From Lytechinus variegatus (taxonomy: Eukaryota > Echinodermata > Echinoidea > Temnopleuroida > Toxopneustidae), in the NCBI RefSeq assembly GCF_018143015.1, contig NC_054741.1, positions 66,595,754-66,659,753 of the forward strand: a stretch of DNA of 64,000 nt. Reading direction: 5' to 3'. Positions 1 through 64,000 of this stretch are shown here, in pieces. Below the pieces are notes generated by a model. That model saw nothing but the letters and a program-made list of their open reading frames with translations. It did no database searches and was not told where the DNA came from. The position numbers were made by a program, and so were the translations under genes. Position 1 is the first letter of the stretch. The number at the start of each line of letters is the position of its first letter.

Positions 1-941
1 AGAACGAGGGAGAGATAGAAGATAGGGACAAGTAGAAAAAAAACAAATTAAAGGAGATTACCCAATCAACCACTTTGCCCACTTCCCAGATAAGCTTGCC
101 CATTTCATAAAGTATCCACTTGGTCTAACACCACTTGATCTGTATGGTTAGATAAACAGTTTATGGACCCATATTTCATTAGATTAAGCGCAAAATTATG
201 GTTTAGACAAAAAAAAGATCTTCTGGGCTCGGACTAAATTATGATATCCAGACAAAGTTATTACAAATAAGACCAGTTTAATTATAGACCAAGCAGGTTT
301 AGCCATGATGGTATTGGTCGATTTGAGAATCATACCATCTGCTTGTCGACCAATTAAGTGGATAAAACCCATGAATCTTGCAAAATGAGATACTAGAAGT
401 GGACAGTCGTGAATTTCTTAAGTTGGAATATTGGTCACTTGACGTATTGTAAAACAATTTGAGGTGTTACTGTAATATTTCAAAACATTGTATCAATGTT
501 TTGAAAAATATGACAGGAAGTACATCTAAGAATCTTTGATTAAAATCAGGACTGTAGCTGGCGCTATTAAATGTGATGTGGTGGATTGCCTTTGAAAGGA
601 TTAATGAACCTTTTCTCAAGTAGAAAAATCGTCATTTGACAGAATGGGAGAAAAACCGGTTCTCTTTAATATACTCAATTACTGAAACTTGAATTTCTTT
701 GAAATTAAATAGAAATTATAACAATCTAAAACAAAAATATATATATAAGATAAGATTTATAAGATAAGCATTTATTGTCTCCGTAAAACAGTGAGAAATT
801 GATTTGACAAATTGGTTGTAAAAATGATTATGGTTGGATCGGGGTTTGCAGTAGACAATGACTCGAGTGACCAGGAGGCAATGCACCATGTGATCAAGAG
901 CAGAAGCATGTGGCATGCAAAGAACTATACTAGACATGGTC
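1..941. other. AT-rich stretch, no gene recognised
   Basis: I see no exon with convincing splice borders or a protein motif on either strand. The short open stretches here (for example 716-1036 minus and 812-997 plus) lack recognisable domains and have AT-rich, non-coding-like composition. It may be intron or intergenic DNA of a gene outside the window. Confidence 0.5.
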
Positions 942-1516
942 TTAAAGGGGAATCCAGCCTTGGCCATAAAATGGTGTGTTGGGAAGGAGAAAAATAAATT
1001 AAACATAATGGTGAAAGTTTGAAAGAAATCGGACAAGCAATAAGAAAGTTATAGCTGCTTTAAAATTGAGATCACTAATACTGTGTAGATTTAAAATTGG
1101 CAACTGGGTAAGTAAATTATGACAAGGGGCAAGGACAACTTTTCCATAGGCCATGTACTTTATTATCAGGGATTTGTGGTTTTCTCCTAAGTACCCATTC
1201 CCCTGGGGCAGAAATCTAAATATAGCCCAGGTAGTGTATTGTTTTAAATAAAACTTTTAGGGAAAATGATATTTTAGCCATAATATGTATTGGAGTATAT
1301 GGAAGAGTAGTCCTTGCCTTACATCACTATGAAATCCCATATGCGGCCAATTTGAAGTCTCCATGATTGTAGTGATTACCAATATTTACAACTTTTAAAA
1401 ATTCATAACTTTCTTGTTGTTTGTCCAATATTGTTCAAACTTTCACCTATCAACTTGCCTGATTTTTCTTTTCCTTATAAAAACAAGTTGTTTATTTTGG
1501 TTGGATTCCCCTTTAA
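942..1516. mobile_element. Foldback MITE with TTAA borders (family 1, intact copy)
   Basis: The segment begins TTAAAGGGGAATCC and ends GGATTCCCCTTTAA. The ends are inverted copies of each other and TTAA is the probable target duplication. The similarity continues inward: a block near the left end with gaaagtttgaaa matches in reverse a block near the right end with gttcaaactttcacc. There is no coding capacity. The 575-bp size and TTAA site fit a non-autonomous piggyBac-like element, but only the termini support that. A decayed relative lies at 3460-3934. Confidence 0.75.
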
Positions 1517-1619
1517 TGGTATGCCATTGAGAAGAGAATTTTCTATCCTAAATTTCTTGGTATATAAACGGCTGCTTTATAGTCTGTAAAGCTCTGGTAA
1601 TTCCTTTCTGACCTAAAGG

Positions 1620-1733
1620 CAGTGGGGGACCGTGACCCGGAGGAGACAATGATTTGGAGGGGCACTGTATGGTTTGTGAACAATGTTGTGCCCCTCCAAT
1701 GATTTGTCTCCACCGGGTCACGGTCCGCCACTG
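1620..1733. mobile_element. 114-bp hAT-like hairpin MITE with perfect 8-bp target duplication
   Basis: The element starts CAGTGG and ends CCACTG and is almost entirely palindromic. The arm with gaccgtgacccgg is answered by ccgggtcacggtc, and ggaggggcac by gtgcccctcc. It is flanked on both sides by CCTAAAGG (1612-1619 and 1734-1741). CAGTG ends plus an 8-bp duplication are the signature of hAT transposons. It is far too short to encode a transposase, so it must have been moved in trans. Confidence 0.85.
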
Positions 1734-1741
1734 CCTAAAGG

Positions 1742-2679
1742 TTTGCATTTAAGATTACACCAGTAGCTGGGGAGGTGGTTTTGAAGAATGCTTCCAATCT
1801 GCTCAGTGACTTCAGTCAAAATCTCCTTTGCATCTAGGCATGATACTTCATCAATTTGTCTTTCAAAGCTACAGGCTACAGATTGCAAGACAACTTAATA
1901 TACACGTATACACTAGTAACAATTGCACATGAAGTTCTATTCTGTACATTTATTGTATTCTAGTATTATCATGATACAGAATACAAAGAATCCTAAACCT
2001 TATTTTAGAGAGAAAATATATTTTTTTAAAGGCAAATAATAGAACAAATGTATACGTGAATTCCTTTTTGACAATAACAATTTTGGGGTCGGGTTTTCAC
2101 AAAAAAGCAAGTCGTGCACAAATGTCAATGCATTATTTCATTGAGAATGATGGAGCAGCACGCTTCCCTAAAGTAAGATCTGACCAATGTGTTGTACTGA
2201 AAGCAATGATGCATTACATGCCACCTTCAGCTATTTACAGTAAATATCACTCTGAGGAAAACATTCCAAACAAAGCAGTGAATTTCACTCCAGGTCCTTT
2301 GCCGACCGCCACATGTATGTCAGTGGCCTGCTTCATAAACGTGTTTGTAAAGTTGTGCATGACTTCACAAACTGTAATGAGTTTTACAATCATTCTACAT
2401 CACAATGACTAAAGCTAATTTATGTTAAAATTGATTTAAGGTTAACCTATAAACATAACTTCAGAAAATAATGGAAAAAATGCCATATGTAGTTAGAATT
2501 TGAGAAGAAAAAGTTAAAGGCTTAGACTTCAGCGCTTTATAAGTCTGCTGTTTTTAAAGTAAATTTCCAATTAGCTTACTAAATCCTGCATCAAATGGCG
2601 CCAGAATATCCAGCTCAACAAAAAGAGTTGTGGGATCAAACCACAATGGTTCGACCCCCAACTTAACAATGTGACCAAG
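1742..2679. other. Unassigned stretch, probably repeat-derived
   Basis: The longest open stretch is 2056-2412 on the plus strand (118 codons). It has no recognisable domain, no plausible splice sites and an amino-acid mix unlike a conserved protein. The text near 2330-2380, with agttgtgcatgacttcac, resembles an interspersed repeat I associate with echinoderm DNA. I do not call a gene. Confidence 0.4.
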
Positions 2680-2870
2680 ATCTGTGATGTCACTGCCACA
2701 TACACAACTTCCCCATTACTACAACTGTCTATTTTATCTCAGTGTTCTCGACATTCAAATGCTCATGACTGCTTGTTTGTCGAATATGTTGTTGATCTTG
2801 TTCTTCGATTTATTTTTTATTTCACACAAGCTAGCTTGTTCCAAGGATTTCATTCTCTTGTACATGTAAG
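2680..2870. repeat. Half copy of the foldback repeat seen at 47628-48227
   Basis: Motifs such as tgtgatgtcac, caacttcccc, attcaaatgctcat and cacacaagct appear in the same order as in one arm of the complete element at 47628-48227. The other arm is missing and the match is diverged, so this is an old, incomplete copy with no coding capacity. Confidence 0.5.
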
Positions 2871-3459
2871 TCTTGCAGTTGTTTGCAAATGATTTTGAAA
2901 GCGATTGTATAATTTCCCCCAAAACACCTGTATAAAGTTTGAAAGAACAATCCCATCCCTTCCCTATCTCCTAAATACTTTCAATCCCCCTAAATACTTT
3001 CAATCAAACTAATTTTTAATGGTTTCAACACAATGACACCTTTGAAATAAATATATATTGTGACCATTCAAGAGCTGGGCTACCAGTGCTTAAGATCATT
3101 AGCCTAAACGAATAGACATTAAACCCATGAGGAAAGGCCCACCAGGTCATAAACTCATACCATTAATTAAAAAATCATTCATGCCTTATCTAAAGATGCA
3201 TCTGCAGTATGCATGTATTCACGTTAGTTTTGTGCAAAGGCCAATCTACAGGTTGAGACCACAGGCATAACAACCTTATTCACAGAACCTTCAAACAGTC
3301 ATACAACCTTGGGAAGAAAATATTATTTGTGTGAAGAGAGATAAAAAATGATAAGATGTTTTAAGAAATCTTAAAAAGAACAAAAATAAATCATTTTCAA
3401 AATGAGATTACTACAAATTTACAATTATCAAATGAGTAATTGATAAGAACATAAGAAAT

Positions 3460-3934
3460 AAGAATGGACAAATAAGGTTTTAAAGAGATGAAGCAAAGAT
3501 TAATCATCTTGTAAGTTTTTTAGAATGAGATCACTAAGAATATACAAATCTCAAATTGGCAATTGGTGAGTAGATAGATTTTGAGAGATGACCTTCATTA
3601 TTAGGACTTTGAGGAATTCTCCTATGCATCTTTTTCCTTGTCAGTAATAACAATTTAACATAAATATGTTATCTTCATAAAAGAATTCATTCCTATTTTA
3701 TTTTTTTTAAATTTTATTAAAGCAAATAATTGAGTTGTTCCTTCCCTATATCACAATGATATCACCTGTGCAGCTAATTTGAAATTCTTTCAGGCACAAT
3801 GCTTGAAATTTTCGAAATTTCTGAAATTATTGTTTGTCCAATTTTGTTCAAACTTTTACCCATCTCTTTCCCTGAGTTTTTAATTTTCTTTACAAAGAAT
3901 CTGCTACTTGGTTTACAAGTAGATTCCCCTTTAA
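3460..3934. mobile_element. Decayed copy of TTAA foldback family 1
   Basis: The left part (gagatcactaagaat, aaattggcaattggtgag) matches the inner left arm of the 942-1516 element. The right part (ttgtttgtccaattttgttcaaactttta, then gattcccctttaa) matches its right arm. The left terminus is lost. It directly abuts a LINE tail. Confidence 0.6.
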
Positions 3935-3967
3935 TTGAATTAATTGGATATCCTCTGCTTAAATGAT

Positions 3968-4450
3968 ACTCTGAACGTCTCCACCTCCTGAAATTGCCAT
4001 CACTCAGTCACAGATGTAAAAGAGATGACATGATTGACGTGTACAAATATCTGCATTCGTACTGTGATACGAGTTCTGAGCTCATCTGTCTGAGAAATGG
4101 TTGTAAAACATGTGGTCATTCCTTAAAGCTGGAGAAAAAATATTCACGTTTTGATGTGCGTACGTTTTTCTTTGCTAACCGAGTGATAGATGTGTGGAAC
4201 AGTCTCCCAGAAGATGTAGTTACTGCTTGTTCAGTGATTGCATTTACATAATAGACTGGATAAGCATCGGGACAAGATTACCTATGAGTTTGAGTGATTT
4301 TTTATTCTTGTGTGTTTTCATGGATTTTTTGCTGTCTACGATACTCTTGCCACCCCTCCCTCCCAACATAAGTAGCGCATCTAGTTTTGTCTGAAGGAGA
4401 GCAGCAATAGACATTCTACTTTGGTCCTTGGAGTAAAGTAAACTAACTAA
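3968..4450 (+). mobile_element. 3' end of a CR1/jockey-type LINE
   Basis: The frame at 3994-4251 encodes the usual C-terminal tail of CR1/jockey-superfamily reverse transcriptases: RRDDMI-like CKRDDMIDVYKYLH, then an F-rich stretch and RVIDVWNSLPEDVVTA. This corresponds to the family's pattern 'R..DMI.vyKil' and 'R..nlWNsLP..vv.a.s...Fk'. The reading frame shifts near 4250, after which ldkhrdkityef-like sequence continues. A tail with repeated aactaaactaaa follows. It is 5'-truncated, as is usual for LINEs, with no RT catalytic core present. Confidence 0.8.
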
Positions 4451-5925
4451 ACTAAATATCTAAATAATCATGGAACATAGTATTCCATGAAGTATAAAGG
4501 TGTATACAGTACTGACCAATGATCAATGCAATATTTCATTAGTACTACCTACAGACAAATATATGGCATACCTACAATAACAAATGCCGCATGCAAGTTA
4601 TGGCAAGATTCGTAATAAAAATGCAATACAGTAGTAAAGAAGACCAGCATTGATCAAAAGAAACAATGCAGACTGTAAGAGCAATTAGATATTAAAGTCT
4701 AATTTTGCAGACCTGGATGAGATTTCACAAGACTGTCTGTACCGCATAGATTGAAGACAGTTCCTTGGGTGCATAAATCTAAATCAGATTCCCAATTATT
4801 CTTATTCCCATCAGCTAAAGTTGAAATCTGGGCCTCATCTTACAAAGAATTGCAATTGACCTGATCAACCTCAGAAATGGAAAACCAGCAACACCCACAT
4901 CTAAATACATGTTTGTTCAAATTCTTTGACTAGATATGCTGTATATTCATAAATTCATAATTTTCTTGACAAATTGGTGTGTTTGCCTTTGTTTAGAAAG
5001 GACATTTTACAAATATCCGGTACAAAAAATTATGACACTGATGGAAGAGTTAAGATTGATTGGACCAATCATGACTCTTTGTAAGACGGGGCCTAGATCT
5101 TTCCAGATCAAAATTCTCATTGTAACAAGGATCTGAACATAAGAAATTAAACATTTTAAGAACTTCATTCAGGTTATAGGAAATGCACTCCTTACGGTTA
5201 CAATTTGGGGGTATCTCAGTTAGCACACAAGGGTCACCAGCCATGCCCTAGAGTCATGTATAATCTATGATAAGCTTGATGATACAGCCCACAAATAGCA
5301 CGAATCATATCTTATTTTCCACTTATAACTCACAGTTATCTTAAATGGAACGGGTTATGCAGTTCCAAGCAGAGTTAACTGAATCTTGTTTGAATTTTAC
5401 TGATAATGAATAAAGACATTTATATATCCAGAAAGTTATGAAACGTTGGTGGAGTTTGCCAAAAGAAATATAAACAAGTACTGAGCGATATTCATATCGT
5501 ACCGATTTTCTTTGTCATTACGAAAATATCCTGTTTGATTCTTGACCGCACTTCAGACTGCAAACTGCGGTCGTATACCCCATTTTTCATTTGCAAAATC
5601 TCAACAACATTTCCAACCCCGATAAACCCATCTTGACCAGGTAATCCCCTTGTCTCAATATCACCACCACGGGCTAGCTAAACGAGCATTGAGCCAAGGA
5701 CGAAATGATAAACAACAGCTGTGCTATTACGTAAGACTTGTCTGCCTGTAGAATGATCTTCGGAATGAAATTATTGTATTCGATATTAATCACGTTTTCA
5801 AAGGCATATTACATTCAGACATCCAATACTAGTCCATTTTCAATTTCGAACGAAGAAAATCGACCTCGAAATAAGGAAAGTAAGCGAATAAAAATTACGG
5901 TATGCTTAGCATGCAAGGACCGCGA

Positions 5926-5973
5926 TGCATCCCATATAGTTTCTGTCCGTCCAGCAAGAAAATATGGGATGCA
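5926..5973. repeat. Short perfect hairpin
   Basis: The 12-base TGCATCCCATAT at 5926-5937 is followed after a 24-base spacer by its exact inverse ATATGGGATGCA at 5962-5973. No function is recognised. It sits in the CpG-richer part of the gene-free region. Confidence 0.55.
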
Positions 5974-6004
5974 CGCCATTCACTCGCGCAATTGATACAG
6001 TCTT

Positions 6005-6056
6005 AATGAAAGAAAGGAAGGAAGAGAGAGAGAGAAAGAAAGAAAGGAAGAAAAGT
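6005..6056. repeat. Purine-rich simple repeat
   Basis: A low-complexity run of gaaag, gaag and gaga units. No other feature is seen. Confidence 0.7.
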
Positions 6057-6604
6057 TTCTATCAACGCGTGTATACATGGAACTCCATGCACTCACCAGA
6101 ACTACACACATTGCAATCCATCGTGTGTGGCCCCCTGCTGTGACCGTTGATGCTGGGGTGTGTTATCTTCGGACCGAGGTCAAGAAACAGGTGTTTCTAT
6201 ACTTAAATTTCATGCTTGAGGGCAATAGGGTTTGTAGTACTGGGAGAAGAGAATTGATGAGGGAAACTGGGGTATACTGCTCTTCAAAGCAAGATTTTCA
6301 TCATGTCTAGTCATCTCTGAAGCTCATATTTGGTCAAGGGGGATAATCCTGACAGAATCCCTACCAGATAAAAACGTGATTTTCTTAAGTTTGCACTTTT
6401 CTTCATGGATATCCATATGCCTGCCCCTGTCACCTGTGAATTTGGACCCTGTAACACACAGCATAGTAATCAACATATTGAATTTTACAAGTGATTGCAT
6501 TGAACATACATTGCAATCAATAAAACAATTCAACTGCACAATCAATCACTAATAAGCCTTGTGTTTCTTGGCCCTCGTCTTGTGATGGCCTTTCGTTCAG
6601 TTAC

Positions 6605-9600
6605 TCAGAAGACTTTCCTTGCATCGATCCCATTCATATTCCACGTCGCTCTCCATTCATCCGCACCCATCTGTGAATGACCTTTGACCCAACCAGCTTG
6701 ACCTAGGTCATGGAGGAACCTTGGGAAGAGTTTGTTACAAATCTGGCCGGAAACCTTGACTGCCTGCCAAGCATTGTCTCTGCTCATATACACACCTAGA
6801 AAGATCACCATGGAAACAAGGAAAACAACATATTCAGACTTTTAATGTCTACTCCAGGTGGAGGTGCTGCTGATTTTGTAATATCAAATTAATGAATAAA
6901 TGGATGGATGGATGAATTAATGAATGAATGAAAGAACAAATGTATGACTGGATAAATGAATGAATGAATGAAGGAATAATTGAGTGAATAAATAAATGTA
7001 TGAATGGATGGATGGATTCATGAATAAAATGAGAAACAAATACAATAATCAATAAATTTAACTAATAGAAGATGTGATGAATTAATAAATGTACAAATAA
7101 GTCAAAAGAACAAGAAAGAAAAATCAGGAAAAAATCAGGAAAAAAAGAAATACAAGTATTCCTATCCTTACCATGTCACTGATGTTATTTACAAAATGAT
7201 TGAGTGAAGGCTGCCATTACCCCATTTTATTCATATTTAAGCGATACTTCATATTTTCGTAAACTGAAATAAGCACAAATGATTTCCAACTTTCAAATGC
7301 AAATAAGGTAAAGAGGGTGTGACACTCCCCATTCTAGGAGGAGTCAAACAACTTATATTTTTACAAAGCTCCCTAATTGAAAATAACATTATCAGTTAAA
7401 TGTTATTCACAGTAACAAATATCTTGAACAGAATTTAGAAAGCTTATATACCATACTGTACATTTACCTCTTTCTAAGATATCTGTTAGTTCTCTGGATA
7501 AACTGTCACCAGAAACCTGCAATAACAAAACAATCAAAAATAAAAAATGAAAAAAAAAAGATAAATAACCTCAAAGAATCCACTAATTATATCCATACTT
7601 GCAGAAAGTCAAAATATATGTTTTGTTTCATATGTATTGAACCAAATACAGAATATATCTATTTCTCTGCTTGATAAAATTGCAATATGATCTCAGACTT
7701 TACCAAATCAGTGAAATTTAACCAAATAAAATATCGAGATTTCATAGATTTGGCTTTAACAAATATGAACAACTCTGGTTATTTTGTATAGATAACTGTG
7801 CTCGATAGTTATCAATAGTTCTCATACTTTTACTCCTTTTATGAATTCTAATAAAGTAACAAGATTCTTCAAGTCTCCTTTGACTATGAACATGTCTTTC
7901 CAGTTTGTACAAGCAAATGGTAATATCAAGTGGCACTTTCATTAAAATGTAAATCCATTTACCCAATTGGATCAATCAAAAATATGGAATTGAAAAAGTA
8001 GTAGGGCCAACTGAAAAGCAATCATCGATGTAAGATTGGCTATCATAACATATCACCTTAAGTGAAAACCACGATTACTGATTTCAACAAAATATCAGAT
8101 GCAAAATTATATTAAAAAAAACCCCAAGAATCTTTGCAATGAAATCAAGGTTACCTAAACTCACAATTCACATTATATTGAAAACAGGGATGCAGTTACC
8201 AAGCTAAGCACAGTCCTCATGAAGATTTACAATTATGTAGCTTAATCTGAGAGAGAATTCAACAATTTTGACCAGGCAAAAGGAATGTCTTATAGCAACC
8301 ATTTTGGATTTTAGGTAGATAGATAGAGCTTGCTGGCAGAGATAACTACAAATAACAAATATAATAACATGACCTCTGCTCATATGATGTTATACTAGTA
8401 ATAAACATAAAGAAGGATTGCGAGAATATCACACTGCCCCAAACTGGATTTTAATTACTTTTGCTAATATTACAATTGTAGGGGTAGCGTACGATGACAA
8501 AAATAAAGAGAACAAGTTCATTCCAGTAGAAGTCTATTTTATTTTCTCAGATCTCTTCAAAAAGACTGATATATCAGCGTTCCGTCAAATGTCAATTTAA
8601 AAAAAAAAAAAAATTTAGGAAATGTCTTTTTATTTTTAGGTTGGGCAAGCCACAAATCCGGAAACCAACTAGGAGCTGCACATCCTTACTGAACGACGAA
8701 TGAAAGTAAATCCAGCCAGGTTCTGCGAGAAGGAGCGCTCACCCGCCTTCAAGATGCCAATTCATTCTCACAATAGGCATACCACTACATAATGTAACAA
8801 TAAGATTATACATACCCTGTTGGCATGGAGATGGAATGTTGTATACATGATGATCTCAGCCTGGAGACAAGCTTTAAGGACATCTTCTGATGTACTATCA
8901 TGATGGATCACAATATCAATACAACCTACGAGATCGAAATCACAAAATAAAATTGAAAATTTATCACTGAAAACTTGTTGAGATCAATTTCATTGACAGA
9001 GGAGCTAGCTTTGTCAGGAGAACATGTAATTTCTAATGGATGAGATGAATGAACCATTATGACAGATCACAATCTTGAATTACTTTGTAGAATCAAATGC
9101 ATTTTGAATTGCGTTAATTTGTATTTTTTGTGTAATGACTTGCTGCTATCATATAAAAATGCAAGAGGCACACAAGAAAAACTAATTAGCACAGGAATCT
9201 AATCAACATTTTGTGCAAAGTACTTTTAAAAAGATAAATTTTCTTATTACTGTATTTGTAATCACTAAAGCACTTTAACCCTAATTCTCCCGGGGGGGGG
9301 GGGGCCATAATGGCCCCCCCTCAACAATTTTCGCGATATATCTGCTGCGCGAAATTTTTTTCACCTCACAGCTCACTTACTTTTTACATTCAAGTCTCGC
9401 GCAAATTTTGAGACCAAATTTGTGATGCCCGGGTACGCGGTTACGATATTACGCAACATTATGCAAGTACATGTCAGACCCAAAATTGCTCATAAACGTG
9501 ATTTCATGTACAAATCCAATGCAAATTGCGTATTTAGCCAAAATTCATAAATGTATCATTATTTCTACTTTTACTGATCAAACTTAATTAATTTTGCCTT

Positions 9601-12600
9601 GTTTATGATCAGAATAATGTCTGGAACAATTTCCATTGAAAAAACAATAAAAAACAAAAATTAAAAAACAAAGAAATACATAAGAAAATCATAAAACAAT
9701 AAAATACATAAGAAATTTATTTCAAAACCAAAGTTTTTTGAATTACGATTGTTAAGAATGCTACAAAGAAAATTTTTACCAAAAATTAGCATTCTAGGAG
9801 CTTTATTTAGTGAATTAGAGCAAAAAGTATGATTTATGCATAAATTAGCATAATTAATTCATATAAAATAAAATCTCATTATTTTGGAAAATTTTACCAT
9901 ACGGCCTTGTAGATTACATCGCACACTACCAGCGTGCAAATTTTTGCGTCGCTCGCGCGATTGGCGGCCGAGATCTTAAGGGGGGGCCATAATGGCCCCC
10001 CCCAGGAATGACAAGAATCAAAATACCCCGGGAGATTTAGGGTTAAGACTAGAGCCCCATTGCAAAAAAAGTTATTCTTATGTTACTATCTATACTATTA
10101 TAACAAAGAGCAATAGCGAACCAAAATCAAAGATTTCAAGGAAATTGCTATCAGATCAATATCATTCATGTTGAGGCAGCACACTTGTGTGACATTTCAA
10201 AATGATAATAAGACAGCTAAACAACGTACTCACCTTTCTTCATGTCCAAACTTAATAGAAACCTTTCCTCTCCATTGCTTTTTAAACACATCTCAAGATC
10301 TCTCATGCTGACAAAAAAAAACACAAAAATAAAATATAAGTACCTAAACAATGTATCAAAATGTTTTAATGTGTTAAATGTCAAGGAAACACTAGGCAAA
10401 AAAAAAGAATTCAATAGACAACATAACATAACTATTAGAGGCTATTTAATTGATTCAAATCAATATAGGTAGCTTTGAACAACTTATGTGGCTACATATC
10501 ACTTTTTTCAATCAATTAAATTGAAGTCAAATAAATCAGTCAAATTACCTTTTGGCTACTCTGTTGAATGGTATACCAAGGTTAAGCTTTAGAGGTCTTG
10601 TAAGTCCTGTATTGAAAAAAAATGACAACAAAGGTTGCAATATAACCTTAAGCTTATTATGACCAGTCGTGTGCAATAATTCTGAAAAAAGGAACAGTTT
10701 TTAACAATAATATCCCTTTTTATATATCTCTTGATGCATTGGAACATTAAGCACTTTAAAGACATACAGGAATAATCCCCCCAATTATATCAGGCCAAAG
10801 CTATTGATACTTTCAGGGCAATGCCATTTTTTTGAGAGGGTAGAGGGAAACTGAAGCTGACCAATACTGCATCCAAGGTCATGCTTGTGTAGAGCTGTAA
10901 TGTGATTAGGGTTCTGAAATAGGTATCTAAGATTTTTACTATTCTTGATCATCCTCTCTCTCCTGTGTTAGTAATCAAAATTCCATTTTTTCTTTGATCC
11001 TTGTCTTTTGTACATGTTCATGTTTACACATACTTGACAATATTTATGTTCTTATTCTCTGATTGGTTCTATCAACAGACTTAGGATCATTAATATTCAG
11101 TAGCAGCTATTCATGTTCTATGTTTATTCATACATGTATTTTATTGGTTATCTGTGCTATTTGAATATTCAATATTTTCATTTATGTAAATCAAGTATGT
11201 AGACATGTATATGCATATTAACCCTTGAGGTTTAATGTGATAGCTCAGGACAGATCTACACAGGCAAGCAAGGAGTGAACATGTTATGCTTTAACCCTGT
11301 ATATAGGGATACCATGCCCAATGAACCAGCCCAATGCCACCCTACACTTGTATGGCCTTGGATTAGAGCTGCTTGGGAAAAGCAGACTACTAAGAGAATA
11401 GACACTGTAATTAACAAAAAAATTAGGTTAGACTTACTCCATATAACAGGTTCCTTCCTATTAACTGCATCAGGTCCACACATACTGACATGAGAGCTGT
11501 GGAGGTAGTCTTGGACTAGGATGTGGAACCTGGTCTGGTTCAAGGTTTCCATGACAACGCAAGTCACTGCCCGGTAATTGGCATAGAGATGGAGACAGGT
11601 ACAGAGGAAGAAAAGTGTCCATGTCAGTCTGAAAAAAAATAAAACAATGGGACCTCTAGACAGTGACACTATATTCACATTAACCCAATATCAGAAATCT
11701 ATGCTGTTCTAAATACATCAAAAATGTCATATTTCTTCTGAAACATGCATAAAACTTAATGACAAAAGAAATCCCAGAAAAAATTTAAGTTTCCACTATA
11801 TGGCAATGCACACACTAAGGTAGACTTGCCTTTAATAGAATTGATGAAATATGTAAAAACTACATCTATCTATATGCTCTTTTCACTGAAAACAATATTA
11901 ACCCCAAGTTATATCTTTGATATTCAATAAATTTAAGCAACAATAGCACTAAAAGAGATTGTTCAATCACTCATCCCTGGAATAAGTCCAGTGTTTGGCC
12001 CTTTCCTTTAATACCTGAACTGGAATGTCTATGTACAAATCTTGTGAGAAGTAAAGAAATCAGGAATCAACAGATTACATTCTCTTTTTCATGCTCCCAT
12101 TCAGAAATGGGCAAAAAGTGGTGTACAACTCTTGATAACAAATATGATTAAGGGGCAAGCAATTGCCCATCCAGAAGCCTGTGTTGTGAGTAAACATGGA
12201 AAATATGTCACATTCCTCCTAACTGCCCAAGATTTAAAATTGTGTCTCCATTTCTTATTAAACCTCCTCCCATGTAAGTATTATCTTTTCAGGGGGTGTA
12301 TTATAAGATTCTGAAGATATCAACTAACTTTTTGTTAACACCGACCTACCCCATCTCTTTGATTCATTCTTGGATCCACCACTAACTAATTATGGCATGC
12401 CGCAGTAGTGTATAAATTCTTAAGGAAATGGACTCACAGGATGTTTTTTGATGCCATTGGAGTGATGATGAGACCTATAAAAAGAGCTGCTAAATTCACC
12501 AATGTTTCCTGAAAACAAATCAGGAAGAAATAACAATGAAAAATGAAATTCAATCATTAGCATTTTCAAACTTGAAGAAAAACCCTTGATAGATTTGAAA

Positions 12601-15600
12601 ACTTTGAGCATCATTAGAAGGCTGCAAAAATAATAATCTTAAGTACATGAAGATTCAAATTAAGAAGATTAAAAATTAACTTTAAAAATGCATAGACCCC
12701 TAATGAAATGTATTATTTTTACTTATTTAAACTTGATATTACACTTCTGAGAAGTTTCACGGTACAATGTATGTGCTACAGTGACAACTGCTCCACTACA
12801 ATTTCCACATACATATTGATTGATTAATTCAACCCTGGATCAAATAATATACCCTATCATAAATCTATCCAAATGGCTAACACAAAACCCCATTGTAACT
12901 ATATATCTTGGACGAAATATAGCCCGGAGTAATTGTTGCAGGAGCAAATATTGTGTAACCTTTCGAGAGCCACATACATTTGAATTGGAATTATGCAGTC
13001 ATCCAGTCATGTGACATTGTAGCAAACGAAAAGTTACCGGTACTTACAACATTAATAATGTCCCCAACTTAAACTCACTAAGACAAGTTTGGTGGATAGA
13101 TATTTTTAAACAATCGTTACACTGTAAAAATAAGGATATTTCAATTAAGTCTAGGTTATCACTGATTAAAGAGCTACTACACATCAATGACCTACATGTA
13201 CATGTATATCACACAGTGCTATAGTCCCATGTGCATTATTGATAGTCTTGATACATAAATATACCTTTTTCATAAAACAACCCGATCAAAAATTTTGATT
13301 TAAAAACTTTGATGGTCCTTCCATCTTCATTGAGAAACTGAATGTTAAGAGCAATTCTGTAAACATTTTGGTCCTTGGCAAACATTGTATGAATGTTCTA
13401 AAGATTAGCAAAAAATTATGTCTAATTATAGTAAGCATCTACATCCAGAAGCTATAAGAGTAGCTTAGACGTTAAAGAGGCTGATGCTGTTGAAAGTGGC
13501 TGCGATATGGTGTCTTCTACGAGAAGATGTTTACCTGAGAACCATCTTTAGCGGATACGTCAGCCATGTTGTTTCTCCGAGCTTGATGCATGGTGAGTGC
13601 AGCTCTTGTTGCTCCTCCAGCAACACCAACCATAGACTGAAAAAGAAGAAAGAAAGCAGTCCCATAAAATCAAATTGCTTGTTGATCATCCAGGAAGTAC
13701 CATGTTATCGTTGATATGATATTTTCCTTGAAGGTGCATTGCACATAAAATACAACATAGTATCACTTGATATTAATTTCAGATGGACTACCATGCACCT
13801 TCACTGAAGTTGATAGAAAGTTATCTTCAAAAGAATTTGATATGCTTTGATAAAAATCTTACTTGTGATTTGATTAGTTATAACAATAGTTACCACTAAT
13901 ATGTTCAGTGTTCCCTTTCCACTTTTTAAATTAAAACAAAAACATGAAATATGAAAAAAAATATGATACCCAATGGTTATTCCTGGTAAATGATGCTATT
14001 CCAAAGCTTCTTGATAGGGTTAGCATACTTACTTTGAACAATGATGACATGCATGCAATGATGACAAAGTATTGAGGAAAGAATACTGAAATGAGCTCTA
14101 TACAGAGTGCTGCATCATTCATGATGTCTGCAAACAATCTGCAAGGAGAGAACAGGGTGATGTAGATCTTTAATTTCATAACGATTATTTACTCTGTACA
14201 TTATTCATCAATACAAAATGGTAATGTGGGTCCCAATCACATGACTGGCTGAAATATATCACATGATTAATTTTACTTTAGCTAGCAGGTAAAGTTGCTA
14301 ATGACTGGTACTTAGACTAGTTCTACTGACCAGTGAAGATTTCCGGATGAGGACGGTTTATCAAGCATCAACGATCAAGATCACTATTTTCTACAATATA
14401 TAATTCACCGGTTTGCTGTAAAATTCAGTGAGCGAAAATTGAAAATATGACACTGTTATTTTTTTTGTAATACATACCCCCTACAATTAAAAATGAATAA
14501 GCTTACCTCCATCTTTTAGCATCACTATCCAGGCTTGACCTATGGTTAATGATAACAAATTAAAACAATCAATAATTTTTCCCCCAAGAGATAAGCAATC
14601 ATTTCTATGAGAACCCCATTTCATAGAACCTAATATGAATTTAAAAAATAATAGTTATTCTCAACCAGTTTGAAATGCCAATTTAGAAGCTTTTGTCGGC
14701 AAATTGTAATATTTTCCTTTTTTTCTATTTTAGGTCTAGGACAGTAAAGAGGAATAATCCCAAGTCAAATACCCGCATACATGCGGATTCCGTTGCCTAA
14801 TGGAACCAGGTAACTAATCAAATCAGATGTTTATTAAAAAACTGGGTTATGTGTACATTCAACATTTGAATTTTAATACAAACTCACTGCATTAGAATAC
14901 TTCTACACTAGTTGTCATAACTGTTATCATCATCATCATTCACGAATGAATTGCCATTGAGGAAAATGACGGTCCAATTCTAAATCTTCACCTTTGTTAA
15001 GTTTTCATGTTGAAGCAACAATGTGGTCAAATCTCATTGATCCTAAATGATCTTTGACCTTGATCATGTAACCTGAAACTTATACCACATGGTCACTGAT
15101 ACTTGAATATTATTATGGCTAAGTTTCATGATACAAATCCATACACATTCCAAGCTACGAATGCAAGACAAACCGATTTGTAGAAGAAAGTAAAATAGAC
15201 TAACCCTTGATACCATGCAAACGCAATTCTACCAGTCATACTTGTTCCATCTGTTTAAAAAAAAAGAAATGTAAAATATAAATCATATCACTGATATTTT
15301 TTTCAAACTTGAATATCTCAGAAACTATTTTAGTCTAATTACCAATTGTGATAGGATTTAAAAGAGCAAGAGCATGCTCACAATATACGCAAACCTTACC
15401 TCTTAGAAGCCATGTGACTATAACAGCAAAAGCAGAAGCAGTCTCCAACTTCTACTCTCTTCATTATCTATGCCCCCTCCCAAACTCCTAGTTGCAAACA
15501 ATATCATCAAATTTATGCAACATTGAAAATATATCGTAAATTCAATCATAGTTTTATGATTACGTAGTTTTATTGTGGTAACATGATGAGACAAAAATAC

Positions 15601-17496
15601 TGTCAATTATGTAAAATTAATCACTACCTATTGACCAAAAATGCTGCTCTGTGTTGCTTTAAACCAACTTAAAACTTTGTGAGTTGGTTCCCAAATACCT
15701 GCTTATCATGGACAATCACAAATAAAAGCCTTACTTTCATTTTCCTCTCCCCTGCTCTCACAGGATTACAGTTTCAGACTCATCAATATATTGTCTTATC
15801 AGTGAAATTTTGCTGGCTATAATCAACTAACATTGATATCAAATATTAACCAGCACTATTGGAAACTGACCTCTTAGTAGCCATGTGATTGTAGCAGCAG
15901 CAGCAGAAGCTGTCTCGTCACCTACTCCTACACCTTTCAGCATGGCATGGGTAGACAGAGTCCCAGTAATGCTGCTACTAAAAGCCTAAAGTTACAAACA
16001 TAAAACATGTATCATCAGACTTTGATGTAAGCTGGACATATAATTTGAAAAAAAATCACATGAAAAAAATATTTGAATGTCAAAATAAATGAACTTCAAA
16101 TCAAGTGAAATTAAGTGAGTCTAATGGTCTTTCATAATCTTCACTTCAAATGAGAAAATGGAGTTGTTGATATTATCAGCGCTGTAGCCACTAAGGTGAC
16201 AACAATTTTTGAAGAGCTAAATAACAAAATATTAATGGATTATATGAGAATTTTCTTCCTGAGTCCATGCAGTTGCCATAATTTTTCTTATTCTCAAATT
16301 AACAACTCTGATGATTAGAAATCATTGTTTGACTGCAATTGTTATCTCCTAAATTATACTTTAAATGTTGAGAAAAATATAACAAATTGTAATTGCTCAT
16401 CTTGGAACAAGTGGAATGCCTCTGGCCGTCTCACCTTTATCACGCGGTTCAATATAGAAGCAGTGCTGACTTTGAAAACTACTCTAACTCGCACAAGATG
16501 TTCAGTGATACATGGTTACTCTTATGTCCACTTTTTATGAAATAGACCAATAAACTTACAGAGATATGATGGTTATTCAACAAAAAACCCCAACATGGCC
16601 AAAGTTCATTGACCTTACATGACCTTTGACCTTGATCATGTGACCTGAAACTTGCACAGGATGTTCAGTGATACTTGATTACTCTTATGTCCAAGTTTCA
16701 TGAATCAGATCCATAAACTTTCAAAGTTATGATGGTAATTCAACAGATACACCCAATTCGGCCAAAGTTCATTGACCTTTGACCTTGGTCATGTGACCTG
16801 AAATGCGTACAGGATGTTCAGTGATACTTGATTACTCTAATGTCCAAGTTTAACGAACTAGACCAATAAACTTTCAAAGTTATGATGGTAATTCAACAGA
16901 TATCCCCGATTCGGCCAAAGTTCATTGACCCTAAATGACCTTTGACCTTGGTCATGTGACGTGAAACTCATGCAGGATGTTCAGTGATACTTGATTAAAC
17001 TTATGTCCAAGTTTCATGAACTAGGTCCATATATTTTCTAAGTTATGATGACATTTCAAAAACTTAACCTCAGGTTAAGATTTTGATTCCTCCAACATGG
17101 TCTAAGTTCATTGACCCTAAATGACCTTTGACCTTGGTCATGTGACATGAAACTCTTGCAGGATGTTCAGTAATACTTGATTAACCTTATGGCCAAGTTT
17201 CATGAACTAGGTCCATATACTTTCTAAGTTATGATGTCATTTAAAAAAACTTAACCTCAGGTTAAGATTTGACGCCGCCATCGCCGCCGCCGTCGGAAAA
17301 GCGGCGCCTATAGTCTCACTCTGCTATGCAGGTGAGACAAAAACATTCTTGGTGTATATTCCTCCTAAATAAACTGTATTTATGAGGTAATTTGTTAAAA
17401 TCATGGCAGTGAGTATACCTGTACAGTGTCCCAGATCTGATATTCTAAGTAGTCTTTGCTCACACTGTCTGGATAGCCTTGAGGGAGAAACACTAC
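6605..17496 (-). CDS. RUSF1: RUS family member 1 (C16orf58 orthologue), 13 exons, 5' end missing
   Basis: RUSF1 belongs to the ROOT UV-B SENSITIVE/DUF647 family of multi-pass membrane proteins; its biochemical role is not settled. Coding exons in transcript order (minus strand): 17496-17419, 15985-15871, 15250-15205, 14539-14507, 14138-14033, 13636-13535, 12508-12438, 11628-11438, 10606-10549, 10307-10234, 8925-8816, 7516-7468, 6795-6605 (stop). All introns are GT..AG and all phases join, giving 407 residues. Matches to the vertebrate protein from memory: VVFLPQGYPDSVSKDYLEYQ, TGRIAFAWYQG, LFADIMNDAALCIELIS, VAGGATRAAL, HQARRNNMADVSAKD, SQETLVNLAAL, LHLYANYRAVTCVVMETLN, and the end DEWRATW. 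The human protein is about 468 residues, so roughly 60 N-terminal residues (one or more exons above 17496) are unfound. The introns host repeats at 6890-7060, 9275-10046, 15028-15160 and 16407-17340. Confidence 0.93.
6890..7060. repeat. Tetranucleotide microsatellite (ATGA/ATGG)
   Basis: The stretch is built from aatgaatga, tggatgga and aataaatg units in the intron just upstream (in transcript sense) of the last RUSF1 exon. Long open frames across it, such as the minus-strand one of 67 codons rich in I, H and S, are a by-product of the repeat. Confidence 0.85.
9275..10046. mobile_element. TTAA-bordered MITE family 2, copy 1
   Basis: The ends are TTAACCCTAATTCTCCCGGG and CCCGGGAGATTTAGGGTTAA, inverted copies with TTAA as probable target duplication. 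Just inside each end lies a G-run/C-run block around ggggccataatggcccc. The interior shares gatgcccgggtacgcg, acgcaacattatg and tcgcacact with a second copy at 53483-54188. There is no coding capacity. It lies in a RUSF1 intron between exons 8925-8816 and 10307-10234. Confidence 0.75.
15028..15160. repeat. Lone diverged unit of the 'tgaccttgatcatgt' minisatellite
   Basis: The order ttgatcctaaatga, tgaccttgatcatgtaacc, ctgatacttga, aagtttcatga matches one repeat unit of the array at 16407-17340. Only one unit is present here. Confidence 0.6.
15400..15446 (-). pseudogene. Partial second copy of a RUSF1 exon (3' half plus splice donor)
   Basis: By eye 39 of 47 bases match the 3' end of the RUSF1 exon at 15985-15871, in the same orientation and about 470 bp downstream of it in transcript sense. 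The copy is open and encodes ETASAFAVIVTWLLR where the main exon encodes ETASAAAATITWLLR. The four differences are all hydrophobic or small residues. The donor GTAAGG and its phase are kept. The upstream half of the exon is absent and an in-frame stop lies two codons before the match, although an AG directly follows that stop. It is most simply a duplicated exon fragment; a short alternative exon is possible. Confidence 0.7.
16407..17340. mobile_element. Non-autonomous element carrying an internal minisatellite
   Basis: The left side has aacaagtgg and then GTCTCACCT; the right side ends CTATGCAGGTGAGAC, so the inner termini GTCTCACCT/AGGTGAGAC are inverted. Inside are about four and a half tandem units of roughly 153 to 186 bp, each with aggatgttcagtgatacttg, tccaagtttcatgaac and tgacctttgaccttggtcat. 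A GC-rich block (gccgccgccgtcgg) precedes the right end. There is no coding capacity. It sits in the RUSF1 intron between exons 17496-17419 and 15985-15871. A shorter copy lies at 26730-26995. Confidence 0.75.
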
Positions 17497-18306
17497 CTGT
17501 AATGGGATGAAAAGATGAAGATATTCCAAAAGAACCAGATCCAAAAGGTGAAATGAAGAAAATATATTCATCAAACATTTGAAAATGTATTATGTAAATA
17601 AAATGTAAGCATGTTAGCTGGTCATATTTGCTGGAATCAATTGTATCTGCATGCAATCTTGCTGCATTTAAGCCTAGCTTGGATAACTCTGACAATTTTG
17701 GAAAACAATTCTAGCTTCCCTGATATCCAAGCACTATCTCACTGTGCACAAGTTTGTAAACTGACAATAATCTGTAACTTTGTCAATGACCAGGAGATCT
17801 ACAGGATATTCTTTCTCCTTTATACCAGATGATGATGATAGTAAAAACATGTAAAATATTGAAGGGGGTAGAGCCCCTGGCACTAAAGCAATCAGCAGAG
17901 CAGGAGAGGGATTATGGCATACCGTTTCAGTATTTTCTTTAGGGGTTGTATTCTGTCCCCAAAATTTGACAACCAAAAAAAAGGTAATTACTCACAAATG
18001 ACAGGCATTTTGGTTTCCAGGAAAAAAAAACATTGATGAGCAAAAAAAATAAAGCCATTTGGGGTTATTCTCCTTTCCCACTTACAGTTTAGTTACTACT
18101 CAGCAAAACATATCCAAAAATGAAATTAACTTAATTTTTGTTCTAGAATGTCTCCTACTTACACTGGGGGCAACTGGGTGTAAGCATCATATAAATCATC
18201 ATGCGATGTACATGTTCATGATATCGGTTAAAAGTTAGTAATCCTGTATGCTGAAATAAGATTGACATGTTTGGATAATCAGTTTGTTTATCTTCTCTTG
18301 ATCTAG
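17497..18306. other. Probable RUSF1 5' intron sequence
   Basis: The acceptor of the first recognised RUSF1 exon is at 17497-17498, so an intron extends upward from here. I searched this interval, and 19775-21500, for the missing N-terminal exon without finding a motif I could defend. The open stretch at 20603-20821 (minus) shows no resemblance to known RUSF1 N-termini. Confidence 0.45.
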
Positions 18307-18310
18307 TAAT

Positions 18311-19770
18311 GGGTCATTCCATCTGGATTCACCCAGTGGTTGCACCTGACCGTCTCAGAATTCGTTGTAATTTGGTATACATAAAATTCACCATGGCTCA
18401 AGCACAAAACAAAAAAAATTACTCCAATCGGTCCGTCGGTTCTCGCGCTACGGCCCGCCCTTTTCTCCTTGTTTTGACAAAAATGGGCGTGACCTTCAAC
18501 TTTCAATGGCCACTGCGTTGTTACGTGTTGACCAATTTTCATGAAACTGGTACCATTTGATAGGAAATTCAGAGAGGAATCTAAAACATGCATTGAATAA
18601 TGTATTCGAGCAATTTATAAGGTCATGACCTTTGACCTTAACTTTGACCTTGAGTTTGACCCCCGGACAAATAATTTTTTAACTTGATTTTCGTGTATGT
18701 TAATTATTGGTATGATATTGACAAAATATGTTAAAATCAATGATGATATTTTATTTCTTCACCTTTAAAAACTCTTCCAAAGATACCATGAAATTTCACT
18801 CTAGTCCCACACACTGATATTCATGTTAGTAAAGTGTTTACCAGTTACATGATTTCTTCCAATCTTAAGTTACAGTATGCAAGCACATGAAAAGAAATTA
18901 AGCTTAATCAGTTCACAAATAAAAGATTAAACCTTTATGCTCATGAATAGGTATCTGTTTAGGCATTTTATGATTCAGCAATATATATCATATACATATA
19001 TATACATGTATATATTTTGATGAATAAAGTGAAGACTACTACCATGAATATATATGATATATATTGCCGAACTTCAAAATGAATATATATTGATGAACAT
19101 CAAAATGCCTAAACAGATACCTATTCATGAGCATAAAGGTTTAATCTTTTATTTGTGAACTGATTAAGCTTAATTTCTTTTCATGTGCTTGCATACTGTA
19201 ACTTAAGATTGGAAGAAATCATGTAACTGGTAAACACTTTACTAACATGAATATCAGTGTGTGGGACTAGAGTGAAATTTCATGGTATCTTTGGAAGAGT
19301 TTTTAAAGGTGAAGAAATAAAATATCATCATTGATTTTAACATATTTTGTCAATATCATACCAATAATTAACATACACGAAAATCAAGTTAAAAAATTAT
19401 TTGTCCGGGGGTCAAACTCAAGGTCAAAGTTAAGGTCAAAGGTCATGACCTTATAAATTGCTCGAATACATTATTCAATGCATGTTTTAGATTCCTCTCT
19501 GAATTTCCTATCAAATGGTACCAGTTTCATGAAAATTGGTCAACACGTAACAACGCAGTGGCCATTGAAAGTTGAAGGTCACGCCCATTTTTGTCAAAAC
19601 AAGGAGAAAAGGGCGGGCCGTAGCGCGAGAACCGACGGACCGATTGGACTAATTTTTTTTGTTTTGTGCTTGAGCCATGGTGAATTTTATGTATACCAAA
19701 TTACAACGAATTCTGAGACGGTCGGGTGCAAAATTGCACATTCATTGGGTGAATTGGCATGGAATGACCC
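18311..19770. mobile_element. 1460-bp foldback element with almost perfect 660-bp inverted arms
   Basis: The left arm runs 18311-18969 and the right arm 19102-19770, opposed around a short AT-rich centre rich in atatat. The termini are GGGTCATTCC and GGAATGACCC, and TAAT flanks both sides (18307-18310, 19771-19774). The arms look near identical over most of their length, with visible divergence mainly in the outermost 60 bases. As a result the same peptide-like frame beginning MHVLDSSLNFL appears at 18303-18593 on minus and 19478-19855 on plus; this is not a gene. The near identity implies a young insertion or arm-to-arm gene conversion. It lies in the probable first intron or promoter side of RUSF1. 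Confidence 0.9.
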
Positions 19771-19774
19771 TAAT

Positions 19775-21083
19775 GAAAATAACACTTCTTGGCAGAGTCA
19801 GACTTTTACAGTTATCATTCATATGCCTTGCCAAATCACTACTACATGTAAATAATATACTGAACTCATGAGGCTATTTTTTTTATTAAAGTATGTCAGC
19901 TGCAATAGTTACTTTTTTTTAGCAATGAAAGGCCTCTCTAACTAGTCACAGGGGTGCTAAAAATTCAAAGTGGACCAAGAGATTCAGTCTCTTCAGTCCC
20001 TTTTCATCTGCTGCCCTGCTGGACTAAATCTTGCTTCACTACACCTCCTCCATAGATAGGAGAAAGTAAAAGGTAAAAAAAGGAATAAAGACACCGACAC
20101 TTAAGTGACAGTTCATTATCAGCTGCTATGTGAGTGGCACGACAGAGGATTATTAAAAAAAAGACAGATCATAAATGAAATTATGTAATCAAATATTTCT
20201 TGTTAAAATAATTAAGTGTAGTATATTGAATGTTCTGTAGCCTCAACACAACCGAGGTGGCCATGCCATGGTTGCAGCTGCTGCTTGTGCTTGCAGACTG
20301 CAAGAGCTAAGACTATGAGTAAGATGACAGTACTCGGAGTATAAAGTCATTATACTTTAGTGAGTGATAGTATTACTGACCGTCCTTGTGATATACCCAA
20401 CACGCACATTTGCGCATCAGAAAATAATTTACAACTTTACAACTTTGCAAATGTACTTCAAAGTCTGGTCCAAAGTCAAAGAGAACAGAAAGATGATGAA
20501 AAAGGTCCAAAAACACATATTCATATTATAAAGGCTTTATATGTTCACAAAACAAGATACATGTAAATGCTCAAGATGCCCCGTTCACTGACCGGTTATT
20601 TTTTAAATTTTCCAACTTTTCTTACGGAAAACCATGTTCAGTAATATCTTTAACTTCAAGTGTCCAAAATATATTGCATGCGAAGCCAACTCCCATCCAT
20701 TAAAATATTCACCATTACCAGAGACAACCCTATATGATGTGACGAGGGGCAAATAAGCTTCCAGCTTTATGTCTCTACATCCAAGTAAGTAAGACTCGTA
20801 AGTGGTGCAGTTGGAAGCCAAGTGATATTGATAATGTTAATGATATCGATCTCAATGTCACTCATAATAAAAAAAGAAAACTGATAATATATTGATATTG
20901 ATCGATTTCGGCAGAATCTATATCTTGATACAAATAAGCATGATAAGTCAATATTTGTAATTGTATGTATTTGTGTATTCTAGTAGTTCAATGAGTTTGA
21001 AGAAAATATTCCGTTTGATATGAAAATGAAAAATGTACGGTAATACGACTTGTATAGTCACATATTGTATTACCGGACACTAT
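19775..21083. other. No gene recognised; possible upstream RUSF1 sequence
   Basis: No exon or repeat with clear borders was identified. If RUSF1 has a distant first exon, this stretch or the CpG-richer piece near 21300-21480 would be the place for it. Confidence 0.35.
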
Positions 21084-21725
21084 TATGATTCCGGACGCGC
21101 ATATTACTGAGTTCAAAAATATTTTCGTACGGCAAGACTTCCGCAATTCAATTTCACAGAGCAATACATAGAACAAGATTGCAAATTAAACAAGGCGAAA
21201 AAATCCAACTTTTACCTTATTTATCTCTAAAATGACAGAAAATGCTTAAAATATCATATAACATAGTTTTGCATTTACAATTGATATATGTTTTAACGGA
21301 AATACACGTATGAGCCTGATAAGGGCCCAATTTCAATCTCGTACGCTCCTTCGATCGAATGAGGAAGTGTGGTGTATTGTGGGTGATCGTCGACGCCTAG
21401 TTCTTACCCGTGCGCAAGGTTTACCGTGAGTAGAGCCGTCGATTGGCAGCTAGCGGCTAGCGCATCGATAGAACTTGATGAGTGTCACGATACGAACAAG
21501 CATAATATAGGAAAGTGCCATGGAACATGCAGCTAAAAAAAAATTAAATAAGTTTTCAAACACGAATTTATTACCAACATCTGCTCAGATGCGATATAAA
21601 AAAACAAAAACTTAAGAATTATTCATGATATGATAAAATAAAAAGAAAAAATCACACAAATTTGTTCTTCCATCATTATAATCAAGGATATCTTTACCCG
21701 TCCGGCGCGCGTCCGGAATCATGAT
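21084..21725. mobile_element. Candidate TIR element with CCGGACGCGC ends
   Basis: TATGATTCCGGACGCGC at the left is answered by GCGCGTCCGGAATCATGA at the right, about 640 bp apart. The interior is AT-rich apart from a CpG-rich piece at about 21310-21480 that contains candidate promoter-like text. No target duplication was established, so this could be a transposon or a chance pairing of short GC-rich words. Confidence 0.45.
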
Positions 21726-22924
21726 GTAATTTGTCGCCCCTCCCAATTTTTTTTTTTTAGTGGAGGGGTATGCAGCAAGTGCAATGCAAAGAAAATGGGT
21801 GGTAAATATAAAATAATTTTATCATATTCATAATTTTCATATTTTTAATAGCAAGTGCGAAGATTTCTCGATCCCCTTTCCGGCAAGACTTCCATATGTC
21901 CCCTCCACTGAAATTGAAAAAAAAATATGGAGGTTTATCAAGAATTATCTAACATATATGTCTAAGAGATTTAAGAAGGAAAAGTTGGATACATACCAAA
22001 ATATGGCTTTATTCCGTCAAAAATTCGAGTGTATGTAATTCCCAGTGGCATCGGTTTATTTAGTCAGAAAAAAAAACACCCAATAGGCAATACTCTTGGA
22101 CTATTTTGGATAGTAGACTTGTTGTAATATCGGTTGGCAAAAATAGTCAATCCTGACTGGTTGCCAACCAAGGAAAGAAGATAACCTTTATGAAACCCAT
22201 GGTTTTCAACAATTCCTGCTACCTCAGTAAGGCGACAGACAGAAGATGCCTCGATCAGCACTCAGCAGCGAGAGGTTCGAATCCAAGCATGCCAAGGCCA
22301 AGCTCCAACCGGAAGAAGAAAAAAAAGAAAAAGAGAACGAAAGAAGGGGGTTTTGTTGGAGAAGTATTTTTTTAAATGGTGGAGGGGACATATGGAAGTC
22401 TTTCCGTATTTCCTTTAGTTGTCATTTTTAAAGCAATGAAATAAAGGTGTCCGGCAATAAATAGGATAGACTGCCATCAATCCACTCACCACTAAGTTGA
22501 CTAACTGTACATCTACCGCAAAATTGAAGAACAAACAAAAATCAACACGGGTGGGGCTGACAATTGCCATTTGGAAATCAATGACAATTGGTTAACAGAT
22601 TCTCAGTCTTACCCGAAAAAAGTGGAGCAAAGATGACAGTCCTCTATTAGAAGATCGTGACTCTAATATTTTACCATCATTATTGCACATATAATCCCTT
22701 GGATCCGACCGAGATCCGTAAGTTTCTCGACAAATCAACGTGTCCATTTTTACGAAAAGACAGAATCAGTTTTCATATTATGGCAAGCCAAAAGTAGAAC
22801 TCAACAATATTTTTATTTTAGTAATTTCCGACAAAACGTATTAGGCTTCCTACATTTTACTTGAAAATGTTTATTGATATCTTCATCCTCCTATTAAAAT
22901 ATATTCATGTTTCAGGGGCATATA
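21726..22924. other. No gene recognised
   Basis: Low-complexity A-runs and unassigned sequence. Near 22210-22290 there is a weak tRNA-promoter-like pair, ctcagtaagg and ggttcgaatcc, which may be an old SINE head; I cannot define its borders. Confidence 0.35.
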
Positions 22925-23275
22925 TAGGCCGACAAGAAGCCAAAAAAATTAGGGGGAGTCCACATGAAATTTTTGGATGGACACAGGTAAAAAATTGGAC
23001 AAGGCAAAAAAAAAAGGTTAAAATTTTAGGAGTGCATGGCTTCACCAAAAAATTTTGACAAGCAAAAAAAAAAAGGTCATGAACCTAAATTTTAGGGGGA
23101 GGGGACGACAAACGTTTCAGGGGGGTCCACGTGAATTAAGGGTGGACGCAGAAAACAAAATTGACGAGTAAAATTAAATTAAAAAAAAGGGTTATCAACT
23201 CAAAATTTAGGGGGGAACGTCCCCCCACTAATTTAGAGTGAGACGTCCCCCCCCCCCGCTTCCGCCGCCTATGAT
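22925..23275. repeat. Repeat with TATAGGC../..GCCGCCTATGAT ends
   Basis: The stretch opens with tataggccgacaagaagcc and ends gcttccgccgcctatgat, an imperfect inverted pair. In between, a unit with acaagcaaaaaaa and attttagggggag recurs two to three times. A reverse-oriented relative lies at 60465-60700 (aaatttttggcttccgccgcc). There is no coding capacity. Confidence 0.5.
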
Positions 23276-23400
23276 CATGGGGGCAAATTTTATCAGGGCA
23301 CGTCAAAAATGACCAAAGGATTGAGGGACGATAGCCTGGCTGAGATCAATGAGAAAAGAAATAGAAAGGACCGGCCCTATGATAAATGAAGAAGAAGAAA

Positions 23401-23427
23401 AATATATATATATATATATATATATAA
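23401..23427. repeat. (AT)n microsatellite
   Basis: An uninterrupted run of about a dozen AT dinucleotides. Confidence 0.9.
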
Positions 23428-23559
23428 CTCATAAATAGCAAGGGAAAATCATTTTCTTGAGTGTTAAATGACACGTTGCACACATATTAGGCATAGGCAT
23501 TTTGTGACACTGATTGCAATATTTTTTTTCACACCTAGTTACCAATAATGCATATAGCA

Positions 23560-23699
23560 TTTCCATTTATTTGAAAGCAAGATAAAAGAGCTTTGTAGAT
23601 TAAATGCTTTGCTCACGGGCATAGGTGCCGCGGCCGGGATCGAACCGGCGCACTTTCCATGTATAGCCCAGACGCCTTAGACCACTCGGCCACGGCACC
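23560..23699 (-). mobile_element. tRNA-headed SINE (family S1), minus strand
   Basis: Read on the minus strand, the head begins GGTGCCGTGGCCGAGTGG (box A-like) and contains GGTTCGATCCCGG (box B). A 7-bp acceptor-like pair GGTGCCG/CGGCACC encloses 76 bases. The anticodon arm does not fold properly and the T-arm is two bases out of register, so this is not a working tRNA gene. The body continues with tgcccgtgagcaaagca and gctcttttatcttg, homologous to the SINE bodies at 35088-35235 and 63807-63955. Confidence 0.75.
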
Positions 23700-23934
23700 T
23701 CATATTTGTATTGCTGGCCCGACCGCGGGTCGGCGTCTTAAAATGGCCCCAAACTATGACAACTTTTTGGTGCCCGTACGTCATGACAAATTAAGAGAAA
23801 ATTTATTTATTTAAAAAAAAATTGTTAAATGGCAGCCTTCTTGGATTTCAATCTGGTGGCCGACTCAACGTGATGTCACATCGCTCGAGGGCCGGCAATT
23901 TTTGAAGCAGCGCCTCAACCACCTTTATTTATGT

Positions 23935-25960
23935 CAGGCGTGGATCCAGGGGGTGGGGCTATAAGCTAGGGTGCACATACCCCCTGTAGGATTTCAAAAA
24001 AAGAGGGAGAAAGGGAAAAGAAGGGAAAGAGGTGAGAAAAAAAGAGGGGAAAAGAGGGGGAAGACGAGTGAATAAATAAAACTAAGATGAGGGGAAGACT
24101 TGGGAAAAATATTTAATGCCACTGCAAATTCGCTTGTGTTTCGCGCTCTCATTGCAAGTTCGATGAGGTACATATCTTGCTCAATGGGCTGTTAAAGAGC
24201 TTAAGATAGAAGGTTTTGAAGTTAATATACAATACAGGCGTGGATTCAGGAGGGGGCCGAGCCGGCCCCGCCCCCCCCCCTATTTTTTGACAACCTGCAG
24301 AAAAAGTGTACTCTTTAACTTGATATAAACTATGAAAAACAGAAATAAAGTAAGAAAGGGGATACCCATGATGTGTAATTCACAGTCTCGTAACGGCCGG
24401 CAAGACCCCGAAAGGAAACAAGAAAAAGGTGAGGGAAATCAGAAAATAGACTTTATATAAAAATTTCGCTCGCGCTTTGCACTCGCGTTGCCTGTGTAAT
24501 GAATCCTATTCAAGAGGATTAAATGACATTTAATATATCCAGTTGTGAAATCAATTTGCACACAATATTTTAGCTCGCACATCAAGCTTTCATTATTTTG
24601 TTTGATTTACACAAATGGTTTTCAGCTCACGCCGCGCGCTCGCATTCTTTGATTTGAGTGATACCTATCCTCTTTGGAAATTCTTTCCAAAATTTGTCAA
24701 AATGCTCCTTTATCATGTCAGTATTTCAAAAGATTAAGCTCGTGTTTCGCGCTCGCATTTAATTGTTTGAGACATAATAACGCGCTTAGACTGTCCAGTT
24801 TTCAGTCAGGTCGGAATATCAAAAAATTTGAGCTCGGGCTTCGCACTCTCATTATTTAATTGGTAATACTTGTATCCTCTTCATTGATCACTAAAAACAG
24901 TCCTAATCGAGTACCTTTTCACGTTAATATAATAAAATTTCGGCTCGCGCTTCGCGCTCGCATTGTTTAGTTGGATACATATCTTTGTTCATGATTTAAA
25001 ATTGCTCAGAATCTCCAGTTCTAAGGGCATAAAAATAATATCAAAGAATTTTAGCTCGCGCTCGCATTATATATTAAGACCACATGAGATACCTTATCTT
25101 GTTTATAACAATAGAGACTAACATATACTTAAAACGTCAGTCTTTAGTTAGGACTACCCCCTGAAAAAAACCCCCAAAAATCAAAATCAGATTATAGCGG
25201 TCAATCGAGAAAAATATTGATGAAAATATTTTTCGGCCCCCCTATTGGCGAAAGCTGGATCCGCCCCTGCAATACAATTTTGAAATCGGACATCGAGCTT
25301 TCAATATTTTGTTGATTTACAAATTGATTTTCAAAAAGTGCTCTGTAAAATGTCAGTTTTATTGTCTGAGTATCAACATTTTCAGCCCGCATTGCGTGCT
25401 TACATTATTTTATTTAGTCTTCATGTGTTCCATATAAGTTTTCAAAATATCCCTTTTCAGGTTTGATTGTCAAAACCAACCAGCTTTAGCTGCGTGCTCG
25501 CATTTTCATTGGTGAGTAATGTATACCTCTATTGTAATTCTAAACTACTTAAAATCCCATTTTCCTGACGTTTTATAAAAAATTCGGCTCGCGATTTGCG
25601 CTAGCATCAACTGTTAAAAATATATCATCCCATGCATCCTAGTCAAAAATACAAAAGTGCTTAAAATTTCCAGTTTTCAGGCCTTAATATAAACAAATTT
25701 CGCACTTTCATCTAGGGTTATTAGATTAATGAATAAGATAACATTTTCATGAATTCTTAATAATCAAATTGTCCCTTTTATTAAGAAAGGAATATCTAAA
25801 AGCTTTATCTCGCGCTTAGAACCGAGAGGAATATGAAATATATAGTCATCATTTTCATATGATGACAAAATAAGCTTAGATTGTCCCGTTTCTAGGCCAC
25901 ACTAATAATTATAATATTATCGATCAGCTCGCGCTTCGCGCTCGCATTATTTATTAAGTG
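23935..25960. repeat. CAGGCGTGGATCC-ended element with ~105-bp CG-rich periodic motif (host of a nested copy)
   Basis: It starts CAGGCGTGGATCCAGGGGG. Inside, a motif close to gctcgcgcttcgcgctcgca returns at roughly 100 to 115 bp spacing (for example near 24737, 24830, 24942, 25050, 25381, 25485, 25586, 25808, 25926), embedded in AT-rich spacers. The expected right end (ggatccgcccctg) is not seen after 25960, so the outer copy looks 3'-incomplete. A complete element of the same kind, 24235-25269, is inserted in it. There is no coding capacity. Confidence 0.65.
24235..25269. mobile_element. Nested CAGG..CCTG element inserted in its own kind
   Basis: The left end CAGGCGTGGATTCAGG and right end GCTGGATCCGCCCCTG are inverted relative to each other. 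Both flanks carry CAATA (24230-24234 and 25270-25274), consistent with a short target duplication. Joining the flanks restores text resembling the equivalent internal region of the same family, which supports a self-insertion. The family is unidentified; the TIRs suggest a non-autonomous DNA element. Confidence 0.7.
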
Positions 25961-27237
25961 CGGTCCATATCCATTTCAGATATTTCCTACACAGTGCTTG
26001 ACATAGTGTTTTATAAATTGATCCTTTTTCAGATTGGAATATTAAATATTTATACATGTGTGCATGTAAGGATGAGGGTGTGTGTGGGGGGTGCATCTGT
26101 ACCCCATCTTAAAATCTCAGTTGGTAGTCACACCACCACTGCAAGCCTTATTTTATCTTTACGACGTCGTAATCCTGGCTAACTAAAACGTTTCCATACT
26201 ATTGCACACAAACCCATTTAACAAGTTGTGTTTCGTTAAAGTTTAACCAAGTCATTCATCAACTCCAGACAATCATGACGAATCCTCTTAACAAATACTG
26301 ATAACTACAGTAATCTACCAGTATAGTCTGCGTTTGTTTCCGTGTTTACAACAACAGTCCCGAGTCAGATGATCTGTGACTATAGCTCCAACACTAAATT
26401 TAAGACATTATCGGACACAAAAAAGTTAAAAATGGTCATTTAACATTAGATTTGGACGGTTGTACGACTCGTACCAGCTGAGAAGTTTATAACAACGGCA
26501 ATTAAAATCAAGGATAATTTATAAATCGACCCCTGTAACATTGTAAGGGTGAGTAGGCCTATATAATATAAAATGTTTCTATTCCTGCATATATGAAGAG
26601 TTTAAATCGTGCAAAAAGGACTAAATCCACTTTTGTTCATTCTTCAGAAACCAACATAATTTATTTCACCCAAATCTGTTTCTCTTCGAGAAATCCTTAC
26701 AATATGTTCAAGAGTCACCACTATAGGTAACAACAAGTGGCGCACGTCTGTCAGTCTCGCCTACATTACGCAATTCAATATAGCAGCAGTACTGACTTTG
26801 AAAACTACTATAAAATAAGTATTCACAAAAAATCATATAATGATATAATACTAGGTCCATTGACCCTTAATGACATTTGACCTTGATCGTGTGACCTAGG
26901 ACTTGTAAGTAACACTTGATTATTTCATAAACAATATCCATAAACTCTCAAAGTTATGATGGCGATTCAACAATTACCCCCAACAAAAAATATATCGACA
27001 TAATACATTTAGAAAATGTGGGGGCCTCCATCTCAAGCTTAGAGCTTTGAATTGATGGAGGCTTCGAAAGGAAAGGGGATAGAAAAACATAAACAGTGCA
27101 ATAAAATATTCATATTAAACCTTCTGTAGATCTATCTATGCCCTATGGACTTTAAATCCATTTTATCATATGGCATTTTCTTGCATGTAGAATCACCATG
27201 TGCATCAAACTGACTATAGCCGAACTAAAAAAAAAAA
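25961..27237. other. Spacer upstream of the protease gene
   Basis: No coding exon was found. Text near 26545-26560 (gtaagggtgagtagg) could be a splice donor of an untranslated first exon of the protease, but this is speculative. It contains a partial minisatellite element at 26730-26995. Confidence 0.4.
26730..26995. mobile_element. Short copy of the minisatellite-bearing element
   Basis: It opens with aacaagtggcgcacgtctg and attacgcaattcaatatagc, matching the 5' end of the 16407-17340 element. It holds about one internal unit (tgaccttgatcgtgtgacc, aaagttatgatggcg). The right end with the GC-rich block is absent. Confidence 0.65.
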
Positions 27238-27528
27238 AATCGAGAAGTTTATTAAAAATGGACGTGAAATTTACGTTTTCATGCAAAGGGACTTAATACA
27301 GAAATACATAGAAATTTGTTCATAACAAAAAGAAATCTGCAGGATTTTTTTTTTCACTGTAATTTTTATAACGTATATGATTTTTTAAACATAGGAACAA
27401 AACTACCTGAATAGAAATTAACATTAATTTGTGTGAAAAAAAAGATTTATGAAGATTGAGCAAAGATAGATTTAGTCTCTTTTGCATGAAAACGTAAATT
27501 TTTGGTCCATTTTTAATGAACTTCTTAT
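27238..27528. mobile_element. Inverted-repeat MITE just upstream of the protease start
   Basis: The left arm (agaagtttattaaaaatgga, then tttacgttttcatgcaaa) is the inverse of the right arm (tttgcatgaaaacgtaaa, then tccatttttaatgaacttct). The arms are about 55 bp each around an AT-rich centre. It ends about 90 bp before the protease ATG, so it lies in the promoter, 5' UTR or a 5' intron of that gene. Confidence 0.75.
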
Positions 27529-27616
27529 ATACATGTATATGCATCATCTATTTAAAATATTCGATTAAATAATCTAAGTTTAATTGTTATTAATGTTTTA
27601 TACAGTGAGGCGTAGA

Positions 27617-33996
<6,380 letters not shown>

Positions 33997-34630
33997 AATG
34001 AGGATGGAACACACGAGACCACCCCATCCCATTCCCCAAGAGATGATCGGGGATTTGATAGGTGGTGCCCGCGCGCCCCCACCACCATCCATTTACTCAT
34101 CATTTACAGTATGTAATTTTGCAGGGTAGTCGTAACCCCACGGAATTCACTAGTTCTGTTATGAGAACGTTTTCATGTTATACTTATTTTCATATTGTAC
34201 TACACATTTTTATGATCCACTGCTGACAGAAATTGATCAGCTTATTCGTATTTCCTTTCATTTATGTTTATAATAACGGTTATTATGTCTGTTTTGTGAT
34301 AAATTGTAATTTATATGCTGGCAGAATTGTTAATTTTTGCTAAGATAGTAGTTTTTTATGACAGACGATGGCTCAGTTTGTTGCTTTTGCGAAAGTCCGA
34401 GAATATTCTCGAATTCTGACCCGTCGAATATTAGGTTTTCTTTTTGATCCAGATAGTCGTTCTTGTTCATATTGCAAAAGTGCAATACAAAATCAGTTTC
34501 TGACGAAACAGCACTTATAATCATTTAAATTGTTAATATACGTTAAATCTGATTTAAAATAGCAATGTTCGTTTTAATGATTTCATGTAGAATAATGCCT
34601 CTTTGTGTTTTGTGTTTATTATTTGTCATT

Positions 34631-34636
34631 AATAAA
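34631..34636 (+). promoter_or_regulatory. Candidate polyadenylation signal of the protease gene
   Basis: AATAAA lies about 635 bases after the protease stop codon, within cattaataaagaagg. It is the first canonical hexamer I noticed after the stop. In the duplicate at the window end the same place reads aattataaagaagg, so the canonical hexamer is lost there. Confidence 0.5.
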
Positions 34637-34649
34637 GAAGGTAGTCATG

Positions 34650-37600
34650 TATCGTACATTCATTTATGCGCATATTTTCATTTAATTTCGATAGGCCTGA
34701 AAAAGTAGGAAAAAAAATCCTAGATAAGAAGGTGCAGAACCTATTTTTGTTTACTAGTTGAGTTATTACTACTTGTACTATAACCTGGACATACGCACCC
34801 ACAGGGAAGGTGAAATGATCACGACGTACAACCCGGTTTTATACTTTCAAGAGGTGTGATGCTTCATATTAATCCAGGATTGTGTGTGTGTGTGTGTGGG
34901 TGAGTGAGTGATATGGGTTGTGCGGAGGATATTATACAGCAACAAGGCTTAGGCGATTTGGTTTCACGCCCACTTATGAAAATGAGCAGAAATATTGATT
35001 GTGTGCGTGTGGGTACGTGCAGAGTGTGTATGTGTGGGTACGTGAGAGAGTGTGTGTGGGTGAGGGTTGATGGGTATGTTTATTGTAGGTGCCGTGGCCA
35101 AGTGGTGTAAGGCGTCAAACTACACAATCAAGTCTGGGGTTCGATTCCCGACAAGGCATTTTATGCCCTAGGGCAAGGCATTATCTACGCGGCTCTTTTT
35201 ATCTTGAATCAAGCAAATGAGAACGTCTTTTTGGTAAATATGCGTGCATGTGTATGTGGCAGTGACGGGTGTGGGGGGGGGTAGGGGCGTGTAAGGATAA
35301 AGTGAGCATGTGGATATATGAATCTTATTAGCGTATGGGGTGTCTTTTGGGGGGATTTGGATGGGTTAGGTGCTTTGGTCTAGAGCTTCTTTACCGATTG
35401 TATCACATACTCCATATCATACAATATGGAGCATTTTCATGATTTGTGTCATTCTGTCATCAATGTATGTGAATACGCATGCATGTAAGGGAAAGGGAGA
35501 GAGTGGATATTACTTGTATGTGAGAGTGTTTGTTTGTGGGTGGGTGTGTGCATCCTCTCGCTGAGGCAGAGGAGTTCCGACACTGGCAAGCAAAACGAAC
35601 TTTGTACCCCTCCTGCTCTCAACAGCTGATTTTCAAAACTTCAGTTCTACCTCCTCAAAACGTGCTCCCCAATATATACCACTTTAGTTCTACTTCCACA
35701 GGATCTTAACTGCCTCCCATGCTCAAACCAGCCTACGTCATTGATAATATCAAGTTGCCGTGAACTATTCTCCTCAAAAAATGTTTGGAAATCAGAATTT
35801 GATCGATAATCACTCCTCAGTTTCAGTAAATATTAATTATATGATTATATGCACCATTCAGTTATCTTTAAAATGATACCCTACATGATATGATCATGGT
35901 TCATATGGATGTGCAGTGCCTTGAATTGTGGGGGCAAGGTCAAAATTAAACAGTTGCAAAATGATACGATATTGAAAGTCACTGTTCTTTTTTTCGTGGT
36001 AATGAGCGAGTTTCTCAGCGATTTCTTTTTTTTTTCATGGACCTTTTAACATCAACGTTAACATGTAATCAAACACACCTCTGCGCAAGCAAACACATAA
36101 CAAACAAACGTGCATGGGTATTTCCAACCACGACTCAAACCATCTCACAGAACCATCACTACATACACCACAACAAAACATATAACAATGAAGAGCAGGG
36201 GCTTGATTTCAGTGGATTTTCATCTCTATTGACACGGACAGAATCATGTTCTTCATTGACCCTTCATCGTCCATGACTATTTTTGCTCGTTTTGCAGCTT
36301 TTCAATTCGGACCTCATCAAACACTTTTGAATCCTGCTCTTTTCATGATGGAAAGATCATAACAAGCATGGTATCATTATTTTTCAAGATAATTAAATGA
36401 TCGTTTGATCGTTTTAATGATATCAAATATGCATTGTGTAAAATTGGGAGTTGGGAGAAATTAATGGCCAAACTCAGATTTCCAAACTTTTTAAGGGGTT
36501 TATTTTATAGGCCTAATAATGACCCACCGAGTCGCTGCCGTTTCAGAAATACCTATTTTGTGCGTGGAATTGGATGGGTGGGTGGGAGGGAGGGGTCGGT
36601 GATAGGTGATGATTAGCACGTCATGAAAAACAATGGCATATCGTCAACGTCGTAGAGAAAAGTTTGTTAGCAATATTAGACATTTTAGAGGCGTAATTAC
36701 CTACAATTCCGTCGGTTCCCCCACAATGCCGAAAACATTCAACACGCAAATGAAACACGATACAATGCATGTATCTGTAGCAAGAAAAGAAAGAAAAATA
36801 ATTGTGTTTATTGGAAATTATAATAAGATTCTCATGTGAGTCATAATAACGAACTGACATTATCAACACTCTTACTGCACCAGTGGTTATTGTGCAATCA
36901 AATCAAGCTGTTCACAACTTCTAATTTTTTGTTCCTCTCACCTTGGAACAGACAAATAAACGAAACAAAACGAACATATGAATAAACGCAATTCTCATTA
37001 CTTGTAATCATTCAGGGGTAATCAAGCAATAAGAAAGTTATTCGTATATATCGTCATTATATCACTCTGAAGATTGTATTTTTGTCATATAATTGTCATG
37101 TTGCGCGGACCGATCGGAGCCAATTAATTGGCATGTTTTCTCATTTCACGCTGTGAAAAGTAGATTTAAATGTAATCGACTAACGACATTTCTGGATTTG
37201 ATAATCGCAATGTTTCTCCATGTTTTCACCCATTATGATACAGGTACATCATAGAAACCGTCTCAATTCGACACACAAAAAAATACTGTATTACCAATGA
37301 GTAACTATCGGTTTGTTTAAAGTCCTTTTCGTTCACGTATCCAGTCGGCTTTACCAAATATTACTTATTATCCTGTCAAATTCACTGCATAACGTCGACT
37401 TGATGACTACAGATCAGTAAACGCCTTGTGACACATCGCACGTCTCTTCTCACCAGATATAAAATTCGTCATAAATTGCAATTTTTCGATTTTTTTTTGT
37501 TTTTATAAATTGTAGGACAATAGTTCTTATGTTTTAGAACAAGATTTTTTTCATTTCCGACGGACGTCCCCGAAAATTCTTGTTTCTGACTTCCTGGTTA

Positions 37601-37658
37601 TGTTCTGTTTACACACATCAGGCAACGTCTCCAGCGTCGTGTGGTGACAACTTTCGTT
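34650..37658. other. Intergenic spacer between protease and SRCR-discoidin gene
   Basis: GT-rich simple sequence (gtgtgtgtg, 34880-35080 and 35230-35340), one SINE, and otherwise unassigned AT-rich DNA. No exon is recognised. The last 150 bases should hold the promoter and 5' UTR of the next gene; I see no clear TATA box. Confidence 0.45.
35088..35235 (+). mobile_element. tRNA-headed SINE (family S1), plus strand
   Basis: The head starts GGTGCCGTGGCCAAGTGG and carries box B GGTTCGATTCCCG. The tRNA fold is not maintained. The body has tatgccctagggcaaggca and gctctttttatcttg, shared with the copies at 23560-23699 and 63807-63955. Confidence 0.75.
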
Positions 37659-40600
37659 ATGTTTGAGATAGTTCTCTTGTTGTCCGTGGTTCTTCTTCAA
37701 GAAACAGGTAAATATTTAAGACTATTCACTGCACTCATTATCCTTTGATAGCCTCGTGTCATGAAAATTAATTGAAAAATACTCCATGTGCTAATCATTT
37801 TTCTCGTAACTTCTTCTCGAAACACACGACCCCCTTAGAACTGGTCCCGTTGCCAAGTAACGCTCAAACACAAGGGCGAGGATTCCAATGCACCAGAAAA
37901 TTTCAGAATGATTTCGTTAACCTCTTGTGTAAGTAAAGTTTTCCATAAAGTATCAGCAAATCGTTTAGTTGACAACTTGACAACAAATAAGTACATTGAC
38001 CATAATGTACAGAAGGCTTTAACTTATGGTATCTATGGTTGCGTGGAGCACAATCAAGTCCTACATGAATAATGTCACATAGTAAAGCCAGGGAACGCAT
38101 TGTACATGTCACGTTCTTTGACTTAGCTCATGCTTTTGGTAGTGTATCTCATGAGTAAATTTTCCATTCCCTACGTCGATTTCATGTGCCAAATCAATCC
38201 GTCAGTGTACATCGGTAATCTATATGGTAGATTGCAAGGTCAAAGGCAATAAATGATCATCTGAAACATTTATGTTAAAAAAAGGTGTGTTCCAGGGAAA
38301 TCCCTTTTCACCTATTATCTTCTTGTCATGTTTTAACCCCCTCATTGAATACCTCGGTCAAATGAAAAATAGTCTGGGAAGTGACCTGAATGGCACCAGG
38401 ATCATAATTACCGCGTACGCCGACGATTTTACTTCAATAACAAATAACAAAATACAACATCAAAAGATAATCCATAATTTATATTCATACACATCGTCGA
38501 TAGGACTCAAATTAAAACCTTCCAAATGTTGCAGTCTGTCAATCTGTGGAGGTAACCCGAAATAAATCAAGATCTCAATCGGCACAGAATATATTCGTTC
38601 AATCAGAGAAAAGCCCTTTGTGGGTCAAATATATGTTTCAGTGGCAAACCAGCTGAGGTATATGATTTTGAAATTGCCGATAAAATCCAAAGATTAGACA
38701 CATTATCTGTCCGCCCTACCTCCATGAAAAAACCCACTTAGATAAACTCGACGTGCTAGCCGATAAATACCTAATTGGTTAGGTATCCCTTCTCGAGGTG
38801 CCCACATCGCTATGTCCCTCTTAACTCAAGGTCTCAATATTCCATGACAATCCGACATTTACAATCAATCCCAATCCACCGCTTTTAGCAGATCGAGAGT
38901 TAAAGCGGATTCAGTAGTTAACCTAGCGATTGACTCTGCTATGGAGAGAGAGTCACATTGGTCCCGTGAACTGTCGTACATTGTAATGAAACCCATCGTA
39001 GAGTTGAATCTTGAAAACACTACCAGTGTTGAGACTATAGTCCATGGCACACTGTGAAGAAAACCGTTAAGGAGATAATAGAGGAAGACCAGTAAAATAT
39101 TGGTTTGATTAGAGTCTCTCTGGGTTCAGGGACAAATTGCCTTATTGTTGTTTCTGGAAAACGAGAACTATGGCGCTGTCACACCTTGGCGTTTTAGACA
39201 GCGTATGCCCGACGTATGAGGAATTTGGCGAATACGCTGGCGTACGTCGAATACGTTGCGGGTAAGTTTTGCATAGGTTAAGAGTACGCTAAAACACGCT
39301 GGTATACGTCGTCATACGGTGAGGTCGTCGAAAAATGTTGTGCAAGCACAACATTTTTCGACGTATGCCAGCGTATGGCTCATACATCCCGCATACGTGG
39401 GCCATAAGTTGTAGGCAAGTTACGCGATCGTTGATACACGTTGACACACGTTACTCGTAAGTTACTCATAAGTCGATGTACGTCGAGATAATGTCCAGCG
39501 TACCCTAAAACTTACTTCTAACCATTGAAAATCAAGTTTGTATAATCTTCCAAAACGAGTTCTCAGGTTTGTTGTTAATGCGTATATTGACTCTTTGCCC
39601 TCTTATACAAACTTACATACCTGGGCTAAAGGCCTAAATTATAAGTGTTTATTCTGCGCTGGTACAACAGGCACCTTTCAACATATTATACTCTCAAACT
39701 GCCCAGTCTTCCTTGAGAGATATGAGTGGCGTCACTCTGAAGTTCCTGCACAAAACATTTCATGAAAATTTGACTAACGGGAACATTTATACTGACTCTG
39801 AAGGGCATTCAATCGCAGGGGGCCCATACCTCCCAACATTCTCACAACATCTATGCTCCATGATTTAATAATTTTTCGGAAAAAAAACAGAAAGAGACAA
39901 TTATGACCGAATGAACAATCGCATTTGAAACCAACCTTGATAATGCACACCAAAGGAAAGTATGACTGGATCGTTAGGGACATCAAGGAAAAGGGCTACA
40001 CAGTGTCTAGGCGATAGAAGCCGGAGAAAGGGGCCTAGTAGACCAGAATGGCAAACACCGCCTTAATGAACACTCCTGAGAATAACAAGCTCAAAAATCC
40101 GACCAACGAATACTTCCATACCATTTCTAAACTCGCCCTACTTTTTCGATATTTTACGCAAAAAAGGGCGAACCTGGGGGAGATACGACACTTGGACCCG
40201 TAACCATCCCCAACATTATTCACTTAGTCAGGCTTTTTAGTGTATTAATTAAAGCCAAATACACTTTATCATCATTACTTTTCAAACTTTGTAATGTCGG
40301 AAACTAATTAATTTGATCTGAATACACATTAACATATATTGGTCGCGTCCATTTATTCAGCGTCCCATTGTTATACTTCCGTATTCGCCGTACATTTTCA
40401 ATTTATGCAGTAACAAATTAATTTGATTTATATCCGATTCTAATTTAGAAATTTGATTAAGTGTTTTTTTTTCAATATGATATCAATGAGAGCTTTAACT
40501 TTATTCTCCTGCATTTGATGTTACTTTGAATAATTTTCTGTATTGGTATGTGTTACTTTTGATATGTACCCCATGTATTGACCTGCCATTCGTCTGGAAT

Positions 40601-43600
40601 GAAAAGGTGGACCATGGGCCCGCAACACAAAGCTTAACAATGATCAAAGAATATTTTTCTACGATTGATTGCATTAACTGCATTGTACAATCAATCATAA
40701 AAAATCAAGCGTGCTATTTATCGCTAACCTTTGTGTCTTTTTTATGTATTTATTATATCATTGTCTTTTAGACTTGAATAAAGTCATGATGAAACAACAA
40801 ACTAATGATCAGGCGCGGATCTATTATTCCATGAAGGATGTTCCTTTTCCTTGAGATTTTGCTGATAGTCTTTTTTTCATAAACCACTATAACCCCACAG
40901 CTCTTGCTGCTGGTCAAATTTGCCCAGAGATCGTTAAGTGTCCACCAAAGACGTTGGCAAGTGGAGACATTGTACAATCAGAATTAATGGAAGTCAAAAC
41001 TTCGGCCATACCAAGTGGGTTCAATTTTCCTCCTGTTCAATCAAAAGGATTCTACTGTGCAGGTAAGAACATGATAACTGACAACTTATTATACCCTTGA
41101 TAAGCAATGTGGAACAAAATATCAATTTTTAGGCGATCTTGAGAATGTCCAAGTACTCTGTAAATGCAAAGGAACTATTCTGCTCCCTTATCACGCTCCT
41201 CTGAGAGTGAATGAGGGACTAGTCGTAATGGAGTGAGATTTCGGTCTTTCAAGAGTGAAATTTCACCCCTTTCGGAGTGAAAGTATGAAAAATTGCACAC
41301 TTTCACTCCAAAAGGGTGAAAACTTACTCTTGAAAGACCAAAATCTCACTCCACCAGGACTGGTCCGTCAGATTATAGCTCCTTTGCCTTGAGAGTGTAT
41401 ATTCATGTGTACTGCCTATCTCACGGATGGACTACCACGGATGGACCTCCCAACTCCCTGACTACCTCGCATTTCATATCCCTAGGAGGAAGCGTCCCCC
41501 TCCAGAGGACGAGTTTCCTGGAGGATAGCTCCCCTGATCATATCCCCAAGATGACAACTTACACCAAAGAATACAATTCTCTTGGGGGACAACTCCCCCG
41601 AATACAACTCACACCGAGTACAACTCCGACATCTCCCCCATGTAATGGTATAGACGACTGGAAGATAAATTAATCTTATAACTGCGGCCGACGCGTGTAC
41701 AATTCGAACTGTAAAATTCGCTTTCTCTCTAAAACCTATACGGGGGACTAGTCATCCTAGCATGTCTGCATGGTAAGACATCTTACGGAGTAGTTGTCTT
41801 CCAGGAGAGCTGTCCTCTGGGGACAGGGGGAGTTGTCTTCTTGGCGAGATGTCCTAGAACCATATACACTCTGAAAGAATAATTTGTGATTTGAACTATT
41901 ATTTGATTCTGTATTGGAATCCTTGGAGAATATACTTATTAAAAGGAGAATATGTTTGTTCTAAATAAACACATAAAAGGTTCTTTTAGACCAATAACAA
42001 TTTAAAGACCACTTCACATACAAAGAGAAAGGGAGAGAGATTTGCAGAGAGATAAGATAACCAAATTTCATTTATGATTGAATTTACATTTCAAATATAC
42101 TTTGTATGATCAAATAATTATTTAAGAATATGTTAACATAATAATAAAGGATATATAGAACTTATAGCGTAGAGATAACCCGTTTCAGGTTAGCTATGAA
42201 TAACCAACCTGTTCTTCCTCTTGGCCATATGCCTGCACTGTGTGTTAGTAATATATCTTACGTGTTTCATCAAAAATATTTGTAAGCACTGTTGGTCCTA
42301 CAAATAACAAGTCAACGATAATGTTTTCATTCGTGCAAAGTCCCGATTCATTTTTACTAAACAACTTGGAGTCAGAGGTAGAAACTCCCTTAATGTTTGC
42401 AATCTGTTTCCATTTCCTTACAAAAGACCCATTCTTACGGTCTTTAAGACTTGTCGGTGGTAATGAAACTGAGGGAAGATTAGTTGTCACATCTCAAGCT
42501 GACCCAACAACTGATTTGCTCGTTCATCAGCGAGATTGGCCAAAGGATGCATCGCGGTTCGTCTGCAGGTATCTAGGATATGAAGGTAAATGATCACCAG
42601 AGCTAACCCCTGGAGGTTGGTGGATATATCCCACTGTTTGTGAGAGGGGGTGGCAAGTACACCCCCTCCAATTTCTAGAAAGATTTTTTAGCAAATAATA
42701 AATTTGGCTCTTTTAATCATGTGAATTCATCGATGAAGTTCGTTAACAATGCCTAAACCGCGTTGGCATTCTGTCGCTTAGCTTTCCTCTGAATAATTTG
42801 AACGTATTTTGCCCTTTGATACAAAATCTCATGTATGGCCTTCTTGCAGTGTACCCATTGCATTGCAAGACTTAGAGTAGACCCAATGTGTCATTTATGA
42901 TATAATAAATATAATAAATGTCAAATATGGAGAGTTGCAAAGCTATACACAAAATACTTTGTAATTGCTCTCCATTTGGCACCTGGTGAGTTAAGTATCA
43001 CGATGATGGGGACCTTGAATTTCTGGGGGGGGGGGGGGGGATGGGTTGGGTCTTCCCTCTTTGACATCTTTGTTCATTCAGTATGTTAATTGATTTAATG
43101 CGAGGGAACGCAGCGGTGGACCAAGGAGATATCTCCTTGGGTGGACCAAAAGAAAAACTTCGTGTTTTCGAGCTCTTGTAACATAACATTCCTCTTGATA
43201 TAAATTTGCACTTCCTGTCTGCGAACATACATTAAAAGAAAAAGATTTATTTTCCAATAACGACAGTTGGCTTCACGGTACACTTCTATCCCCCTCACAT
43301 TCACAACGTTTTGCAAAATCGAACTGAAAGGAAGGAATTTTATCTGTACGATAGTTCATATCAAATGTTAAAAGACATGTAAGGGTAATGGCAGAAGTAA
43401 CAATAGAGAAGGTTTGAGCGTTATTGAACATTTTACGAGAGTTGAAGTGTTTATTGACAAAAAAGGAAACTTTTTGGACATCGCGATTCGTGAATACACT
43501 TTTCCTTCAGATTAACTGGCTGACAAATTCCAGCAACGTACATGTATATGATACTCAACAATCGCTTGGCTCCTTCCCAATCATCCAAACTCTTTCAATC

Positions 43601-46600
43601 TTTGCTGTTCTGTGCAACATTTGTAGTGGATGCAGACATCCGCAATTTGGATCTATTTGAATAAGATATTGAAACATCTAACGCATATCTTGCGCTTGTT
43701 TAACCACTTGCTTGGGTGATTCTGAAGAGGATTAAAAATACCACTTAGTCAAAGAAAAAAAAATCAAAATCAGTTGGTACTTTAAACCCGCATATTAACG
43801 CGGAAGTATTACCACCAATTAATTGATTGGTGGGGATTTTTTACCTGATTGCTAAGAAAGCATGATTGCTTGTAAGCAAGCAACCAGAGGACCGACGGCT
43901 TAAGATCCTCTCCGAAGGACCTGGTAATGAGGATTAATGTCTTACCAAAGGGCACTTAGCGCACCAAATGAGAATCGAACCCGGGTCACCGGAATACGAA
44001 TCCCCGCTCTACCGACTGAGCTAGATATCGCGCCTCCTATAATTGGATAGAGTTGGCAGATATAATCTGTTTTAAAGTTACGAGTAGTTTTTAAATAATC
44101 ATTTTACGTCAAATATCTTATGAAAAGAAACATACTATAATCTAAGGTGAATTACATGTAATTCAACCAAAGGCTTTAACATCACTGGATAAAGTCACTC
44201 ATGAATACCCATTGCGAATGATGAATGGATCTAAAGTCCATTTCATATTACTTCGTTAAGCAACGGAAGTCACCATTCATCTTGTATTTTCTATTTGTCT
44301 CTTAACAGGTGCATATGCAACAGTAGGAGGAGATCTCTTTGAGATATCATCCTCATCTAATAATTCTTATGATGCTGTGTCTCTAGGATGTCCAGCTAAT
44401 ATGGATAACATTACTCGCTGCTGGTATAAGCGTATGGAACGGAAGATCCGTTTGGACAAGAGTATTGCTATTGTTTGTTGTACATGTGAGTATTCAGAAT
44501 GATGCGATTTTCTTTGAAGGGCAAATAATTTTTCACAATATGAGTTCAATTCAATATCAAAGTAAACCGATTAAAGTCAAATAAAACAATATGTAAAGAT
44601 AAAGTACTGGAAGTTCAACAAATTATAACCAAATTAAATGTAACGTCATACCCGGCAGGCAAAAACACTTTGTACATTCGGTGGCAACGAACGTAGTCTA
44701 ATAACCGATTATTTTAGTCAGCTTGTTATTTCTTCGCTCTAACCACTATACCACTTCTATACCAGTCTTTATAAAACAAAGACTGGTTATCAAATATTAT
44801 ATGTTTATTATGCCAAAGTATTTGATTTCGAATATCATTACAGTTAGGGTTAGACATAGGCTAGACACATCTTTCAATGTGGTAACAGTTCTAAAAGTTT
44901 CCCAGGCCGCCAATATTTATTTGTAAAAAGTTGGTATTTTCCTTTCGTTTATAATTTTCAGTGTTTTAGTACTGAAATTACAATTTAAAAGGAACGAGAT
45001 ACCTCCTAGGAGGTCAATATGAACACATTTTTTTCCATTTTTCTGTTTTGTCATTCGAAAACCTTCCTAACCATTTTAACCGAAAGCTTAGCATTTGATG
45101 GTGTACATCAGTCATTATTCCACCATTAATATAATTATCTGTTAAAGTACATCTTTTAATTTTTTCTACTTTTCTGTTCCAAATGAATCTAAACACTATA
45201 TTTATTTAGAATTTTCAGGAATTTCGTTGGAATGGAATGAACAATGCTCAAATGTATTATTTGACTAAGTGCTAAACATTTAAGAATAGTTACCCGACCA
45301 AAAATAGCTAAGTTTCGTTTTGACCAGCGTTTTACGAGCAGAAACGGGATTGCAGGTGTCGGGCGTTGAAGCAGCGATCCGTTGCTGTGATGAACTTTGG
45401 TTTGGCGTTGGTATGGAGGTGTCGGAGAGGGACCAGCATTCGACTATGTGATGTATGGAAATGAAGACTAACCACGCAAGCTTGATGTGCAGCGTTGTAA
45501 GCATGCGCGAGAGAGAGCAAGATGGCGTAACATTAAATGGCAGACACTACTCTACATCGGTGTGCTATTATCTCATTATTATGTATCCCTTTAAGAACCA
45601 CAACACAAGAACATAACAGACTATAAATACGGGGAGAAATGGACCAGGGGCCCATTTGGAATCTATCAGAACTTCTATCAAAGACATCCGTTCAGCTCCG
45701 TAGTCAAAAGCGGTATGCCGCTAAACCAACTTAAAACCCCCGCCGAGCCAACATCCGCATGTGCAGAACGCCGCTCTGTCAACGCTTGCGTCATCGCTAA
45801 AGCAACGTTGGCTTCAGCGGTGCACCGCTAAGGCAACAATTAGCGTTCTCGAAATTCGGCCCCCTCTCCCTTCCGTTCAAGGAACGCTCCAACAAAAATC
45901 GGGCGATGTTACCTGGTCTTAAGTTTGTTTTACAATGCAATTACAATGCAGTGTTTGCAGTTAGGGAAGAGAGAAGGGAAGAGGGTTAAATTAAAATAGG
46001 GTTTTCCCCCCTTTTTCTCTACAGTCATTATTTAGTGATAGAGTGAATTTTAATCTTAATAATGACCGATATGGATTTTCAGTTTCTTTTTTATATAACA
46101 GTGCTTATACACACAATCAGTTTAATTAATTATGGTTATCAGGACCGCTTACAATTCTGCATATGTGTTTTCTATACAACAGCGTACATGTGCAACACAC
46201 CCCGTGGTAGTCCTCTAGGTCTAGAAAGCGGTAAAATACATGATGATGCTATTTCAGTTTCAAGTGAGTGGAGCGAGACCACTGTGGACAAAAATAAAGC
46301 TCGTCTTAATGGTTACTCTGCGTGGCGCCCTAACATAACCCACGACGCTGACCCCTGGCTACAGGTTGCCTTTGATTCCGCTTTTATCATCACAACTATC
46401 ATAACACAAGGCAGACCAGTATTTGAAAGACAGTGGACGACCGCATACAAAGCGTCCTACAGTATGGACGGAACGTCATGGGCCTTCTACCAAGACACTT
46501 CTGCTAATACAGACAAGGTAAACATCGATATTGCATCTTGTCCTCTTTTAATATCCTATACAAAACAAAGCCTGAAACAACTTGGAACCAAATCTGAGAA

Positions 46601-49600
46601 CAGAGAGGGGGAGATAGCGAGCGTAATTAAATACTGTTTCAATCCCAATAATTGCATTATTATCAGAGAGATTTTAATGAATACACCCATGGCCAAACGC
46701 CTGTGTGAACAAAACCTCACGTGGTTGTTTATGATTTGGTCCAAACAAGTTTGGGGAATATTTATATGATATTGACTGGCCTTGGGGTCTTTAGATTGAG
46801 TTTTACAATTTCGATAACTTTTTTTACATTAACATCAACACTGTGCAGTGTGTTGTCGCCAGCAACAGAATCATATTGCCCCGACTCTTAAAACGAGGGC
46901 AATGTGGATCTTTCAAGGACATTCCACAGTTAAAGTGAAATCCATGTCATTTGCACCAAACATAGAATCATAGAATAGTAAGTAGCACCTGAATATTCCA
47001 AATATGCAAAAATTAACGTGGGTCTATGTGCTTGATTTTGTGCTATAGAGCTTTGAACGTTCACCCAAATGGATGTTCTTAAGAATTACGCATTCAAAAA
47101 AATTTGGAATTTTTAGACCTCACGAGATCACTACAATGAGTTTAATCCTCTATTACTCAGTCAAAATCCATGAATATTAGATTTCGCAGCATAGTTTCGA
47201 AACATAGTTAATAATTGTATTCTTTAAGATGGAAAATATAACATTGCTATTTGTATGCTCTTTTACGTTTACGATCACCGTTTTAAACAACGTTTGAAAA
47301 CGCTGATTCTGTCCTCGCAATGGAAACATAAACACACCCTCAGTCTGGGTCTTAAAGATGGTGTGAAAGACAACAAAAACCCAATCTCAAAAATGTGTAA
47401 TTTCAATACAAATTTGAGAAGTTCAATAAATGCAGCTGCACTTATTCAAAACCCATGTCATTTTCACCAAATTTTGCATAGAAGATATATTTAAAAGGTG
47501 TAAACATTTAAAAAAATAGGGGTTCATGTTTTTTATGTTTTCAAATAATCAGCACTTTTATCAGAGCAAATGTGCTTTTGAAAACTGCATTCTCTGATTA
47601 TTATTATCATGATGAGTAGGCCTAATCTTAAAGGGGAATGAAACCTTTGGAATAAGTAGGCTTGTGTCGAAACAGAAAAATCAAAGAAACGGATCAACGA
47701 AAGTTTGAGAAAAATCTGACAAACTATGAGAAAGTTTTGTGCATTTCAATAATGCAAGCACTAATTCTATGGAGATCCTCCCATTGGCAATGCGACAAGG
47801 ATGTGTGATGTCACATGTGAACAACTTTCCCTTTGATGGACTATAAAATACCCCCAAAATGTCTCTTTACTTTTTCTTATGGTGATACATATTCTTTATC
47901 CATGATGTATTCTTTAAAAAATTGTATTACATGCCCTCCTATAGAAAGAACACATGATCTACTGATAGATGTGATAAAAGAGGCAATTTAAGTGAAATAT
48001 ATACTAAAGTAATGGGGAGAGTTGTTCAACAGCATGACGACAAGTGACATCGCACATCTTTGTCGCATTGACAGTGTGAGGATCTCCATAGCATTAGTGA
48101 TTGTAATATTCAAATGCTCATAACCTCATTATTTATCTGATTTTTCTTAATTTTTCGTTGATCTGTTTCTTTCATTTTTCTGTTTTCACACAAGCTATCT
48201 TGATCTAAAGGTCTCATTCTCCTTTAATATTTGGCCTACTTTAAACAGTTTATCCGGCATTATGAAAATTATGAATTACCATCTTATCATACAACCATGT
48301 TTTTGCGTTTTCTTCAGGTCTTCTCAGGAAATTACGACGGTGAGAGTCAAGTAGAACACAGCTTCTCTGCACCCATCGTATGTAGATACTTTCGTATCCA
48401 TCTGCTAAAGAGCTTGGGTTATAAGAGCCTCAGGTTAGAACTCACCGGGTACGGTCCCATCAATGAATTATTAGGTGAGCACAAATAATGATCAGTGATC
48501 ATGATGTCAGTGCTTCCGATCGAATTTGGAACTAAGCTAATACGAAGTTTTAGTATTCAATTAGAATTTAACGTTTGAACAATTATCGGAAATTATAATT
48601 TAAGATAAGATTTAGTTTTTTTCACACCAAATATAGAAATTATGGCGCTGTCACACCTTGGCGTTTTAGACAGCGTATGCCCGACGTATGAGGAATTTGG
48701 CGAATACGCTGGCGTACGTCGAATACGTTAAGGGTAAGTTTTGCAAACGTTAAGAGTACGCTAAAACACGCTGGTATACGTCGTCATACGGCGAGGTCGT
48801 CGAAAAATTCTGTGCAAGCACAACATTTTTCGACGTATGCCAGCGTATGGCTCATACGTCCCGCATACGCGGGCCATAAGTTGTAGGCAAGTTACGCGAT
48901 CGTTGATACACGTTGACACACGTTACTCGTAAGTTACTCATAAGTCGATGTACGTCGAGATAATGTCCAGCGTACCCTAAAACTTACTTCTAACCTATGA
49001 GTAACGTGCTTTGAACGTATGTGTAACTTAACTCCAACGTATATTGACGTATGAAGACGTGCTCCGGACGACCACAAAACTTACTGAACGTGTTTATAAC
49101 TTACAGCTACCGTATAATGGCGTATTGACAACGTTTATAGGAATTGGTATATAAAGGTGGGGTTCACAGGAGGAACCCATCAGAACTCACGAAGACTTCA
49201 TGGTGAACAGATGCCCATGCCATTCGAGAGATGGAGGGTATCGTGCGGTTATGATTTGAATAGTCGAGCGGCAGCCTTTTTATAGGCTACGACACGTGTT
49301 CGTCAGCGATACGCTGCCGCGCGCTATGCGTAAGTTAGGCTATCGTGGGGCATAAGTTGTGTACGCCAGCAATACACTAAGCATTCGTTGGAATACGTTA
49401 CTTATACGTTAACGAAGCGTTCGATATAAGATACTAATACGTTATGTATACGTCCAACTATGAATACTCTAAGTATACGCCCACAGTTGAAAAAACGCTG
49501 TCTAAAACGCCAAGGTGTGACACCACCATTAGATTATACGATATCTGATAAATGTGTTTAATTCTATTTGTGCGTGAATAGTAATAAAGATCTAGTACTA

Positions 49601-52244
49601 TACTCTAATACGATTTGACTTATAAGCGGATTTCGAACTAGCCACAAAGTCATTTTACAGAAGCAGATATGGTGAAGCTTGAACACAATCAGAAAAAAAA
49701 ATATTTGACAAGTAAGGAATTTTTACAAGTTGCAAAAAAAAACATTTGTTCACAATATCCACACAATCGATGGCTAAAATCATGAGGCACTGCGACTTAA
49801 TATCTGGACTGATACTCGTGACACTACTTCAACTGACTTCACAGGTATGTCTCTGGACAATGTCTCTGGACAATGCGTAGAAATCCACTGCAAATAATGT
49901 AGAGTGCACTGATATCCAAAATTAGATTGAACATCTAAAACTAACAGATTTTCTCGAATCTCATTTCATATTCTAATCTTAGGAATTTAGAGAATTCCTA
50001 GGAATATCTCGATTGGGGAAGTTCAAGAAGTACAATCTGTTTTTCCTCTTGCTCGGACAGAAGCCGAAAAACTCACGGAAGAAGTAGCCTTAGATAGGCC
50101 TGTGGGCATTAACTTGCCTTGCTATCGATCTCTCAAAGATATTTCATTTAAATCGTTGTTAATTCTTAATCATTTCAAGTTTAGCTGCTATGAACCAAGA
50201 GGAATCTGGATGTTCACATCCCCTGAGAGGAAGTAAAATGGGAGTGGAAGATGGGCAAATCCCAGATTCTAGGCTTACTTCTTCATCGTATCAAATTCTT
50301 GGTGGATTCCTTTTTCTAGCGCAAAATGGAAGATTGAACGGCGGAATGGATTCTAATAGGAAAGCTGGCTGGCTAGCCGTTGATGACGACCAAGACAAAT
50401 GGGTGATGGTGGGTCCGTTATATTTGTATTCGTCTGCGCACAGAAAAGTCTGTGCTTCATAAAGACATGTCTAAGACTTATCTCGCTACGCATTTGACCG
50501 AAAATTTGGAATCGGTCGATGTGCGTTTTAGATTTGAAATTAATTATGAGGGATTTGCTCTTTTTTTCGTCTTGACAAAATGTTAAGAGACTGGTAATTG
50601 TGCATAGCATAACAAAAATGAACAAAATATATAACTTTTTACAATTTGGTTTATTATGTTCTTTGTGATTTAAAACGGAGTTAAAGCTAATCACTTACGC
50701 TTGTTCTAATAATTAGGAACATTCCTAGGAAGTTCAAGATTTCATCACAAGGAGATGTCCTGAACATAAATCATACAGTAATGTGAAAATTTGATGTAGC
50801 TAAACGGTTCCACAGATCTTATGATACATTATAAAAAAATGAATAAATAAGATTTTACAGAAAAATTAGTGAATCATTCGACAATTGATATTAAAGGTCT
50901 ATTTAAACAAAATATAGTGAATTAGTTGGTAATTAATGTAAAAGGTCTATTTCAAACAGAATTTAATGGTAAGATAATATTTATTGAAGGAAAATGTGTA
51001 AGGATCCATACCCCAGATACCAATTCTCTTTATTTTAACACAATATACGATTACTGGTCTGGGGTTCTGATACTCTGCTGCAAGAACTTTGGGGTAGGAG
51101 GGGGATGGGTACTGATTAGCTTTCCAAGTTTACTAATATTCTTTGCATGAGGCAAGGGATATGGATTTATTTACTTTTTTTATCCATTTGATTTTTTTTC
51201 TGCGAATGTTTTGACTCCTCAGATAGATGTTGGTCAAACCTCTCTCATCACCGGTATTATTGTACAAGGGCGACACATGGAACATCAATGGGTAACGTCT
51301 TTGAAAGTGTCCTATTCCCTTGATGATTATATATGGACATTCGTTTTGGAACCACAATGCGATCAACAAGTAAGTTTGCTTGAACGTTACAATAAAGCAA
51401 TCAAGCATTCAATCTTTTTCCTCTGACATTTTCCTTAAACAAATGGGATGTTGCAAAAAATATCTAGTAATTTTTTTGGAAATTTTTAACAGGCCTGAAA
51501 ATGGGACATATTGGGAACTCTTTTGTGGCCAACAGTATGCGAATCTTTTTCTGGAAAATAATGAAAGGTCAACACACGACCAGAAATATTTATTCATATA
51601 TATTCAATCTCAATATAAGCCCCAATTAACCCTAATGAACAAGCGCGCGAGAAAAACATATTTTGTATAAAGTATCATAGGTCCCTGTGCACAAAAACGT
51701 TGCAATTTGCGAATTTGCGGTATACAACATTGTTATTATCATTATTATTAAACGGCAACGAACGTAGAGAGCAGCAACACTGTGCAGTGTGTTGCTGCCC
51801 TCTACGTTCGTTGGTTCCAATCGAATGCAACTAAAAGAAATCATAAGTATCTTGATTTTCAACCAGTCAAAAGCACTCATTTGGAAATTGCGCTTGATAT
51901 TTGGGGGTAAGGTAATGAACGCAATTCTTTCGGCAATGGTCCTCTTATTTTTATTTTCATTTTTTTTACAATATTTCCCCTCCTCTAATTTTATTCCCTT
52001 TTCTTCCTGCCCCTCTCTATGTTCAATTTTATCCATCCTTCCCTTCTCTTTGTTTTTTTTCATTCCCGCCGAATCTAAATCGATTTTTCTCTTTCACTAG
52101 ATCTTTCCTGCAAACTACGATAATGACACTCCTGTGACTATTGTGTTCAACCAGCCACTCACTGCTCGCTACGTCAGAATTCACCCACTCACATGGAAGA
52201 GTGTCTGCGGCATGAGATATGAAGTCCTTGGTATACGAGATTAG
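37659..52244 (+). CDS. Secreted SRCR plus double discoidin (F5/8 type C) domain protein
   Basis: Exons: 37659-37707, 40901-41062, 42427-42585, 44309-44485, 46183-46517, 48318-48474, 50185-50408, 51223-51369, 52101-52244; all GT..AG, 517 residues, phases consistent. Order: signal peptide (MFEIVLLLSVVLLQETG); an unrecognised Cys-containing segment (about 18-70); an SRCR-like domain (about 76-182: RLVGGNETEGRLVV, SRFVCRYLGYEG, ending AIVCC) split over two exons; discoidin 1 (about 186-342: WLQVAFDSAFIITTIITQGR, YKASYSMDG, FRIHL); discoidin 2 (about 355-515: DVGQTSLITGIIVQGR, LKVSYS, RYVRIHP). Discoidin domains typically bind carbohydrate or lipid, and SRCR domains bind proteins or microbial ligands. 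No membrane helix is seen, so it is probably secreted. Both discoidin domains lack the usual final Cys. The joining of all nine exons into one transcript is inferred. Confidence 0.85.
37845..40228 (+). mobile_element. Broken R2-like (RLE-type) LINE in intron 1 of the SRCR-discoidin gene
   Basis: Pieces of a non-LTR retrotransposon polyprotein appear in order. First an RT palm start (NFRMISLTSCVSKVFHK, then GIYGCVEHNQV). Next the RT core at 38272-38565 (GVFQGNPFSPIIF, AYADDFT, LKLKPSKC). Then, after a DNA-element insertion at 39171-39523, a region with LPKRVLRFVVNAYIDSLPSY and a C..C....H....C knuckle (CLFCAGTTGTFQHIILSNC). Last is a stretch ending in an RGLVDQNGK-like frame near 40040. The knuckle after the RT and the phrase KPSKCxSLSIC fit LINEs with a restriction-like endonuclease. 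Several stops and frame changes make it inactive. Confidence 0.75.
39171..39523. mobile_element. Harbinger-like TIR element, truncated copy inside the LINE
   Basis: It begins TGGCGCTGTCACACCTTGGC and runs nearly identical to the left 353 bp or so of the element at 48643-49528, then breaks off at cttctaacc and LINE-like sequence resumes. The right TIR is missing. Inside is a perfect palindrome (gtcgaaaaatgttgtgc, aa, then its inverse). Confidence 0.8.
41230..41353. mobile_element. 124-bp palindromic MITE in intron 2
   Basis: GGAGTGAGATTTCGGTCTTT at the left is answered by aaagaccaaaatctcactcc at the right. An inner pair (gagtgaaatttcaccc and the opposed gggtgaaaacttactc) continues the hairpin. 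There is no coding capacity. Confidence 0.75.
42590..44300. other. Intron 3 of the SRCR-discoidin gene
   Basis: No exon besides the annotated ones. It holds a G-run near 43025-43040 and the tRNA-headed SINE described separately. The open stretches at 42998-43316 and 43424-43660 show no domains. Confidence 0.45.
43790..44036 (-). mobile_element. tRNA-headed SINE (family S2), minus strand
   Basis: On the minus strand the head reads GGCGCGATATCTAGCTCAGT with GGTAGAGC (box A) and GGGTTCGATTCTC (box B), spanning about 43958-44036. The anticodon arm is degenerate. The body continues through ggtcctctggttgcttgc. It differs from the S1 SINEs. Confidence 0.65.
45647..45864. repeat. Candidate MITE with GGGGCC ends
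   Basis: GGGGCCCATTTGG at the left and CGAAATTCGGCCCC at the right are a loose inverted pair 218 bp apart. The interior repeats words such as ccgctaa and caacgttg. Borders and target duplication are unproven. Confidence 0.4.
47628..48227. mobile_element. TTAA foldback MITE (family 3), intact copy in intron 5
   Basis: It starts TTAAAGGGGAATGAAACC and ends GTCTCATTCTCCTTTAA. The arms stay inverted for over 200 bp, with cttgtgtcgaaacagaaaaa against tttttctgttttcacacaag and attggcaatgcgacaa against ttgtcgcattgac. TTAA marks both borders. Other copies lie at 54858-55508 and, as a half, at 2680-2870. There is no coding capacity. Confidence 0.8.
48643..49528. mobile_element. Complete 886-bp Harbinger-like non-autonomous TIR element
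   Basis: The left end TGGCGCTGTCACACCTTGGC continues with gttttagacagcgt; the right end is the inverse, acgctgtctaaaacgcc followed by aaggtgtgacaccacca. TTA flanks both sides (48640-48642, 49529-49531), the 3-bp target duplication typical of PIF/Harbinger. The interior is unusually rich in acgta and tacgc words and has no long frame. It sits in intron 6 of the SRCR-discoidin gene. Confidence 0.82.
49770..49844 (+). pseudogene. Orphan signal-peptide-like exon in intron 6
   Basis: ATG at 49770 opens MAKIMRHCDLISGLILVTLL.., 25 codons ending exactly at a good donor CAG|GTATGT. It looks like a first exon with a signal peptide. However, it ends in phase 0, while the next coding exon (50185) needs one carried base, so it cannot feed discoidin 2 directly. 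No intermediate exon with fitting phase was found. It may be a remnant of a separate discoidin gene fused into this one, or chance. Confidence 0.4.
51756..51813. repeat. 58-bp near-perfect palindrome in intron 8
   Basis: CAACGAACGTAGAG and GCAGCAACACTG are followed at once by CAGTGTGTTGCTGC and CTCTACGTTCGTTG. The arms pair almost fully with hardly any loop. Fragments recur near 46843-46865 (acactgtgcagtgtgttg) and 44683-44697 (ggcaacgaacgtag), so it is a dispersed family. Confidence 0.75.
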
Positions 52245-52297
52245 GATAATTTCAATAGCTAAAATATTTACAAAAAAGGGTCGCTTTTTAAGTCGTA

Positions 52298-52634
52298 AAG
52301 GACAAGTCCACCCCAACAAAAACTAATTGATTTGAATAAAAAGAGAAAAATTAAAAAAGCATAACACTGAAAATTTTCATCAAAATGGGATGTAAAATAA
52401 GAGTTATTACATTTCAAAGTTTCGCTTCATTTCACAAAACAGTTATATGCACATCTCGGTCGGTATGCGAATGAGGGAACTGATGACATCACTCACTGAC
52501 TAGTTCTTTTGTATTTTATTATATGAAATATGAAATATTTTATTTTCTCATCATTGTCATGTGAAATGAAGTTTCATTCCTCCCTGAACACGTGGAATTC
52601 CATTATTTTAACATTTTGTGCTTCAGGCAAGGAG
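52298..52634. repeat. Interspersed repeat starting aaaggacaagtccacccc
   Basis: I recognise this text (ggacaagtccaccccaacaa, tgatgacatcactcactgac, gtgaaatgaagtttcattcc) as a very common sea urchin interspersed repeat. It starts about 50 bases after the SRCR-discoidin stop codon and supplies an AATAAA at 52335-52340 that could act as that gene's polyadenylation signal. Confidence 0.6.
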
Positions 52635-52665
52635 GTCAAATTCATAAGAATTGAAATATTTATAT

Positions 52666-52805
52666 AATATTGACTGGCCTTGAGGGAGATACCAAATATA
52701 TTTCCCAAACTAGTCTCATATTGCCCCGAGTCGAAGACGAGGGCAATATGGGACTAGTGAGGGAAATATTTTTGGTATCTCCCAAAAGTAACGCCAGTCA
52801 ATATT
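52666..52805. mobile_element. 140-bp hairpin MITE
   Basis: AATATTGACTGGC at the left and GCCAGTCAATATT at the right frame a long imperfect hairpin. Within it gggagataccaaatat pairs with atttttggtatctccc and actagtctcatattgccc with gggcaatatgggactagt, leaving a loop near cgagtcgaagacga. A diverged and interrupted relative lies at about 46768-46920. Confidence 0.8.
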
Positions 52806-53482
52806 ATTATTATTACCTGTTCAACACTTTCTGGTACATTAAATTAACAAATTGATAGATAAATAATTGTTGGACTTACCTTGGTCATGCCTCTAGTGTC
52901 GATTCTGCACTTTACCATTATGACGTACTTTATGACGTACATTAAGCGCTCGGATCCAGCGTTGTCTTTATTATGACGTATATTGTTAGTGCGCGGATCC
53001 TTATGAAGCGTATCTCTTTATACGCATCCACAAATGCGGTTGGGATTGATGAGCTCGCGCTCGGAATACGGATATTATGGACCGCCAATTATTGTACGTA
53101 GGTGCAGTAGGAAAATTACTCTTTTCGGGGAGGAGGGGTGTACGAATATTATGGTCACTCGTCATTCAGCTGATCGCTGACCGGGCCATTGTGACAGACA
53201 AAATACGCGTTTATATCATGTCGCCAAAATGCCTCATTCAGGTAATAATGTATAATTCAAACAATAAAAAACAAAATAAATAGTGAGTGAGTGACATAAT
53301 CGACTCTCTCATTTGGATGTAACTGGCTCGTTCATATAACTATTTTGTTAAAAATAAGGGGAAATTTAAAATGTCATTACTTTCTTATTTTTCATCCGAT
53401 TGTGATGAAATTTTCAGCATTGTGCTTGTCTAATTTTTCTCTATTGATTCAAATCAACATTTTTCTGAGGTGAACTTGACCT
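52806..53482. other. No gene recognised
   Basis: It contains tgacgta-rich words (52920-52985) and the open stretch 53077-53283, which has no recognisable domain. Nothing further is supported. Confidence 0.4.
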
Positions 53483-54188
53483 TTAACCATAAAAGGCCTG
53501 GGGCAGACCCCCCTACATTTTTACGATAAATCTGCCACGTGCGAAATTTTTCAACGCGCCGCTCAATGACTTCTTACTTTCGAATCTCGTACAACTTTTG
53601 AGGCCAAATTTGCGATGCCCGGGTACGCGATTACGAAATGACGCAACATTATGTAAGTGCATGTCAAACCCAAAACTGCTCATGTACAAATATAATGCAA
53701 ACTGTGTATTTAGCCAAAATTCATAAATGTATCATTATTTGTATATATAGTACTGTCTTACTGATTACATTTAATTAATTTTGTTTTGTTTAAGGTAAAA
53801 ATTAAGTCTGCAGCAATTTCCATCGAAAAAACAATAAAAACAAAGAAATTGAAAAAAAAACAATAAAATACATTATGAAAAAAATTGCGATACCAATTTT
53901 TTTGAAGTACATTTGATCGAGATCCTACAAAGACTGTGATTGAAAAAATAGCAATTTTTGAGGCAGTATAATAGTCGATTAGAGCAAATGTTTTATTTCA
54001 TGAATAAATTTAGCATAATTAATTCATTAAATGAAAAATCTTATTATTTAAAAAAATAATGATACAGCCTTTAGTAGATTTAGTAGATTATTATCGCACA
54101 CTGCCACTGTGCAAATCTTCGCGGGGGGGGGATCCGCCCCTCCCCGGCTGTGGGATGGGTCCAAATAACCCGGCTCTTTTAGAGTTAA
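53483..54188. mobile_element. TTAA-bordered MITE family 2, copy 2
   Basis: It is bounded by TTAACCATAAAAGGCC and GGCTCTTTTAGAGTTAA. The interior matches copy 1 at 9275-10046 (gatgcccgggtacgcg, acgcaacattatg, ttagccaaaattcataaatg, tcgcacactgcca) in the same orientation. The terminal G/C blocks are partly altered. It is more decayed at the ends than copy 1. Confidence 0.75.
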
Positions 54189-54339
54189 TCTTATCTTACT
54201 ACAAAATAATTGTTTTTACACATTTCTCATTTCCAGTAGTATATTTGATTACGTTTGAAATGTAACTTAAACACTTTTAATTAAAACTACTATCATTACA
54301 AATGTTTATTTAAAAGATGGAGTAATTAATATAATGATC

Positions 54340-54356
54340 TATTTATCGATTGATTG

Positions 54357-54396
<40 letters not shown>
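54340..54396. repeat. (ATTG)n microsatellite
   Basis: A run of gattgatt units directly before the SINE at 54398. Confidence 0.9.
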
Positions 54397-54397
<1 letters not shown>

Positions 54398-54650
54398 CCG
54401 GGCATGTTGGCTCAGCGGTAGAGCGTCCGCCTTATGAACAGGAGGTCGTTGGCTCGATCCCCGGCTGAGTCCTACCAAAGACTAATGAAAATGGGACCTT
54501 CTGCCTTCTTGCTTGGCGCTCAGCATTTAGACTGGAGAAGGGTATACATAATATATTATGCAGGGCCCGCTGGAAGGGCAGTCTCATGATTGAAGTGGTT
54601 ACCCTGGGTAAATAAAACGTTCTTATTATCATCTTTATTATTATTATCAT
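54398..54650 (+). mobile_element. tRNA-headed SINE (family S3), plus strand
   Basis: The head has GGGCATGTTGGCTCAGCGG with GTAGAGCG (box A) and GGCTCGATCCCCGGC (box B), about 54400-54471. The body runs through gggaccttctgcc and ggcagtctcatgattg and ends in aaataaaacg and a tattatta-rich tail. The acceptor ends do not pair well, so it is not a tRNA gene. Confidence 0.75.
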
Positions 54651-54857
54651 TATTGATTGCTTGACTCAGTGATTGGTGAACTGTTTGAATATCATATATT
54701 TTGAACAGTGGTCAAATATTTTCATGAGTTATTATATTTTAACCTTTACTCATTATACTTTGAAGATGGTGAGATGGATAAACGATAATTTAATAACAAA
54801 ATCAATTCTATCTAATTAGGTAACTAATGCATTGGTAGGAAATATATAATGGAATAC

Positions 54858-55508
54858 TTAAAGGAAAATGAAACTTTTGGAACAATAAAGCTTGTGTGAA
54901 AACAGAAAAACCAAAGAAATAGATCTTTCTTTGACAGATAAATGGCGCTATACAAAATAATGCTGTGTATCATCATCATCAGATCAACGAAAGTTTTGGA
55001 AAAATCTGACAAATAATGAAAAAGTTATAAGCATTTGAATATTGCGGTCACTAATGTTATATATATTCTCTGATTGGCAATGCGATAAAGATGTGTGATG
55101 TCACTTGTGAACAACTTTCCCATTACTTTAGTATATATTTCACTTAAACTGCCTCTTTTATCGTGTCTATCAGAAGATCATGTTCCCTTTCTATTGGAGG
55201 GCATGTAATACAGATTTTCAAAGAATGTGTTATGGATGAAGTGTTTATAACGGGAGTTTGTATCACCATAATAAAGAACGAGAGACATTTTGGGGGTATC
55301 TTATAGTCCATCAAAGGGAAAGTCGTTCAAATGTGGCATCACACATCTTTGTCGCATTGCCAATGGGAGGATCCCTATAGCATTAGTGATCGCAATATTC
55401 AAATGCTCACTCTCTCATTATTTGTCCGATTTTCCCCAAACTTTCTTTGTTCTTCTTCTTTTTTCCACACAAGCCCAATTGTTCAAAATGTTTCATTTCC
55501 ATTTGAGG
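54858..55508. mobile_element. TTAA foldback MITE (family 3), second copy
   Basis: The left end TTAAAGGAAAATGAAAC and much of both arms match 47628-48227 (gatcaacgaaagtttt, tgtgatgtcac, cgcattgccaatgggagg, cacacaagccc). About 60 bp of unrelated sequence (tttgacagataaatggcgc and gtatcatcatcatc) interrupts the left arm. The right end is diverged (tttcatttccatttgagg). Confidence 0.75.
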
Positions 55509-57037
55509 AGCATAAAAGGTGTCTAGCGTTAAGAGAGCTGGTGGTGAACTTGAGAATAGATAAAGCTGTTCGCAAGTTAACAGTGAATTTAACGACTTTG
55601 CGACGACTGGTGATCATTTCTTTTGATTAATGATATTCAACATTAAATATTCATTGGTGATTTTTGGCGCGTAAGAAAGATTCACCAGTCGTTCTTAAGG
55701 TCGCTCTTAACTTACGAATAGGTTTATGAAACAAACACTAGTTTTGAAATACGGTTTCTGTAATCAGACATCACCAGTTGGAAATGTTTCAACTGAAGCT
55801 ATATATGCTGGGTTAGATCGTTACCCATATTTTATGATATTTACAAATATAGGGTAAATGCATCGCAGCAGGGAGGTTCACGTGGGCAGTTGATCCCCCA
55901 GAAATTTTGAAAACTTTACATTCCTTTACTGAACATTTCCACAAAAATCAGGAAAAGTAAGCACGATTTTTTTCAAGTTCACTTTGGAATATGCAAACGC
56001 GTCCCCGTGGCATTTTACGCTTCTAACCCTCCCCCCGGGGGAAAATATCTGCGTACGGCCATGTGGATAATATTGTATATTTGGATGATTTCAATCATAA
56101 TCTACATGTTTTATTTGTTTTTTATTTGTATATTAGAAAAATATGAATATAGACATGAAATAAACCAAGAACAATTCTAATTCAGCTATTCAGCATGCTT
56201 CGCAATTTGACTTTCGAAAGCGAAAGGTTTGCTCTCCAAATGTGGGACTTTTGGATTTAGTACGTAAATCCAACTGATAGACATGAAAGTGAACAGTTTT
56301 GACATGGGGTAGCTTTGAACTTGTTTAGAAATTATGTAAATAATAGATTACAGCATGTAGTGGATGAAACGGAGTTCTGTCAACAGCGTGGGCGGAAATC
56401 CCAGGGGGGACATGTCCCCCCTACTCAAAATATTAGGGGGCACAATATCAAATCTCTCCTCTACTATTTCTGGTCTTTTATGATAGTAAGAAATTCATTA
56501 TTCAAATCAAAATTTTTGCTGATCACACTTACTCTCCCAACACCAAGATATGCATAATATTGTTCTTTTCAAATTGCTTTGTTGTATATGTTTAGTGAAT
56601 ACGACTTGATAAATATATGTTGTATTGAGGATGAGGGTTCAAGATCCCCGGATGCATTATCAAGAGGTCATAAAAACGACTAAGAACGACGGGAGTCAAA
56701 ATGTACAATTTCTAGTTGATGATTACTCATGAAAATATAAGATTTCGAGAAGTGTTGGTGTGATTATTAAACCGGTCTTTTACACCAACTAACTTTAGTC
56801 ATTGTTATAAAGTAATAGTTATCCCGCATTTAATTTGTAATGATGCTGCATGTGGGGAAACTTATGCGAGACAATTCACCAATCCTTTTAAGGAGAAAAA
56901 TATAAGACTCACATTAAAAATATCAGATTATACATGTAGAAATCCAAGTACCAAAACAGTTGTTTTGGGGGGTAATTTCAGATTATGCCTTTTGATGATC
57001 TAGAGTAGTCTCCTTGAACTGCTGGATGAATCTGAAG
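55509..57037. other. Gene-free stretch below the sulfotransferase-like gene
   Basis: No exon is recognised. Near 56390-56450 is a piece of GGGGG/CCCCC-ended repeat (ccaggggggacatgtcccccc). The 3' UTR of the minus-strand gene should start just below 57038. Confidence 0.4.
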
Positions 57038-60000
57038 TTAGACCTTTAGTCTCACTTCGTACATTTCGTCATAATATTTCATAGCCCGATCGGTACATCT
57101 GATGACGTCAGGTGTAACCTCATCACGTGACGGCATCTTGCTTGGGGGCAAAAATTCACAGCTATTGATGGCAGTTTCGAAGAAGTGCCCAAGCTTGTCA
57201 ACGTAACCATCAGCATGGACCATCCACTTCTTTGTCACATCAACAGACGAATCCCATTTCAAAAGTGACTCGTTATACGGCAGCCCTGCTGCTTGACAGA
57301 TCTTCGGTAGCATTTCAGAAGGATTAGACAAAAATTCATCGCTATCGAAAATTACCGTTTCTTGACCAAGCTCCTCTTGGACAAACTTCCACATATCGTA
57401 GAGGTCTTTGAATAGCATCGAACCTGATCCGTTTGCGTATTGGTAGTCACGCTCAAAGTCGAATGTTTCTTCGACGGCAGCTTCCCCGGTTAGGAGACCC
57501 AGATCTAATTGTTGGTTGAACATCGATTTTCGTGTTGAGTTGAACACACGGAGCGGGTGACGTATCAAGAAGATATGCTTGAAGCCTTTTGGGATAAACT
57601 TTTTCTGCTCTTTAGAAACGGCAAGGGCCATATCTTTGACCAAGACGTGGCGACTAGTTGTTTTCTCCAGCTGTCGACCAATGGATGCATAACTATCGAT
57701 AAATCAAGATATGGAAAAAGAAATAGTTATGTTTAAAAAGAAAGTTTGATGGTAATAGGACTTCAACAGAAAAAAAAATCAACGCTACAGGTTTCTTTTA
57801 AAAAATCCATTTCAAGGGTAACTAATATCAAATAAATCATATCATGACCTTGAACCTTGAAGAGTAATCCCTTTCAGCAGCTTCAAAGCTATCCCGGGAT
57901 GACGTAATTCTGCACGCAATCACGCGAAATTTAGAAAAATTTGATTATTTTGATGAGAATGAAATACACTTTATAATTACATAAATACACAAGAAAAGAC
58001 CTCCTAGCTCTAGCATTGATGAATGTAGGTGTGCGGATGTACATGAAGTCTCTTTTGTTAATAGGAATGAGTTGCTTTTATGCACTGTTAAATTTTTAGA
58101 AGTGCTTTTAAAATACGGTTAGTTACGCGGCAAGGTATATAAGGAGGTTAATTTCAGTAATTCGAGGAAAACCACTTAAAGCTAGAATAGACCACAAATG
58201 TTAGTGTAGGCAGTATAAGTTAAAACTGAGGGACTTCGTCGGTGACGAGATGACGACCCCAGCTGCCGCCGCACAGTGGGCCAGAATGAGTTGAAGTGCG
58301 CCAAAATTATATTCCGTGTTATATTTTTACTTCAACATGTTTACTAAGTGTAATTTTGGGCGTAGAAACGACTGAATGTGATTTAAAGCCGGTCTGACGA
58401 AACTTTGATACCAAATTTTGATTGGTTACTTAAAACCTATCTGTGAAAAAGACAAATTACGCTAAACAATGTGCAATATAGAAACTTTGTGTTATGTGTT
58501 ACTTTAAGATTGACCAGAGTGAATGTTGGTTTATGCTTCTCACATGCCTATAAAGTGTGTATGAGATCCTGAAAATAATATTATGGCATCAAATTGATCA
58601 TTAGATGAAAAGAAATACTTAAAAATCTGAAAAAAATATTAACCGTGCAGTCCGTGCTTTATCAAGCGGCGTAGACTTGAGTATAAACGCAGAGTATATA
58701 ACAACACGAATGTTTTACTATGAGGAGGGTTTATTGCTGAAATTATTCTACAAGTAACATTTATCTCTGGAAGAGGGTGGGTATAGTCCTAGTATGCGTT
58801 GTCAACCTTAAGTCCGGAATTCATGTCATTTTCATGAAATGGAAGGGGAATCGTCCTCGCCGTGCAAAAATGAACGGGAATGTTCACCCCACACGGTGCG
58901 CTGCCTGCGCGGTATGAAAATGATCGTTTTGGGGTGTTTTGTCAAGTAAAATCGGCTGTAACATGAAAACGGGCAAAAACGCGCAGCTAAATTTGGTATC
59001 GACTTAAAGCTTTGATATCTGGCAAAATGATGATGATAGAATTTAAACGGAAATCCAAACGTTTCTTATGTAAATGCAAAAACATGAATAGTCAGCCTAT
59101 TTCGAGGAATGTTATCCTATAAACCTTCTGCAATGTGTCTTTTATCTAATTTGAACCCTTTCACAAGGAAAGAGAATATATCAGGATTATGTGGGTGCCA
59201 TTTCAGATTCCTACATGAAAAACCTGTGAAATGGCTTATTTTTCAACTATGTTGTCATATGCGCGGCATTTCGAAAAATTTTACGATTTGAGATAGGAAA
59301 TTAACAACCTTTATGCAAATTCCCGAATGAAATATTTTGCTGAAGTATTCTTCAAAGTGTTGTCTTTCAGTTGGGCATGACAAAATTTAAAAGTTTGAAA
59401 TTGCCCAAAATGACTTTTGGCGCACTTTTGTTTCGCGCCGGCCAACTGTGCGCCGGTTCTCCACCGACACATCATGATTGGTCAAAATTCATGTCATCAT
59501 TGGGGCTCGATCTCGTTCACTAATTCGTCAAAGCCACATCTCTCTGATCTGGGGACTACTCATCAAGGGGTAACACTGCGGAGGCTGGGTCGATTGGAAA
59601 GACACCGCCAGCTGCGGAGGCCACAAGATTGAAGAGATTTGATTAAATCTTTAATAACTTTATTGATCAGTTTTACGTAATCCTCCTTTTGGTGTCAAGC
59701 AGCAGAAGCTATTAAATTTTTTAATCACTCCACGTGACAATGATTCACCATCCAAGTTTTTTTGTGCAGATGCCCTCAATAAATATACATACTTACGATA
59801 TTTTTTCTGGTTTGGTAATATTACCCACTCCAAATTCTCGAGAACGATCAACGACACGCTTGAATATCTCCTCATTTCCTTCGTATTTGTTTGGTAGATC
59901 CAATTCAAACGTTTGTTTAACATGAACTTGTGTAACTCTGCAGTTGGTAAAACGTTCAAACCATACTTCTATATCTTTGATAAAACTTAGACTCTTGGTA

Positions 60001-60089
60001 AGAGCAGTAGAAACAGTACGGGGTACACACCAGATAATCGTACGACTTCCAGCGCGAGAACCTTGGGATTCGCTTGAAGATGCTGCCAT
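57038..60089 (-). CDS. P-loop sulfotransferase-like protein, two exons
   Basis: Exon 1 is 60089-59797 and exon 2 is 57692-57038 (minus); the junction is GT..AG in phase 2, giving 315 residues. Exon 1 starts MAASSSESQGSRAGS and carries TIIWCVPRTVSTALTKSL (17-34), which resembles the phosphosulfate-binding loop of sulfotransferases. It continues with EVWFE and HVKQTFELDLPNKYEG. Exon 2 has KHIFLIRHPLRVFNSTRKSM (136-155), the place of the family's second nucleotide-binding motif with R...S spacing. It then has DLYDMWKFVQEELGQETVIFD and an LPYNESLLKW motif seen in this P-loop family. Related invertebrate proteins sometimes carry misleading aminotransferase-like names. The substrate cannot be read from sequence. 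No signal peptide or membrane helix is seen, so it is probably cytosolic. The intron holds a TIR element. Confidence 0.88.
58272..59450. mobile_element. TIR element in the sulfotransferase-like gene intron
   Basis: The left end CACAGTGGGCC followed by gtgcgccaaaa is answered at the right by ttttggcgcac and then GGCCAACTGTG, 1179 bp apart. CAGTG-like termini suggest hAT, but a clean 8-bp target duplication was not found; a 5-bp CGCCG occurs on both sides. No transposase frame is visible. Confidence 0.6.
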
Positions 60090-62005
60090 ATTTCAGGATT
60101 TAGAGACGTCATGAAATGGTACTCGACGTAGCAATGACTTTTATCTTGGGTGTTTAGTGGACAAAATGAAGGAATCGGGCGAGGGAGGGGGGGGTCCTTA
60201 CAAAGGTAATGCACTTTGGCCTTTGGACCGACGTTCATTGTCATGTTTTTATGAGTGTGTATTACAATAATTTAAGAAAAGCTTGGTTCAACAAAAAAAG
60301 AACAAGGTGCTACAATCGACCCCATGGATCGGTCTGTACGCCTATACCGTCATGTGATTTATGTCGGCCTGGGAAAATTTTGAGACCTTTTGTTGATATT
60401 GTATTGTTGTCTGTAAAACAGGTGTACATGTTTAAACAAAGAGGCAAAATGGAGAAACTTTGATGATGATTGGCCTACTCTGCCCCTCCCCCTAAATTTG
60501 AGATGGGTATGACGATCCCCCCTACATTTTTGGTTGATAACTTTTGTTTTGTTTTTGTTTTTTTTTTCTTGTCAATTTTTTCCCTGCGTCCCCTCCCCCT
60601 AAAATTTTTGGTCGATAATCTGTCTCTTTTTTTTGCTTGCTTGTCAAAAAATTATGGTGGTCCCCCTGAAATTTTTGGCTTCCGCCGCCAATGATTGCCG
60701 CCACAAACAAATCATACAAGCAATAAACTATAGGGTTGCAGACTATAGGTGCATGCAACATGTACCTTTTTTGGAAAGGTGCGTAAAATGTGCACAAAGG
60801 TGCTTATATCTGCATCCTCGTGAGTCAATGTAGTTCTAAATGCAGTGATGAGAGGTTGTCAAGTCGGTCGATGGATCAAAATACAGCTTGTAGGTCCATA
60901 GAATGGTAAATCTATGAGATATTCTTAAGCGTAACATCGGGGAATATTAACGAAATCAGAGGATTTTCCTCTTATACTTTTCCAAAAGAATAAGACGCTG
61001 TTCATGTTGTGTTACGTGCTGCTGGTGTTCCAGGTGATGTGGTGATCCTGTGTGATGATCACGTGGCGATCATGTAGTGTGGTGGTATATCCTCGGTCAT
61101 GTTGGTGTACTATAATTATGGTACCGTGTGCCAGATGCAGTTGTGTGCAGGGGTGTCCCTTTCTTGCAATATCTTGTAGCTGTATATAAATTTTATGTTG
61201 TACTCAATACCAGTATATGACTTTTTTTAGAAATAAGTTGGCGGTAAACTCTTAAAACTTTTAAGGTTTATTATGAATATTTATTATTTGGTCAAGAAAT
61301 TATATATATATTGCCTGTACATCAACATCAATCTTTATAACAATAGCACGCGATTCAGAAGGTTTTAATAATTTTGAATAAATGAATATCGGAAATCAAA
61401 TTGTTTCAAATCATTCACTCTTTCGTCTTTAAATTATCTCCGTGCACAATAATGAGTAAACCTTGATATTGATTAGTGATCCACGATTGTTGATAATTCT
61501 GATTCTGAGGATGAAGATCTGTGTATAGGATGATCATTTCGACTTGGTGATTAATTGGGTAGTAACGATTGGCCGCTAAGTTGACTAGAATGAAACCCAT
61601 ATTTCTGAAAGCCAAAATCCTAAATGAAAAAAAAAATATGTGTCCTTTTCAGAGGTACGTGGTTATTAACTGCTAGATATTTTATATGCTTTACTCGTTT
61701 GGTTTATTAAACACATATATTAATTCCTTTAAATCTAAGCATAAAAACTTTATTTTCAACCAATCAATATCCTAATTGAATCTATCCCATCATATATCAC
61801 TAAATTATATATTTTATTGTACATTTGACCGCATCCACAGAACTTTGCTTTGTTCTTTTGCACTTTCCTATTTCACGTTCATTTCTATGCATGTACTGTA
61901 AATAGCTTTTCTACAATTTAAGCAATTTTATCTCACTTGTATCTTTCCATGTATTTTTTCTTTAATAGATATTTGATGACAGTGTCTATACAGTGCTACT
62001 ATAAT
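60090..62005. other. Spacer upstream of the sulfotransferase-like gene
   Basis: It contains the repeat at 60465-60700 and otherwise unassigned AT-rich DNA. The minus-strand open stretch at 61415-61615 has no recognised domain and no supporting splice context. Confidence 0.4.
60465..60700 (-). repeat. Reverse-oriented relative of the 22925-23275 repeat
   Basis: ccccctaaatttgagatggg, ccccctaaaatttttgg, cttgcttgtcaaaaaatta and aaatttttggcttccgccgcc are inverse matches to the units of the repeat at 22925-23275. Confidence 0.5.
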
Positions 62006-62211
62006 GTTAGTGAGCCCCACTAGAAAATGAAACAAAAATATTTCAAGTTTTCCAATTCTGTCATGTTTTAGATAAGTATTATTTGTGAAGTCAGTATCAA
62101 AATATTATATGCAATAAAGTTTATTTCTCAGGGCTCGCCGGATATTGTAATGTTGTTGTCTCCATTCAACACTCAACATAAGGAGTGCATTTTCCAGTGG
62201 GGTTCACTAAC
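62006..62211. mobile_element. 206-bp TIR MITE
   Basis: GTTAGTGAGCCCCACTAG at the left and ccagtggggttcactaac at the right are inverted with two visible mismatches, followed on both sides by matching gaaaatg/cattttc. There is no coding capacity. It ends about 100 bp before the start of the segmental duplication. Confidence 0.7.
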
Positions 62212-62683
62212 CTTTTAGCATCACTGAATCTTATTATGATAATGATCATAATAATATAACTTATATACGGTTTGCCGTATGTATAATTTGGTGGAAGATA
62301 TAAGGATAAAAATTTATGTCTTACAGTCATTGATAGTTTAGAGGTCTCCCCCTAACAATAAACACGAAAGAGTAGCTCAAACAGTTCAAAATATATTGAT
62401 ATTGCTTGAATAATTAAAAATTACCACAAACAAAAACTAAATTATATGCATAACTTTTCAATTTGATCGTAAAAATCAGCTAACACAAATTGTATTGTTA
62501 CAATACATGTGCATGATGGGAGTCAGACTTTGTTATTAGAATGATCGTGATCCGTCCGTTGGAAGCTTGCGTTGTCAAATTTCGAATTATTGGTCTAGAT
62601 CCTTTTCTATTTCAGTCGGGAAAATGAGGAGCGGCGTATTATGTTCAGTATTACTATACATTACTATACATTTTCTTTGTACA

Positions 62684-62740
62684 GGAGTCCAAGATAGCCA
62701 AAATGGAGACATTGGGCACACGTTGACAGACAAAGAATGA
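62684..62740 (+). pseudogene. Duplicate of the protease last exon, without the rest of the gene
   Basis: The copy keeps the acceptor tttgtacag and the frame GVQDSQNGDIGHTLTDKE then stop. It differs from the gene by N for K at one position. No transmembrane or catalytic exon lies in the 5 kb upstream, so this exon has no partner in the window and is a gene fragment. The usual AATAAA downstream is changed to attataaag. Confidence 0.8.
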
Positions 62741-63806
62741 AATGAGGATGGAACACACGAGACCACCCCATCCCATTCCCCAAGAGATGATCGGGGATTT
62801 GATAGGTGGTGCCCGCGCGCCCCCTACACCATCCATTTACTCATCATTTACAGTATGTAATTTTGCAGGGTAGTCGTAACCCCACGGAATTCACTAGTTC
62901 TGTTATGAGAACGTTTTCATGTTATACTTATTTTCATATTGTACTACACATTTTTATGATCCACTGCTGACAGAAATTGATCAGCTTATTCGTATTTCCT
63001 TTCATTTATGTTTATAATAACGGTTATTATGTCTGTTTTGTGATAAATTGTAATTTATATGCTGGCAGAATTGTTAATTTTTGCTAAGATAGTAGTTTTT
63101 TTTATGACAGACGTTGGCTCAGTTTGTTGCTTTTGCGAAAGTCCGAGAATATTCTCGAATTCTGACCCGTCGAATATTAGGTTTTCTTTTTGATCCAGAT
63201 AGTTGTTCTTGTTCATATTGCAAAAGTGCAATACAAAATCAGTTTCTGACGAAACAGCACTTATAATCATTTAAATTGATAATATACGTTAAATCTGATT
63301 TAAAATGGCAATGTTCGTTTTAATGATTTCGTGTAGAATAATGCCTCTTTGTGTTTTGTGTTTATTATTTGTAATTATAAAGAAGGTAGTCATGTATCGT
63401 ACATTTTCATTTAATTTCGATAGGCCTGCAAAGGTAAAAAAATCCTAGATAAGTAGGTGCATAACCTATTTTTTTTACTAGTTGAGTTATTAGTACTTGT
63501 ACTATAACCTGGACATACGCACTCACAGGGAAGGTGAAATGATCACGACGTACAACCCGGTTCTATATATACTTTCAAGAGGTGTGATGCTTCATATCAA
63601 TCCAGGATTGTGTGTGCGGGTATGGGTGAGTGATATGTGTTGTGCGGAGGATATTATACAGCAACAAGGCTTAGGCGATTTGGTTTCACGCCCACTTATG
63701 AAAATAAACAGAAATATTGTTGGTGTGTGTGTGTGTGTGGGTACGTGCGTGTGTGTGTGTGGGTACGTGAGAGAGTGGGTGAGGGTTGATGGGTATGTTT
63801 AGTGTA

Positions 63807-63955
63807 GGTGACGTGGCCAAGTGGTGTAAGGCGTCGAACTACACAATCAAAAGTCTGGGGTTCGATTCCCGACAAGGCACTTTATGCCCTAAGACAAGGC
63901 ATTGTCTACGCGGCTCTTTTTATCTTGAATCAAGCAAATGAGAACGTCTTTCTAG
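63807..63955 (+). mobile_element. tRNA-headed SINE (family S1), copy within duplication 2
   Basis: It corresponds position for position to the SINE at 35088-35235, with a few substitutions (GGTGACGTGG at the head). It was copied with the segmental duplication rather than inserted independently. Confidence 0.8.
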
Positions 63956-64000
63956 TAAATATGCGTGCATGTGTATGTGGCAGTGACGGGTGTGGGGGGG

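Follow-up and report, generated by a model that had tools for sequence, protein, structure and literature searches.

A young family of palindromic foldback transposons in Lytechinus variegatus with partly homogenised arms and probable arm-to-arm recombination

A palindrome upstream of RUSF1 exons

The window, i.e. the whole 64,000-bp stretch of Lytechinus variegatus DNA that was analysed, carries five minus-strand matches to PF04884 (UVB_sens_prot), at 11496–11630, 13520–13645, 14006–14143, 15869–16030 and 17410–17502, a family that we take to be RUSF1. With these matches located between 11496 and 17502, the description of the palindrome in an earlier note on this DNA as lying beside RUSF1 is apt: it is found 815 bp upstream of the nearest PF04884 exon (Table 1). 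Because that exon has a splice acceptor, at least one more exon should be present upstream of it, on the side of the palindrome. A search upstream of 17419–17496 located no earlier exon; as read from the splice sites, the palindrome probably resides in an upstream intron. On the minus strand the palindrome folds into one long hairpin with a minimum free energy of -1191.5 kcal/mol, and a transcript of it is a possible source of double-stranded RNA for ADAR or Dicer, as predicted from this fold.

Other features of the window include a tandem array of 163- and 186-bp units (82–94% matches) at 16486–17270, between two PF04884 exons, and another, more diverged inverted-repeat element with two copies about 7 kb apart (47615–48240 and 54858–55453), which are in opposite orientation and internally palindromic. 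The plus strand encodes a reverse transcriptase fragment (PF00078, E 2.5e-12) at 38257–38562, trypsin-domain frames at 30666–32504 and an F5/8 type C frame at 46047–46766, and a sulfotransferase-domain frame is present on the minus strand at 57041–57703. An Rfam scan of the window at gathering scores gave no match.

The palindrome itself occupies 1460 bp (18311–19770), precisely where the earlier note had placed it. Alignment of the arms, reported there as nearly identical and about 660 bp long, gave a gap-free inverted match of 649 nt each with 99% complementarity and seven mismatches, at 18347, 18422 and five positions of the inner end (18970–18978); the longest mismatch-free run between them is 547 bp. 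The centre that had been put at 130 bp is indeed present but comprises 94 bp by gap-free extension. The outermost ends, 29 bp on the left (L) and 39 bp on the right (R), are related and asymmetric, matching over 28 nt at 82% with a 10-bp indel; their first 12 bases are common to both, as are most of the next 16. TAAT, which had been noticed on both flanks, lies directly outside both ends of the element and constitutes a perfect 4-bp target duplication. Chance does not explain such a palindrome, because the second-longest inverted pair in the 64-kb window (seeds of 12, length of at least 40) is 129 nt long at 90%. In each arm Tandem Repeats Finder detected only a short array with a 12-bp period.

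Table 1. Coordinates of the palindromic element and of the nearest RUSF1 exon in the window
Feature	Position	Strand	Remarks
Nearest PF04884 (RUSF1) internal exon	17419..17496	-	ACAG acceptor ending at 17497, GT donor after 17419
Target-site duplication, left copy (TAAT)	18307..18310	+	4-bp duplication perfect in 34/39 copies
Left (L-type) terminus, GGGTCATTCCATCTGG...	18311..18339	+	First 24 bases: 255 genomic matches with at most 1 mismatch; reversed control 0
Left arm, 649 bp	18340..18988	+	547 bp (18423–18969) perfectly matched by right arm
Centre (spacer), 94 bp	18989..19082	-	Inverted relative to ends as compared with most copies
Right arm, reverse complement of left arm	19083..19731	-	Inverted-repeat alignment
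Right (R-type) terminus, GGGTCATTCCATGCCA... on minus strand	19732..19770	-	First 24 bases: 287 genomic matches with at most 1 mismatch; reversed control 0
Target-site duplication, right copy (TAAT)	19771..19774	+	Identical to left copy
Family end sequence			GGGTCATTCCAT ends, with 4-bp duplications

A dispersed family with the marks of a DNA transposon

Related sequences were sought in the assembly from which the window comes (869.6 Mb in 33 contigs). The left arm gave at least 79 matches (40 out of 506 first-look candidates being scored); copies with the same ends, which the earlier note had proposed to look for, are present on at least 16 of the 33 contigs and, among the matches listed, are mostly 93–99% identical to the left arm of the window copy. 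Genome-wide, 255 L ends and 287 R ends were identified by their first 24 bases with at most one mismatch, as opposed to none in reversed controls. Among the matches listed (the first 100 exact ends of each type, contigs C1–C5), ends 1.3–1.7 kb apart formed 42 L-R pairs, no L-L pair and a single R-R pair, one end of which also belongs to an L-R pair. The family also has shorter L-R members, down to 245 bp.

A perfect 4-bp duplication flanks 34 of 39 full-length copies on C1–C5 and a longer one flanks none of the 39. The duplications vary (TAAT, AGAA, AGGT, CATT and others); in the 30 tabulated non-duplicate copies with a perfect duplication, A and T predominate among their bases and there is no fixed motif. 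The termini are of the GGG...CCC form, i.e. RR...YY, and the left arms of different copies of subfamily A differ by 1.6% on average. The window element thus belongs to a young family whose few hundred copies are dispersed through the genome. By its structure, this family is a non-autonomous foldback (palindromic MITE-like) DNA transposon, its ends and duplications being the marks of a cut-and-paste DNA transposon with a body that has become a palindrome.

Two samples of copies were compared. The first was picked by likeness to the left arm of the window copy and comprised 30 loci representing 28 elements; after L011 and L014, which are without a right end, and the shortened L022 were dropped, 25 were left, or 23 without duplicates. 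The second, picked by ends, comprised 39 copies on C1–C5, namely 38 of the 42 exact L-R pairs of 1.3–1.7 kb and L075, which has one right-end mismatch. Non-duplicate copies number 33 in subfamily A and 13 in subfamily B, with L059 and L073 in neither. Several copies have the same immediate flanks at separate places (L059/L060/L083, L006/L007, L040/L041 and L073/L081) and represent duplications carrying the element. All copies are known from the assembly alone rather than from reads, and for any single copy an assembly error is possible.

The difference between the two ends is well preserved. In the 13 B copies, a sample chosen by its ends, the L/R difference is intact in 204 of the 208 marker cells that fall within the first 38 columns, and the count of L-R versus R-R and L-L pairs is independent of that choice. 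We infer a requirement for one end of each type in transposition, or else that exchange seldom extends as far as the termini.

Coding content and long members

No coding sequence of note was seen in the window copy: the stop-to-stop frames of at least 90 aa that touch it (93, 103 and 132 aa) represent repeats of the arms plus flank. A search for an autonomous partner covered the exact end pairs on C1–C5 that are more than 1.7 kb apart; five were read whole and a 4033-bp pair in part, and a 2804-bp pair was left out. The five long members (2.0–6.5 kb, L061–L065) are palindromes broken up by other sequence between exact ends, and the longest frames were 137 aa in L061 and 148 aa in L062. For L066–L068, which have no right end nearby, neither a matching right end nor a frame longer than 141 aa was detected. 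Searches with end variants returned 5, 1, 11 and 0 places, the 11 being a third subfamily. No transposase partner with the ends of the family was found among the long members or by the end-variant searches. L061 (G000:C2:10991300-10998100) is a family copy interrupted by about 5 kb of sequence with its own inverted arms of 596 nt (99%), that is, one foldback-like element nested in another.

Homogenisation of the arms

Nine mutations in the 33 non-duplicate A copies are private to one copy and yet present on both of its arms, as compared with 0.07 expected if the arms mutate alone and at equal rates at all sites; on the same assumption, the 13 B copies carry eight such mutations against 0.10 expected. 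Six of the eight come from L043, where they fall at columns 546–631, inside a stretch in which its arms are identical. The two arms of a copy are closer to each other than arms paired at random: within-copy divergence is 1.65% in subfamily A versus 1.99% for shuffled pairs (none of 20000 shuffles as low) and 3.72% in subfamily B versus 4.13% (14 of 20000 as low). In the B copy L082, six successive B marker sites (columns 153–531) carry the left-arm letter on both arms. Together with the erased arm differences of the window copy (see below), the private mutations and the L082 run support the arm conversion that the earlier note had suggested.

Homogenisation is only partial, because own arms are the nearest to each other in just 4 of 33 A copies and 3 of 13 B copies and because the consensus arms of subfamily B differ at 21 columns. 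Several derived alleles are spread over many copies. Duplicates of the same locus show no clear conversion and do not settle whether homogenisation happens in place. Later changes affect one arm only in L006/L007 and L040/L041, and either conversion or one-arm mutation would account for what is seen in L059/L060/L083 and L073/L081. In particular, the patches of L060 were rejected as a case of in-place conversion, since one-arm mutations that arose in the ancestor of L059 and L083 would account for them just as well. Of the two explanations that had been offered for the likeness of the arms, youth and homogenisation by conversion, each has support, and the arms are both young and partly homogenised.

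Orientation of the centre

Of 46 non-duplicate copies, 7, the window copy among them, have a centre turned round with respect to the ends, a feature on which the earlier note had not remarked. These comprise 6 of 33 A copies and one of 13 B copies, L043, whose sister L080 is unflipped. The first sample may be enriched in flipped copies, because it was chosen by likeness to an arm with a flipped-type inner end; in the sample picked by ends, 3 of the 19 A copies that are not duplicates are flipped (2 of 18 once the window copy is set aside), as is one of 13 B copies.

An outer-arm tree of 47 copies (without the duplicates L007, L041, L060, L083 and L081, and without L073), built on sequences that may exchange patches, has well-supported branches that force at least three changes of orientation in subfamily A, and the shortest count is five. 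Shuffled orientation labels require 5.8 changes on average, with 103 of 500 shuffles giving as few as observed, so the flipped copies are not clustered. Some of the changes may be reversals. The flipped window copy groups with the unflipped L003 and L055 (support 99/96), and its variant of the centre is present elsewhere only in those two unflipped copies (L055 being the locus of L004), i.e. in 3 of 33 copies. Likewise, the flipped L020 has a rare centre variant in common only with the unflipped L023. Since these variants match those of unflipped relatives, the centres of the window copy and of L020 were turned in their own lineages and not imported. Flipped L018 and L033 have a centre variant in common, and their flips may be one event. 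Among the titles and starts of abstracts listed from the open-licence literature, none reported recurrent inversion of the centre in a eukaryotic foldback family.

Inner arms of flipped copies

At columns 585, 592 and 623, L003 and L004, to which the window copy is most closely related, carry right-arm letters on the right arm, as do 13, 13 and 17, respectively, of 18 unflipped copies in the sample picked by likeness. In the window copy both arms carry the left-arm letter at all three columns, and it keeps the outer arm difference at column 46 that is common to L003 and L004. Columns 519, 642 and 669 were considered as further erased differences and rejected, because the changes there are almost confined to L003 and L004; thus, only three erased differences stand, all of them towards the left-arm letter.

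A similar pattern is seen in the flipped B copy L043, which has no differences in 143 inner positions as compared with seven in 136 in its sister L080, and which retains its outer arm differences except for one. In the flipped A copies L033, L018 and L020 the inner-arm alleles have swapped sides along with the centre, reciprocally in the case of L033, and the remaining three are uniform at the swapped sites. Inner-arm differences average 3.5 in the 6 flipped A copies and 6.7 in 27 unflipped ones (one-sided rank test, p = 0.006). L051 combines swapped inner alleles with a centre that is not flipped, and two events are needed to account for it. This inner-arm pattern is as expected of arm exchange with nearby conversion; a double template switch over a hairpin looks the same.

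Arm recombination and its alternatives

Taken as a whole, these data make it very probable that this is a young non-coding palindromic transposon whose arms recombine, converting patches and inverting the centre. The window copy was inserted at TAAT, with the 4-bp duplication made in the process, presumably after mobilisation in trans by a putative transposase for which one end of each type is probably required. Conversion would copy patches from one arm of a copy to the other, and the centre would be inverted together with the inner arm by exchange or by a double template switch with the same effect. Such recombination, which might proceed either in place or during transposition, would help to keep the arms alike and would leave the copies in two isomeric forms. 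The variants of the window copy mark it as a flipped isomer with a uniform inner arm.

The likeliest alternative attributes both the likeness of the arms and the flips to replication template switching across an extruded hairpin and not to homologous recombination. Arms with a 94-bp spacer are prone to form hairpins, and template switching predicts the same products, uniform inner arms and inversion, as seen in L001 and L043. The present data do not separate it from exchange, and the middle-arm tract of L082 and the reciprocal swap of L033 fit exchange at least as well; we regard template switching as a possibility of some weight, below even chances.

Conversion between different copies that pair in reverse could in principle produce flips and shared mutations too, because every arm is homologous to both arms of all other copies. 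The spread of several derived alleles over many copies is in line with it, as are the erased sites of the window copy, all of which take the family's common left-arm letter that any copy could supply. Nevertheless, the window copy and L020 have flipped centres with the variants of unflipped relatives and not those of other flipped copies, and each of the nine A and eight B mutations present on both arms was seen in just one copy of the sample, which makes this explanation unlikely.

It is more unlikely still that the arms are alike through youth alone, with no exchange, and that flipped and unflipped copies represent old subfamilies that spread separately. The low divergence of the family (1.6% between A left arms), the centre variant that flipped L018 and L033 have in common, by which some flips may be inherited, and the duplicates without clear conversion all agree with that explanation. 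Against it are the window copy and L020, flipped while relatives with the same rare centre variants are unflipped, the minimum of three orientation changes in subfamily A in addition to one flip in B, and private both-arm mutations at about 100-fold the expectation. Finally, retention of the palindrome for double-stranded RNA that acts on RUSF1 or feeds a small-RNA pathway would agree with its single long hairpin on the minus strand and probable intronic position but is highly improbable given the copies at many other places.

Rapid loss is the expected fate of long palindromes. In this dispersed family of near-identical ones, marker sites show the direction of copying between arms and any turning of the centre, so that palindrome conversion, exchange and inversion can be counted away from sex chromosomes. 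We propose, tentatively, that inversion and conversion may be ongoing in place in the germ line and that individuals may differ in the orientation of single elements. If so, the mapped marker sites common to its few hundred related copies might make the family a natural genome-wide reporter of long-palindrome processing in a eukaryote, and the L/R asymmetry of the ends might mark where selection for transposition stops homogenisation.

Comparison with known transposons

The comparisons below draw on excerpts of the cited papers. KolobokP has RR...YY termini, short TIRs and 3–5-bp duplications without strong target preference (PMC9587614), and Sola2 has 4-bp AT-rich duplications (PMC3627910). 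The window family has both the RR...YY ends and a duplication within the KolobokP range, as well as the 4-bp AT-rich duplication described for Sola1/Sola2 (the Sola2 feature being from PMC3627910), but the long terminal direct repeats of KolobokP (PMC9587614) are absent from it, its long repeats being inverted. KolobokP and Sola2 thus fit by ends or duplication only. The TTAA-specific duplication of classical Kolobok and piggyBac does not agree with the varied duplications.

Five places with PF05551 (His-Me homing endonuclease) matches are present in the assembly (G000:C19:1882240-1886926, C5:10482163, C5:10747962 and C14:22196098), two of which are neighbours separated by 4.4 kb; they match at 99.6% over 2.8 kb and resemble a tandem KolobokP element. 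At the four of the five loci that were read, over 3.2 kb with about 1.5 kb on each side, the family end (first 12 bases, at most one mismatch) is absent; L091 and L092 have one end site with two mismatches each, without the rest of the end. A literature text query with the terminal letters returned, among the matches listed, unrelated biomedical titles.

Inversion of a transposon interior is known from ISWpi1 of Wolbachia, where recombination between TIRs has inverted it at 2 of 22 loci (PMC3004938). The window family resembles it in that its interior is probably turned by recombination of the element's own inverted ends. However, ISWpi1 is a bacterial element with 23-bp TIRs that, in the excerpted account, lost their asymmetry (PMC3004938), whereas the window family has 650-bp arms, belongs to a eukaryote and keeps its asymmetry.

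Among foldback elements, Tetris of Drosophila virilis has 8–10-bp duplications and tandem arm repeats of about 220 bp and is referred to Mutator by its authors (PMC4079207). Like the window family, it is non-autonomous and has long inverted arms and target duplications, and in the excerpted account no transposase copy was found for it (PMC4079207). In contrast to Tetris, the window family has 4-bp duplications and only a short 12-bp-period array in each arm; a Mutator-type foldback of the Tetris kind does not fit, as it needs an 8–10-bp duplication and the duplication here is 4 bp and never longer in 39 copies. Galileo, of the P superfamily, makes 7- or 8-bp duplications with the consensus GTATTAC (PMC4168063). 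It resembles the window family in its long dynamic inverted repeats, and some of its copies are restricted to the arms (PMC4168063), but its 7–8-bp duplication differs from the 4 bp without consensus seen here, and the P superfamily does not fit either. To the extent that these excerpts represent Tetris and Galileo, with their 7–10-bp duplications, a foldback family with 4-bp duplications therefore points to another transposase lineage taking the foldback form.
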